Assembly: GCA_943736015.1 (NCBI GenBank)
Contig: OX031059.1
Span: 45,271,159-45,335,158, forward strand
DNA: 64,000 bases
Source: Tridacna crocea
Lineage: Eukaryota > Mollusca > Bivalvia > Cardiida > Cardiidae
Direction: 5' to 3'
Part shown: piece after piece, positions 1 to 64,000 of the stretch
Numbering within the stretch: the stretch's first letter is position 1
Layout: each line of letters starts with the position of its first letter
Notes under the pieces: generated by a model
The model's database searches: none
What the model was told of the DNA's origin: nothing
Seen by the model: only the letters and a program-made list of their open reading frames with translations
Program-made: the position numbers and the translations under genes

Positions 1-227
1 ACTATGCCTACCTAGTGGAACAATCGGTTTTATCGCGTTGTTAGCGAAGAAACTGAGTTTCTATTAAATTATTCCTAGTAAGAGAATGTGGTGTGGCCAA
101 GCATTGACAATGGTGATAAAAACCTACTTTCTGGTAACGACAAATCGTCCATGTTTGAAAGGTGTTTCATCTTTGTGAAAAAAAGATGCAAATACACTTT
201 GTTTTCTTTTTAAAGATTTCATCTTAT

Positions 228-890
228 GGTCCAAGCGGTGTCTTCCCAGTTCGCCCAATTCCATTTCGCCCATTCCCGTTTCGCCCTTTGCCGTCTTGTC
301 CCCTACCCATTTTGCTCTTTTTCATTTTGCCCCGTTGCCACCTCGCCCAATCATCTTTTCGCCCAATTACCGTTTCGCACTTTTGCCAATTCACCCTTTG
401 CCGATTTGCCCAATGCCATCTCGCCCCTTCACCACTTCGCCCAATGCCATTTTGCCCAGTTATCAGCTCGCCCCATCACCATTTTGGCCCTTACATGTTG
501 TAGCCTACACCCTGTTCTTTTACCACATGACTATAATAATAACCCTCAAAATAAGGTTCATAAATTGAGGAATTAACTTATTAGAGGACTTTTCACTAGT
601 TTTGGACCCAGATATCAGAAAAATGGCGTTCAGGCGAAATGGGAAGGGGCCTTGTGGGAAAAGGGCGAAATGGGAAAGTTGGGCGAGATGGCGTCTGGGC
701 GAAAAGAAAAGTGGGCGAAAATGAATTTGGGCAAAACGGGAAAAGGGCAGGACAGATATTTGGCGAAATGGGAAAAGGGCGAAGTTGGAAAGGGCGAAAA
801 AAGAGTGGGCGAAACGGGAAAAATTCTGGCGTAATGGGAATGGGGGAAACGGGATTGGGCGAACTGGGAATAAACCGGTCCAAACAGACC
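228..890. mobile_element. Large foldback element with minisatellite arms
   Basis: The left arm (about 228-490) is a degenerate tandem array of a 13-16 base unit like TTTCGCCCAATTCC. The right arm (about 612-890) is the same array in reverse complement (GGGCGAAATGGGAA). The outer ends also pair: TTCCCAGTTCGCCCAAT near 243 answers GATTGGGCGAACTGGGAA near 853, and GGTCCAAGCGG answers CCGGTCCAAACAGACC. A spacer of about 120 bases separates the arms. Inverted ends built of tandem repeats are typical of foldback-type DNA transposons. No transposase is visible. Several open frames here are low-complexity by-products. Confidence 0.6.
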
Positions 891-1351
891 TTTTTTTAAA
901 CATGACTAAAAAAAAAAAGATATTTCCGAAACATTGCAGAATCTCGACTTTCATTTAACGTTAAACAAGAGAAGTAATCATTGCTCAGTAACACACATTA
1001 CGAGAGCCTCCTCATTCTTCAACCTTATTGAAAATCCTGATTTCAACCATATGCTGAACAATTGAAAAACTAATTTCAGAACTGTTTTCATCAGTTCTCT
1101 TCGTATTATACTGTAAACGAATTTAAATATTCATATCTTAGTGCCTCTTTCGCCGTTTATCGTTTTCTAAAGATACTTTTTGTTTCTTGATGTGCCAAAT
1201 TTGGCAAATGTTGCACATTCAATTAATCTAAGTAAAGCAAGACAGAGATAGGACAGCAGCTCTAAGCCTGCCAATGCTTCTATGACATATCAGAAACAGG
1301 CATACTTCTGAACTTGCTCGTTGCTGGTCTTAGTTTCCATGGTGGTCGTAT
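891..1351. other. Unassigned AT-rich sequence
   Basis: No coding exon or structured repeat recognised. A short poly-A run lies near 907-919. Confidence 0.5.
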
Positions 1352-1583
1352 TTAACTCTTTACCAAACGACTAAATTATGAATCGATCCAAATTGAAAAC
1401 ATTTGCAAATGGCAAAATAAATATGACTGAAAAAGTTGAAATTTGGTTTGGGAAGGGTAGAAAACATTGTGGGAAAAGGAGAAAATGCTGGTTACCAGCA
1501 TTTACCCCATTTTCCACGATGTTTTCAAAACGCTGAAAGTCTTCAGGGTCGTGTAAACAAGGAACTGTTTGGTAAAGAGTTAA
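1352..1583 (+). mobile_element. Family A MITE, complete (reference copy)
   Basis: Defines family A. The ends are TTAACTCTTTACCAAACGA and GGTAAAGAGTTAA, that is a TTAA duplication plus inverted CTCTTTACCA. A central hairpin centred near 1491 reads GGAGAAAATGCTGGTTACC and back. TTAA targets with C[C/T]CTTTACCA-like termini fit piggyBac-type non-autonomous elements; that assignment is inference. The 131-aa open frame across it (1436-1831) is a by-product. Confidence 0.75.
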
Positions 1584-2661
1584 GCAAATATCTAATAAAA
1601 ACTATTATTTTTACATTAAAAAACAAGTTGCAAACTGAATCGCTTTCCTGTTGGATTTCTTATAAGCTTTGTTCTAATTTCATCGAGCTTGCATATGTCG
1701 CTTGTATTGTGGACTTAATTCTAGGAATTCATGTGTTTTTTTTATTTGAAGCAAGGGTGAAGACTAACTGCTTTCTATCAGTGTATAACCTATGGTTCGA
1801 AGGACAATGCAAACTGTCAAAGTATTTCTGATAAGCACAACTGACACTCAAGATTGTTAGATACTCTTCGTTTTTTTCTCGGGAGGTATTTTTTTTAACT
1901 TTGGTTAATTTATCCGAGGCCGAGGATAATAAACCAAAATGATCTATATTGCAGTTATTTAACCTAAAGCTTCTCATAAAAACCATTTAAGTTAGATAGT
2001 ACTTAAACATAGCACGCTTAGGAAAGAACAAGATTTAATGAATGGCAATTCATCTGCAAGCGTGAAATCCGAATCAGGCAAACGTTTTGTGTGCATTTAC
2101 GCTGCACTGAATAGCGTTCGTGATTTACCAGTAAATGCCTAAACAATCTTACGAAAGACTATAAACGTCACCATGATGGCGAAAAAATGTACCCAAATTT
2201 CTTAGAGTACAACTAGCAATATTGCACTGGAATCTTTTCATGATTTTCCTTTAGAACTTGTAGCAAGTGCAGACACATAAAGCATCTATTATACGTCTGT
2301 AACAATCACATCGTCATATGAGACCTTCATAGGACAGATTTATTTCGATATCACGCATCTACATCTTATGTAATAATACAAACCTCTTGGTTTTTGCCAT
2401 TGATAAAATGAATAATTTTACTTTTTATCGAAAACAGTGCACTTTTAAAAATGAAATGGCTTCCCATTCTTTTTATTCTTATTATGCTTGAATTAACTAG
2501 TGGCGTAGGAAGATTTTGCCGTATTTCCGGGACACCTTTTAACTTTTTGCCAATTAATCATGGAGGAAGAGGGCATTTTAAAATGTAGTTGTAAACGGAG
2601 GAAATCCTGGTTACTCACAATTTTTTGCTTTTTCAACGATACATATGAGCCATGCTCTGTG
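1584..2661. other. Unassigned sequence
   Basis: No exon, RNA gene or repeat structure recognised on either strand. Confidence 0.45.
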
Positions 2662-2800
2662 AATGGGGTGCTTAATGCATCTGCAAGAAGTTTCAACTCA
2701 TGTCACCCTGCGCACTACACGTAGGCTGACATGGGTCAAAACTTTTTGCCGTTGGTCGAGAATCTGAATATGTTAGAACCAGCTTACCTGAAGATTCACC
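2662..2800 (+). repeat. Family L hairpin repeat, diverged
   Basis: Shares with 38874-39029 the order GCATCTGCAA, a TCAACTCATGTCA...TGACATGGGTCAAA imperfect hairpin, then AACAGCTTACC-like sequence. Related debris (GACATGAATCGATAC...TTTTTGTAGATGCA) lies at about 2945-2975. Confidence 0.45.
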
Positions 2801-2975
2801 TGGTCAAATAAACTGGATTTTATAAATCCATAGCTATGTGATGTTGTTTAATCCATGAATTACTTTTGACTAGCAAACGCCTATATCTATGGGTAGACCG
2901 ATCTATTGACATGCAGAAAGTAGGTGTCTGTGGAGTGCCCTGTCTGACATGAATCGATACTTTTTGTAGATGCAC

Positions 2976-3175
2976 TAGGGTCCGTATTCACCAACCATTC
3001 GCAAGACCATTCTTGGTCTTATTCTTAAATTTTTTGTCAATGTGAAAGTAACAGAACTTCTGATTGGCTAAACCAAATGGTTTAGCCAATCAGAGGTTCT
3101 GTTATTTTCACAGTCAGGAAATCTTGAAGAATAAGACAAAGAAAGTTCTTAAGAATGGTTGGTGAATATAGACCT
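2976..3175. mobile_element. Family D MITE, complete (reference copy)
   Basis: Defines family D, a nearly full-length palindrome of about 195 bases. The outer arms are GTATTCACCAACCATTC and GAATGGTTGGTGAATA. The centre is ATTGGCTAAACCAAATGG followed by its complement. The outermost bases TAGGGTCC / GACCTA also pair. No coding capacity. Confidence 0.7.
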
Positions 3176-5326
3176 AGGTCCCCTATTCAGGGTATGGCTC
3201 ATTTTTTCGTAACGAGTTTTTCGCTTTTTGTCTAGTTGATTACAATTCAAACGCTAGATTCAATTGACACTTACTATGATACCATACATTTTCGTAATAA
3301 ATCATTTCTTATATTTAAATGTAAACTGACGGTGTACGAGGGTATGGTACTAAATACAATTTGTTTGTTTACAGCCGATAGAATTTGATTCTTTGCACAT
3401 GTTTATGATCAATGAGTGGGGAACAGAAACAAGAAAGATCCATTAAAAAGCACAGATGGCGTAACGGGTACTGTAATATGAATGCCTGAATGAATATAAA
3501 GCTCTTAAATTGTGGTTTAAAACGAAAGGTAATAGAGAACAGTAATTACGCCTGTTGTTACCGCATTTTCCTCAATGTTTTGCATGTGTTGAAAGCAGCA
3601 ATTTTCAATTATGTAAATGGTTTTCAAGATTAATTGTTATGCAAGTGATCGTTGGAAAAGGTACAGTTGCTGCTAAAAATGGTATGTCTGTGATCATAAT
3701 TATAGATGCAGACTGTATTTGGTTATACGCTAACACGTAGAAAATATCAAATCGCAAATTAATCCAAGAACGGAATTAACCCTATCGTTTTCATTTGCTA
3801 AGGTGTAAATAAGTGGGACAGATATCGATAGCAGTAGCAACCTTTATATGAATTGGTGCCATAAGTAGGTTCGCAATTATATACACATTTTTACCCATCC
3901 CAAATTACTATGTACTCATTCGAGACTTATTTTATAAATTAGGTCAAAAGCCAGCTTGTGTAGCTATGCTTGATTTTATGCTGATAACTCATCTGATCAA
4001 TCTTTATGCTATTTATTCTATTGTCTTCGTTTTAAGAGCATAGATAATAGGAAAAGGTAAGTAAGTGAGTGAGTGAGTGAGTGAGTGAGGCATATTAACA
4101 AGTGATACAGAATGGAAAGACATTACTACACTTTGATTTCGTACAATAGGGCTCTCGATGTGAGTACAAAGTTCAACTATTTTACACACAGAAATCACAC
4201 TGATTTAGCCAAAGAACACGAACAAGCCAAGGATTGCCATTAAAATGACTGAATATACTAGAGGCCATACTCATTGTGGCGGTGCATGAGTGGTGACACT
4301 ATACTTTTATTCGTTTTCGAAAGTGCATGTAGGGGAGCCATATTGTTTACTATATGGAGTGGTTCAGGGTTTTTGGGAGTATACATGTAAAATTGTGCTA
4401 CTTTCATTATCAAATCGAGCCCGTATCAACTTTGTTTTTCTATTTTGGCTGAATTTTTTTTTAAAACATTTAAAATACCATAATTTCATTGTCAGATCGA
4501 TAAAAACCAGATCGTATCCAAGATAGCTTAGAGTTTAAAAATTTGTCATGTAGTATCACCACGTGGACCTCTACGTCGTTTGTTCAAGTGATGGCCTAAA
4601 AAATTGAACCGCTGTAATGTGCCCTACATCAGAAAGAACTGATTTGCGGCGCCAATGATGTTGTGCATCAATATTTTTCTTGTTACTTTACCTTTAACCT
4701 GCTGGTTGAAATTATCCTGTTATTGAGATAAAGAGTAGATCACAGTTCGGAAGCAAATAGAATAAACACTATCATCTCGGTTGTACAGTGGTTGTACACT
4801 GTTTTTGAAAGGCTGTAGGGCTTGAAACAATAATATATGGGTATGTTTTGAATGTTTGACTCGGTAAATCCATAAATAAACATTTGACTGTGTGTCAGTC
4901 ATCAACGAGTATAAGGCACATTTAACACCGTTTTTCTTGTCTTGGCAATATTTCCTCTCACTAGATCGTGAAAAAAAGATCTTAGATAAGTAAATGTAAA
5001 GTTGTTCAGGTTTCATGATCTGATGAATTACTTCTTGCAATATATCGTCCACCATCTAAATGCCGTGAAAACCAGACATTTAATTGTGTTCCTGGCAAAG
5101 TAATCCAATCTGTGATAGAGAAATTGATTATCATAGCTTTGTGGCTACGAGAGCGAGTTGCTATTTATCATTTATGACTTGGGACGTTTCTTAAGATGTA
5201 CAATTTACTTTGTTACTCTGATGAATTAAGTTAATACACGATAACGGAACAAACATCTGTCGAACGAAAATATGGCCCTTTCATGTTAGAGGACGTTTGC
5301 TCTCTTGTTTACCATTTTGCCCTGTT
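3176..5326. other. Unassigned sequence
   Basis: No exon recognised. It contains a (GTGA)n tract and a faint A-like scrap at about 3550-3660 (accgcattttcc, gatcgttggaaaaggta). Confidence 0.45.
4060..4089 (+). repeat. (GTGA)n microsatellite
   Basis: Seven near-perfect GTGA/GAGT units in a row. Confidence 0.9.
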
Positions 5327-5562
5327 TTAACTCATAAAATTTTATCAAACGACACAATGTAGCATTAGTCCAACTTGAAAGTATTTGAAGACCACAAAAT
5401 AAACGTGACTCCAATTTCAAAGATTGTTTTGGGAAGGATAGGAAACAATATGGAAAAAGGAGGAAATGCTGGTTACAAGCATTTTCTCCTTTTTCCACAG
5501 TGTTTTCTAAAGTCTTCTTTTTCAGGATCGTTAAAAGCCAGGATTGTGTAGTAAAGGGTTAA
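5327..5562 (+). mobile_element. Family A MITE, complete
   Basis: Starts TTAACTC and ends AGTAAAGGGTTAA. Its hairpin (GGAGGAAATGCTGGTTACAA) has a few mismatches. Its right TTAA (5559-5562) is also the left end of the next element. Confidence 0.7.
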
Positions 5563-5762
5563 ACATGCTCATTAAGTGAAAATGAAACTTTCAATGCGAT
5601 AATAAAACCCATATTTTGCTCTTTCAAATGCTATTTTGGGGAAGATTTTTCCACATCAGACAATGTAGATCAATGATCAGACTGCACCTTCTGTACCGTC
5701 TAATCTTGATCTACACTGTTCACATAAGGTCCTTGAGTCGCTCTAAGCAGATATAGGGTTAC
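5559..5762 (+). mobile_element. Family C MITE
   Basis: Family C has TTAA ends, an AT-rich left part (tttgctatttcaaa-like) and a right-hand hairpin, here AGACAATGTAGATCAATGAT...GATCTACACTGTTC. It ends GTCGCTCTAAGCAGATATAGGGTTA. It is wedged between two family A copies with shared boundary bases. Confidence 0.65.
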
Positions 5763-5990
5763 CCTTTACCAAACGATAAAAGTTTTGACTGATCAAAATT
5801 GAAAACGATTGCAGACTATATATTGAATTCGGTATAAATCAAGGGATATGTCTTTGATCAGCTACAAAACATCTTTGGCAGTTGGAAAAAGGAAAAAATG
5901 TTGGTAACAACATTTTCTCCTTTTTACCATTACGTTTTCAAGTCTTTTTCCCAAGTATCGTCAAACACGTCTTTTTTCTTCAACCTTTTT
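5759..5990 (+). mobile_element. Family A MITE, right end decayed
   Basis: Begins TTACCCTTTACCAAACGA, with hairpin GGAAAAAATGTTGGTAACA and its complement. The right terminus is eroded. Confidence 0.6.
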
Positions 5991-7350
5991 TCCTGTAAAG
6001 GATAAAAAAGAATTCCATTAATATCACAGCAACGAATGCACAACTAAAAGCCCCGTCTTACAGTGAACTCGTATTCAGCCTGATTCGTCTTTGTGCGACC
6101 GAATGATTTTGTTTTACTGTCTATTCGCAAAGATCAAGCCCATCTACTCTAACTAAATTGAGCATATCATGCTGCTTTTGTCATGTACAATGTTCTAACC
6201 AAATATTGTAAATAACATTTCTTGTATATGTCATTCATGTATCAATACTGCTATTTGTGAACATAATACATCTGTCCTTGAAAACTATTAGATAGATGAA
6301 ATCATCCAGCCTTCTGTTTTCAAACAGTGAGTGCGACAGACGATATTTATGGTTTTGAAAATAATGTAACAAAAGAAGCCAAGCCAGATAAACTTTGCCC
6401 CACTAATACACCATCCATTTATCCTCTTTCATTTTTTCCATAACACTTTTTTTAAGTTGTTGATTTAACGAGCAATCACTCTTTTCATCGAAATGTTTGG
6501 AATAGCTTCTTATTCATGTATAAAACGTCGAATCATATATATATGTACTCGTATACAGCTATAAATATGAATCACCCTCGATGTACAGAGATAGTTTTAA
6601 AGTCTTCTGCTGCAAACTTGGTTTAGGAGGCTAAGTATTAACCCTGTTCTTTTACATACTTCGTTCACTGTTGAAACAGCTCATAGGAGTTCATATGAGA
6701 TAAGGTGAGAAAAAGGTCTTTAGGAAGCATGAACTGCTTCTCTATTTTTTTCTCACAGGAAAAGTAACAAAGCAAAACGCAACTATTTGGCATCCCTTCA
6801 ATGGCTCTTTTTTTTTCTCATAGTGTTTTCTATAACTTTATTTTCCAACGTCCATTTTTTACAGTTCTTATGAATAGTTAGTTTTGAGAATGTATCAGCT
6901 CAAACCTCTTTAGAACCATTCGGACAATTTATGTGAATAGCCACAACATTCTGTGGCATTCAAAACGTTAGGAAAAACACTGTAAGATGTGCATTAGATA
7001 GAGAATTGTATGCATATAATATTATATGCTTTTAATCGGGCGTAAAAATGTAGGTCTGAGTTATAAAATTGTCATTAAAAATGCCAAACAGAATTCAACG
7101 TCTAGGATTCTTCTTGATAGCACACAAAAAAAGAATAATTTATTGACATAAACATCATCTTATCCATCACTACATTCATGTAATGCCTTCTGCATGTTCT
7201 GTGATAGTATAGGTCAGTGACACAATATGCTAAAGAAAGCAACTATTCGGTTCTGTTTTCATGTATAAGAGGAGGTGAATATAGTGTAATGGAAATTAAA
7301 GTTAAACGTTGTTAGTTTCTTGTACTGAGGAAGCTTATAGCTGAAGATGT
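5991..7350. other. Unassigned sequence
   Basis: No exon recognised. A possible very diverged family A relic lies at about 6630-6835 (TCTCATAGTGTTTTCTATAAC at its right). Confidence 0.4.
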
Positions 7351-7413
7351 AGGCTTATCCGAGAAGACACTTTACGCAAGTGTCCGAATGCCCCTTATCG
7401 GGTGTTGCAGGCC
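7351..7413 (+). mobile_element. Family B fragment (one end)
   Basis: Only the terminal segment survives: CTTATCCGAGAAGACACTTT, then GCAAGTGTCCGAATGCCCCTT and GTTGCAGGCC. Confidence 0.65.
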
Positions 7414-8378
7414 ATATATGGGCATCTATTTTCCTGCTAAAAAACTTGTCCTTCTACTTGCACTTAACATTACAAGCGTTGATCCTCTAATGCACCTGCC
7501 TAAATAAACACGAAATCATTTCTTTCTAGACCTTCAATCTGCAGAAAAGGATTTTAACAATTTGTCAGTAAAACTTGCATCCTTCATATTTCGAGGTTTT
7601 TTAATGTCGATTTAAAAACAACAAACAAACAAAACAAAACAAAACAAAAAAATGTTTGCAAGACGGCTGAATATGCATCTAAATTGCTTGCTGTATGAAT
7701 GCCGATATTTAATTCATGCAAGTGACGTTTTCTCGTGGCAAAAAACGTTGTACATATCGAAATGTAATAAAACCTTTGTTTTCACTTTTTACATTTAACA
7801 AAAAGACAGGCTAATATATTGACACTACTGACAGAGTTTCACCAGAATTTTGGCGTGCATTCATTCTTTGAGACGCTTATTTAACTCTGTATCAAGCAAA
7901 TGACGACATTTTCAAATTGAAAGTTATTTCTCACAGGTGCGCATGGAGATATGGCTTCTTTTGCGACAAAGATTCTATGTGTATCCGTTTGTATGCATGA
8001 AATCTTGTTGAATGTTTGATATCAACGTTGTTAAGATCATCTGCAGCAAATTGTCTCATTTACGGAAACTATTGGCACTTAATTACTGACATACGCCTAT
8101 CATTTCATGCTTTTTTGGTAGTTTATCGAGAAATAATGGTGAATTATACCTTGATATTTCATGGTTTCGACGATCGAAAAATACCGATTTCATATTTTCT
8201 AATTCTTGGACTATTGAAGGTGGAAACGGTAGTTCCCGTAAAGTAGTTACCTAGGTAAACACCTCTTTTCATTCTACCAGATTGAAATATGACGTAGTTA
8301 AAGCGCATTTACCCATTTAAGCTTTAAGCAATATTGGAATCCGGTCTTTTCTGGAGGGAGATTTTTCTCGTGAAAGAT
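7414..8378. other. Unassigned sequence
   Basis: Contains an AAAAC-rich run (about 7617-7652). The 76-codon open frame at 8016-8246 has no recognisable features. Confidence 0.4.
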
Positions 8379-8585
8379 CGAAATTTATTATATACCTAGC
8401 AGCGAAATCCTGAAATGTCTCGGTATAATAAATTTGGTATCGTCACTAGTGATGATATCAACTTTCACTTTCACTTCCTGCCGAAATTTATTATATACCT
8501 AGCAGTGAAATCCTGAAATTTCTCAGTATAATAAATTTTGATATCATCTCTAGTGACGATATCAACTTTCACTTTCACTTCCTGC
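8379..8585 (+). repeat. 103-bp tandem duplication
   Basis: Two near-identical units start at 8379 and 8482 (CGAAATTTATTATATACC) and end CTTTCACTTTCACTTCCTGC. Each unit has a small hairpin, AAATTTATTATA against TATAATAAATTT. The bases just upstream (GTGAAAGATCGAAATTTAT) match the start of the family E hairpin. Confidence 0.85.
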
Positions 8586-8676
8586 CGTGATTTAGGAACT
8601 ACTTTTTTTTCATTAAGCAATTATGACGAAAAATCAAAAATAATATTGATAGTAAGGTATACAATAAATAGAATAA

Positions 8677-8741
8677 TCAACTGGTTATTTTTGATATGAA
8701 AAATATCTCAGATATTTTTCATATCAAAAATAACCAGTTGA
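8677..8741. repeat. Perfect 32-bp inverted repeat, 1-base loop
   Basis: The left arm 8677-8708 (begins TCAACTGGTTATTTTTGAT) is exactly complementary to 8710-8741, with a single C between. It could form a cruciform in DNA or a long stem in RNA. It abuts a family E relic on its right. Confidence 0.9.
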
Positions 8742-8744
8742 CTT

Positions 8745-8900
8745 TCCTGTATTTATTTCATCCCGTGTACGTAATCTGCAATGTTTTCACGAGTGGTACG
8801 CCACTTATGAAATTATTACCAACGATGTTCAAGAGATGAAATAAATTTTGATCTTTCACTGAAAAAACAAATATCCTGTATATCTTTATTTGATGTAAAA
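8745..8900 (+). mobile_element. Family E remnant (hairpin half)
   Basis: Contains TTTATTTCATCCCGTGTAC, TTTTCACGAGTGGTACGCCA, GATGAAATAAATTTTGATCT and TTTCACTGAAAAAACAAATA in the same order as the complete copies at 56-61 kb, but the central palindrome is eroded. Confidence 0.6.
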
Positions 8901-9601
8901 AAATGAGCGAATTATTTTGCCATTACATGTGTACCTAAATAGTTTTTCAGGCACTATTTTGATTCTGCAATGATTTATTATCTGTTGATACCAAGATAAA
9001 TTACGCCTTTTTAAGCTTTTAACGAATAAGTATTTGCCAATTAAACAGTAGGAGTTGAAATAAACTGCTTTTCAAACATACAGAAAACCATAAAGATAGT
9101 TTACCCTGTAAATGCCGCTAAATATCCTATATATTAAAAGACTTCATGAACAGTGGGTATGTGTACGAAGTCATCTTTACGACTGAAGAGGAAATAGACA
9201 ATTCTTTAACTGCTTAATCTGCTGAACTTATAGAGCGATTTAAACAAGCAATAGATCTAACAGATATATATCTGTTGACGCACTATTGCTTGTCAGAAAT
9301 TTGCAGAGGATTATAGTTTAAGGTAAGTTTGCAGGAAAAATCTTGCTAGTTCCGTTAACTTTACGTGCCACTGAATATGCGCAATGTTCTGTGAAAACTG
9401 AAAAGGTAACCTTGGTTGAAACTTTTTGCTATGGTTGACTTTGCTGTATGTCAAATGTGCATTCTTTCGCGAACCAGTGTTTTTTTTTATCTTTATTATT
9501 GGTAAGGTCCATAACTAACAATTATGCATTAAACCATATTTCAAAGAGCAGACCTAACGTGCCATTGATATAGGTAAAGATCGGGTATGACAACAAAACC
9601 T

Positions 9602-9797
9602 GGGCCCTATTCACCAACCATTCTTAAGAACGGTATTTGTCTTATTCTCCAGAATTTTCTACATTTGTAAATAACACAACTTATGATTGGCTAAACCATT
9701 CGGTTTAGCCAATCAGAAATTGTGTAACTTACAAATTTACAAAAACTTGGAGAATAAGACCAGGAATATTCTCAGAAATGGTTAGTAAATACAGGCT
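9602..9797. mobile_element. Family D MITE, complete
   Basis: Arms ATTCACCAACCATTCTTAAG and CTCAGAAATGGTTAGTAAAT, with centre GGCTAAACCATTCGGTTTAGCC. An open frame that reads out of its right end (9778-10110) is not taken as a gene. Confidence 0.7.
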
Positions 9798-10002
9798 CAG
9801 AATAAGTGGCGTAGTTTTTCAATCTAGCCTCGAAACATCGATAAACTTTCTGGAAATATTAACTGAGGGAGGACATGAGTTTATCGAAGAAACATTTAGG
9901 GGATATGTTCTATTGACATTCTTCTGTGTCATATTCGGCTGCTATATGGTAACACTAAGTATGTTTTCATTGGTCAATGATCTCAAAAGGTTCCTGAGAC
10001 TG

Positions 10003-10109
10003 GGTCTGTATTCACCAACCATTCTTCGGAACCTTCTTAGTCTAACCCGCCAAGGTTTCGCTAAATTTGAAAACAGTACTTCTGATTGGCTAAACCATTT
10101 TGTGGGATA
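10003..10109 (+). mobile_element. Family D left half
   Basis: Runs from GTCTGTATTCACCAACCATT to ATTGGCTAAACCATTTTGT and then stops at the palindrome centre. It lies 200 bases after a complete copy. Confidence 0.6.
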
Positions 10110-12725
10110 GTTTCAATATGTAATGCCAATAAATACCTTATATCTCAAATGGCTTCCAGTAAATCACCTCATTAACAGTTGGCTCTTTATCTTCCTATGA
10201 AACAGACTGTTTTTCATAATGATTTATTGTTCAAAAATGGCAACGTAGACAATAAGACTAACATTCTAGTCTCAATTGTGTCAAATATTCACTATCTAGC
10301 GTCAGTAGACTATTGGAATTTGCTGTCCGTTATTATTCTTCGAATTATTCGATTGATATGTATTTTAAATAATGATTATGTTTTAGACATAAGAAACTAT
10401 TTGTTACGCATTTCTGTCACACTCTACAAGTAAAAAGAAAATGTATGGTAGGGCTGTACTCAACTTTTAACGAGAACTTACTTATATGAGCCGCGTAAGT
10501 ACTTGGTTTAATTGTGCTTCGTAAAAAAGCAGCCGGTATGTCCAGATAGGATCGGCTCCAAGAGACCCTGATTCAGGCATTCAAAGCTTCAACCATTTCC
10601 AAAACAGCTGCAGCTGAACACGACAAATTCGGTATTTCTTTACAAATGAAATTTCCTAATGGGCTAGAAAAAAATGATACCATTGTTTTCCTGTGATGTC
10701 TTTCAAAGACTTTTTTTCTGCAAATTAATAAAACACTTCCAAGACCTTTTGGTTAAATATTCAACACACAGTTCCGATGTTATTTTAATCATATAAATCA
10801 GTAAATTTTTCTACGAAAGTAAAACGTTATACGATGAACAAATATTAATAGATGTCGATGAAATTCAAGCATTACAAAACATCTTCGTTGATTTCTATGA
10901 GAACCAGGCGATGTTTTTGTTGTTATTTTTCAACGGAACATAGTTTATTAGTTGGTTCAGACAAAAATCCAAAGCATTTTTTCTGTACCTCAAATTATTT
11001 TCAAATGCCATCTTTTCAAGGATCGTTAAATACAAAGTTTTAATATTCCATTATAGAAAACCTGTTAACAAGAAACAAAGCGAATCCTCTATGGAATCAG
11101 AACATTTGAGGTATTTTCAATACCATGGTCTTTCGAAAAAAAAAATGCTTATGACTGATGTCCCATGATCGACATTTCAAGTGACTTTGTTGAGATAAAG
11201 AAATGAAAAAAAAAATAAAAAATGTTTGCCAAAAACTAAACATAAGAAATTAGACATATTAAGATTGTTATTTTATCGAAAAAGAAAAACACCAATTATC
11301 AATATATTTAAAACGAACGTGATAAGGAACAGTTACCAGTCTCGATTGGCCCTGTCTCCTAAAACTGAGAGCTGCAAATGCTTAAATGTGGCACAAAATT
11401 TGTGTGTGAAATCAGCTTACATAAAGCAGATAAAAATTGTCTTGAAATAAACTTTATTCCATGTTTTATCCCTCTTATCATAATACCAGTACAGCCGAAA
11501 AGATAACTATTGAAATGAAAAAAAAAAAATCCTTATAAACTAAGTTTTGTAAAGAAAATGAATAGCTATTTCTTGGTATGGAAAAACCGGGGTAAATCAT
11601 TTAACTTTGGGAGAAAAAAAACCCAAGGAAATTACCTGTGCTTTTTTTGCAAACTTTTTTATAGATCATCTAAATACTTAACCATTTGCTGCACACAAAT
11701 CAACAGAGAGTATATTTTTCACGTGACAAAGTTATTGAAATGCATATGGCAGTTGGCACATCGATACTTATTTTCATATAAGAAATGTCTCTTAAATTTG
11801 TAACAATGGCGATTTCTTTTTCGATTAAAGAGTTCGTTGTTCTTTATTCACAGATATCCATACCTATATAATATACTATTTACAGTTAACGTAAGCAAAG
11901 TGAATTTGAAAAAAAAAATCCGAAGTAAAGCTGGTTGGGGGAATTACCCAGGTTATTTCTTTACCTGGTCCCTTTATCAGGGCATTGACAACTTAAGAAA
12001 AGAAATAGACAAACGGAAATTCGAAAGGTAAATGGATGAAGACCCTTGCAATTTTAAGTTGTTTGGAGGGTAAAAATTTGAGTGTATATCCAGGACCAAA
12101 TTTCATGCTTAATTCAGCACGATCTGAACCTATATCTTTACAAACAACTGAAATTAACGCTTGCTTTCAAATTTTGCCTTTCCCTTATTGTTTTAATACG
12201 GTGTACAAACCAAGCCTTTGTTAGAGATTTATATAGATCAGTTTAAAACAAGCAAATTCAAATAGTTTCGAGTCAAATTTGTCTTTGAAGAGAGTAGTCA
12301 AAGTCTGGTCTTTTTCTTTTGGCAAACGGCACCAGAGATCGTTCCCAGTAACACAAGTCGGACTTATACAGTATTTCATGAGAGACATGTTTATACGTTT
12401 TTGATATCAGATATATTTTTCTTGGCAATACTAATTGGGTTCTTTTTGCCAATAAAAACGACGGTAGGTGAAATAACACACTTCCTCGGATAAGCAGAAA
12501 GCAATCAAAACTGTAAGTACATCTAAGCGGATTTAACACAGTAAAATCTTGAGCGTTCTGAACATGCCATTGTTAAAAAAATATCGTTCAGTTCTAAATG
12601 TAGCTTTCAACAAGTACTAGTATGTATTATAAGAACAGACTGGCATTTCCATCATTCATGGCATTTTCCAACACCACCTGTAGCAGATGATTTTCTTAAA
12701 TAGGTCGCAATAATTTCAGTGGTTA
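10110..12725. other. Unassigned sequence
   Basis: About 2.6 kb with no exon, RNA gene or repeat structure recognised. Open frames of 60-90 codons are AT-rich and featureless. Confidence 0.4.
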
Positions 12726-13009
12726 AAAATATGTGACCCATCACCCACAAAGGGACTATCTGGGAATTCTGTACATCAATTAAATGTGGATGAAAACAGA
12801 TCAGCGATACTGCAGATCAGTTTAAACTGATAATTCAAAAATGATTGTGTAACAAGGTACAATGACCACTTCTTTTCATACAGAAAATGTCATTAAAGCG
12901 ATAAGTGTCAATTCTGGTCAGACTGCGCAAATTGCGCATGCCTGACCAGGGTTGACTCCTTTCTCAGTTCACAGAAGGTCCCTTTTTGCGTGATGGGTCA
13001 AATATATTT
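12726..13009. mobile_element. Family I inverted-repeat element
   Basis: The left end AATATGTGACCCATCACCCA pairs with the right end GCGTGATGGGTCAAATATAT; AAAGGGAC / GGTCCCTTT also pair. An internal small hairpin (about 12915-12957) reads GGTCAGACTGCGCAAATTGC. Single copy in the window; no coding capacity. Confidence 0.55.
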
Positions 13010-13940
13010 CTGATTATAATATATTTAAACTTGCATAAGAATAATTATCCAGGGAATATTGGGCACGTGCTGTTCTAATTAGCTACATAAGCGATTAGAC
13101 TTCCCTGCAGCTGCATCATTCTATCATTCATGTTTTCCATGAAGGCTAATCTGATATATATAGGATCTGACAAGAGGTGGTATTCAAATAAAATTCTACA
13201 AAAGAAGTATAGATAAAATATTATGACCGAGCCTTTAATGAGCCATACGGCATTTTCTTGACAACGATTTTAATGAAATTTAACGGAAAAGTTTTAATGA
13301 AAATTCAAGAAGGTCAGATTCGTTTTTTTCACATGAAAATAACCCAAGAATTGTAGCTCATGACGTGCTAAAACACAGGCCTACTTGTACATATAAATTT
13401 ACGCGAGGCCTGTTCTCTTCTCATACAGGAGTGCGCATCAGAGACAAACGAAAGTCCCATAGAAGCAATTATTTTATTTTGATAAAGATTATTAAGGTCT
13501 TGCATTTTTCAAAATTATCAATTTCGACAACTAATTTCACAGGGAAATCTGGGTCAGCAGATTTTGAATTGAGCCGGATGATTACAGAGCTTCTACAAAA
13601 TAGGGTCCTATTTACTAGTATCAAACATGTGTAAAATATGAGAACTCGTAATGATTGTATTACATTTTAAAGAAGGATTGTTTTGTGAAAGATAAATGTT
13701 TTATTCGAACTAGATAGTTATGGGTAAAGTATGTCGAAGTTTGCAGGCGTTTTCGAAATGCTGGGACACGAACAGCTAGATTTAAATTCATCATCATACT
13801 CGTTCGTCTTTCTCAACTTAGATTATCGGTACCTCAGGACTAACTGTAGATATCCGGTTCATTGTCTACTATACCTTTTTTTTTTTACACGGTATCTAAC
13901 AGCACTCAATCAGTTGTATTTATATTTTATCACAGCAAAA

Positions 13941-13985
13941 TATCGTCGGTTTAATTCGAAAACCTCGTAACTACAGCTTGTAGCT
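13941..13985 (+). mobile_element. Family G left half
   Basis: Reads TATCGTCGGTTTAATTCGAA, then AACCTCGTAACTACAGCTTG, and stops at the palindrome centre. It carries the intact TTTAATTC junction that the interrupted copy at 42.7-43.3 kb has lost, so it serves as a reference for the pre-insertion site. Confidence 0.65.
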
Positions 13986-14215
13986 TATTAAGGCCTTTTC
14001 TAGGTTCTATTAGTTCAAGGGTTATACTATGAAATATTCTCATTGTTTCGTTCGTACAGGTTGAATGCATCGGCTAATAAATACGGTTTCATGGTAAAAG
14101 TACCTGATATATTGGGACAATCTTTTCAATGTACATCCATCAGTGGGCATACTTGCTGCTTGTCATAATAAATATTTGAAACCAATACAAGCTAAAATGG
14201 TTTGACTCTCGCTGG

Positions 14216-14740
14216 CAATCTCCGAGCAGAGTTGTCTCACCATACATCTCTGCAATGGGCTAAATGACAAGAATCTTGTAACATTATAAAATAGACAAAG
14301 GAAATATGATCCTGGATGCATTATAGGTGCATTCAAACTGATGAATTTACCTGTATAGAATGGAACTATTTTTTTCGAGCTTCTTCATTTATCAGAATCT
14401 TACGCCAATTTTAACAAAAATGGCTGCGCCCATGAATGATGACGACTGATTTGACACACCGGTGGATCTAAGTTTGTAAGATTAAAAATTAAGTTATCGC
14501 CATTTAAAGATATTTAGGCTTTTCAGAAAATTCCTCTTTTTTACATTTCCTACCACTAAGTCTGATTGGTCCCATGTTGTTTGAACAGCACACGAAACCA
14601 TCGATATTGGTCTTTCTTTCACCGGCGTTTGTGTCGCCATTTTAAGTTATGGTCATGTGACGAAAATATGACGTAATGAAGGACTTCTTTCTGAGCCCAC
14701 TACAGAGGTGATTGTGAATGATCCGGAGTGCAAGAGAGTG
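14216..14740 (-). mobile_element. Family M element, 9-bp target duplication
   Basis: Flanked by perfect direct repeats TCTCGCTGG at 14207-14215 and 14741-14749. Ends CAATCTCCGAGCAG and GCAAGAGAGTG (inverted ends only CAnTCTC). An opposite-orientation homologue at 25386-25965 is also bounded by an exact 9-bp duplication. A 9-bp target fits Mutator-like or Merlin-like groups. No transposase is visible. Confidence 0.8.
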
Positions 14741-14749
14741 TCTCGCTGG

Positions 14750-15318
14750 AGAAAATTGAATCACAAAATCGAATTGCGCTTTGCGTGATACATTTGCACC
14801 GGACAGAAATCTGTATGGGTTAAGTAGAGCACATTTGTATAGGCGATTGAGTTGATAATGTTCAACACGCAAAGAATCTTGTTGTTTTTATTTTAAGTTT
14901 GTCCTACTTTCCTTATTATTCAAATCCATCTGTATAATTCAGGAAATGCAATCCAGCAAGGAGTCACACAATGCGATCAATGTTTTTGTATTTATCCAGT
15001 TTCGCCTCATAGCCTTCCTAACTCATCATTTGACTTAGGAAACAGTCGCAATTTCGGGTTTGTAATATACAGCAGTAAAAAAAATATGGTGTTACTTTCC
15101 TCAAAATTTCTACTTTTATTTGATTCTCAGCAGATCTGCTAGATCTATATTAAACCTTTAGTAGGTAATATAGTGTGAAACTCCAAGAATCTTATTTTTT
15201 GCCGATAATGTGCTTGAGCCTTTAACTCAGTGCTTACAACACAACATATTTTTATATTTCTGTAACACAGCAAAAATAATGTAATAAATTGTAACTAAAC
15301 TTAAGATGAAATAATTGA
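14750..15318. other. Unassigned sequence
   Basis: No exon or repeat recognised. Confidence 0.4.
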
Positions 15319-15559
15319 CCTGCAATACACGAAAAGGGGCATTCGGACATTTGCGTAAAGTGTAGTCTCGAATTAGCCTGTGCAGTCTGCACAGGCTAAT
15401 CCGAGACGACACTTTACGACCACTCTAGAATTTTGTTTTACAACAAATTTGCGCAGAAAATTACGGAAAGTGTCGTTTCGGATTAGTCCTATGCGCAGGC
15501 TGATCTGAAAGCGACATCTCACGGAAATATCCGAATGCCCCTTTTCGCGCGTTGCAGGC
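15319..15559. mobile_element. Family B element, complete (reference copy)
   Basis: Defines family B. The inverted termini are TGCAATACACGAAAAGGGGC and CCCCTTTTCGCGCGTTGCAG. Inside are two hairpins: a left one with arms GCGTAAAGTGTAGTCTCGAA / CCGAGACGACACTTTACG, and a right one from GGAAAGTGTCGTTTCGGATT. A spacer (TTTTGTTTTACAACAAATTT) lies between. No gene; the GLRRLIRDD-type open frames over it are artefacts. Confidence 0.75.
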
Positions 15560-16794
15560 GATACAGAAAAATCAAGTATAAAAGTCGCGTTGTCTGCGCA
15601 TGTCATATTCTTCGAAGATTCGACTGTCTTATATGACGCATCACTACTAGCCCCGAAAGCGGGATGACTGTAATATTACGCTCTATAAAGTAGCAATGTT
15701 GAACATAGCTTGTACGTATCAATACGTTTGAGAAGAAATGAGACCTGCTTTAGCAACAGATTTCTCTAAACTGGTGACCATAGTTGAGTGAATTGCACGA
15801 GGTAGCGTTTTATTGGGTAAACCTTTTTTTTTTTTGTTTTAAATTCAAAGTAACGGTTGTCGTGTAGGAAAGTGGTTCGGTTTTGTACCCAGGATGCCCA
15901 TATCAGATAGATGAGTATTTATAGAATGCCATCTAGCGGGAGATAATGATAAAAGTCGGCATCAGTCTTTTCATGATCTCCCTTGTCTTATCATGAGTCT
16001 GGGACGTCTTTGTGATTCAAACCCGTCTTCAAATGGTTAATTAAGTCGCCTTTGTTGGTAAAGGGGCTTAGATCACTCAGTTTTCCTGTCTGGTGACAAC
16101 TTGAATTATTCCACGACACAACTTTTTTTTTCAGATATATAACATTTCTAACGGTACTTTGTAAAACGTTGAGACAATGGCAGGTGAAACTGTGTATGCA
16201 AGCTGCACCTGTCCTTCCACACACACACAAAAGGAAAACAGACTAACACACACACATGTTTCTAGTCAATATCAAAATCTGGAATTTTACGACTTTAGGG
16301 TTATCTTCGAAAATCCGACTGCATCTAATAGCATGAATATCAGAGCTCCAGACAAGAGGGTGTGATGGTATTCAAAAGTCATTATTTCTCTCCGAAATTC
16401 TATGTTGTAGGTACTCATTAGAATCGTCTCGATGAGACGTTCTGTGTAGTCTGAGCTTGATCCTAATCTTTAAAGTTCGATTCGAGCCTAACAGACAAAA
16501 GTTTGATTAGCACAATATGAAATTTTCTAGTTCAATTTTGACAGACAGTTCTGTTAACCTTGAAACACTAAATGCATAAAGCATGGATGTAAATCAAGCA
16601 CGTTACCGTGTTTTATAGTTCTTCCATCTGACTCGGTTAATTAAAACGTTTTCTTCAACATCGTTTTCTTGGGTTGATTCTTGAATCTGTTTCCCATTCA
16701 TCTTCTTGTCTAACTCTTTCAGAGTCAAATAAATAAACTCAACCTCTTTCATCGGCTCTAAAAACAATTCATTGAGACTTGCAAACATTTTGAT
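15560..16794. other. Unassigned sequence
   Basis: No supported gene. The minus-strand open frame at 16603-16788 (61 codons, many Glu and Lys) has coding-like composition but no homology I recognise and no good acceptor. Confidence 0.4.
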
Positions 16795-16921
16795 TGTATA
16801 GAATTGACTGTACCAGCGGACGGTATAGATCAGAGATCAGAATGCACATTTTGTGCAGTCTGATCTTGATCTATGCCGTCCGCAAAAGTCGCCGTTTCGT
16901 CTATAGTGCCGAAAGGGTTAA
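16795..16921 (-). mobile_element. Family C' MITE, partial
   Basis: Hairpin GCGGACGGTATAGATCAGAG ... TGATCTATGCCGTCCGC, then TAGTGCCGAAAGGGTTAA. It matches the reverse complement of 43936-44148 but lacks the distal half. Confidence 0.6.
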
Positions 16922-17086
16922 AAAAAGTTAGAATAGGAAATTTATCAACTTCAAAAGACTGTTGAAACTTCATGCCAATTTATTCAAACTGATTTCTAAC
17001 GTCTGTTTGTTTGCAGACAGTTGACTCGTCCTGATAGACAGCTATGAAGCATCTTTGACTCATAATACGCATAGTCATTATAAATT

Positions 17087-17333
17087 TTAAGCTTGGCACT
17101 TTCTCAGAGGACAAAATTTTACCTGTCGAAATTTGAGGTACTTACAGACAACAAATGAATTGAGGTCCAAATTGTGGTATTTTTCTTTGAGAGGTTTGGA
17201 AAGTTAGAAACCATTGGGGAGAAAAGGAGAAAATACTGTTTAGCAGCATTTTCTCCTTTTAGCCCACTTTTTTTTAAAAAAAAAGTTGTCCTATTTAATG
17301 TCGACAAATACGGACATGTTTGATAAAGGTTTA
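17087..17333 (+). mobile_element. Family A MITE, diverged ends
   Basis: Central hairpin GAGAAAATACTGTTTAGCAG with TTTTCTCCTTTTAGCCCAC is clear. The left end and the right end (TGATAAAGGTTTA) are eroded. Confidence 0.6.
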
Positions 17334-17740
17334 GTCTATGAAGACAATCAATAAAGAGTCATAAGGCGAAACGTCCCGAGGTCTACCAGAATCTTTCTCG
17401 TGACGTCACAGAATTAGTCAAAAGTGGCACGCTGAAAAAGACAAAAAATCCTTTACGAGGGACAGAGGTTTTTCGCCAAACCTCAATATCTTCGTAATAG
17501 GCAGTGTAAAACCATTACAATTAAGGATAACTGCTGTGTCTGAAATACATCTGGAAAATTAGCGATTCATGTCTGCTTGCACAGTTAGCAGTTTAAAGCT
17601 ATCAGAGTGTCACTATACCAGTGTCAATATACGTGCGTGAATAGGTTTGTGTGGGACCGGTGACTTCCTATTGATTGCTGGGGGCCATCTTCGGCAGGAA
17701 CTCATCCAAGAGCTGTGGTATAAACCCCAAGGCTTCCAAC

Positions 17741-18054
17741 CGCAACTCGCTGACCCTTAGCAGACAGTGTAGATCAAGATCAGATTGCACAGAACGTGCA
17801 GTCTGATCTTGAATCTACACTTTCCGATAAGGAGATAATGTATTATTAGCAAAAACATAGTTTTGAAATAGCAATGTTTGGAATTTTTACTTTTGGAATG
17901 AAAAGTTCATTTTACACAGTTTTGAAATAGAAATGTTTGGATTTTGACTATTGGAATGAAAAGTTCATTTTACACAGTTTTGAAATAGAAATGTTTGGAT
18001 TTTTACTATTGGAAAGAAAAGTTCATTTTACTTATTTAGCAGGATAATTGTTAA
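17741..18054 (-). mobile_element. Family C MITE expanded by an internal triplication
   Basis: The hairpin GACAGTGTAGATCAAGATCA / TTGAATCTACACTTTCCG (about 17764-17829) is followed by the AT-rich part and an end GCAGGATAATTGTTAAC. The length exceeds other copies because the segment 17859-18031 is repeated three times. Confidence 0.7.
17859..18031 (+). repeat. Three tandem ~58-bp units inside a family C copy
   Basis: Each unit begins AGTTTTGAAATAG[C/A]AATG and ends AAAAGTTCATTTTAC. The second and third are most alike, which suggests stepwise expansion. Confidence 0.85.
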
Positions 18055-18293
18055 CCTTGAGTGGTTGTGGAATGCTAATAAATCCATCCACATCAAACAA
18101 GTGTATGAAGAGCTGTCCGAATGGTTTCCCTCTCTTTCTCTGCGCGGTCGTCGCACCCAGACCTGCCTGAAAGCAGACACCTTTGTTGTTGGTATCATAA
18201 ATCGTCTCTTTACAACTCGTCTTCTTTCTCTCTTCCTATGTTTGAAGAGGTACTGTTGCAATACGAAAAAACAATCGTGCACAGTTTGCAATA

Positions 18294-18522
18294 TTAACCC
18301 ATTACTACACAATTCCTACTTTTGACGCCCCTGAGAAAGAAGCCTTTTGAAAACACTGTAGGAAAAGGAGAAAATGCTGGTAACAAGCATTTTCTCCTTT
18401 TCCCACAGTGTTTTCTACCCTTCCCAGAACAAATTTCAATTTTTCAGTCACCTTTATTTTGTCGTCTGCAAATGCTTTCAATTTGAACCAGTCTAAAATT
18501 TTGTCGTTTGGTAAAGAGTTAA
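18294..18522 (-). mobile_element. Family A MITE, complete
   Basis: TTAACCCATTACTACACAA ... TTTGGTAAAGAGTTAA, with a near-perfect central hairpin (about 18352-18418) that extends into AAAACACTGT / ACAGTGTTTT. Confidence 0.75.
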
Positions 18523-18601
18523 GAGTCTCTATTACCAGAATTTGTCTGTGTCTGCTTTCTTTTGACATAAACAGACAAATCTGTCAAGACATGATTACAT
18601 A

Positions 18602-18816
18602 TTAACTCTTTTTCCTGCTAAATAAAAGAAATGAAACTTTCAAGTAGACAGTGAAAACCCAAATAGTGCTGTTTGATATGTATACTTGAGGGACAGTTAT
18701 TTCCCTAACGGACAGTGTAGATCCAAGATCAGACTGACGTTCTGTGCAGTCTGATCTTGATCTATGATGTCCGCAAAAGGTCAGTGAGTCGCGCTAAGCA
18801 GCCTAGGGGCTTATAA
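18602..18816 (+). mobile_element. Family C MITE, complete
   Basis: Starts TTAACTCTTTTTCCTGCTAA. The hairpin starts CGGACAGTGTAGATCCAAGA. It ends GAGTCGCGCTAAGCAGCC with an eroded terminus (CTTATAA). It lies 80 bases from a family A copy. Confidence 0.65.
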
Positions 18817-20062
18817 GGTTTGACTTGAACCATTTTTGTGGTATTTGTCGCAGACAATACCATGACGAATGTATCGTATTTTGTGCAAAGCCAAAGGAAA
18901 TAAATCCAGTTAAACTCATTTTTTCTCAGGCAAATGAGTTTTTCGATGGCACTCAGAAATGTAATTTGAAATGGCATATTAAAATACATTGGGCGAGGCC
19001 ATCGATCGTTGAGATACTTATTTTTGATTGAAAATAGATTCTCTCGCTCATAGCCTTTTATTGGCGCAATGATACAAATTTGCCCACCGACCCTGGGCTT
19101 TTTCGTTCCAAAACCAATTCGTTCCATGGCTTGTTCGCTCTATGACTGCGCGCTACTCCATTTCCTCGCTCATTAATATTTATAGATCGAGGTAATTGAT
19201 TGTAATGTTGGGAATTAAAAGTAAAAGGCTAGAGATACTAGTATTTCAAAATTATACTTTTCATGAACAAACTTAATTTGTTCGATATATCAACAACATT
19301 TTTCTCTCTATTCGTCATGCATCCCACTGTCAAGGGGCGTTACTCCTGCTTCCTCCTAATGATCAAAGGGAGACCACATATACAAAAATAAACCAAACTT
19401 TGTCATGAGTACTCTCCCTTCAACCGAAAAGGTATTCATTTGCTTAGTGGGTTGACTTTTAAGCCAATATTTGAACAATATGTTTTTATCAAACTATTAA
19501 TTCCACACAATGGGTTTCCTTGACAAATACCACTTCAGCGTTCTCAACGCTTTGATTTAACCTAAGTACGGTGTAGGTATTGTGGACGGTGTAGATAAGA
19601 GGAAATTGCAAGGAACGTGCAGCGGATCGTCCTGAACCCGATTCTGTGTAGTAATAAACATAAATTTCACCTATGTATTACAATGAAATTATTCGTATAA
19701 ATACCACAGATAAAGACCGATGAGGCGGTAGAAGTATTAAAACAGCTGTATTTTGATTACCTCTTCTCTTTCATCCCAGCGTTATCAATGTGATCACATT
19801 TGTCATATTGATAAACAATGCTGTAGATTTCTTAGATGGACTAATTTCAAGGGCTTTGTAGATTTCCTTTTTGTCAATGGTGTTTCTATCATTACGTTAG
19901 ACATAATCTGTGGTAATGGATTACATGAAAACAAGATGATAACGTTACTTGGTACTGAATGTTAGTCGTGAATGATAAAAGGACTAAACAATTGTAAAAC
20001 AAAGGTTAACTTTATTGGATATGAACATCTATGGATATGTTGGTAAATATTTCTAAACCCTT
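18817..20062. other. Unassigned sequence
   Basis: No exon recognised. Weak C-like debris at about 19583-19640 (GGACGGTGTAGATAAG). Confidence 0.4.
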
Positions 20063-20143
20063 TTAATCCTTTCCCAAAAGGCAAATTTTGGACCAGACCA
20101 AATTCAAAGCTTTTTGCAGATGACAAATTAACAGTTGCTAAAA
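20063..20143 (+). mobile_element. Family A left fragment
   Basis: TTAATCCTTTCCCAAAAGGC followed by GACCAGACCAAATTCAAAGC matches the left third of family A. It stops where a family C remnant begins. Confidence 0.55.
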
Positions 20144-20287
20144 AGATGTGATCTTAGATCTACACTGTCCGATTCGTAGATTATATTCCCCATGTCAATT
20201 ATTTGAAATAGCAATTATTGGGTTTTTAATTACCGAATTGATCGAAATAAAAATTCCATTTTAGTTATTAGGCAAGACAAGGGTTAA
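20144..20287 (-). mobile_element. Family C fragment
   Basis: Retains GATCTTAGATCTACACTGTC, the AT-rich TTTGAAATAGCAATTATTGG part and the GGCAAGACAAGGGTTAA end. The other hairpin arm is lost at the A/C junction. Confidence 0.55.
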
Positions 20288-20464
20288 CTCCTTCCTTCCC
20301 AAAGTTTTGTTTCGTCAGAACGAAACAGACAACCCTAACTTCGAGGGCAAACTGTTATTTGAGTCGTATTCTGGCAAAAAGGAATTATATGCAAACCCGT
20401 GATGCATCATACCAATAAATTCACTCCATCATTTCATCCCGGACGAGCCCCCATCTTACGAACA

Positions 20465-20741
20465 AAGTCCGTAACAAAGAAACAAATAAATGCGTACCTC
20501 AAATACAAACCACATCTGGCGGGATTCGAACCCACGAAGGACAAATATCCTCGTTTTTCGAGGATTAAAATACCAATACCATAACCACTGAGCCAAAGGG
20601 ATATCTCTTTGGCTCAGTGGTTATGGTATTGGTCTGTTAATCCTCGAAAAACGAGGATATTTGTCCCTTCAGGGGTTCAAATCCAGCCAGATGTGGTTTG
20701 TATTTGAGCTACGCATTTATTTGTTTCTTTGTTACGGACTT
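20465..20741. mobile_element. tRNA-containing foldback (paired inverted tRNA-like units)
   Basis: The two arms (20465-20602 and 20603-20741) are nearly perfect reverse complements meeting at GATATC. The outer ends are AAGTCCGTAACAAAG and CTTTGTTACGGACTT. Each arm contains a tRNA-like unit: an A-box-like TTGGCTCAGTGGTTATGG and a B-box-like GGGGTTCAAATCC. CTGTTAA near 20636 resembles a tRNA-Asn (GUU) anticodon loop, but the arms do not fold as a normal tRNA, so I call it tRNA-derived. It may be a SINE pair or an inverted duplication. Confidence 0.65.
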
Positions 20742-20918
20742 AGCTCATAAGGTCATAAAATCCATTATTTATAAGAAACGACGGAGTCGTGAGGTTCTCT
20801 GTTCCTTTGACATGCAAAAAAAAGACATGCAAGATAGACTACTTGATGACATTCGTTTATAACACGAGAGATTATCACAAAACATTCAAATCGAATGGAT
20901 TACAGAATATGATAAATT

Positions 20919-21179
20919 GGCTTGCAACATGCCAAAAGAGGCATTTGGACATTTTCGTAAAATGTCGGCTCGTGTCAGCCTGCGCAGTCCGCGCAGGCTA
21001 ATCCGGAACTACACTTTACGAACGAAATATATTTTGCGTTACAGTAGGCTTGCACAAAAACAGAAATTTACATTGAATGGAAAAAGTCGTCTCGGATCAG
21101 CCTGCGCGGATTGCGCAGGCTGATCCGAGACGACTGTTTACGCTAATGTCCAAATGTCCCTTTTCGCGTGTTTCAGGCC
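20919..21179. mobile_element. Family B element, complete
   Basis: Termini GCTTGCAACATGCCAAAAGA and CCTTTTCGCGTGTTTCAGGC. Both internal hairpins are present; the right one (CTCGGATCAGCCTGCGCGGA and its partner) is near perfect. Confidence 0.75.
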
Positions 21180-21618
21180 AATTGCATGTATATCTAGGAA
21201 ACACAGCCTCACTCGTCATTTACCATTCAATCCAGTATCGTTAAAATGGATCAGCCTTGCATTATTTCATAATTGAAACTAAGACATAAAAATTACACGG
21301 ATTATTTTTAACACATTTAAAACATTCCTAATGTGCACATTAATGATTCATCGCGCCAAAATTATAATTTTGATAGAGATGCTTTTGTAAGTGACAAGAA
21401 AAAACCTGATAGGCATTCTTACAATTTAAATATTAATTTTTGATGATTCATGTTAAATATTTGTCGGTACGTGTATTTCCTGGTAGACAATGGAATTGCT
21501 CATATTGGAAGTATTTGCAGAAGATAGTGTTTAATGTTGTTTGGAATGATACAATTTCTCTTTGGTAATACAGAAAATAATTTATTTATAAGCATTTTGT
21601 CCTGTTTCGCTATGCATC
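21180..21618. other. Unassigned sequence
   Basis: Nothing recognised. Confidence 0.4.
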
Positions 21619-21849
21619 TAAAACTCTTTACCAACCGACAAAATTTTAGACTGGTCCGAATTGAAAGCACTAGCAGACGACAACATAAATATAACTCAAA
21701 AAATGAAAATTGTTTCCAGAGCAGGGTAGAAAGTATTGTTGGAAAAGGAGAAAATGCTGGTTACCAGCATTTTCTCCTTTTCCAACAATGTTCAAAAGGC
21801 TTCTATCTCAGGGACGTAAAAAACCAGGGATTATTTTATAAAGGGTTAA
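21619..21849 (+). mobile_element. Family A MITE, complete
   Basis: Left end TAAAACTCTTTACCAACCG; right end TTATAAAGGGTTAA. The central hairpin (GGAAAAGGAGAAAATGCTGG, 21740-21788) is perfect over more than 20 pairs. Confidence 0.75.
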
Positions 21850-21904
21850 AGAATCTTCCTACTCAGGGTCGTAAAAAAGACGGTTGTTTGATAAAGGGTA
21901 AACT
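21850..21904 (+). repeat. Second copy of the family A right end
   Basis: ATCTTCCTACTCAGGGTCGT ... TTGATAAAGGGTAAAC repeats the last ~52 bases of the adjacent MITE, so the right terminus is present twice in tandem. Confidence 0.6.
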
Positions 21905-23455
21905 GGTACGCATTTTAAAATGTACATTTGAGCTACTCTCTTGGCAAAAGAGAGTTTAACGCATCTCCGTGATATTCTATACCAACTAAGTCATCATATC
22001 CTTATGGCTTGTCATCAATTTTCTTTCCTAAATGACGCATTGGTATTACAACAAGATAATATGCAATGCATAACTATCTGGTAGCTGAGATGAAACATAC
22101 AACACAAATGACTACAAATGACTAGAAATTAGATCCTAGCCCAATTACCTTTCTATACTAAATGGGTATGCCATTGCAGAAGGTTGGTGCATGAAAAGGT
22201 CCATAAGCCTGGTGCATAAGACGACGCACCAGGCTGCGCCAACCTAGACAAAGTTAGAGTTTAATGATGGAAATCAAGAACAGAATCAAGAGTAAGAAAC
22301 AAGTCCAAAATAAAATCCACCTGAATTCTCCGGTCGAATCGCTCATAGACGCATAGAAAATTTCCAAAGGCAAACACTGTTGACAAGTATCAGCCTGCAC
22401 GGATTCTTTTTGAAAATACACAAAATCCCTTTTCATTGAGAATGGCTCGTTTGTATGAAGATGAAGAAATTTAAGATTTCCTTTCTAATGCTCGATTGTC
22501 AATATTTATACAAGTCAGAAATAATGTAGACCAAAGACCGGATGGCACAAGTATATAATAATTGCAACGATTTAAAATCACGAGTTTTAACGTCATGGAC
22601 TTTCATGCAACACGATTAAGTAAGTAGTACCAATGAGTTAAGCTATTTGGATTTAGTTTAGATATCAATTCCAAGGACCCATGTAATCATGTGATGATTT
22701 ATGGTTTCACCAAAGTATGTGGCGCATGGGTTTGGTGAAATACAAGCTATTCTGAAATATCGAACTTCTTTTGGCCTTTTGTCTATTCCTTCCAACTGAA
22801 ATGATGACGATTATAGTAAGTCTGACGTTCTGGTCATGATTTTACATTGCGGTTGGACAAAGTTCCAGTCACCCGCAATACACGAAATATCAAAACTAGA
22901 ATTAATCTTATCAGCATCAACTTTTTATGATATAATGCTAGCGGAATGCAATATTGCCATATTTTTCTCTGTCTCTGCTCTTCTCATGCAGTGTAAACAG
23001 GGTTTGGTTAGTGTTAATTTCAGGTCATACTATCGTACAAATGCACGTAAATATTTTACAGTGTTTCATGGCCTTCATTAGGCGATGAATACAATCGTAG
23101 ATACTACCGTAAACGAAGCTAAAAAGATGTAACATGATGCCTATACTTTAATCTTTATTATGGATTCTGTCTGGCAACATTCCTGTCACAGATTTTTGAT
23201 AATATTTCAGTAATCTGCCCAAATGTATCAAAAAAAAAAAGGACACATGTTTATATATGCTGTCTGAATGATCTTTACGGATTGATTCACTCTTTCCGCT
23301 TATACTTTCAATAACAATGAATCTGAAATGACATGGACGCAATAAGGACAAAGATGGAAAGACTATTTTCTGCTCTTTCCGCATGTATTTATCTTGCACT
23401 CTCTAACTTCGCTATGCACATAGACACACCACGTCCCTATTGTTTCATTTTAAAA
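21905..23455. other. Unassigned sequence with one small hairpin
   Basis: An imperfect stem lies at 22180-22246: AGGTTGGTGC and AGCCTGGTGC answered by GCACCAGGCT and CCAACCT. No exon recognised. Confidence 0.45.
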
Positions 23456-23667
23456 TAACGCTAAGGCTGCTAAGCACGACTCTCCGACCTTTAGCTGACA
23501 GTGTAGATCAAGGTCAGACTGTACAGAACGTGAAGTCAGATCTTGGATCTACACTGTCCTATAAAAAGAATCATTTTCCCACTAACATTAACTTTGAAAT
23601 AGAACATTTGGGTATTTGTCATCGATTTGAAAGTTTCTTGTTAGTTATTAGGCAGGACAAGAGTTGA
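23456..23667 (-). mobile_element. Family C MITE
   Basis: Begins GCTAAGGCTGCTAAGCACGA. Hairpin GACAGTGTAGATCAAGGTCA / TTGGATCTACACTGTCC. Ends GGCAGGACAAGAGTTGACC. It shares its boundary with the next family A copy. Confidence 0.65.
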
Positions 23668-23893
23668 CCCTTTTCCACATAATCCTGATACTTAATGACT
23701 CTGATAAAGAAGCCTGTAGGAAACATTGTGGGAAAATGAAAAAAATGTTTGTAACTAGCATTTTCTCCTTTTCCTACGATATTTTCAACCCTATCACAGT
23801 CAGATATCATTATATTAACAAGATTTAATTTGTTGTCTGTAGATGCGTTGAATTTGGTCCAGTCCAAAAATTTGTCGTTTGGTAAAGAGTTAA
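23664..23893 (-). mobile_element. Family A MITE, complete
   Basis: Left TTGACCCTTTTCCACATAAT, right CGTTTGGTAAAGAGTTAA. Central hairpin GTGGGAAAATGAAAAAAATG is imperfect. Confidence 0.65.
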
Positions 23894-24186
23894 TTGGTGT
23901 TTTTTTTTTTATACCAATAAATTCCTTCAGTCTAAAATCATTATAAACTCACAATGTATTCTAGACAAATCTGGGCAAATTACGGAACAGTACCTTGTTC
24001 AAGGGTTTATTAGTTTTTTTTTTTTTCGTCTGCAATACTTCAGTGCAAAACACAACGCATTCTTGAAGCTTCTTTAACCAGTTTTAAATAGTACTTTCGA
24101 AGCCACTTGCTATGTAATGTCGAGGCTTTTCTTTCCAGCATCGAGAGTTAATATATTTGATCGCGTTAACTCTCTTCAGTTAAAGT
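23894..24186. other. Unassigned AT-rich sequence
   Basis: Poly-T runs and no recognised element. Confidence 0.4.
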
Positions 24187-24275
24187 AAAGTGATTTGGCA
24201 GAGCCGGGATTCGAATTTGCAACCCCAAGATCACTGGTCATACGCCGCACAACTGAGCTACAATGGCTCAACTAC
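24187..24275 (-). mobile_element. tRNA-like SINE head
   Basis: On the minus strand, AGCCATTGTAGCTCAGTTGT (A-box-like) is followed about 35 bases later by AAATTCGAATCCCGGCTCTG (B-box-like). The acceptor pairing is incomplete, so this is a tRNA-derived retroposon head or a tRNA relic, not a functional tRNA. Confidence 0.5.
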
Positions 24276-25084
24276 GTGAAAAAGGTATTTGTACAAGAGT
24301 TTTATATAAGTGAAGATATGTACATTTAAAAGACATCATCATTTTGGATGAAAGCGATTATAATAAGTGCATTTAGAGAAAACAAGGAGTTTAACCTGTA
24401 TTTTCAATATGGAGGACATTCTGAAGCCTATTAATAAATTACTTCAAGTTTCATTTAAAGTTATATTCTTTATTGCTTCTTACACTATGTATATCATTTT
24501 CATTTATTTCTGATCTTTAGCATTAACTTTTCATTAGCAAAAAATTAATTACTTTTCGAGTTAAAGCGAATTAAGGTAGGTCAACAAAAGACATGTTTAG
24601 ATATTTTGGATGTACACTGTACATTATTTTATTAAAAGTTCAGTTAAAAATAGTATTGCAGTTGCAAATGCATAATTTCTTTACTGAAAAAAAAAAAAAA
24701 AAAAAAACATTATGCATTTTACTTTCAGTACACTTGAAAAGTTAAAGAACGTAAAAAAAAACCCTCGAAGATTCTTGTAAGAATTACAATTATCTCAGTC
24801 TGATAACAATTATGTTCACGATAATAGGTTTCTATTTTTATTTCAATATCATATCGATATTTTAACAGTTAAAAATAATTTAAAGTAAGCGCCTTTAGTT
24901 TTTGCTTTGTTGTCATAGTTGCAAAGGAAAGGCAGGTTACAGCCAACATGTTTTCGATCTAAATACACACCGGTAAAACTGCAAAATAACTTCCTATTAT
25001 CAACTTTACATGTGATTTCATCAATCAGCAGAAAATGATCGATGACAGATATTACAAAAAATAACAATGATATTTAACCCATAA
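24276..25084. other. Unassigned AT-rich sequence
   Basis: Contains an A-tract of about 19 bases near 24689. No exon recognised. Confidence 0.4.
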
Positions 25085-26430
25085 AGCCTCAGTAATGTCA
25101 AAGGATAAGTAATTTTCACCGTTATAACTAAAAAATATAGTGGATTACCAATCACAACACACATACTTAAGATCGGAGAAAACCCGAACGTGTCAGTTAC
25201 TGCACTGGTTACCATGATATACGTGTGCAAAACTGCATGCAGAAGTGCGTCGATATAAGGGACAACACTGATCGAGACAACCGTCGTCACATTCGTGTAT
25301 ATTTGAACTAGGTCGTCGAGAACGTCACGTGATAACATTGCATCTCATTAGTGCTATGACGTAGTACAAAGCACTACTGTTTACACACTCTCTTGCACTC
25401 CGGATCATTACATTCACCTCTGTAGTGGGCTCAGAAAGTAGTCCGTCATTACGTCATATTTTTGTCACATGACCCTAACTCAAAATGGCTACACAACCGC
25501 CGGTGAAAGAAAGACCAATATCGATTGTTTCGTGTGCTGTTCAAACAGCATGGGACCAATCAGACTTAGTGATAGGAAATGAACAAAAGAGGGATTTTCT
25601 GAAAAGCCTAGACATCTTTAAAGGACGATAACTTGATTTTTAATCGTACAAACTTAGATCCAGCGGTGTGTCAAATCAGTTGTCATCATTCATGGGCGCA
25701 GCCATTTTTGTTAAAATCGGCGAAAGATTCTGAAAAGTGAAGAGGCTTGAAAAAAATAGTTCCATTTTATACAGGTAAATTCATCAGTTTGAACGCACCT
25801 ATAATGTATCCAGAATCATATTTCCTTTGTCTAACTTACAATTTTACGTATGAAACAGCTAAACAGTAACAAAACATCTTTTCCTCGGTTTGACAAGATT
25901 CTTGTCATTTAGCCCATCGCAGAGATGTATGTGAGGTAACGAACGACAAATCTGCTCGGAGATCGCTGTTTACACTTCATATATTATGTCATCGGAGATT
26001 AGGATTGCTCATTCTGAACCTCTTTTCTTATTTCGATGTAGTAAACTTTACCTAGTCTGATAATAAAGAAACAAGCGACGATCAGCCTGTTTCGTGTTTT
26101 CTGTTTACAATGTCGATAAACTTAGTTTTTAAGCCAAGTTTTGGGACAAAATGATCAAGTGAATTAAAGTTTTGTGTCGACGCATTGAATAATCACGTGG
26201 TGTTTACGTTACTAACACGTCACTGCGGAGATTTACGAAGAAAAATCGGCTAATGGTCGGCGATCATCGATGTAAACAAACAGATAATGCGGCATGGTAT
26301 GAAATGTTCTAGTTTCAAAATCCCCTTTTTTTCTGCAATTGACTGGAACTTTTTCCTATCGTTAAAGTCATGCAAATCGCCATATATTCACATGGTAAAA
26401 ATGAAATTTACTTTTATTTCATAAACAGGC
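25085..26430 (+). repeat. Duplicated segment, copy 1
   Basis: Aligns in the same orientation with 33935-37200. Shared blocks include GATCGGA-GAAAAC-CCGAACGTG, CATTAGTGCTATGACGTAGT, TTCTTATTTCGATGTAGTAA and GCGATCATCGATGTAAACAA. This copy carries family M (25386-25965) and lacks the Tc1 element and two other blocks of copy 2. A 105-codon minus-strand open frame (25021-25338), rich in hydrophobic residues, lies at its left; the matching part of copy 2 has stops. Confidence 0.65.
25386..25965 (+). mobile_element. Family M element, 9-bp target duplication
   Basis: Bounded by perfect repeats CTGTTTACA at 25377-25385 and 25966-25974. Begins CACTCTCTTGCACTCCGG and ends CTGCTCGGAGATCG. The paralogous unoccupied site in copy 2 (about 34237-34245) holds a single ATTGTTTAC. 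It is the inverted homologue of 14216-14740. Confidence 0.85.
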
Positions 26431-26436
26431 TTTTGG

Positions 26437-26664
26437 ATGCTACTGAGCCTTAAACATGCTGTAGAAAAAAATGTAATTTTCCCGCCACTCGTAAAACCTA
26501 AGATGTACACTGTAGGCTCGTCCAGACAGAAAAGTGTCACTGTATTCGACAAAGTAGATATAGGATTAAACCGAAAGTTCTATTCTCGGAACTTGACAGG
26601 CACTGACAGTATTTACAAGATCTCTAATTCAAGCATTGCAGCTGAAAGTTCAATGAATGAATGA
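26437..26664 (+). other. 75-codon open frame, uncertain
   Basis: Starts ATG 26437 after an acceptor-like CATAAACAG and stops inside the adjacent (GAAT)n tract. It contains no domain I recognise. It lies at the right margin of the duplicated segment, whose other copy (near 37200) is not open, so it is more likely chance or a relic than a gene. Confidence 0.2.
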
Positions 26665-26681
26665 ATGAATGAATGAATGAG
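26653..26681 (+). repeat. (GAAT)n microsatellite
   Basis: About seven perfect GAAT units. Confidence 0.9.
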
Positions 26682-26979
26682 ATTTATCGTAAATGGATAA
26701 AGAGCGACATTATATAGTTGACTGTAAGTTTAGATATCGTTGTAATTGATGCGGAGGCATGCTACCGAGTTCCGATAAGGGGACTGGTTATCATAGAGAA
26801 CTAAAAGAGTGAAAAGTATATGTATTCGTTAGCTAAAGTGGCTGTACTTGCAGTTTAATTTATAGTTTTTCTCAAAGTTTGACGATAGTTAGTCTATTCC
26901 TAGAATTAAGAATTAGATAATTGTAAAAAATAATAACACGGAAATCAATCTAGAGCTAGAATTTCAATTTCGATTGTAG

Positions 26980-28165
26980 CAATAAGATGTGAAGGTAGCA
27001 GCAAGACCTTATAATGATAATAAGACTTAAATGCTACGAAAACTAATGATGTGAATAATAAAACTTGTGTTTGGCAAGAACACCTTGATGTGGCAAAAAC
27101 AGCTGATAGCGACAACACCCGATGGCAGTCACAACCCTTCATTGCGACAATAACACATGATGACAGCAACAGTACTTGGTGGCGGCAACAGCATTGCATA
27201 AACAACATTTGATTTGAGCAAAAACACTTGATGGAAGCACAATTAACAATTTATTTTGACAACAGCACTTAGTTCCGATAAGACGGTATCAGTTCTTAAT
27301 TAGGGTGGCAACAACGTATCATTTGATGGCTGCATTCGCACTAGAGGCTGGCATCAAGACTAGACTTGGCAACAAAACTGGATGGTGGCAAAAACATCTT
27401 GTTGCCGCACCAACACTTTATGGCCATAACAACACGTAATGGCGACAACAACACATGCTTGCAGCTTCAATACCTGACGGCGATGCGAATATTCAACTGC
27501 GTCAACAATATTTGAGAGTGGCATCAACACTTTGATACGACAAGTATATCTTATTTTGCGGCAATAACATTTGATAGGGGAATAACAAATGATGGCCACT
27601 ACAAAGATGGCGTTAACAACACTTGATGAGTGGAGCGACATCTGATCGCAAGTATAACATCGAATGTTGGATCTTACACGTTATAATGGCAACAACGCTT
27701 GATGGCAGCAATAACACTTGGTGACTGCGACAATACATGATATTGCGAAAATACTTGATGGCGGCAAAAGTACTTTATCGTGGTAACAACACCTGATGAC
27801 TGGATTTCAGTTGGATTTGGCTTTTACACATGATGGTGGCAACAACACTGCTGTGCCAGTAACACTTTTACGACCGAAGCAACATTTGATAGGCTAACTG
27901 TAACAACACTTTATAGCGGAAAAGCATTTGATGGTGGAGGCAACTCTTTATAGCAAAAGTAACAACTGATATCGGCTTTAGCACTTAATGGCGTAAATAG
28001 TGCTTGATGGCGGCGACAACTCCTGATAGCGAAAGTAACATCTGATGTTAATAATAGCACCTGATGGTGGCCAAAGCAACTGATGGTGGTAACAGCACTT
28101 GATGACAGAAGTAACATCTGATATCGGCTTTAATACCCGATGGTGGCAACAACAGTTGACGGCTG
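26980..28165 (+). repeat. Degenerate ~20-bp minisatellite
   Basis: About 1.2 kb of diverged units close to ACTTGATGGCGGCAACAACA, with spacing of 17-21 bases and many indels. Minus-strand open frames here (VVAAIKCC-like, CHHQVLLP-like) are translations of the repeat, not proteins. Confidence 0.8.
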
Positions 28166-29002
28166 CAATGGGATACTCTTCGTTGCTATTTTTCAAAGTT
28201 ATTATTTCGTCGGCCAAAAAGGAAACAGATTTGTATTTGTCAAATTGTTTTTGTCGCAAAGAGGACTGTTTGGAGGTTACCACCACATGTTCAGAGGTGT
28301 TCAACTGTACAGTGTGCGAGGAGAATATTTTATAAAAAAAAAAAAACAGAATATACAAATTTATAGAGACATATTCCAAGTCGGTAGTCATTTAGTGTAA
28401 GAAAATATTTTCAAACAGCGTAGGTACAAGTTATATCTGAAAACTGAAAAACTGGAAACAATGATAGACGAAACAATAACTGAAGACAATAAATAAAAAA
28501 TAGCAGGCCCAAGAACACTGTAAATAATTATTCTGCAATTAATTAACACCCTCCGCTCCTCAAAATTCCTCACTTCCACTACTTCTTGTCCAAAAAATTA
28601 AGGAACATGGAGAAATGGCATTCAATATATTCAGTACTGAGTGCAGAACTAGAACTGGAGTAAATAAGACCTATGTAGTGTCTCTAACCTAGAAATCACC
28701 AAACATACAGATTCTGATAAACAAGTCATGGTCCCACAGACCATAAACTGTTTGATTAATTGTTTTGGATCGCAGCCAGATGTTTTGTTCAAGTAAAGCT
28801 TATTGATTCCGTCTTCTCCTCCACCCATTCTCGCTACATTAACTGAAATATGAAATATGTGATATCATTGATCAAAATCTTCTGTATAGACAGAAATTAT
28901 AGCAGTATGATATCCGAAATAGTTTGAGCTCCAACCAAGTGGGATGGATATATCCGAGCATGTTAAATAAAAGCAACATTTTCCATAGCCTGCATGCATG
29001 AA
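28166..29002. other. Unassigned sequence
   Basis: Open frames at 28099-28400 start in the minisatellite and show no domain. Confidence 0.4.
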
Positions 29003-29168
29003 TTCTTAACAGCCCACAAATCTTATTTCATACTTGGAAAGTACGGCAACTTGTAATTGGCTTAACTAAATAGCCCAAATGGTTCAGCCAATTAGACATT
29101 CAAATTTTGAAAATTCTTGAGATTTAGACTAAGAGTGTTCCACAGGTTGGTTGATGAATGCAGGTCCA
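29003..29168. mobile_element. Family D MITE, diverged
   Basis: Retains AATTGGCTTAACTAAATAGC / AAATGGTTCAGCCAATTAGA at its centre and GGTTGGTTGATGAATGCAGG at its right end. Confidence 0.5.
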
Positions 29169-29404
29169 GGAGTCAAACATATTGTGATGAAGGTGTTTTG
29201 AAGAAAAAAAAATGCTACAAAATAATCTCAAACTCATTAATTTCATTGTTGTTATTAAGATCTTAAATCTAGATAAAAGAATTTAAAAAATGAACTAGAT
29301 CTAATTAATGTCTATGAACGGCAGTTCTTATCGACCCTTGCATTCCCCCCTCCCCACCCCTGAAATCAAGTTAAGGAAGTAAATTACCACTTGTCGTATC
29401 GGAA

Positions 29405-29561
29405 AAGTGCTGTTTGTGCTGTAACCAGCATTTTGTCCTTTTCACAAAACCATTTTCAATCTTCACAAAACCAATTTCACACAAATTTTCATTTATGTTG
29501 TCGTCTGCAAATGCTTTCGATTTGGACAAGCCTAAAATATTGTCGTGTAGTAAAGAGTTAA
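29405..29561 (-). mobile_element. Family A right-hand part
   Basis: GTAACCAGCATTTTGTCCTT, then GTCGTCTGCAAATGCTTTCG and TAGTAAAGAGTTAA. The other half is missing. Confidence 0.55.
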
Positions 29562-30327
29562 GTTAATTGTTGAAATTGTTAAAAACCAGTAGATATTATG
29601 GGTCCATGAGTACGTCATGGCTTGCTTGGCACCATTGATCACGGAGATACATTAAGCCCTCTTTTGTCAGAGTATGGCTTAACTATGTTGTAAAAACAGC
29701 CTCGGAAGCTTCCACAATCAAATCGTGGTATCGCTCGAGCAGAAAATGTAATTAAAAAACTTGAAATTTTACGTTCTTTCGATATACACTTTATCTCGAA
29801 GATTTATCGATAACCAACATCGTAAAAAATCAACTACTTCCTTTGTAATAAACTGTGTATGAAAACGTTCATAACGTGTGTTTTTTTTGTTCGGTATTTT
29901 AACTTAGATGTTTGATAAGCTACAGTAAAATTTAACATTTTTCATTGAAAGACAGTCGGTAGGATTTCCTCAGGTGTTTTCAAGGCGGCACCGTTTTAGG
30001 ACGTGGCGTAAAGCTTTCCTATTTGTCATGTAATAGACGAAAAAATATCACTATTTTCTATGACTTTTTTTTCCAAATATTTCTTCTTCAACGGACGATA
30101 TGTTCGAATTACCTCTACTTTGTTAAGACGGCCATTATTCAATGTTACATCGGTTTTGCAAAGAGGCTATAGAGACCTACTTACGAGAAAAAAGTTTATT
30201 GGCCTGTGATGAATAGCAACGTTTACTGTTACTGACACTTTCCATTAGTTTTACCTTAATTTTAATGTGAAATTGTTTTAAATCTCTTGATGCAGCCTGT
30301 CCTTAATGACTTTAAAGTGGGAGACAT
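29562..30327. other. Unassigned sequence
   Basis: A block at about 29625-29685 (GGCACCATTGATCACGGAGA, ATACATTAAGCC) matches, inverted, the region near 44896-44955. This points to another repeat family. Confidence 0.4.
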
Positions 30328-30545
30328 CAGTCAATTACCTGATTGCAGGTTTTGCAAAAGTTTAAGCTGAAAACTCCAGCACCGTGTCTCTTACCCATCT
30401 CTGTGTATGAGTCGTACTTTGGCAAAAACGGGTTTAATGTACCAAGAAAGGCATCACAAAATTGTTGGTCCACCAATTCATTTTGTCTAACAAGCACCTG
30501 GATCTTGAGGTAAACTGGCTCTTTGACATGCATTAAATTGACCAA
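30328..30545 (-). other. Candidate internal exon, 73 codons, unknown
   Basis: On the minus strand an open block runs from about 30545 to 30328 and ends AACTTTTGCAAAACCTGC-AATCAG followed by GTAATT, a good splice donor. An acceptor-like AAAACTTAG lies just upstream. The composition looks like protein (segments VYLKIQVLVRQNELVDQQF and NPFLPKYDSYTEMGKRHGAG). I do not recognise a family. It could be an exon of an unseen minus-strand gene, a relic transposon frame, or chance. Confidence 0.25.
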
Positions 30546-30564
30546 TCATGCTAAGTTTTAATCC

Positions 30565-30650
30565 AAGCCGACTTGTGCGGATTGGGCAGGCTGACATGAG
30601 TTGACACTATTTGTAGATGCATTTAGTCCATCTTTTCACCGATACAGGCT
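30565..30650. repeat. Family L fragment
   Basis: CAGGCTGACATGAGTTGACA followed by TTTGTAGATGCATTTAG resembles one arm of the L hairpin. Confidence 0.4.
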
Positions 30651-32104
30651 TAGATATTCTGAACAGTCTCTAAAGCTCCTGCTTTCAAAGAGCATGCATG
30701 AGATATATTTGAAGTTAACAGTACATTAATTAAAACTGTTTACAAGCTGGAGAGCTGCAACCAGGTTTTTGAACTTATGGATCAACATTTTCCGCCATGT
30801 CTTGTTTGTGATAATAAGCTGTATATGGATTTAAAGGGAATGAAATTTGTTTAGACCAACAAAGCTTTTGGAAAAGTCAGTAGATGCTTGTGACATGCAA
30901 CGGCTTCTTCTCGAACGACTTAGTCAAAATACCAGTTTATCTAAGATAAGTTGGCTTCTTTAAATAAAAAAAGAAACCAGGAGGGGTCAGCTTCAATGCC
31001 TACAAATAGTTTTTTGGCTATTAATTTCAATTGCTTAAACTGAAAAAAGTACAATTACGAGAGAGGAAGTTTTCAATCAAATCAACAGAACAAACCTCTT
31101 TTGAAATCCGTCAAATAAAAACAAACCCCGTCTATTTCCTATTTCAGCCTTTTGATTACGATTTATTTATAAAACCATGACGAAATAGACTGTGTATCAG
31201 AATGATTTCACAAAGAAAATGGATTTAGACAACAATTTCTGAGACAGTCTGCCTTATAAACTCACCACTGTTGGAGAGATCTGATGATAGGAAAAGTCGC
31301 TTTACAAAGACCTATTTAACGATATTTTAAGGATAGGCAGAGTAGGGGCAGGTTGTCAGCTTCTTAAACAAGAATTCTAGTCTCGAATTCTATGCGGGGC
31401 ATGTTTATAAACTTTTCAAACTACCCACGCTATTGCACGGGTACAACATGTAACGTTAGTTAGATTTCTAGAAAGTATTAGACGAGGGAGATTAATGGTA
31501 AGCCGTGAAAATTGTTTCACAATCGTTTGTAAAATAAATAGGTTTGAATTGCAGATATTTGTTCTTGATAATGTTATTCGCAACAGTCTATATGCATTTA
31601 GTTCTTCTACAGACTGGAGCCAACAGTCATAAAAATGTCAAGAAACAGAACAAAATACATATTTCTGATAGTTGCTGATACGTGTTCGTAGAATATTGGT
31701 TAAGATGATTTTGTGATAATGGTGTTCATTTGTGTGATTTTTGAAAAAAAATAAAACACTCGCTATCTCGTCGACAAGCCATTCGCAAAATGATCATTCA
31801 TTAACACGAAGAAAACTGTTTCAGAACAGAGACAGTACAATCATTATACAAAAACACAAAACATTAGTCACCTAAAAATCTGTAAAGTGATTGCTAATTC
31901 TAATGCCCAGAAATTTGTCACTGGGTTGAAAACAGAATTTTAGAAGATCAGGTGCTATAAAAACGATTGTTTTTAAGTCCTTGAAGGAGAGAAAAAAACC
32001 TTGAAGAATAGAAGCGATTGTATTTTTCCTCTCTTTTTGTACCATCTAAAAACATACCGTTTTCTCTGTCTAGTGATTTTTCTTTCGTTAATTTTGATAT
32101 TTTT
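30651..32104. other. Unassigned sequence
   Basis: Nothing recognised on either strand. Confidence 0.4.
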
Positions 32105-32340
32105 AACACGCGAAAAAGGTCATACTGACATTTGCGTACAATGTCGTCTCGGATTAGCCTGCGCAATCCGCGCAATCCGCGCAGGCTAATCCGAGACGGC
32201 ACTTTACGCCTACATTAGATTTTGTGCTACAGTAGATTTGTCTAAATCAGAAAATTACATAAAACGAAAACTGTCTTTTCGGATCAGACTGTGCAGGCTG
32301 AGCCAAGACTACAATGAGCGCAAATATCCGATTTTCAACA
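32105..32340. mobile_element. Family B element, right end eroded
   Basis: The left hairpin is strong (GTCTCGGATTAGCCTGCGCA, with an extra CAATCCGCG at the loop). The right hairpin keeps TTTTCGGATCAGACTGTGCA. The terminus has decayed to GCAAATATCCGATTTTCAAC. Confidence 0.65.
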
Positions 32341-32999
32341 ATGTTTAAACAACATAAGAACAAGACATGTCTGTGACTTGGTTGCGTATACTGTGACCTA
32401 ACATTATATAACATAGAAAAACTTGTAATGTCATTGGGACAACAACGAAACACTTAATTTTGGTGTAGTCATCGGTAGATTTTATTATAGAAGCTCAGAT
32501 CTACATTCTTATAAAACACATAATCCCCAGTTGTTTAAAGACTTTTAAATCATCCGTAAGCGGTCATTTTGCTTGAAAGCTTCAGGAACTAGATTTTCTT
32601 CTGATATATTAAGAGATGAAGAGATAAAAAGAGTGTTTGAAGCCTGTTTTACGATATGTTAAAACAAAAAAATTACACTCGTTACCTGATATATTGACAA
32701 TAAAATTCACGAGGGAGTGAGATGTTCTTATTCTAGAGTGACACTTCCGTTATAAGAAACATGGCTGTATGCCCTCCCTCCATTGCGACAGTTTTACTGT
32801 CAAGCAAGACTTCCCCGACAACAGTATGAAAGTCTGTAGCATGGGGGATGCTTTAAACAGGGCGAAACTCTTTTCACAACACCGGTAACCACACCTTCCG
32901 TAATGGTACTGTGGCTAGTGTAACTGGTTATATAGAGTAAATAACTTCTAGAACTATATACGTAAGACTAACAGCTATTTCATTTTGTACTAGTCTTCC
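32341..32999. other. Unassigned sequence
   Basis: Nothing recognised. Confidence 0.4.
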
Positions 33000-33533
33000 T
33001 TAAAGGTGGCCCTTCAGATTTTGGGACGAAAAATGCAAAAAAATCACCCTTATACTCCCATAGCCTTTTAATTTGCGTTCATAAAACCCCAGTAGTCGAA
33101 AACCATCCGATAACACGAGAAATTAGAAATTTATTACGGACCAGGTTAACACCAACGGGAGACACGCTCTATTTTTAGATTATCAATTCTCTCATTTAAA
33201 TACAGGAAAACACAAACAAAGCTTCAAACATCCGTCCGAAGAAGACATTATGGAAAATAATTATAACGTGTTTGTTATGTAATGGAATTTAAGCGTTATT
33301 AGTCACGTGCCAGTCACTTGACATTCCCACAATGCTTTATTGATTTTTGGCGCGAAATCTAAAAATAGCTTAAGAGGCTACGTAGCCTTTTAAGGGAATA
33401 CCATAAAATTTTTTTTTTGTAATTTTATGATTCTTAATTATTGATAATTTGTATTGTTTTTTCATATAAATTTCAATAATATTTATATTTTTTAATTTGG
33501 TGTGATGAGAAAATTCTAAATACCCACCTTTAA
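33000..33533 (+). mobile_element. Family F element, complete
   Basis: Ends TTAAAGGTGGCCCTTCAGAT and TACCCACCTTTAA: TTAA plus inverted AGGTGG. Highly similar along its length to 42671-43226, including AAAACCCCAGTAGTCGAAAA and AGAGGCTACGTAGCCTTTTA. No open frame of note. It is a TTAA-targeting non-autonomous DNA element of uncertain superfamily. Confidence 0.75.
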
Positions 33534-33934
33534 TTCAGACCTTTATTTTTTCATTCTTTCACGACAAAAAGTGTTAGTAAAGCAAACTGACATAGCTAAT
33601 ACAAAAGTTTAATAGTCTTTGTTATTTTTAATCTCATTTTTTTTTCATGTGATGCGGCATGACTGCTAATCGAATTTCGGGTAAGATTCACAGAAAAAAA
33701 AAAAGACTTATCTATCTAGGTCGTCTTTAATAACAGTGTGAAGAAACGATTGCTAAAGATCAAATGATGATCTGAATCCACCTGAATTTAAACTTGTACT
33801 TTTTGTGTATGATTCTTTTTTCTCAATATTAGAGTGATGGTGGACAAAGATCTGACTTTAGTAAAGCCGTACTAACTGCTAGGTCTACTCTTTTCGCTAC
33901 GGACTCTGATATGCAAATCAACTGACTAATCTTA
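33534..33934. other. Unassigned AT-rich sequence
   Basis: Nothing recognised. Confidence 0.4.
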
Positions 33935-34914
33935 AAGCTTATGTAAAGCCAAACATAAAAAGTAATTTTTACCGTTTAAAACTCAAAATATATTGGATAA
34001 CCCATCACAACACACATAATTATATAAGATCGGAAAAACTCGAACGTGTCAGTAAAGTACTGTATTGGTTGCTATGATAGAGTTGAGAGAAAAAGCATAA
34101 TGAAGCCCGTCGATTTCATGGCGCCATTGATCGATACAACCTTCGTTATCGTTCGTGTATATTCAAACTAGGTTTTAGAGGACGTCACGTGATGACATTG
34201 CATATCATTAGTGCTATGACGTAGTACGCAGGACTATTGTTTACTACATTATGTCATCGGATAGTAAGATTGCATTTGGCATACCTCGGGTAATTGGAGC
34301 CATCATATCCCTCGGCTGTAACTGATGGACTTATATGCGTTAGATCGGTACATTCATCGCCCTGAAATACGGTATACCGTTCTGAAAATTTTAAGGCTCC
34401 TCTTACAAAATAAAAATTGAGTTTCAATTTTCTGTCAAAATCTTTCAAACATGCTACATTTCAGTTGACAAACAGTTCATCAATTACGATTGAAGTTTTC
34501 ACAGACAAATAGACTGATGTGAATAACTTCATCGAGGTTGTTTATGTCGTTGCTAAACAACTGTCAGTGACGTGCTATATATATAGAATCACGTGAATCT
34601 CTTTTCGAAATGGAAATCTCCTTAAAACGGACGAGGTTAGATGTATGTACAGAATTGGCCGAGTTGTGACGAGTGCATTCTGAACCCCTTTTCTTATTTC
34701 GATGTAGTAAATTCTACACTGAAGGACTTTGAAAACGCAAAAATTGAAATTTATGTAATAATTAATTTTTTTGTTTATCATTTCATTTGAAAATATACAA
34801 AATAAGAACAACTACATGTTAGCAGACCTTGTTCTAAATTTCATCCCAAAATATTGAATAATGTAAGAGTAACAGTCTATCAAATAGCAATACCCTTACA
34901 TTCAAAAGTAGTAA

Positions 34915-36034
34915 TTAATAGCGAGTGTAACTGCCATTTGCCCCTATGCATGCAGTACATCTCCGCCTCATCGTAAGAATAAGGTTTGCTATCACTTGCT
35001 GAGGAATGTTATTCCATTCATTGATCAAGGCGTTGGTAAGTTCATTTACGTTCCTAGGCGGCTGACGTCGAGCGCTAATGCGTCTGCCCAGCTCATCCCA
35101 AACATGCTCAATCGGAGACATGTCTGGAGAAAAAGACGGCCAGTCTAGCACTGGAATCCTATTTGTTGCCAGAAAATTGACAGTGAGACGGGCACTATGA
35201 GCTGGGGCGTTGTCATGTTGGTATATAAAGTTATCTCTCCTGTAATTTTGCCGTAAAAAGGGTAATGCCACAGGACAAAGAACGTTGTTAGTGTAACGCA
35301 TAGCATTTACATTTCCATTTAAAATAACAAGATGTTTTGTTAAACTGGGCTATACCAGCCCACACGTGAACACTGCTGCCACCACCATGGTTACGTTTCT
35401 GAACACAGTTCTCCAAAAACCGCTGACCGCGTTCACGGTACACTCTTGTACGGCCGTCGCAATTTTGCACATTAAACTTGGATTCATCAGTAAAAAAAAA
35501 CTGATCCCCACTGCCTGCGATTCCATCGTAAGTGAGCCCGAGCCCAGTTTAACCTCGCCGCCTTATGTCTGTCGGTCAAAATGAAACCTTTCTTCGGTCT
35601 GTGGCAACGGAGCCCAACTTCTCGAATTCTCCGCCGAACTGTACGGGCATGGATTGGGCGTCTGCAATGAAACAATTTAAAAATTTGTCTAGAAATTGGG
35701 TCGTAATTTAAAGCAATTGTAATCAGATCGTTTATTACAAAGATGAAAGAACTTACCCTTGGTGTCCAATTGTTTGTCTGGCACTGACGGTAGCCGGTCG
35801 GAATGGAAACCTTCGATGCAATCGACGTAAGTTGGCGTCTTGACGTCGGGTTGTTATTTTTCGCTGACCAGGCCGGGGTCGATCTTTAACTGTCCCAGTG
35901 GCCTGGTAACGATCTCTTAGGCGAAGAATAGTTGACGGATGGCAGTTATAGTGTCTCGCGACGTCAGAAACACGTACCCCGGCTTGTAGCATTCCAATTG
36001 CGCCAGATCGTTCATGTTCGGACAAACGTGGCAT
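34915..36034 (-). pseudogene. Tc1-type DD34E transposase, one intron, two frameshifts
   Basis: Transposase that would cut and reinsert its own element at TA sites in the nucleus. I chose the start MPRLSEHER at 36034 over an upstream ATG because it begins the conserved helix-turn-helix region (exon 36034-35757). A 95-bp intron (35756-35662; donor GG|GTAAGT, acceptor CATTGCAG) joins GHQG to RPIHARTVRRR in frame, and the second DNA-binding part follows. The catalytic residues are D in TDESKF, D in QHDNAPAH and E in SPIEHVW, with 34 residues between the last two. The frame breaks at a nine-base T run just before TDES (near 35492; one extra base) and again near 35338 after AQFNK, so no full-length protein can be made as read. 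The C-terminal part to TRY is open. Confidence 0.9.
35662..35756 (-). other. Spliceosomal intron in the Tc1 transposase
   Basis: GTAAGTTCTTTCATC at the donor and a T-rich tract before TTTCATTGCAG at the acceptor. Removal restores the glycine codon (GG|A) and the expected family reading. Without splicing the frame stops at the TAA within the donor. Confidence 0.85.
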
Positions 36035-37593
36035 GATTAATAAAGTAAAAAATATAATGCCAACTTGTTTTTTATACATGTAAGACTACAAGCTACACGT
36101 GGAATGGTAAAATATTTTGCTTCAACGATTCGTGGGGTATGCCACGTGCTAAACTTGGTAAAACAGCGATCGCGTAGATCGTGGTGGTCAGTGCCTAAAA
36201 ACGCCGGTATCTAATGTAGATAAAGCAGACAGCCGTTACCACTCAGAGTTTTTACCTTTTAAAGAAGACTAAAAATATTGGTGGCGCAAAAAATAAATTT
36301 TCATTTTTTGCGTTTTCAAAGTCCTTCAGTGTATCTGTAATCAGGAGTAACAACCTTCATCATAGCATACGTCATCGGAGACATTTTAAATCCGCCATTT
36401 TAGTTTTAAAAAGGAAAGTTTTTCAGCTTGTACATTATTGTTATTGAAGATCTGTCCAAACAAAGCAGTGCATATGGTACCTGACAACTTTCTCCGTTAG
36501 TATACATGAATATTTTGTTCATTAGTTTCGTTGTTTTTGAAATTACCTCCGCACAATTTTCGAAGCCGGTGACACATTTGCGATTTAAAAAATAGATGTC
36601 GTGTGCAATGCCGTTAAGAATAATTGTGTTGAAGTGTTTAGAGCTACAACATTGTTTCATGTCATTTTGATTTCACGACAGATATATTTACCGTCACCAG
36701 ATGAAGTAGGTATGCTATGTAAATTTTAGATACATACGATCTATTTAAAGTAATTAACCTGCACTTGGCGGCTATTCCGACATCTCTGCTATGACGTAGG
36801 TTGTCGCCCTTGTGTAATGATGATAAATGATGATTAGCCTGTGTGTGTGTCGTTGTTTGTTTAGATAATTTTTTCAAGCCTAAAATTGGGGACAAAACGA
36901 TCAAGTGAATAAAGGGTTTGTTTCGAGGCTTGAAATGATCACGTTATGCTTATGTCACTAAAACGTCACTCTGGACATTTACGACGAAAAGGCTAATCGT
37001 CGACGATCATCGATGTAAACAAACACATTATGAGGCATGGTAGGATCTGTTCTAGTTTCAAAATTCTTTTTTTTCAAAATTCTTTTTGCTGCCATTGACT
37101 GGAACTTTTGCGATATGCACCGTTACATATACTGAAAGTCATAATAATCACCATATTTTTACATGGTAAAAATTAAATTTACTTGAACTTAATAAACAAA
37201 TGGACGCTTTTTAGACTTAAAATAAGCATATTCTAAGAAAAGTTGTCTAATTGGCTTGGGCATAACGTCTATGCCAATGAGATACGTAGTCTGGACAATT
37301 TGACCGAGATAAACATGATTTAGATTTTGAGTAAGATCTGATCACGTCCTTATATAAGCTACAAGAAGATGAATTTGGTTCAGGTTTCTTTCGAACAGCT
37401 CCTTTTCTCAGATATGTTTCGATTTCGGCCGAAATCCAGCAAGAACACTAATTATAAAGGTAACGAGTTAACACATCAAAGGCTGACAAAACAAGAGTTT
37501 TCTTTCCGCCCGACCTTGTATTTCGTGTTGTCGTAAATGTAATCTAGCGTACAATTAAACAAATGGGGACCCTGGCATTTGTAACAAACGCAA

Positions 37594-37833
37594 TTAAATC
37601 TTTACCAGACAAAAAAAAAAAAGAAGAGATAATCATTGTTTAAACCGAAAACATCTGCAGACAACAAATTGACTGTGGTTCAAATGATTGAGTTTGTCCT
37701 TGAATCGGTTAAAACATAGTGGGAAAAGGAGAAAATGCTGGTAACCAGCATTTTCTCCTTTTAGCCATTATGTTTTCCACAGCCTCCTTTCTCCGGGTTG
37801 TTTGATATGGTCCTGTTTTGGTAAAGGGTTTAA
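37594..37833 (+). mobile_element. Family A MITE
   Basis: TTAAATCTTTACCAGAC at left, then an expanded A run; perfect hairpin GGAGAAAATGCTGGTAACC; right end GGTAAAGGGTTTAA. Confidence 0.7.
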
Positions 37834-38152
37834 ATGTTTTTGAAGGTTTTTTGTATTGTAGTGTGCTCAGAGGTTTTTCTATCATTTTTGTATCTTTCAT
37901 AGCTTGGGAAAGTTTTATTGATTATGGTCTTATACACTGGATCTTTAGTAGTCGTTTAGTTTGTTTTATTTATCGCATACAGTGAAGAAGAAAACTGTTA
38001 TAGTGCATTCTTCCAACTTTCGTAAGTGTATTTCATACGGAAACTAAAAGACTTATCATGGATTTTTTATAGATTTAGAAAAATTAATATTTTTTTCTTT
38101 TCACCATTAATCAAAACACTATTTTCACCATTTATAAAACACGTTACACACA

Positions 38153-38206
<54 letters not shown>

Positions 38207-38650
38207 CACTCAATCAATCATCGAGAAAAGCCTTTTTTTGTAGCTGATCATTCGGCTCTCATTACCTATAGTATGAATGTGATCTAATTAAACTTGCTAA
38301 TATGTCATGAACCTATTCTATAACAAAATATTAAATTAAGCAATTTCACAGCAAGTATAGCTGATACATAATATCATTATTATGAATTAACTATTATCAA
38401 TCATCATGAATTTCATCATCACTATTGTTGTTAAGAGGGTAGAGTGGAAAATGAAGAAGACTGTAAACTATATTTTCTTTTCAAAAAGAATTTTGATCAC
38501 ATGACGACCAAGTTTTTCACATAAAAGACGGTCTCAAACCTATGATTTTTAGTGAGATACTCTAGTTATTCGAGTTGTAGTTTTTAAATTATCCAAACTT
38601 ATGACACAAACTGACGAAACGTTTCGAGATTTGAAAACAGGTCTATCTCT
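37834..38650. other. Unassigned sequence with CT microsatellite
   Basis: No exon recognised. Confidence 0.4.
38153..38204 (+). repeat. (CT)n microsatellite
   Basis: About 25 CT units, nearly pure. Confidence 0.95.
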
Positions 38651-38866
38651 TCAACCTTTACCAAACAATTCCATGTTTAACTACCAGGACCAAGAACGCC
38701 TCTAATAACTCAAGTTTTGTGTTGAAAAAGCAAAAAACTGCCGGAAATAGCCATTTTCTCCTTTTCCTTCAGTGTTTTCAATCTTTAAGTAAACTGTTTT
38801 TTTCTAATCATTTTAGTCTTATCTGATTTATTATCTGCTAGTACTTCATTTATGGACGAATCTTTG
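38651..38866 (-). mobile_element. Family A MITE, strongly diverged
   Basis: CCTTTACCAAACAATTCC at left, AATAGCCATTTTCTCCTTTT in the middle and TTATCTGCTAGTACTTCATT near the right keep the family order. Confidence 0.45.
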
Positions 38867-38873
38867 CAACAAT

Positions 38874-39029
38874 GCATACATGAGGCATACTCTGCGAAAA
38901 GAGGTCTTAAGGCATCTGCAAAAAGTACCGATCCAGGTCAGCCTGCGCAGTCCGCGCAGGCTGACCTGGGTCGAAACTTTTAGCTATTGGCTAATTACCT
39001 GTATGTCCAAGGAACAGCTTACCCCAGGA
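38874..39029 (+). repeat. Family L hairpin repeat (reference copy)
   Basis: GCATCTGCAAAAAGTACCGA, then the perfect hairpin CCAGGTCAGCCTGCGCAG / CGCGCAGGCTGACCTGG, then GTCCAAGGAACAGCTTACCC. It ends where the next TTAA-bounded element starts. Confidence 0.6.
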
Positions 39030-39236
39030 TTAACTAGGTTTGTCCAAATCGAAAGCATTTGCAGATGACAAAATAAAAGTAACTGAAAATTTAAGATCTG
39101 TTTTGCGAAGGGTAGACAACATTGTGGGAAAAGGAGAAAATGCTGGTTACCAGCATTTTCTCCTTTTCCCACAATGTTTTCTATAGGCTTCTTTCTCAGG
39201 CACGTCAAAAGAAGAGGTTGTGTGGCGGTGGGTTAA
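39030..39236 (+). mobile_element. Family A MITE, left end shortened
   Basis: TTAACTAGGTTTGTCCAAAT at left lacks the CTCTTTACCA block. The hairpin from about 39118 to 39182 is perfect over more than 25 pairs. Confidence 0.7.
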
Positions 39237-39309
39237 GTCGGTTGTTGAAAAAGGTGGCTGTTATTAAACATTTGATGGCTAACTTGTTAGCATGAATCAT
39301 AAAGACGCA

Positions 39310-39537
39310 TTAACTCTTTTCCACACAATCCCGACTTTTAACCACTCTAAAGAAGATGGCTTTGGAAAACACAGTGGGAAAAGGAGAAAATGCTGGTAAC
39401 CAGCATTTTCTCTTTTTCCCACAGTGTTTTCTACCCTATCATAGAGAGAAATCGTCATTTTAGCAATGTTTAATTTGTCTTCTGCAAATGCTTTCAATTT
39501 AGTCACGTCCAAGATTTTGTCGTTGGTAAAGAGTTAA
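39310..39537 (-). mobile_element. Family A MITE, complete
   Basis: TTAACTCTTTTCCACACAAT and GTCGTTGGTAAAGAGTTAA, with a near-perfect hairpin. It lies 73 bases from the preceding copy in opposite orientation. Confidence 0.75.
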
Positions 39538-40860
39538 GCCCCTTTTCACAGAGCATGGTTCATATATTTTTAACGTTTTTTTTTTTGGGGGGGGGGGAAG
39601 AAGAAATGTCAAGGTGTTGTCAAGAATGGTTGGTGAATACGAGTCTTTGTGTTTGGAAGGGTTTTAAAGGGAACAAAACAAATGCTATGACCGAGAGGAA
39701 ATTAACTTTTGTAAGTGCCTTGCACTTCCCTGGTACAATTAAGAATTCCAGTATTTTTTGTTTCCTGTTTAGAACGAAATTTATGAAATTCTACTGTAAT
39801 TGCTTTTCCATTATCTCCATACTAAAGCAAGTCACTCTAAAGCTTATTTCATCATCGTGCGATTATCGGTAAATTAGCAAAACGTTAAATTTTGAACTCT
39901 TGCGGTGTAAATGGCCATTTTCGTTAGGAACATAAGTTTTAGACGCTTCTTCTAATGAATTTATTGAAGTGATTCTTTGGTTCATAATCGATATGCGGAA
40001 TTAAATTCGTTTTGTTTACGATTTGAATCATAAAGTCTAGGAAATTTCGGTAACTATTGCTTTTAGTCTTAAGATGTTTCTACCGAATGGATATTCTTGT
40101 AACGTTCGCCTGTGTTTCTGATAAACTTTCTATAGGAGTGCGAATAGGTAAGAGCAGATGTTGATTGAAATATTTCTAGTATATTGGTTTACTTTGTAAG
40201 AAATAGGTGTGAGAATTTCTTCAACCATTTTTCGTTTAATCAACGGTTACAAAATGAATTTATGCTTCCTGATTTTTTTAGTGTCTGTCATGCACCAAAT
40301 AAGGCAGATTGAATACATGTGCTTTTCTGGTGGAACAAAAACAGGTTAAACCTTTGCCATATAGCAGATAACCTCTGCTATTGTGTGTGCTACCAGTGTT
40401 TCTTAACTTCAGCAACGTATAGTCAATTTCATATTATTTTTTTATCTTTCACTTCTTCTAGTGCCGTTGTGTTATATTATTATCATTTCTTCGTCATCAT
40501 CATCATCATTTTCCACTTCTTCTTCTAATTGATTTTGCAGCTATTTATTCGATAGGCTGTACAGTATGGTGATAAGGAGTTTGTGGTTGGGAGATTTTAA
40601 TGTTCAATAGGTTTGGGCATTCTATACAAAAATACCGAGGTGTTGAGGTTTTGAGGTTTATGAAAATCTAAAACATTAGCTGAATTGATTACCCATGAAA
40701 AATAATGAGTAGCATCAGTAGATCTAGTTCACTTTTGATTCCTTTTTTAATCCATTCGCAATGTCCGTGCATTCCATTCCGTTTTTTTCATTAGAGAGTC
40801 TTAAATCTTTACCAATTGACAGAATTTTATGTAGAAAATTGTACTATAGAAATGAAGTAT
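39538..40860. other. Unassigned sequence
   Basis: Contains a T9G10 run (39579-39597), a family D scrap (AAGAATGGTTGGTGAATACG, about 39623-39643) and a short (ATC)n tract near 40494. Confidence 0.45.
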
Positions 40861-41055
40861 GGGCCTGTATTCACCAACCATTTTTAAGAACCTTTTTGGT
40901 CTTATTTTTCAAGATTTCCCGACTGTGAAAGAACTTCGGATTGGCTAAACCATTTTGTTTAGCCAATCAGAAGTTCTGTTACTTTCACGTTGCCAAAATT
41001 CTTAAGAGTATGAATAAGAATGTTCTTAAGAATGGTTGGTAAATATATATACGGA
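40861..41055. mobile_element. Family D MITE, complete
   Basis: GGGCCTGTATTCACCAACCA and AGAATGGTTGGTAAATATAT, with centre GGCTAAACCATTTTGTTTAGCC as two 9-base arms. Confidence 0.7.
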
Positions 41056-41255
41056 CCATGCTTTGATAAAGGTACACTAGCTCTGATGCCAATTTTGATT
41101 GATTATGCTAGACCAGTAACAAAAGTGTCAGTCCTTTGATTGCTTTCAACGTCTGTGTTGCCACTCGCAGTTGAACAGCCAAATATTGCAAAAATAAAAA
41201 ATCTGATATAACAATAGATTTGGTTATTGAAAAATGTTGTATAGTGATAATGGAC

Positions 41256-41517
41256 TACAACACGCGAAAAGAGGCATTCGGACAAAATTTTGCGTAAAGT
41301 TTCGTCTCGGATCAGGCTGCGCAGGCCGCGCAGGCTAATCCATAACAGCACTCTCCGTTTATATGTAATTTTTCTATTTTGCACAAGTCTACTGTAGCAC
41401 AAAATCTACTGTAGTCGTAAAGTGTCGTCTCGGATTAGCCTGCGCAGACTGCGCAGGCTGATCCGAGACGACATTTTACGCAGATGTCCAAATACCCTTT
41501 TTCTCATTTTGCAAACC
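41256..41517. mobile_element. Family B element, complete
   Basis: Termini TACAACACGCGAAAAGAGGC and CTTTTTCTCATTTTGCAAACC. The right hairpin (GTCTCGGATTAGCCTGCGCA / GCGCAGGCTGATCCGAGACG) is the stronger. Confidence 0.75.
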
Positions 41518-41759
41518 ATTGTTATCATGGACAATATCATAGTTATACTTACAACAGTTCAAGCACCAGGGTTTTACATGCGGTTTGACATTTGCGGCTT
41601 TTCATACTCATCATCTTACATGATATACAAAGTTTTCCCGCATTCCTTATATTTTTTTATTAACTTTTTTTTTTACTTTTCATTGTCCCACTCTTTATAA
41701 GTTTGTCTCATCACCTTATTGTCACGTATTGTTCCATGTCGTTTCTTCCCTGTTTACCA

Positions 41760-42061
41760 AGCCCCGGTAGCTCAGTCGGTAGCGTGCAGGATTTGAGACC
41801 AGGGGGTCGTGGGTTCGATCTCTGGCTCGGCCAATTTCCTTCCAAGGATTGATGATAGTCATTGCGACAGAATTCACTCCTCTCCCATCGCTGTCTATTG
41901 CTCTTACGATGGTTATGTGGGAAAGCAGCCAGTGGCTTGGAAAGAAAATTGATCGAAGTACTGGTAAAAGAGACTCCAGGAAAGCATGGACAGGTGCACT
42001 GGCCCCCCTGATATAAATGAAACAGTGTTTAAAACGGCGTTAAACACCATACCATCATACA
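41760..42061 (+). mobile_element. tRNA-derived SINE
   Basis: The head (41760-41833) has TAGCTCAGTCGGTAGCG as A-box and GGGTTCGATCTC as B-box, but the acceptor ends do not pair, so it is not a working tRNA. A body of about 190 bases follows and ends AACGGCGTTAAACACC, a tail typical of several mollusc and vertebrate SINEs as I recall them. Confidence 0.7.
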
Positions 42062-42168
42062 ATCAATCTGTTTTTTTTTTTTTGCCTATCTGTCAATCTG
42101 AAAAGTTTGCACGGGTATCTATATCTATGTACTATGTCTACTTTCTTGTCTCTCTGTGTCATCTATGT

Positions 42169-42294
42169 TCAACTCCTTACCACACAACAAAATTTTAGAC
42201 TGGTTCAAATTGAAAGCATTTGCAGACGACAAAATAAAGGTGACTGAAAAATTGAAATTTGATCTGGGAAGGGTAGAAAACACTGTAGGAAAAT
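42169..42294 (+). mobile_element. Family A left half
   Basis: AACTCCTTACCACACAACAA through GGGTAGAAAACACTGTAGG, then lost where the hairpin should begin. Confidence 0.65.
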
Positions 42295-42660
42295 ACGCTG
42301 TATTTGTTAGGAAAACCCTTAGACTGATTCCTCAGATGAATATGTCACGTTCTCTGTGAAAGAAAGTTTACTGCATCTACAAAGTGTAGGGAGCTAGGTC
42401 AGAATGTGCAGTCCGAGTATTCTTACCTGGGCCAAAACACTCTGCTACTGTTCAATTTTCTGCTTGTCAAAGAACCATCCTACTTCAAGATTCCACTTAT
42501 TGTTAAACAAATGAAATTTGATAATTTGACAAATTTGATGATATGATGATTTGCTTGGTATAACGTATCTCGGAGATGTATGAACCCACCCCCCGCCCCC
42601 TCCCCAGTTTTTTTTTTTTTTTTTTTAAGAAAACGAACTTTACGTTTTTTCTAACTTCTT

Positions 42661-43293
42661 TATCGTCGGTTTAAAGGTGGCCCTTCAGATTTTGGGCCGA
42701 AAATTTTACAGAAATACAAAAAAATTACCCTTATACTCCCAAAGCCTTATAATTTTCGTTCATAAAACCCCAGTAATCGAAAACCATCCAACAACAAGAG
42801 AAATTAGAGATTTACTACAACCCAGGTCGACACTGAAGGGAAACACCGTCTATTTTTACATCAGCAACTCGCTCATGCACATACCGAAAATACGCAGGCA
42901 TAGCTTCAAACATAGCGTCTGAAGTTCCAGACATTATGGAAAATAACTACTTGTTTGTTAAGTTATGGAATTTAAGAGTCATTAGTCACATGCCAGTCAC
43001 TTAACATTCCCACAATGTTTTTTTTTTTTGTTTTTTTGGCGGGAAGTCTTAAAATAGTTTAAGAGGCTACGTAGCCTTTTAAGGGAATACCACCAAAAAC
43101 ATTTTTTTTTTTTGTAATTTTATGATTCTTAATTATTGATGATTTGTATTGTTTTTCATATAAATTTCAGTGATATATATATTTTTAATGTTGTGTGATG
43201 TGAAAATTCTAAATACCCACCTTTAATTCCAAATCCTCGTAACTACAGCTTGTAACGAGCTGTAGTTACGAGGTTTTGGAAGTAAATCGACGT
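42661..43293. mobile_element. Family G palindrome interrupted by family F
   Basis: TATCGTCGG-TTTAA is cut from TTCCAAATCCTCGTAACTAC by family F, with TTAA on both sides. The remainder forms the palindrome CTCGTAACTACAGCTTGTAA / GAGCTGTAGTTACGAGG and ends AAGTAAATCGACG. It stops about 80 bases before a receptor exon. Confidence 0.8.
42671..43226 (+). mobile_element. Family F element nested in family G
   Basis: TTAAAGGTGGCCCTTCAGAT to CCCACCTTTAA. Colinear with 33000-33533; differences include an insertion (TTTTACAGAAAT) near 42709 and longer T runs. Confidence 0.8.
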
Positions 43294-43373
43294 TATAATA
43301 CTTATATATTTTGCAAGTCCTTGCTGCATTTTTCATTCATTATATTTGTCTTTTTTTGCTTTGTTTCTTCCAG

Positions 43374-43922
43374 GGCCACGACAATGAACGACTCCTCGTT
43401 TAATTACATCGACGAAATATGGAAGCAAATTCGGACCAGAGCAAATGGAACTGGACATATCCCTGGAAATCTGAGTGAAAATGAACTTATACAACTGTTG
43501 CAGAATCATTTGCATGGAATTACAAAGTACAATGATACAAATATCACCACTCACTTTAAAGGAAGCATCTGGGACTATATTGAAAAGGCCGGTCATGGTC
43601 CGAGACGCGGCCCCCTGGACACAGCTATCGCCATTACTTTTGTGTACGGATTTATATTTTTATCAGGAATATTTGGTAACGTTTGCACGTGTATAGTGAT
43701 AGCCAGAAATAAATATATGCATACAGCCACGAACTTTTACCTGTTTAACCTTGCAATAGCCGACATATTGTTACTAATTATAGGACTTCCGCCGGAAACG
43801 TATCTAATTTGGTCAGCGTATCCATGGATATTCGGAGAACCATTTTGTATTATTAGGACAATGCTTGCAGAAATGTCAACAAACGCTAGTATTCTAACCA
43901 TTACAGCATTTACTGTAGAAAG
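43374..43922 (+). CDS. Neuropeptide GPCR (pyrokinin / PRXamide / NMU-receptor-like), first coding exon
   Basis: Seven-pass plasma-membrane receptor that would bind an amidated neuropeptide and signal through G proteins. The exon follows a strong acceptor (TTTGTTTCTTCCAG, ending 43373), so a 5' non-coding exon lies upstream. I start translation at ATG 43384; an in-frame ATG at 43276 lies in repeat and intron. Residues 1-79 are an extracellular N-terminus with N-glycosylation sites at N2, N21, N29, N50 and N53. TM1 is about 80-104 (GN at 98-99), TM2 about 116-140 (NLAIAD, D127) and TM3 about 155-178 (C155, then EMSTNASILTITAFTVER). The exon ends in the arginine codon of ERY, AG|GTGAGT. YPWIFGEPFC and AFTVERYVAICHP resemble insect pyrokinin receptors. 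The ligand group is inferred; the rhodopsin class is certain. Confidence 0.9.
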
Positions 43923-43935
43923 GTGAGTTGTCTTT

Positions 43936-44148
43936 TAACCCCTTTTGGGACCATAGATGAAAACAGTAACTTTTGCGGACGGCATGGATCAAGATCAGAC
44001 TGCACAGAACGTGCAGTCTGATCTTTGATCCATACCATCCGCTTGTACAGTCAATCTTTTACAAGTAAAATCTTTGTAAGTGTCAATCGATTATATTTGG
44101 AGCCGTCGAAAGAGGTTGGGTTTATTAATTTGGTGCTGAAAGAGTTAA
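43936..44148 (+). mobile_element. Family C' MITE, complete
   Basis: TTAACCCCTTTTGGGACC ... GCTGAAAGAGTTAA. Hairpin GCGGACGGCATGGATCAAGA / TTTGATCCATACCATCCGC. It begins 13 bases after the receptor splice donor. Confidence 0.75.
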
Positions 44149-44204
44149 AATAAGTCTCCCAATTTCTGAAGCTTGAAATGACGCCAAAGATTCAAAGAAG
44201 ATCT

Positions 44205-44407
44205 GGGCCTGTATCTTTATACCACAACCTGACTTAAATTATCAGTTAAACTCTATATTTTCAAAGGATCGTTATTTCAGATTGGCGAAACCATTTGGTT
44301 TAGCCAATCAGAAATGGTGTTGCTCTCAAATCCTGAAAGTATTTGAGAATTAGACTTGGAATTTTATTATTACGCCGCTTTCAAAGCTTCTTGAGACATA
44401 TGCCCCG
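44205..44407. mobile_element. Family D MITE, diverged arms
   Basis: Centre GATTGGCGAAACCATTTGGT / TTAGCCAATC is clear. The outer arms are decayed (GGGCCTGTATCTTTATACC; GACATATGCCCC). Confidence 0.6.
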
Positions 44408-44548
44408 GGTAAGGGCTTACTCATGCATACCTTTACTATGTTTATACCGATAATAGACCGGGGCTCTGAAAGGTTTTGGCCAAGAGCACTCCAAACTACC
44501 AGTCGAACTACTTTTCATTGTCCGTGACAGATTTGTATTGCCGAGATG

Positions 44549-44744
44549 TTAACCTGTATCCTGCCAAACAACTAAAGCTAATTTTTAATCCAAATACTGC
44601 TGTTTCAAAGTTTTGTTTTGGGGAATAGTATCTCCTTATCGGACAGTGTAGATCAAAGATCAGACTGCACCTTCTGTGCAGTCTGATCTTGATCTACACT
44701 GTCCGCCAAAGGTTAGCGTGTCGCTCTTAGCAGCTAAAGGGTAA
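44549..44744 (+). mobile_element. Family C MITE
   Basis: TTAACCTGTATCCTGCCAAA at left. Near-perfect hairpin GGACAGTGTAGATCAAAGAT ... CTTGATCTACACTGTCC (44641-44703). Ends GTCGCTCTTAGCAGCTAAAG. Confidence 0.7.
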
Positions 44745-45306
44745 AATATCATACCTAATCACGCCAATGAAGCTTATTTTATGTCACACGATGCTAAGCG
44801 TTTAATTATCTGATCTAGCTTTATGGAACAACTTAAAGGATATCATATTTATAATAATTTATTACACTTGATAAACGGGTCATAAAAATGATTCAGTCAT
44901 ACTCTGACAAAACGAGACTTAATACGATTCCGTGATCTATGGTACCAAGCAGGCTCACATATTAGTATAGCCATCACTATATGTATCTGTAGCATCCACT
45001 TTTTTACCAACCGACTTGAACATGAGTAGTACTAATACACATCCAAGATCCTTGGCTACACAGAAAAATTACCGATAGATCTTGATAAAATTCTCTCTGC
45101 AAAATACCATGTTTTCACCAAGAGCTCTGTAAGGGTTAGGCATCATAAAAATGCAGACAGAACTGAAGAGATACCTCAAGAGGAGACTGAAAGCTAAAGT
45201 ACATTTACCTAGGCTGCCTTGTTCAAACCTTCCTTGACTTACTTCTATCGTATTTGTTTCCAGTAACTGGCGACAAGTTCCTATTCCCCTATGATCTTGT
45301 ATTTTG

Positions 45307-45533
45307 TAACTCTTTAATAAAAACAATCTTTGGTTTTTACTAACCTGAGATAGAAGCCTTTTGAAAACATTGTGGGAAAAGGAAAAAATGCTGGTAGCCA
45401 GCATTTTCTCCTTTTCCCACAATGTTTTCTACCCTACTGGAAACATTTTTTTTTGAGATGCCTTTATTTTATCATCTGCAAGTGCTTTCAATTTGGACCA
45501 GTCTAAAATTTTGTCGTTTTGGTTAAGAGTTAA
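45307..45533 (-). mobile_element. Family A MITE, complete
   Basis: Left end TAACTCTTTAATAAAAAC eroded, right end TTTTGGTTAAGAGTTAA. The hairpin carries a compensated change (GGTAGCC for GGTTACC). Confidence 0.7.
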
Positions 45534-45710
45534 ATAATGATCCGGTGGTGGATAAAGATTTAGAAAGTTTATGTATAAATAAGCTGTCTCGGAGAGACTT
45601 TGATATAAAGTTTTATAATTAGTTATGTTCGAGAGCTAGGTTGTCTGCCTTCGAGATTTAGTGCTCTTGTCTGACTAAAATGGTTGACCTGCCATTGAAA
45701 GAGACATCAC

Positions 45711-45816
45711 CTGGGCACGTATTCACCAACCATTCTTGAGAATATTCTTAGTCATATTCTCTAAGGTTTTCTAAATTTGTAAGTAACACAACTTCTGATT
45801 GGCTAAACCATTCGGT
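45711..45816 (+). mobile_element. Family D left half
   Basis: CTGGGCACGTATTCACCAAC to GGCTAAACCATTCGGTG, broken at the palindrome centre like 10003-10109. Confidence 0.65.
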
Positions 45817-46077
45817 GACCTCATTGTAGCCTATAGAAATGACTAAGAAATAACTATATATTATGGAACTAAAGAACCTTTGTCAATGTTCTGTGAAAAG
45901 GGAGGTAAAATGCATGTTTAAAATTCATTTTACCCAGCAAGTTCTCGCATCGAAAAAGACCCATTTTATGACGAAATCGGCTTTGATTTTCGTAGAATAA
46001 GTTAGACTGGTTCTTAGAAATACAGAAAATTTACCAAGAGCAAAATGAATCCGTCAAGGTTAGCATGGGCGGACTGA

Positions 46078-46470
46078 GCAGGTGTAAAATAGAGAAACGA
46101 CCCTCCCCTACAAAATACCCCATGGGCAACTTCTCTACATAGAGAAATGACCCGAGTCATTATTCTACGTAGAGGAATGACCCGAGTCATTATTCTACGT
46201 AGAGGAATGACCCCAAAAAGTCATTTCTCTACGTAGAGAAATGACCCGGGTCATTCCTCTACGAAGTGAAATGGTTTCTTGTGTCATTTCTCTACGTAGA
46301 ATGATGACCCGGGTCATTTTGAGGTCATTTTGAGGGTCATTTCTCTACGTAGAGAAATGACTCAGGTCATTATCTACGTAGTGAAATGATTTCTAGGGTC
46401 ATTTCTCTACGTAGAATGATGACCCGGATCATTTTGTAGGAGAGGGTCATTTCTCTGCATTACACCTGCA
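46078..46470. mobile_element. Inverted-repeat element filled with alternating palindromes
   Basis: The outer inverted ends GCAGGTGTAAAATAGAGAAA and TTTCTCTGCATTACACCTGC continue inward through GACCCTCCCCTACAAAAT / ATTTTGTAGGAGAGGGTC. Between them two self-complementary motifs alternate: TCTACGTAGA and TGACCCGGGTCA (or TGACCCGAGTCA), repeated with small variations about ten times, linked by GAAA/TTTC arms. There is no open frame of note. I do not recognise the family. Confidence 0.75.
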
Positions 46471-46637
46471 CATTTATCACAGAGCACGACTCAGATTTGG
46501 TTAACACGATTACTTCCAAAGTCTTCTTCCGAAATTGTATTTTAGACAGCCCATGTTAATAAAAACTCATTTTTTTGTGATCATGAGGTTTTACATTTGC
46601 CACAAAATGAGGGACAGTGTGCAACATGCATCAGCCT

Positions 46638-46858
46638 TTAACCGTTCTCCTGCTAAAAAAGCCGAATGTAACTATCAAGCTAATGGTAAAAACCCTCATT
46701 TTGCTATTCCAAAGGTAATTTTTTGGGGAAAATATGTCTCCTTAATGGACAGTGTAGACCCAAGATCAGGCTGGATGTTCTGTGCAGTCGGATCTTGATC
46801 TATACTGTCCGCAACAGGTAAAAGGTCAGTAAGTCGAGCTTAGCAGCCTAAGGGTTAA
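46638..46858 (+). mobile_element. Family C MITE, complete
   Basis: TTAACCGTTCTCCTGCTAAA at left, hairpin GGACAGTGTAGACCCAAGAT / TCTTGATCTATACTGTCC, right GAGCTTAGCAGCCTAAGGGTTAA given as its last 20 bases CTTAGCAGCCTAAGGGTTAA. The best-preserved ends of the family. Confidence 0.75.
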
Positions 46859-47214
46859 CATTTGATGAATTCTGATATTGACGTGCGGTGTCCACAAAAC
46901 CAACTCACGTTTCAAAGTTGAATATTTAACAATATGATCTAGATATCTTGGATACATGAAGTTACCGTTAATTATTATTTCCTGATAAATTTCGGTCAGA
47001 CTGATTGATTACTATCTGACGAGGCTCAACCAACAGATTTCAGGCCATGTTTACTGAACAATTTGTTTACGTGACGGCTCGGCGGCCTCTCAGAGCTAAG
47101 CAAATTGACAGTTAATGTTTACACTGCGTTAGACGTCATCATGTCAAATGTAAGTATGGCGGCTACAAATAATTTGTGTCATCGGGGAAAGTAAATGTCC
47201 CTCTTTTTTCATAA
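46859..47214. other. Unassigned intronic sequence
   Basis: Contains GACGTCATCATG and GTGTCATCGGGG, reminiscent of the 25/34 kb duplicated segment, but too short to assign. Confidence 0.35.
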
Positions 47215-47515
47215 GAACCGTTATGGGATTTTTGGTGTCTTATCCTGAGAACCTTTAGGGGATTTTGGTTTGTTATCCTGAGAACCTTTATGGGATCCTG
47301 GTATTATAACCTGAGAACCTTTATGGTATTTTGGTATCTTATCCTGAGTACCTTTAGGGGATTTTGGTTTGTAATCCTGAGAACCTTTATGGGATCCTGG
47401 TATCATAACCCGAGAACCTTTATGGTATTTTGGTATCTTATCCTGAGTACCTTTATGGGATTGTGGTACCTTATCCTGAGAACCATTGTGGGATTATGGT
47501 ATTTTATCCTGTACA
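47215..47515 (+). repeat. 33-bp minisatellite, nine units
   Basis: Units of the form TATCCTGAGAACCTTTATGG + GATTTTGGTATCT. Units with GGGATCCTGG and GGTATTTTGG partly alternate, giving a 66-99 bp higher order. Because 33 is a multiple of 3, both strands stay open (LRTFMGSWYYN-like; KGSQDKPKSP-like). No promoter, splice site or conserved partner supports coding. Confidence 0.9.
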
Positions 47516-47866
47516 ACCCTATACGGAGGTTTTTGTTAAATTACTGCCTGTCTATGGCATTGAACATTATGCACAGTCTTCTTTTCTTGATTAACTTGGA
47601 TCTTAACCTGCCGTTTTGAAATAATCTACCAGGGAACTGTTTAAATCTCTATCACAGATTTTCAATAGATTTAGATGAAGTGACGCATTATATCAAGCAA
47701 GACACGATATAATTAGGGATTCATAAAATCCATTTAGGCTGGACATGGAAGTAGAATGGTCCTTGGACATTCATAACATGTAGACATAGATAAATATCAA
47801 ACAATTAAATGTTAGGGAATTCAGGGGTCTAGGATCTCAATCCTATGGACGTGAGTAAAAAACCTA

Positions 47867-48072
47867 AAATATATCTTTTGTACTATACTGTCAGTGAAAA
47901 GTCGACAGAATGCTTAATGCCCAAATAGACTCGTTTGTTAAAATGCAAACAAATCTCTCGTGATCTTATTGCGAGATTTTTTTTTTTCATTTAACGAACG
48001 AGTATATTTGGGCATTTAGCATTCTGCCGACTTTTCACTTGACAGTATACTTAGTACAAAATATATCATTTA
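47867..48072. mobile_element. Family J inverted-repeat element
   Basis: Arms of about 70 bases: AATATATCTTTTGTACTA...GTCAGTGAAAAGTCGACA...AATGCCCAAATAGACTCG pair with CGAGTATATTTGGGCATT...TGCCGACTTTTCACTTGAC...GTACAAAATATATC. The short centre has CTCGTGATCTTATTGCGAG. Confidence 0.7.
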
Positions 48073-48093
48073 AACCTGATATGGCTGACTATT

Positions 48094-48269
48094 TGAAAAG
48101 ATGCTAGGACAAGCAAAAAATTCTAGTCATCCACCTTTTCTCCTTTTTCATCATACTTTCTACATTTATAGTGACAATTTCCACCTTTTGAGCCACAATA
48201 ATTGAATATTCTGCAAACACCTTCAAGTTGGACAAGTCTGCTTTTGTCCTTTTTCTGGTAAAGAGTTAA
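48094..48269 (-). mobile_element. Family A MITE, diverged partial
   Basis: ACCTTTTCTCCTTTTTCATC, CTGCAAACACCTTCAAGTTG and CTGGTAAAGAGTTAA in family order. Confidence 0.5.
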
Positions 48270-48420
48270 GTGGGAAGACTAAGCAATACACTAGACATTT
48301 ATTATCGAGGGAACTGTTACTCCTAAATCCAGATCAGACAGACTTATCTTAAAACGGTGGCTCTTGACAGACACTGAATCAATTACAGCTATGTGTATAT
48401 GTATCGAAAATAGAGCAACA

Positions 48421-48505
48421 TATCGTTGGTTTACTTCAAAAACCTCGTAACTCTAGCTTGTTTAATGCTGTAGTTAAGAAGTTTTTTTAATTAAATTGAC
48501 GACAT
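48421..48505. mobile_element. Family G palindrome, complete
   Basis: TATCGTTGGTTTACTTCAAA, CCTCGTAACTCTAGCTTG, loop TTTAA, TGCTGTAGTTAAGAAG, TTAAATTGACGACAT. Confidence 0.65.
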
Positions 48506-48752
48506 CATTCATTTTGGCAATTGATAGAATTACACTATAGCAAACGTTTTAGGCGGATGATCTCTACACCATTTATAAATTGGTACTAGTGTCTTCCTTG
48601 GGGAATAGGGGCTAATATAAGTCTTTAATTCTGTTTTAAATTCTGTTTTCAAAGCATTCATCGCAAATGCTGAGTTTTACATTCCCTTCCGTTTTTGTGC
48701 ATTGCTGAGGGTTTTTTATCATCTACATATGAAATCAGACTTTTATGCCCTC

Positions 48753-48981
48753 TTAACTCATTACCAAACGACAAAATTTAAGATTTGTCCACATTAAAAG
48801 CATTTGAAGACGACAAAATAAAAGTGACCCAAAATTTGAAATTTGTTTTGTGAAGAATAGAAAACATCGTGGGAAAAGGAGAAAATGCTGGTTACCAGCA
48901 TTTTCTCCTTTTCCCACAATGTTTTCTAAAAGCTTCTTTCTCAGGGGTGTCAAAAGTAGGGATTGTGTGGTAATGGGTTAA
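48753..48981 (+). mobile_element. Family A MITE, complete
   Basis: TTAACTCATTACCAAACGAC and GTGTGGTAATGGGTTAA. The hairpin is perfect over about 28 pairs (48867-48925). One of the youngest-looking copies. Confidence 0.8.
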
Positions 48982-49288
48982 ACCTTTTTTTTTCATGATT
49001 AGAGAGCTCTATTACTGCTACATTATTTAGAATATGACGGTTGTTTTACAGCGGGTTATTTACTATTAACAAAAAAAAAACGTTGATCCGTCTCTCCGAC
49101 TCATTCATTGTCATCTAGATTTACTTCAGACATTTTATGGCATATGTATCATGACAATGTCTACCAAAGAAAAGGACTGTGTATCTCCTCTTTGCATTAA
49201 ATTCTGTCTGCGCCCACCGACGAAAACATACTGACAACATAGATATAGAACGTGCCGACTGAGCCCGCTTGTAGAGTCAAACCTTTAA

Positions 49289-49589
49289 GGCCTGCAACAC
49301 GCGAAAGAGGAATTCGAACATTTGCATAAAATGCCGTCTCGGATCAGTCCTCGCAGGCTAATCCGAGACAGCACTTTACGACTACAGTAGATTTTGTGCT
49401 ACAGTACGCTTACGCAAAACAAAACAAATAAAAAAAACTACATCAAAAAATACATACCCCCCCCCCAAAAAAAAAATACACACAAAAAAGACAGTGTCGT
49501 TTCGCATTAGCCTGCGCGGACTTCACATCCTGATCCGAGAAGTCTGTTTTCTCAAATGTCTGATTGCCCCTTTAAGCGTATTGTAAGCC
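49289..49589. mobile_element. Family B element with low-complexity expansion
   Basis: Termini GGCCTGCAACACGCGAAAGA and CCCTTTAAGCGTATTGTAAG. Between the hairpins lies an A-rich and C-rich run (about 49414-49487, including C9 and A9). The right hairpin is degraded. Confidence 0.65.
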
Positions 49590-49704
49590 ATTTGATAATC
49601 AAAGCACTGACATCACTGCTGAGATAGGGTGTGACTCAATTTCATAAATAAATTCAGCTGTTATACTACGTAATAAGCATGTATTGTTGCATTATATCTT
49701 GCAG

Positions 49705-49862
49705 ATAAGATAGACCAAGATGAGACTTCACAGAATGAGCAGTCTGATCATTGATCTACACTGTCCGATAAAGAGATATTATTACCCAAAACAAACCTTT
49801 GAAATAGCAACATTTGGGCTTTTACAGGCGAAATTATAAATTTCACTGTAGTTCTGCCTTTG
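49705..49862 (-). mobile_element. Family C fragment
   Basis: GATAGACCAAGATGAGACTT / TTGATCTACACTGTCCGATA hairpin, then TTTGAAATAGCAACATTTGG. Confidence 0.55.
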
Positions 49863-50021
49863 ATTTTGAACATCAAATAATTCTGGTGGCGCAACTAATT
49901 TTCTCTTTTGGCAGTATTTTCCCCTGATTTTTCGCGACCTTTAAATTTTTCTTTTCAAAAAGTCAACTTTTTCTCCCAAAAAAAGATATTTTTTTTAACC
50001 AATCTCTTATTTTATACTGCT

Positions 50022-50235
50022 TTATACCTTTACCAGATAATTCCATGTTTTAGTGACCTTGAATCAGGAGGCCTTTGAAAAGATTGTAAGAAAACGAAAG
50101 AAATGATGATTATAAGCATTTTTCTCTATTTATACAATGCTTTCTTCGTTACCAGAGACAAATCTCACAACTGAAGCCCACAAATGCTTTTCAAATTGTA
50201 CAAGTCCGAAATTCGGTCGTTAGAGAAAAAGTTAA
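50022..50235 (-). mobile_element. Family A MITE, diverged
   Basis: CCTTTACCAGATAATTCCAT; GAAATGATGATTATAAGCAT hairpin; CGTTAGAGAAAAAGTTAA. Confidence 0.5.
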
Positions 50236-51125
50236 GGATTTAATAGGGCTTTTTGCAATTGCAAATCGGATCGAACAGGCTATTTTTGTGTACGTGCGTG
50301 TGAGCAAAAGCCTGCGAGTGTTACCCGATAGTTTGATACAGCATCACATTAATGAATCAGACAGTCTTGATTAGATTACAGTTTCGTTACATCAGCAATT
50401 TACGCGATTAAGTTAAGATAAACAACTTAGAAAAGACAGGATCATGTACACGGTGAACCAATTATCACAAAAATACAATTTAACGCCCCTATGCTCCCAC
50501 AAGCGATGCCTTTCTTCAGTAAATCGAGAAAAAGTGCGACACCCGAGTGCAAGCTTTTGCTCCTTTACCGAACATTTTTATCTTCAGCTTTTACAGCTCA
50601 CAGATACATATCAGTTAAATTACTTTCTATTGTCTTTGTACTCTTTGCCATTGTTAGGCCACCAAAAATGCACATGTAGTTATACCTACACCTCAAACTC
50701 ACCGCACTAGTCTGTCTGCAGTCTTATCTCGGTCAAGAATGTCTACTATTCATTGTATCATACCTATAAAAATATATTTCCAGAATTTGACTGCACGTTC
50801 TGAGAATTCTGATCTAGATCGGCGAACGTCCTAAGACTCTGATGAATCAATACTTATTTTCCTCCAAGTCAGAAAACAGACTGATAAATCACACAAATCT
50901 ACTTTTTTGACAAATAACCGCAGACTTCATGTTTACCTAACAGAATATTTATTGAATAGCAATCCATCCCTGCAATTTTGCTGTAACCTATAACAGCAGA
51001 TATCGAGATTTTGCCGCCAAATCTCTCAGCTGCAATATTCGGCTATATTTTCATTACGAACTATTGAGATAAATATATATGAGAGCCGATCTCTGAAAAG
51101 AGGGTTAATTGTATCTTCATTAAAT
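50236..51125. other. Unassigned intronic sequence
   Basis: No additional exon recognised. Faint C-like sequence at about 50787-50830. Confidence 0.4.
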
Positions 51126-51267
51126 GGCTTGCAAAATGCAATAAGGGGAATTTGGAAACATGCCTGTACGGACTAATCCGAGGCGGGACTTTACGACTGC
51201 ATTAGACAGTCGTAAAGTAGGCTTGCCCAAAATAGAAAATTACGGAACAAAGGAAAGTGTCGTCTCT
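51126..51267 (+). mobile_element. Family B remnant
   Basis: GGCTTGCAAAATGCAATAAG, CTAATCCGAGGCGGGACTTT, then CAAAATAGAAAATTACGGAA. The right hairpin is replaced by minisatellite. Confidence 0.6.
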
Positions 51268-51505
51268 TTTGAAGTGATATTGCCGTTTTAAGACGTAATA
51301 TCGTTGCTGTTAAATTAATATCCTCACTGCAAAATTGATGTCGTCGCTGCTTCAGTGATACGTCCTTTTTGAATACAATTACGGAACAAAGGAAAGTGTC
51401 GTCTCTTTTGAAGTGATATTGCCGTTTTAAGACGTAATATCGTTGCTGTTAAATTAATATCCTCACTGCAAAATTGATGTCGTCGCTGCTACAGTGATAC
51501 GTCTC
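51238..51505 (+). repeat. Recent tandem duplication, 139-bp period
   Basis: 51238-51366 and 51377-51505 match almost base for base from ATTACGGAACAAAGGAAAGT to CGTCGCTGCT[T/A]CAGTGATACGTC. The unit contains the end of the B remnant plus the start of the minisatellite. Confidence 0.9.
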
Positions 51506-51771
51506 TTTTGAGAATAACGTCGCTGTGAAATGATATCGCCACTGGAAAGTAATAACGTTGCTGTAAAAATGATGTCGCCACTGTTAAAGAGATATCGATG
51601 CTTTAAAAGTGATATCAACGCTGTAAAAATAACACTGTATCTGTGAATGCGATATTGTCAAGACAAAGGTGATTTCGCCATAGTAAAATTGATATTGTCA
51701 TGGCTGAAGTCATATCGTAGCTCTTAAAATTTGCTGTAAAAGTGATCTTGTCATTGTAAAAGTGGTATATA
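51260..51771 (+). repeat. Degenerate ~20-bp minisatellite
   Basis: Units near GTGATATCGTCGCTGTAAAA, well over twenty, increasingly diverged to the right. Unrelated in sequence to the 27-28 kb array but of similar period. Confidence 0.75.
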
Positions 51772-52854
51772 GTCGTTTGATTTGATTTTCATTTTCATAA
51801 TTTGAATTAACCTATAAATCGCCGTGAATCACGGGGTAGGTTATGTAATAAATACTTATCTCAAGCCAATATTGTAGGTGTTATAGAAAATTTTCCATCT
51901 TCTTTATGCATTAAAGAGGTAGAGTTACTGAGAAGCCTTATACGGTCATTATATATGAGATAGTATCACTTTGTGCGATATTTCAGTGATACTTTGATCT
52001 TAGGCAAGAGATACAGTTCAGTGCCCCTGGTGTAAGAAATAAAGAATGCGTGTTGTTGAGCTGCATGTATTTTAAAGAAGATGGGTATTTTTCGATGCGT
52101 TTCTAAGTGTTTCATTTACTCATTCATCCAACTGATATAGAATGCATTTTAAAAAATGGCAAAAGTTAGAATAGCGCTTTACAATTAAAACTGTCAAAAT
52201 GTTTGAAATGCTCCTGATACTAACTGAAGGAGCCTTTGGAACGTTCAAAACCAATATGAAGATGGGGTGTTATTGCACAATATTGAATCTAATTCAGCAC
52301 GAACGTTTTCTTTCATGTGTTTTTAAAGATTACTTACTTTTTCTGTACGGGAAAAAAACCTTCGGAAAAAAAAGACTTGATGCCAAACGACAAGAGTAAA
52401 CAAAAATAAATCGTGCTCAAAGCAATTTGATATCATGATTTAGTTCAGTCTAGACACAAATATCCCGACAGGCTCGTTTTCTGGAAATTGAAGTTTCTGG
52501 CAGTATAAAATATATCTATTAATAGCCAATAAGTTTAATTTCAAATCAATGTTTTTCATTGATCTTTATGATTTTGTTTCATACAGTGCTCGGTTTTCGA
52601 AACAATGGGTTAAACTGGATTGCCAAGAAATGATTTTATGACAATTATCTAGTTCACGGATCTGGTCATTACAGAAGAATATTATTTCTTATATCTGAAT
52701 CATAGATGTAGATAACAACAAAAAATGTCTAGATACTAATATTCCTTAATACAGTACAGTTCTAGATATTAGTTATAATGGTTTTGTATTCCGTGTAATC
52801 ATTGTGCCATCCAAAGAAGCACATGACTAAAGGTGATAAAATGAAACTGCTTAT
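51772..52854. other. Unassigned intronic sequence
   Basis: Nothing recognised. The 66-codon open frame at 52199-52399 has no features. Confidence 0.4.
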
Positions 52855-53083
52855 TTAACTCTTTACCCAATAAGGCATTTCTATGGTATCTCTGATTGAC
52901 CCTAAATAACAGCAAGGATAAAGCCTTTTCTTGTGTGTATACGACATCTTTTGATAGCATAGAAAACACTGTGACAAAAGGGGAAATTGCTCGTCACGAG
53001 CAATTTCACCTTTTGCCACAATGTTTTCAAAAGGCTCCTACAAGCAGTGCGTAGAAATGAGTATCTATGGAGTAATGGGTTAA
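52855..53083 (+). mobile_element. Family A MITE with altered hairpin loop
   Basis: TTAACTCTTTACCCAATAAG ... GAGTAATGGGTTAA. The loop is GGAAATTGCTCGTCACGAGC instead of the usual AATGCTGG core, yet the arms still pair. Confidence 0.7.
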
Positions 53084-53101
53084 GCGGTTTGAAACACCAT
53101 T

Positions 53102-53288
53102 CTAACTCTTTACAAGATGCCACATTTTAGATTTTCCCAACTGAAAGCATTTTCAGACGACAAATTAAATGAAGTTCAAAATATGTCAGTTGTCTTTGAA
53201 CGGGCAGCAAAAATTGTGGGACATGCGGGGTTCAACATTTTTTTTTTTAAATCAATGTCGTTTAGACATGGGATTGTTTGGTAATCAG
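53102..53288 (+). mobile_element. Family A MITE, hairpin lost
   Basis: CTAACTCTTTACAAGATGCC at left, AAGCATTTTCAGACGACAAA inside, GGGATTGTTTGGTAATC at right. It ends about 45 bases before a receptor exon. Confidence 0.55.
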
Positions 53289-53332
53289 AACTTCTAGTAA
53301 ATTTTCTCAGTTACGTATGTTTCTGTTTTCAG

Positions 53333-53742
53333 GTACGTGGCTATTTGTCACCCATTGAAGTCACATAAACTTTCCGGCTTAAAGAGAGTACTCCGTGTTA
53401 TAGCATGTATATGGTTCCTAGCTTGCCTGTTTTCCATACCTCTTACTGTACAGTTCAAAGTAGTGTACGCTGTGGATAACAAGAATAAACCTATTAAAGA
53501 ATCGGCGATATGTGGTATCAGTGAACACAACTATATTGCCAGGACGTTTGAACTATCGACGTTTTTATTCTTTATATTTCCCATGTCTCTAGTCACTGTT
53601 ATGTATACATTTATTGCCCTTGCCATTCGGAAGTCTGGTCTCTACCGGGACGGATCGGACAGCTCTAATAGGGACCGATTGAACGTCAACGAGGCGTTTT
53701 CGCAGCAAATACGAGCAAGACGGTCTGTGGTTAAAATGCTAG
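53333..53742 (+). CDS. Neuropeptide GPCR, second coding exon (to ICL3)
   Basis: Continues the receptor from 43922: the first G completes the ERY arginine and the exon reads YVAICHPLKSHK. It spans residues 181-316. TM4 is about 197-219 (VIACIWFLACLFSIPLTVQF), the second extracellular loop carries C240 (partner of C155), TM5 is about 252-279, and the third intracellular loop ends in QQIRARRSVVKML. The donor is CTAG|GTACGT, leaving phase 1 with a G, which fits the family's next residue, valine, at the start of TM6. I found no TM6-TM7 exon (no C-W-x-P or NPxxY coding) between here and 64000, so the rest lies outside or the gene is broken. Both conserved cysteines and the E-R-Y are intact. Confidence 0.9.
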
Positions 53743-53784
53743 GTACGTATAATTCATTTTCGTACAACCGACTGGTTCATGGAT

Positions 53785-53865
53785 GTCGTCGGTTTACTTC
53801 AAAAACTTCTAAATTACAGCTTGTAACAAGCTGTAGTTACGAGGTTTTCGAAGTAAACCGACGAT
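53785..53865. mobile_element. Family G palindrome, complete
   Basis: GTCGTCGGTTTACTTCAAAA ... TTACAGCTTGTAACAAGCTG ... TTTCGAAGTAAACCGACGAT. It starts 42 bases after the receptor donor; the receptor frame reads into it until a stop. Confidence 0.75.
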
Positions 53866-54136
53866 ATGATTCTCCAAGGACATGCAGATAAGTAACAAAA
53901 TGCAAATAGTATCGAACCATATCAGTCTGCGGGGCTGAACAGGCTGACCAAGGTCGACCTCTTTTGTTGCAGTTATACTAAACCTCGTGTTCACAGAGCA
54001 TGGTTCAAATATAAACCGACTGCTTAGTATTATCGTTCATCTTCCTTGTCTGCTATTTTGTATGCTATTCTGAGCCAGAAAGCCTAAAAACTAGAATTTT
54101 CAACAAAATATCAATGTAATCTATGGAGAGTGAAGG

Positions 54137-54368
54137 TTAACCCTTTACCACACAATGACTTCTAACACCCCTAAGGAAGAAGCGTTTTGAACACATTGTG
54201 CGAAAAGGAGGAAATGCTGGTAACCAACATTTTCTCCTTTTCCCACAAAGTTTTCTACCCCATCACAGAAAAAACTGAACTGCACCACTTGAGCCACTTT
54301 GAAATTGTTGTCTGCAAATGTTTTCAATTTGGATATGTCTCTAATTTTGCTGTGTGGTAACGGATTAA
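54137..54368 (-). mobile_element. Family A MITE, complete
   Basis: TTAACCCTTTACCACACAAT gives the most piggyBac-like end (TTAA-CCCTTTACCA). The right end is TGTGGTAACGGATTAA. Confidence 0.75.
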
Positions 54369-54826
54369 TCCTTTCTAGTGCAAGGCAAAAAGCTGAAGCT
54401 TTTGCTGGCGACATGGAGCACGATCAGGCTGACATACCATTGACTTAATCCAGTGTATAAGACATAACTCTGTCTGTCTTTTAGTGGATTTTAAGCCGTT
54501 GAAGGAGATCCAGTATATGGCAGGTTGCCGTATTTCGATAATCTCTGCATTTTGTAAATTTTCTGGATGTCCAAGAACATGCTCTGGCAAAAGCTGGTTT
54601 TGTGCACTTGCATGATGCATGATACCAAGTATGCCATCACACTATCATAGATCCTTAAGCTCCATTTTGTATAATAATCGACAGAACCATTAGGTATACT
54701 GACCGTTTGACAAGCAGAAAATTGACATAAAGCAAAATGTTAGGAGACCCTCGTCAGCAGCATGGACTGTGCAGGATTGTCTTGGATCGGTGCTTTTTTT
54801 GCAAAATTATTCGACCCCTGTCCATT

Positions 54827-55086
54827 GCTTGCAGCATGTAAAAAGGGGCATTCGGTCATTTGAGTAAAGTATCGTCTCGGATCAACCTGTGCAGTCCACG
54901 CAGTCTAATCCGAAGCAGCACTTTACCTCTACATTAGGTTTTGTGCTGCAGTAGACTTGCACAAAACAGAAAATTACATGAAAACGGAAAGTGTCGTCTC
55001 TGGTGAGCCTGCGCGGACTGCGCAGGCTGATCCGAAACGACAAATTACGCAAATGTGCGAATTCCCCTTTTCGCATGTTGCAAGCC
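54827..55086. mobile_element. Family B element, complete
   Basis: Termini GCTTGCAGCATGTAAAAAGG and CCTTTTCGCATGTTGCAAGC. The left hairpin has several mismatches (GATCAACCTGTGCAGTCC). Confidence 0.75.
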
Positions 55087-55284
55087 CCATAGAGCAAGAC
55101 TCAAAGTATTTGTTGCCGAAGGAATTAAAACGACGTAGAAGTTTTCTTCAAGCGGTTACGATGAAATACCTCACTGCTATCCCTATTCACTTATGTTGCT
55201 ATAATCTTTTGCTTCTTGAGAGTTAGTCTACGCGTCTTTACAACAGTGCTTGTAACCTTTCCCCATGTCTCCACAATAGTGCTT

Positions 55285-55612
55285 TTACCCTTTCAGCGTC
55301 AAGGGTTTTCTGTGCAGTCTGATCTTAGACCTGTACCGTCTACTTGTTCAGTCAAATCTATAGAATATATGTCTGGGTCCATATTCACCAAACCACTCTT
55401 TATACTATTGATAGTCCAATTCTCAAGAATTTCTTAAACTTGAGACTGATGCAAATTCTGATTGGCTACACCAACTTGTTTAACCATTTAGAAGTTGCAC
55501 TCTTTTTGTAGACCTAAATTAAGACCAAGAATAAAAGTTTGCATAACTGATGAACACCGCTCCTGAATCACAGTTTATTGAATTTCAGCCGTCGAAAGAG
55601 GCTGAGTATATA
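55285..55612 (+). mobile_element. Family C' copy split by family D
   Basis: GTGCAGTCTGATCTTAGACC, CTACTTGTTCAGTCAAATCT on the left, then family D, then GCCGTCGAAAGAGGCTGAGT on the right, in the order found uninterrupted at 43936-44148. Confidence 0.6.
55373..55567. mobile_element. Family D MITE nested in C'
   Basis: CTGGGTCCATATTCACCAAA; centre GATTGGCTACACCAACTTGT / TTAACCATTTAGAAG. The right arm is weak. Confidence 0.55.
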
Positions 55613-55615
55613 ATC

Positions 55616-55859
55616 GCCTGCAGTATGCGAAAAGGGACATTTGAACATTTGCGTAAATTGTCGTCTCGGATCAGCCTGCGCAGTCCGCGCAGGCTAACCC
55701 GAGACGGCACTGTACGACTACGTTAGATTTTGTGCTACAGTAGACTTGCACAAAACAGAAAATTAAAAAAGAACGGAAAGTGTCGTTTCGGATTAGCCTG
55801 AGCGGACGCTTTACACTTTATGGAAATTTCCGAATACCCCTTTTCGCGTATTGCAGGCT
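55616..55859. mobile_element. Family B element, complete
   Basis: Termini GCCTGCAGTATGCGAAAAGG and CCCTTTTCGCGTATTGCAGGC. The left hairpin is near perfect; the right hairpin is truncated (GCGGACGCTTTACACTTTAT). Confidence 0.7.
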
Positions 55860-56105
55860 AACATGGCGCTAAAACCGAAAATTGTTCGAAGAAAAAAAAA
55901 AGATAAGGAACACACACGAAAAAAAATCCTGAAGTTTTCATTAGAAAACCAATTAATCTACAACATTTTCTATTTTCTTGTCTGCTAGTGCGCAAAATGC
56001 AATTAATAAAATCATTGAATCGTTGTAATGTACAAACAATCCAGTAAAAAGTAAAAAAAAGTCTATACTTTTCCATTGTTGCTGTTGCCTGACGAAACGT
56101 ATACA

Positions 56106-56669
56106 TAGAGGATATTTGTCTTTTTCGGTGAAAGATCGAAATTTATTTCATCTTAGGACACCATCGGTAATATTTTCACGAGTGGCGCAGCTACGAGTGA
56201 AAATATTACCGATGGTGTTCACGAGATGAAATAAATTTCGGTCTTTCACTGAAAAAAAAAAACCAAATGTTCTATTTATTTCATGCTTTTAACCCTTTGT
56301 GGGAGGAGCTTTATCAAAATCCAGTACAGTTCTTTTCCGTTATTCCCCGTGGCGTACCCCTCCCGCATAGCAACGCGTTACAATATTACGTCAAGCGCGA
56401 GAAATGTAAGGTATATGACGTCATTTTTCCCATCTGGTTGTTAGGCACGCGCAATTTACCTAGGCAACAACAACGCATTACAATATTACTTCAAGCGCGA
56501 GAAGGGTAAGGTATATGACGTCATATTTCCGATCTGGTTGTTAGGCACGCACAACTTATCTAGGGAACAAGAACGTGAAAATCGGTATTTTCACTGGCTG
56601 TACCAGTGTAAGATCGAAAAATATTTTCACTCTTATTTCTCGATTTCCTACAGGAAAGCATGAAATAAA
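56106..56669 (+). mobile_element. Family E element with internal duplication
   Basis: Begins AGAGGATATTTGTCTTTTTC. First comes a long hairpin of about 120 bases: GGTGAAAGATCGAAATTTAT ... CACGAGTGGCGCAGCTACGA ... AATAAATTTCGGTCTTTCAC. A second part follows with GGCGTACCCCTCCCGCATAG and the palindrome TGACGTCA, and it ends GGAAAGCATGAAATAAA. A stretch of about 100 bases (GCGTTACAATATTACGTCAA onward, with TGACGTCA) is duplicated in this copy. Confidence 0.75.
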
Positions 56670-56799
56670 TCACTAGGATTCACAGGAATTACTTCTTTTT
56701 CTACGAAAACAATCCTAATAGTCTACGTTTGTTATGATCTATAGTACAATTTCAATGCAATCGAAGACACTGTTTTGGCTTTAATTTGGAATTAAGTAG

Positions 56800-56872
56800 C
56801 AGACAGTGTTAATTCGAAATCAAATTGCGGAGTTTGTACACTCTGATCTGGATCTACGCCATCAATAAATGG
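56800..56872. mobile_element. Family C hairpin, diverged
   Basis: AGACAGTGTTAATTCGAAAT / CTCTGATCTGGATCTACGCC; TTAA ends not traceable. Confidence 0.4.
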
Positions 56873-57021
56873 TACACATCAAGCATGATAGAGAATGCCT
56901 CAGAAAAAGTCTTTAATGGATTTAAATTGTAGCTTCAAATCAGAGACATGATTGCAAAATGACACGTAATGCTCTTATGCCATTCATAGAATTTAGCAAA
57001 CTTTTTTTCAGGTTTGTAATC

Positions 57022-57221
57022 TGGTCCGCCTTCACCAACTATTCTTGAGAATATTCTTTGTTTCACTCTAGATTTAGAACGTAACAAGACATTTGATTGG
57101 CTAAAGTATTGATTGGCTAAACCAAATGGTTTAGCCAATCATACTTGTGTTACTTTCAGATTTAGAAGATTCTAGAGAATAAGACAGAGAATACTTTATA
57201 GAATGGTTGTTGAATACTGAT
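57022..57221. mobile_element. Family D MITE with duplicated core arm
   Basis: GGTCCGCCTTCACCAACTAT ... AGAATGGTTGTTGAATAC. ATTGGCTAAA occurs twice on the left of the centre (57091 and 57110). The next element begins within a few bases. Confidence 0.65.
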
Positions 57222-57223
57222 AG

Positions 57224-57680
57224 TTATTTCATGCCTTCCTGTAGGATATCGAGAAATAGCAGTGAAAATATTTTTCGATCTTACACTGGTACAGCCAGTG
57301 AAAATACCGATTTTCACGTTCTTGTTGCCTAGGTAAATTGGGCGGGCCTAACAACCAGATCGAAAATATGACGTCATATACCTTACATTTCTCTTGAAGC
57401 AATATTGTAATGCGTTGCTATGCGGGAGGGGTACGCCACGGGGAATAACGGAAAAGAACTGTACTGAATTTTGATAAAGCTCCTCCAAGAAAGGGTTAAA
57501 AGCAGGAAATAAATAGAATATTTGTTTTTTTCGGTGAAAGATCGAAATTTATTTCATTTCGTGAACACCATCGGTAATATTTTCACGAGTGGCGCAGCCA
57601 CTCGTGAAAATATTACCGATGGTGTCCACTCGATGAAATAAATTTCGATCTTTCACCGAAAAAGACAAATATCCTCTATA
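57224..57680 (-). mobile_element. Family E element
   Basis: Inverted relative to the copies at 56106 and 60461. The 120-base hairpin (57532-57661) is almost perfect: CGAGTGGCGCAGCCACTCG at its centre. It has a single TGACGTCA. Confidence 0.8.
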
Positions 57681-57739
57681 TGTCTTATTCTGCGATGGCC
57701 ACTTTATTTTTGAATCAACGTACAACAATTCATAGGAGT

Positions 57740-57860
57740 TGTCTGTGACTCAATTTTAACGGCGAAAGATGCGTAGTTGAGAAATCCCGGTTCGATATCC
57801 CTTTCTGACAATTGTAAACTGGGAGTGTCTCCCTGAGCAAGGCACTGTAAAGATCGGTAG
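57740..57860 (+). mobile_element. SINE-like fragment
   Basis: AAATCCCGGTTCGATATCCC (B-box-like) then GGGAGTGTCTCCCTGAGCAA and GGCACTG, an order I associate with tRNA-derived SINEs. No A-box partner. Confidence 0.4.
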
Positions 57861-58764
57861 GCCTACTGATGAACTGAGGAAAGACATTCATGCGTGACCC
57901 ATCGCCGTTAATACTATTAAACTACAACGTAAATTCATATTCAAATAAAGAAACAACTGTAAAATTCTGATTCCCAATGCTCACAAGACGTAATTATATT
58001 GCCCATCTATTTTGTCATAACTAAGTCTAGCCAGGTTTATTTCGAGGCCTACTATTTGATGGCGTGTGATGTAAAACCTATCTCTGTAAACATCAGTCAA
58101 TTCTAAAACTGACGCATAGGAGGAGTAAAGAGAGGAAATGAGATTTTTATTTTCAAATTTGTATGGCATTTCTGAAAAAGATATGGAAAAGGAGCAGTTA
58201 CCTATCTGAAGGAAATATCCATCCACCGGTAATTTTTATATACTTTGCACCATGGGAGAGCAAAAAAAAATTGTAACTTAAGTGAAGACAATATGGAATC
58301 AAACTGATATTTCAGAGAGGTGAAATACGATCTAAAAGATATTTGTGCATGTCTATGTACACAAAACATTTACCTATTCATTTTTTTTCACGTAAAATGT
58401 ATATATACTTTCCGTCTAGTAAGTAAAGTTTAGCCTACTCCAAGGAGACAAGAGCCCGGAAGCCTTAAGCAACACTATCTCAAAAAGTACAAATTTCCCA
58501 GCCAGTCCGTGTGATCGAAAGAACAAGTTCGTAGAATAACTTTTAGCGTAGAAAGCATACATTTTTAATGGGGGCGTGTTAAGGGTTGTACAAAGTTAAA
58601 TTACTTGTTTACAATTTATTATACTGCAAAGAAATTTCTCGCTGCCTGATTGGATAATATGCCCCGAACATATATATATCATGCACACCGGCAAAACCAA
58701 CGTAAAAGCAGTTTACCCTCCGGGAACCCCGTGGACATGATACACTTTCAACATAACATCCAAT
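57861..58764. other. Unassigned sequence, possible 5' flank
   Basis: A minus-strand open frame of 81 codons (57981-58226) reads plausibly but has no known family. The last 100 bases before 58765 are more GC-rich than their surroundings (CTCCGGGAACCCCGTGG). Confidence 0.35.
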
Positions 58765-58845
58765 ATGGCGGCGTCGCTCAAGATTAACATCAAGGTTACG
58801 CACCAAGCTGCACGTTTTAGCACGTATCACCAAGGTTTCAGTGAC
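58765..58845 (+). CDS. Candidate first coding exon, 27 codons, unknown protein
   Basis: ATG at 58765 in the context CCAATATGGCGGCG (similar to the YY1-type ATGGCGGC seen at many animal gene starts) opens 27 codons, MAASLKINIKVTHQAARFST then YHQGFSD. They end exactly at a consensus donor GAC|GTAAGT, phase 0. A TGACGTCA palindrome lies just inside the intron (58859-58866). No later exon was recognised to the right edge, and I do not recognise the protein. If real, it starts on the same strand as the receptor, possibly within the receptor's second intron. Confidence 0.35.
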
Positions 58846-59004
58846 GTAAGTTCCCAGTGACGTCAGTTTTCATTGAATTAGGGCAGTCAGAAGGGAAATT
58901 CGTTAGCGTACTCAATTTTTTAACCTCCCCCCCCAAAAAAAAAAACAAGTAAAATTGGCTTAACAAAAGTTGGAATGGTAAAACTTTGCAGTATAATAAA
59001 ATCG

Positions 59005-59114
59005 TTGTACAGTCATGTGGCAGGGGACTTGGAAACTTTGATTTTGGCTCGCGGCGACATGATTCACCACAGCCGTGAACAAGTTTCAAAGTCCCCTGTC
59101 ACCTGACTGTACAA
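59005..59114. repeat. Family K hairpin
   Basis: TTGTACAGTCATGTGGCAGG-GGACTTGGAAACTTTG pairs with CAAGTTTCAAAGTCCCCTGT-CACCTGACTGTACAA, with a ~39-base centre. Confidence 0.8.
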
Positions 59115-60460
59115 GTAATATAGTCTACAGGTGACAGGAGACAAACTACGGACCCCTACATCCTATAAACGGACGATGATTTTGTCTATGTTTACAAATC
59201 TCTCAATCTTCCGAATGTTTTGTTGTTTTATCTTGTATTATTTTGTTTCATTTATCGTGGGCAAAAAGTAATGTCATAATGTATTGTTGTGCCTCCTCTC
59301 ACTCAACATATTTGTTGTTGTTACTGTCGGTGTTGCCATTGCTATAGTCATCATTTTAGATAACGTTAAAATGTTGTTACATAGTTTTTTTTTATTGTTG
59401 TAAGCAACCTTCACGTCAACTATTGCAGTAGTTTTTATCTGGAAGCACATGAACTACCATCAACAGTAAGTATTGTTGGTTCAGCACTGGGTCTTTTCGC
59501 TGCTTGCGGATCTCCAAATTCTCCAGCTCCATTTTATTACTAGAGTAAATGAATAAATATAATATCTAATTTCGTGCGGCTGTATCATACTTAATTGCCG
59601 TGCCAAAAAGACTCAAAAAGTAAGGAATTGCTTGTTTAGTCTTTGTAGTATTTTCAAAATAAGGTTAAATTCTGTACTAAAATATAAACACACGTTAAGC
59701 ATACTAATAAGTGACCTCTGTCATAACATACGTGAGGTGATCAGAAAGATCATGGACCACCCTGTTATATTGAAAACTACTACTCGTAGGATTACAAAAA
59801 AATGCAGAGATGACCATCAGTTATCTGGTAACAAACTCAAGCTTTCAAATTCCGTCATATTTCAATAAGTAAAGTATGACGTAATTTACATGATCTGGAT
59901 GTCCATCAACATCAGTCACAGACAAGATCATCACGGTTGTCAAGAAGCATGTAAAACAAGATCACCGAGATAGTGTCAAGATAAGAGCTGATACATTTAA
60001 CATTTTATATTGAAGTGCCCGGGAGATTTTGACTTAGAATCTTTGAATCTCGTGGGTTTGCACAATATGGGTATCTTGGCAACTGACGCCCGAGAGAATG
60101 GGGGTTGGGATCGAAATCTGTCAAGAAATTTCAAAAAGGGTAGAGAGGTCAAACTTTACTGATCGTTTTGCAACATGCAATTAAACGTAGGCATGCGTTA
60201 ACGAGACTAAATCTAAACAACAAATCAGTATATAGAAACATCCAACATCGCCTTCCGCCAATAAAGCCAACCTTTCTAAGTCACTTATTTAAGTTATCAG
60301 CATCAATTATTTCTGTTTTTGTTTCCCCTCATTCATGTTGTATCTATACATTCTTCAGTCAATAATGAATTTTATTCCCACATTGTTAAAATTTCACAAA
60401 CACCATACGAAAAGAAAACAGCCAGAAGTCTTGCGGAGTGACGTCACTTTACACAAAGAT
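59115..60460. other. Unassigned sequence
   Basis: No exon recognised. Open frames at 59632-59868 and 60168-60365 are featureless. Confidence 0.4.
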
Positions 60461-60919
60461 ATAGAGGATATTTGTTGTTTTTTTTTTCGGTGAAAGATCG
60501 AAATTTATTTCATCGAGTGTACACAATTGGTAATATTTTCACGAGTGGCGCAGCCACGAGTGAAAATATTACCGATGGTGTTCACGAGATGAAATAAATT
60601 TCGATCTTTCACCGAAAAAAACAAATATTCTTTTTATTTTATGCTTTTAACCCTCTCTGGGAGGAGCTTTATCAAAATTCAGTACAGTTCTTTTCCCTTA
60701 TTCCCCGTGGCGTACCCCTCCCGCATAGCAACGTTACGTCAAGCGCGAGAAATGTAAGGTATATGACGTCATATTTCCCATCTGGTTGTTAGGCACGCGC
60801 ATTTTACCTAGGCAACAAGAACGTGAATATCGGTATTTTCACTGGCGGTACCAGTGTAAGATCAAATAATATATTTTCACTGCTATTTCTCGATATCCTA
60901 CCGGAAAGCATGAAATAAA
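60461..60919 (+). mobile_element. Family E element
   Basis: ATAGAGGATATTTGTTG to CCGGAAAGCATGAAATAAA. Hairpin 60488-60618 and one TGACGTCA. It lacks the ~100-base duplication of the copy at 56106. Confidence 0.8.
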
Positions 60920-62526
60920 ACGCCATAGCTCACAAAGCCACACTTGTGCTGGAAACGTTGCATACACAAAACATAGAAACACTAGCAAATACTCCTTGTA
61001 ATTTGGTCCTGACTCTATGTGTCTTCTGACTATTTCCTGTTATGAAAGATTCTCTGTGTGGCATACGCTGCGAGATCACTGAAAAACTAAGCCTCTCTAT
61101 GACCGGGTCCTTGATAGTAACGTCAAGTGACGCGCTCGCACGCATGTTTAGAGCCTGGAAATCAAGAATGATTAAGTGCAGAGAATTTAAAGTAGTTTGT
61201 TTTCAAAAACAGTAAACATTCAAAGTTGTTCTTATAACGATATTCCGATACCGACACTGGTCCAGGTTCTTTCTTCTGATCACCTCTTGTACATTCTGTT
61301 TTACCAGCATTATGTCTTCTGTTTCTCGTTGCCATAAACACTTTGGTTATATAGTGCTCAAAGATCAATTTCATACAACTATACATACTGACGTGAAAAT
61401 GAGTTGATTAATATCCAAGCAAACGAATGTATTTAACGGAAGAGGAAAAGTATTTGACGACAAAATAAAGGCGAAAATGATTATATTATTCCAAGTTACT
61501 ATCTCTATCTCTCTGTCATTGATCTTGTAAGGTAAAAGTGCATCAATGTAAACAAGCGCGTATCATCACCAGAAATTACATTGACGAGGTCGAAACTCCG
61601 GGAAAAAACAGCATGTAATTAATTATTGACTTTCCAGTCCGATCTTATTGTTGTTCATTCGAGGTTGAAAGTCGACTCAGCATGTTTATTGAGGCATGCA
61701 TCCAGGATGCACTGACCAGTCACACAAGATAACACGCTATCAATCACGGGACAGAAAACAGGAATGGCCTTACAAATGACTCAGATAAAGAAAAAGCTCG
61801 TTTTAGTTAAATAATAAACCCATGAATTCAGGTTACCTGCAGACGCCTTGTAATAAATGTCGAATCAACTTAAGTGAGGTTTCATAGATATGTGTGAAAA
61901 CAAAGTGACAAAGGCCAATATTACTAGTTACCACTTATTTCTTACTGGAAGCATACTGGAAGGCCCAGTCTTTTTCCTGAATATAGTATGTACCAAAGAC
62001 AAAAATGTGTACATTTCCATAAAGTGATTATTTGACAGAGGTTTAGTGCTCTTGCTTAACCGACTGTTTTAAGTAAAAGACTTTTTTCCTCTGCTAAGAA
62101 AAAAAAAAAAGAGAGACGCAAAACAGAAACCTATGAGCTCAACGCAATCTAACAAAAGCCCTGGTAACCCATGTCAAGCTACGAAACCTAACAACGTGTC
62201 CATTGACTTTCTTTTCTGGATCTTACGAGGGCGTTTTAGACTAAATTAAAGGAAACCGCTTAACGTCTCGTGACAAGCAGGCCATTTCACGAGGCAAGCA
62301 ACATGTTTTCTTAGCTTTTTTGACAGAAAAGTAAGCATGTCACAAAAATAAAAAAGGTCACCTAAATATCAACAACAATCAGGCAGCATCGGACGATTTA
62401 AATCTAGTTTTAGTTTAGCATTTAATCTTCCACGCCCTTCCATCACTCTTTCTGAAAATACTGATCAAGCATAACAAAGGGCTTTCTTGCAAGCACATAA
62501 TGCTGAGAAAAGAAATGGTAGAACTG
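60920..62526. other. Unassigned sequence
   Basis: Nothing recognised on either strand; minus-strand open frames at 60930-61145 and 61162-61386 show no domain. Confidence 0.4.
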
Positions 62527-62711
62527 TTTCCGTATTCACCAACCATTCTTGAGAATGTTCCTTGTCTTATTCTCTAGAATTTTTTATACTTGAAAGTAAC
62601 ACAACTTCTGATTGGCTAAACCATTAGCCAATCAGAAGTTGTGTTACTTACAAATATAAAAAAATCTTGGAGAATTAGACACAGAATATTCTTAAGAATG
62701 GTTCAGGTCCT
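62527..62711. mobile_element. Family D MITE, complete
   Basis: Long arms with few mismatches; the centre is shortened to GGCTAAACCATTAGCC. Right end AATATTCTTAAGAATGGTTC. Confidence 0.75.
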
Positions 62712-63153
62712 GGTTGTAAGTAATTTAGGTAGAAATCAACAACCCGAAAGGAAAGCGACAAAGCATGGGGAAGAAGCCAAATTATAGGATTGGAAGAAGA
62801 ATAGAGATAAGCGAAAGGTCGGAGGAGGGGAGGGGTGGGGTGGGGTGATAAAACATGATAAATATTTTTATAAGATCCAAGAATGCAACCGTCCTATAAT
62901 TTATTGAGGCATTATCAGTTTAAAACTCCAGAAGGACTTAAAGACTTGAAGAACTTAGTTACCCGTAATTTGTAGTATAATTGACATCGTGACCGCTATT
63001 ATTACGTATTCGTGTTATCGCTCAGGGTGATTGAACTAGTCGATCTACGAATTTAATGGAAGGACCAATTTACAGAGAACTATAGTTCTTTTTTTTTCTT
63101 TTGGTCACGCAATCGTCTCTTGTTTAATAATTGCTTCCTTATTTACGAGACAG
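62712..63153. other. Unassigned sequence
   Basis: G-rich run near 62820-62850 (GGAGGAGGGGAGGGGTGGGG). No exon recognised. Confidence 0.4.
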
Positions 63154-63216
63154 AAACTGATTTTAGGGAACCGGTACAAATTAATCTTTTACCTTCTGAA
63201 CCAAACTACAAAACTG

Positions 63217-63512
63217 GTTTGCAACATGCAAAAAGGGACATTCGGGCATTTGCGTAAAGTGTCGTCCGTCCGTGCAAGCTAATCCGAGAGGGCACTTTAC
63301 GACTACATTAGATTTTGTGCTACAGTAGACTTGCCCAAAATAGAAATTTGCATGAAAAACGGAAAGTGTCGTTTCCTATACCATTCATGTTGGGACACAT
63401 TTCGAGGGCCGCTTGCGACTTCATTTCCTCTTGAACTATCAATGGTAGTGTCTAACAATACGGACGGACGACACTTTACGCAAATGCCCGAATGTCCCTT
63501 TTCGCATGTGGC
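63217..63512. mobile_element. Family B element with replaced right core
   Basis: Termini GTTTGCAACATGCAAAAAGG and CCCTTTTCGCATGTGGC. The outer part of the second hairpin is normal, but its centre is non-B sequence (CATGTTGGGACACATTTCGA to CTATCAATGGTAGTG). Confidence 0.7.
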
Positions 63513-63770
63513 TTGCAACACGCGAAAAGGGGCATTCGGACATTTGCGTAAAGTGTCGTCTCGGATCAGCCTGCGCAGTCCGCGCAGGCTAATCCGAGAC
63601 GACACTTTACGACTACATTACATTTTTGTGCATCAGTATATTTGCGAAAAACAGAAAATTACATAGAAACGGAAAGCGTCCTTTCGGATTAGCCTGCACG
63701 GACAGCGTAGCCTGATCCGAGACGACACTTTACGCAAATGTCCGAATGCCCCTTTACGCGTTTTGCAAAC
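63513..63770. mobile_element. Family B element, complete
   Basis: Termini TTGCAACACGCGAAAAGGGG and CCCCTTTACGCGTTTTGCAA. The left hairpin is perfect through GATCAGCCTGCGCAGTCCGC. A well-preserved copy. Confidence 0.8.
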
Positions 63771-64000
63771 CATGTTGCAAACCAATTTTGTAGTTTGGTT
63801 CTGAAGGTAAAAGGTTAATTTATACCGGTTGCCTACAATCAGTTTGATAAGATATTACTTGAAAGTGCTTTTCATACGGTCTAGTTACCATTGTAAGAAC
63901 AGTAAATCTACTATTATTTCTTAAACGTTCTTCTCATCCTGGCCACAAACTATACATCTACATTTGGTCTGACAAAACTGACAACGCAGCACATAGCGGG

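Follow-up and report, generated by a model that had tools for sequence, protein, structure and literature searches.

An abundant CCGG-targeting transposon family with alternating palindrome arrays in Tridacna crocea, probably of the Ginger1 type

The palindrome-rich segment studied here, which lies in a 64,000-nucleotide stretch of the Tridacna crocea genome (the window), is one copy of an abundant, dispersed and apparently non-coding transposon family. It is quite probable that this high-copy, CCGG-targeting family with terminal inverted repeats (TIRs), which comprises MITE-sized copies and rarer foldback relatives of 2.7-3.9 kb, is moved in trans by a transposase of the Ginger1 type, and it is most likely to be described as a MITE/foldback family of the Ginger1 type in which tandem duplication has multiplied a subterminal motif. 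All genome-wide counts given below refer to the assembly of the window itself (1,048,827,098 bases in 31 contigs).

The element and its palindrome array

The whole element (46083-46464, 382 bp, unstranded) reads TGTAA...TTACA, with boundaries deduced from other family copies, in which conservation begins at TGTAA and the preceding bases are CCGG or a variant, and from the empty sites of other copies. Its left TIR (46083-46116, + strand) holds the first half-unit of the array (46089-46103), and the right TIR (46431-46464, - strand) holds the last one (46444-46458). On both sides lie the 4-bp copies of the target site, CAGG at 46079-46082 and CCTG at 46465-46468 (both +), of which the left one differs from the right one, the family target being CCGG; at least one of the two 4-mers would have been altered since the insertion. 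Taken together, the inverted ends of this copy extend over 42 nt with 86% complementarity (46075-46116 and 46431-46472). A preliminary description had correctly recognised a bounded element with inverted ends, but had started it at GCAGG and ended it at CCTGC, which correspond to the target site plus one flanking base.

The array is built from a single 15-nt half-unit, GTAGAGAAATGACCC, joined head-to-head through TACGTA and tail-to-tail through CCCGGG or variants, so that what had been regarded as two alternating palindrome types is one motif in two joint orientations, with a predominant alternation. Half-unit matches at 11 or more of the 15 positions number 18 within the element, as opposed to 14 elsewhere in the window; when the entire window was shuffled base by base, five such shuffles gave 7-18. 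Once two weak units are placed by hand (46263-46277, 9/15; 46363-46377, 8/15), 20 half-units alternate without exception, the first and the last falling within the TIRs and the other 18 forming the inner array (46124-46425, unstranded), whereas without those two placements 2 of the 17 neighbouring pairs share direction. Three gaps of 18-23 nt in the array contain partial units, which were left uncounted. The array also shows a tandem duplication with a period of 115 (46220-46436, +; 1.9 copies, 91% match) and two letter-identical 30-bp direct units (46154-46183 and 46184-46213, +).

The sequence TCTACGTAGA occurs in six exact and two one-mismatch copies within the element, and at this stringency the rest of the window has none; these eight copies with at most one mismatch compare with a mean of 1.29 and a largest value of 5 in shuffles. 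Exact palindromes of at least 10 nt number eight in the element, whereas 1000 dinucleotide shuffles average 0.41 and never exceed 3, and none of the 393-base windows clear of the element (50-base steps) exceeds five. Two of the eight are 26 nt long (GTCATTTCTCTACGTAGAGAAATGAC, unstranded, at 46220-46245 and again at 46336-46361), two have CCCGGG centres (14 and 16 nt) and the remaining four are 10-nt cores inside imperfect units, which makes the earlier wording, with perfect palindromes and every unit self-complementary, an overstatement. The predicted DNA fold of the element reaches -125.5 kcal/mol (z -19.6, a value equalled by none of 100 shuffles) and, together with the palindrome and TCTACGTAGA counts, confirms the presence of a palindromic structure at this place. 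The fold is very strong on both strands and the second lowest among 487 windows. When folded as RNA of the + strand, the segments 20437-20829 (-237 kcal/mol) and 63405-63797 (-204 kcal/mol) are about as strong as the element (-224 kcal/mol).

The surroundings of the element include two open frames of the + strand that match successive parts of a neuromedin-U-receptor-like GPCR, one at 43243-43926 (7tm_1 positions 1-83), for which neuromedin-U receptors are the closest among solved structures, and the next at 53301-53891 (7tm_1 positions 73-207). Since the element is flanked by these two frames, it probably sits within a presumed intron, ~9.4 kb long, of a neuropeptide-receptor-like gene. The 64-kb window gave no match when scanned for Rfam families and tRNAs. 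Phage and plasmid collections searched with blastn, as well as viral and prokaryote contigs scanned for exact 20-mers, likewise gave none, which is no surprise for DNA of an animal.

Other repeats are present in the window. Broken pieces of a Tc1/mariner-like transposase (HTH_23, HTH_Tnp_Tc3_2, DDE_3) map to 34915-36085 (-), and in a second foldback-like structure at 236-877 degenerate 15-16-bp tandem units of the TTTCGCCCAATGCCA type lie in the left arm and recur as reverse complements in the right one, the outer arms being 86% complementary over 50 nt. A palindrome around GTGGGAAAAGGAGAAAATGCTGG recurs at 45363-45429 and 48858-48928, both copies being 97% complementary, and similar letters appear in loci L078, L028, L047 and L031, so this is probably another common MITE-like repeat of the genome. 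Exact 14-nt palindromes are found three times in the case of ATATGACGTCATAT (56513, 57366 and 60761) and twice in that of AGGCTACGTAGCCT (33375 and 43064).

A dispersed family of short copies

The terminal 21-mer TGTAATGCAGAGAAATGACCC is found exactly at 4238 places in the genome, compared with none for its reversed control, and TCTACGTAGA at 7147 places, compared with 1019 for the control. Among the best 40 of 3680 candidates, matches to the window copy are spread over many contigs, and the closest one shows 81% identity over query positions 5-387. A sample of 74 sequences (73 loci and the window) yielded 58 distinct elements in which both ends could be paired, and 15 ends without a partner; 57 of these elements come from contig C1 and the remaining one is the window copy. 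Elements with such ends and a varying number of palindromes, as envisaged in the preliminary description, do exist.

Except for two elements of 2737 and 3721 bp, the paired copies measure 78-395 bp (56 of 58). These short copies carry from 1 to 21 half-units each (matching at least 10 of 15 positions), with opposite orientation in 446 of the 490 neighbouring half-units, and include copies of 78-84 bp with just 1-3 half-units. Their lengths group at intervals of ~32 nt (the vector strength of 0.45 is the best among periods of 20-49), and a foldback shape is predicted for all 56 (RNA z between -33.6 and -7.9, with a median of -19.35, each against 30 single-base shuffles). The window copy is the second longest of them and the one with most palindromes (eight). 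A 52-nt terminal-repeat query that includes GCCGG matches many short copies at each end, the match extending over as much as 47 bp when counted from TGT. In 22 compared copies, 19 start with TGTAA and 21 end with TTACA, a share biased by the presence of TGTAA in the TIR queries.

With regard to the sample itself, L003 overlaps L002 and was excluded from every tally, L053 and L070 have flanks in common and possibly represent one duplicated insertion, both being counted, and the pairings of L051, L061 and L063, also counted, look imprecise at one end. Among the 15 unpaired ends, L030, L037 and L038 are ends of the larger elements L007 and L056, the one in L051 is an extra end next to the paired copy of that locus, and those of L036 and L050 each have a weaker right end; the others stayed unpaired. 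Terminal repeats also occur in tandem: L081 (489-669) contains 3.9 direct copies of the left one (period 47, 96% match), possibly the seed of a satellite, and the right end of L082 was seen by eye to be repeated in the same manner.

Target site and duplication

CCGG precedes 2411 of the 4238 exact terminal 21-mers, as compared to about one in a thousand expected from base composition (our own arithmetic, ~36% G+C), and GCCGG precedes 1806, the corresponding terminal 26-mer having no occurrence as a reversed control. On the other hand, ACGG precedes only 66 of the 4238, against the 24% given for CCGT/ACGG in Ginger1 (PMC2836005). The genome-wide figures of 4238 and 2411 are free of the selection bias that affects the tallies of CCGG in the paired copies (42 of 56 on the left and 37 of 56 on the right), where L025-L054 and further regions had been picked with a pattern bearing GCCGG.

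Because CCGG is its own reverse complement, a duplicated target and a longer inverted repeat are inseparable by counting. In 29 of 56 copies the same 4-mer stands on the left and on the right, with a mean of 27.97 after shuffling, and this lack of excess is what would be expected with CCGG at most sites; the case for a duplication therefore rests on empty sites. In L031, uninserted copies of the host repeat read ACATG-CCGG-GAACA or nearly so (L004 92%, L044 87%, L031:2204 85%). In the case of L016, whose element is now bordered by CGTG and CCTG, the host repeat reads GGATTAG-CCTG-CGC in 12 of the 13 uninserted copies listed, and for L034 (CCGG/CCTG) CCTG is present in five of the six rows shown out of 31. 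L062 gives weaker support, with CCGG in one of the six rows shown (L005). One 4-mer before the insertion and two after it imply a 4-bp duplication, so that these alignments show the family to duplicate CCGG, or a closely similar 4-mer, on insertion.

Matches spanning pre-insertion sites were obtained for 27 of the 58 elements, and the call relies on L031, L016 and L034, with the weaker L062. Other spanning matches show only the TIR of the same or another copy (e.g. L065, L051, L022_1858, L007, L056, L001 and L070/L053), or are weak, shifted or gapped (e.g. L005, L045, L047 and L052, the six rows shown for L045 being gapped at the site). A target duplication adjoining the GCAGG ends, as proposed for checking in the preliminary description, was given up after the family copies shifted the boundary: none is convincing there because GCAGG itself is the target, and the family does show a 4-bp duplication at its empty sites.

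Helitrons and Helentrons are not known to have target duplications or long TIRs, and are ruled out by the TIRs and the 4-bp duplication of the family. hAT elements produce 8-bp target duplications and are equally ruled out by a 4-bp one; the lone 8-bp near-match at the window copy does not coincide with the TIR ends, and the 35x35 grid searched would be expected to hold ~0.5 pairs of this kind (our own arithmetic).

Larger relatives and candidate enzymes

Among the best 40 of 1198 candidates, several inward-facing TIR pairs located 2.7-3.9 kb apart share the ends of the family. Four such relatives, L007 (1840-5560), L056 (653-3389), L076 and L077, share long pieces, mostly 88-95% alike, and have arms of ~400 bp with palindromes together with a (TAC)n-rich stretch, L007 showing a further palindrome array in its middle. 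The arms of L007 and L056 (about 410-440 bp, at about 80%) exceed the range of Ginger1 TIRs. No transposase was recognised in these four elements, where a gene interrupted by introns could have escaped recognition; their internal frames are shorter than 160 aa, and Pfam gave no match for three frames inside the larger copies (one in L076, two in L007). Two other candidates were discarded: the ends located 6.4 kb apart in L055, considered as a possible autonomous copy, belong to two separate short copies, and L028 has a left arm with no partner in a further 5 kb (L075).

A search for PF00665 returned mostly long frames as in retrotransposons among the best 150 of 2019 candidates, whereas one for PF02338 (77 candidates, 40 matches), when crossed with that list, led to L078. 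This locus contains, at 2537-6016 (C3:50119336-50122815), an intact frame of 1160 aa with rve (5e-15) and OTU (3.2e-11) domains and a long repetitive region. The same rve and OTU layout is reported for some Ginger1 enzymes (PMC2836005). The best-scoring relatives of the L078 frame, among 98 of 1991 candidates, are two decayed copies with 40% and 46% identity and 4 and 2 stops. Family ends are absent from the 6.5-7 kb read around this gene and its two decayed relatives, and L080 shows only matches with 5 and 6 mismatches to the 20-nt end plus two half-units with three mismatches. The L078 frame is possibly a domesticated or end-less Ginger1-type gene. Ginger1-type enzymes are thus, or once were, present in the genome, but their role as autonomous partners of the palindrome family is putative.

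Classification and proposed mechanism

Ginger1 transposons are described as having TGTNR ends, 4-bp target duplications of CCGG or CCGT/ACGG, and TIRs of 40-270 bp (Bao, Kapitonov, Jurka 2010; PMC2836005), and Ginger2 as sharing these ends with a preference for AT-rich RTATAY (PMC2836005). The family studied here shows TGTNR termini, a 4-bp duplication, CCGG as its main target and, in the short copies, TIRs of a similar length, and it is therefore placed as Ginger1-type by its ends and target. The earlier view that it belongs to no known family finds no support, since termini, target and duplication fit the Ginger1 type and both foldback elements and MITEs with internal repeats are known. As with MITEs, the copies are short, apparently non-coding and numerous, with TIRs and a target duplication (56 of the 58 paired ones are below 400 bp), and their long, internally repetitive inverted arms fold back, a feature that defines a form and not a superfamily. 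The enzyme could still be an integrase-like one outside Ginger1, such as Ginger2, an IS481EU-like transposase or one of an unknown TG...CA group: several integrase-like groups are described as sharing TG...CA or TGT...ACA ends and 4-bp duplications, the Ginger1-like enzyme copies of this genome were found without family ends, and ACGG is rare before the termini. We regard this alternative as unlikely in view of the specificity for CCGG, which is the mark of Ginger1 (PMC2836005).

As for the pathway followed by the family, a Ginger1-type, gypsy-integrase-like transposase would act in trans on the TGTAA ends and insert the elements at CCGG with a 4-base stagger. The occurrence of the half-unit GTAGAGAAATGACCC near both ends and all along the array raises the possibility that it is an internal (subterminal) site bound by the transposase, at present or in the past, to which we give about an even chance; longer arrays would then offer more assembly places. 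In Galileo, which serves here purely as an analogy, footprinting located one binding site, and the repeated TIRs were found to contain additional ones, proposed to give specificity (PMC3688188). Inward-facing half-units would have come to lie head-to-head and tail-to-tail, resulting in a palindromic unit of 30 bp, and the array would have subsequently grown and shrunk by slippage, unequal exchange or template switching at hairpins. Traces of growth are seen in the 115-bp duplication of the window copy, the repeated right end of L082 and the tandem left ends of L081. If the array does bind the transposase, the natural series of lengths from 78 to 395 bp would amount to a dose-response test of the amplification of internal sites, as well as of the survival of palindromic arrays in animal chromosomes.

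The array could equally be a row of selectively neutral, slippage-prone passenger palindromes with no binding role, a reading compatible with either enzyme. Tandem repeats are reported in other MITEs and, within this family, lengths vary freely, copies of 78-84 bp have 1-3 half-units, and local duplications occur; the array motif, however, is the one present inside both TIRs, and neighbouring half-units keep opposite orientation in 446 of 490 cases, two features that would not be required of a passenger. The passenger and binding-site views are about as likely as each other, and the identity between TIR and array motifs tips the balance only slightly towards binding. Recruitment by the host has also to be considered, as the TGACCC/GGGTCA half-sites, which presumably resemble those of nuclear receptors, could form an intronic regulatory cluster, or the hairpin a source of small RNAs, for the receptor gene. 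The presumed intronic position and the strength of the fold on either strand would agree with such a role, but all 56 short copies sampled fold strongly and only length and palindrome number distinguish the window copy, which makes recruitment very improbable. Finally, palindromic arrays are hard to assemble, and the preliminary description had considered a single occurrence with support from collapsed or chimeric reads alone. For the family, an artefact is contradicted by exact termini in their thousands, by ends that pair coherently, by empty sites and by relatives on many contigs, and such an origin of the segment is scarcely credible.

Within the preferred Ginger1-type MITE/foldback interpretation, a bolder proposal is that these elements are a eukaryotic counterpart of the bacterial BIMEs, where a putative Ginger1-type subterminal site was amplified in alternation and the array would be a functional landing platform tuned by copy number instead of a passenger repeat. 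We consider it somewhat improbable. If true, elements nearly self-complementary throughout would look alike to the enzyme from either end, and shortening or extension in steps of ~32 bp would keep the two ends; such elements would have spread to thousands of CCGG sites.

Comparison with known systems

Both Ginger1 and the present family show TGTNR ends, a 4-bp CCGG duplication and TIRs that range from tens to hundreds of bp, whereas full-length Ginger1 elements are described as 2.6-7 kb long and encoding an integrase-like transposase (PMC2836005), in contrast to a family with no recognised coding capacity, alternating palindrome arrays and few ACGG targets. The foldback-like Galileo, of the P superfamily, has similarly long and internally repeated TIRs with extra transposase-binding sites, but it depends on another transposase superfamily, is reported with duplications of 7 or 8 bp and shows direct tandem repeats (~140 bp in a D. 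willistoni copy) instead of alternating 15-nt units (PMC3688188, PMC4168063). Tetris, a foldback element of Drosophila virilis, likewise has part of its TIR in a variable tandem array, and its transposase-coding copy is reported as not found; it differs in its 220-bp direct repeats, its 8-10-bp duplication and its assignment to Mutator by its authors (PMC4079207).

Among MITEs with tandem repeats, Xmix/Xstir, miDNA4, the pearl family and DTC84 are also short and non-autonomous with internal repeats, DTC84 having a conserved palindrome near the repeat junction, but their arrays are described as tandem, and the descriptions consulted speak of no half-unit that alternates and recurs in the TIR (PMC9659126, PMC5139131). 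A further parallel is offered by the bacterial BIMEs, which are described as regularly spaced, alternating REP palindromes and proposed to be non-autonomous, although they are linked to a tyrosine transposase (RAYT) in bacteria, so that the analogy is one of form only (PMC2817692). Internal tandem repeats in MITEs, repeated arms in foldback elements and the alternating repeats of BIMEs are thus already on record, whereas among the matches listed from a largely open-access literature no title or abstract opening describes a MITE of the Ginger type whose palindromes alternate in an array. The kind of element is known, and it is the organisation that is new: a short alternating half-unit common to the TIR and the array, in a CCGG-targeting family with thousands of termini.
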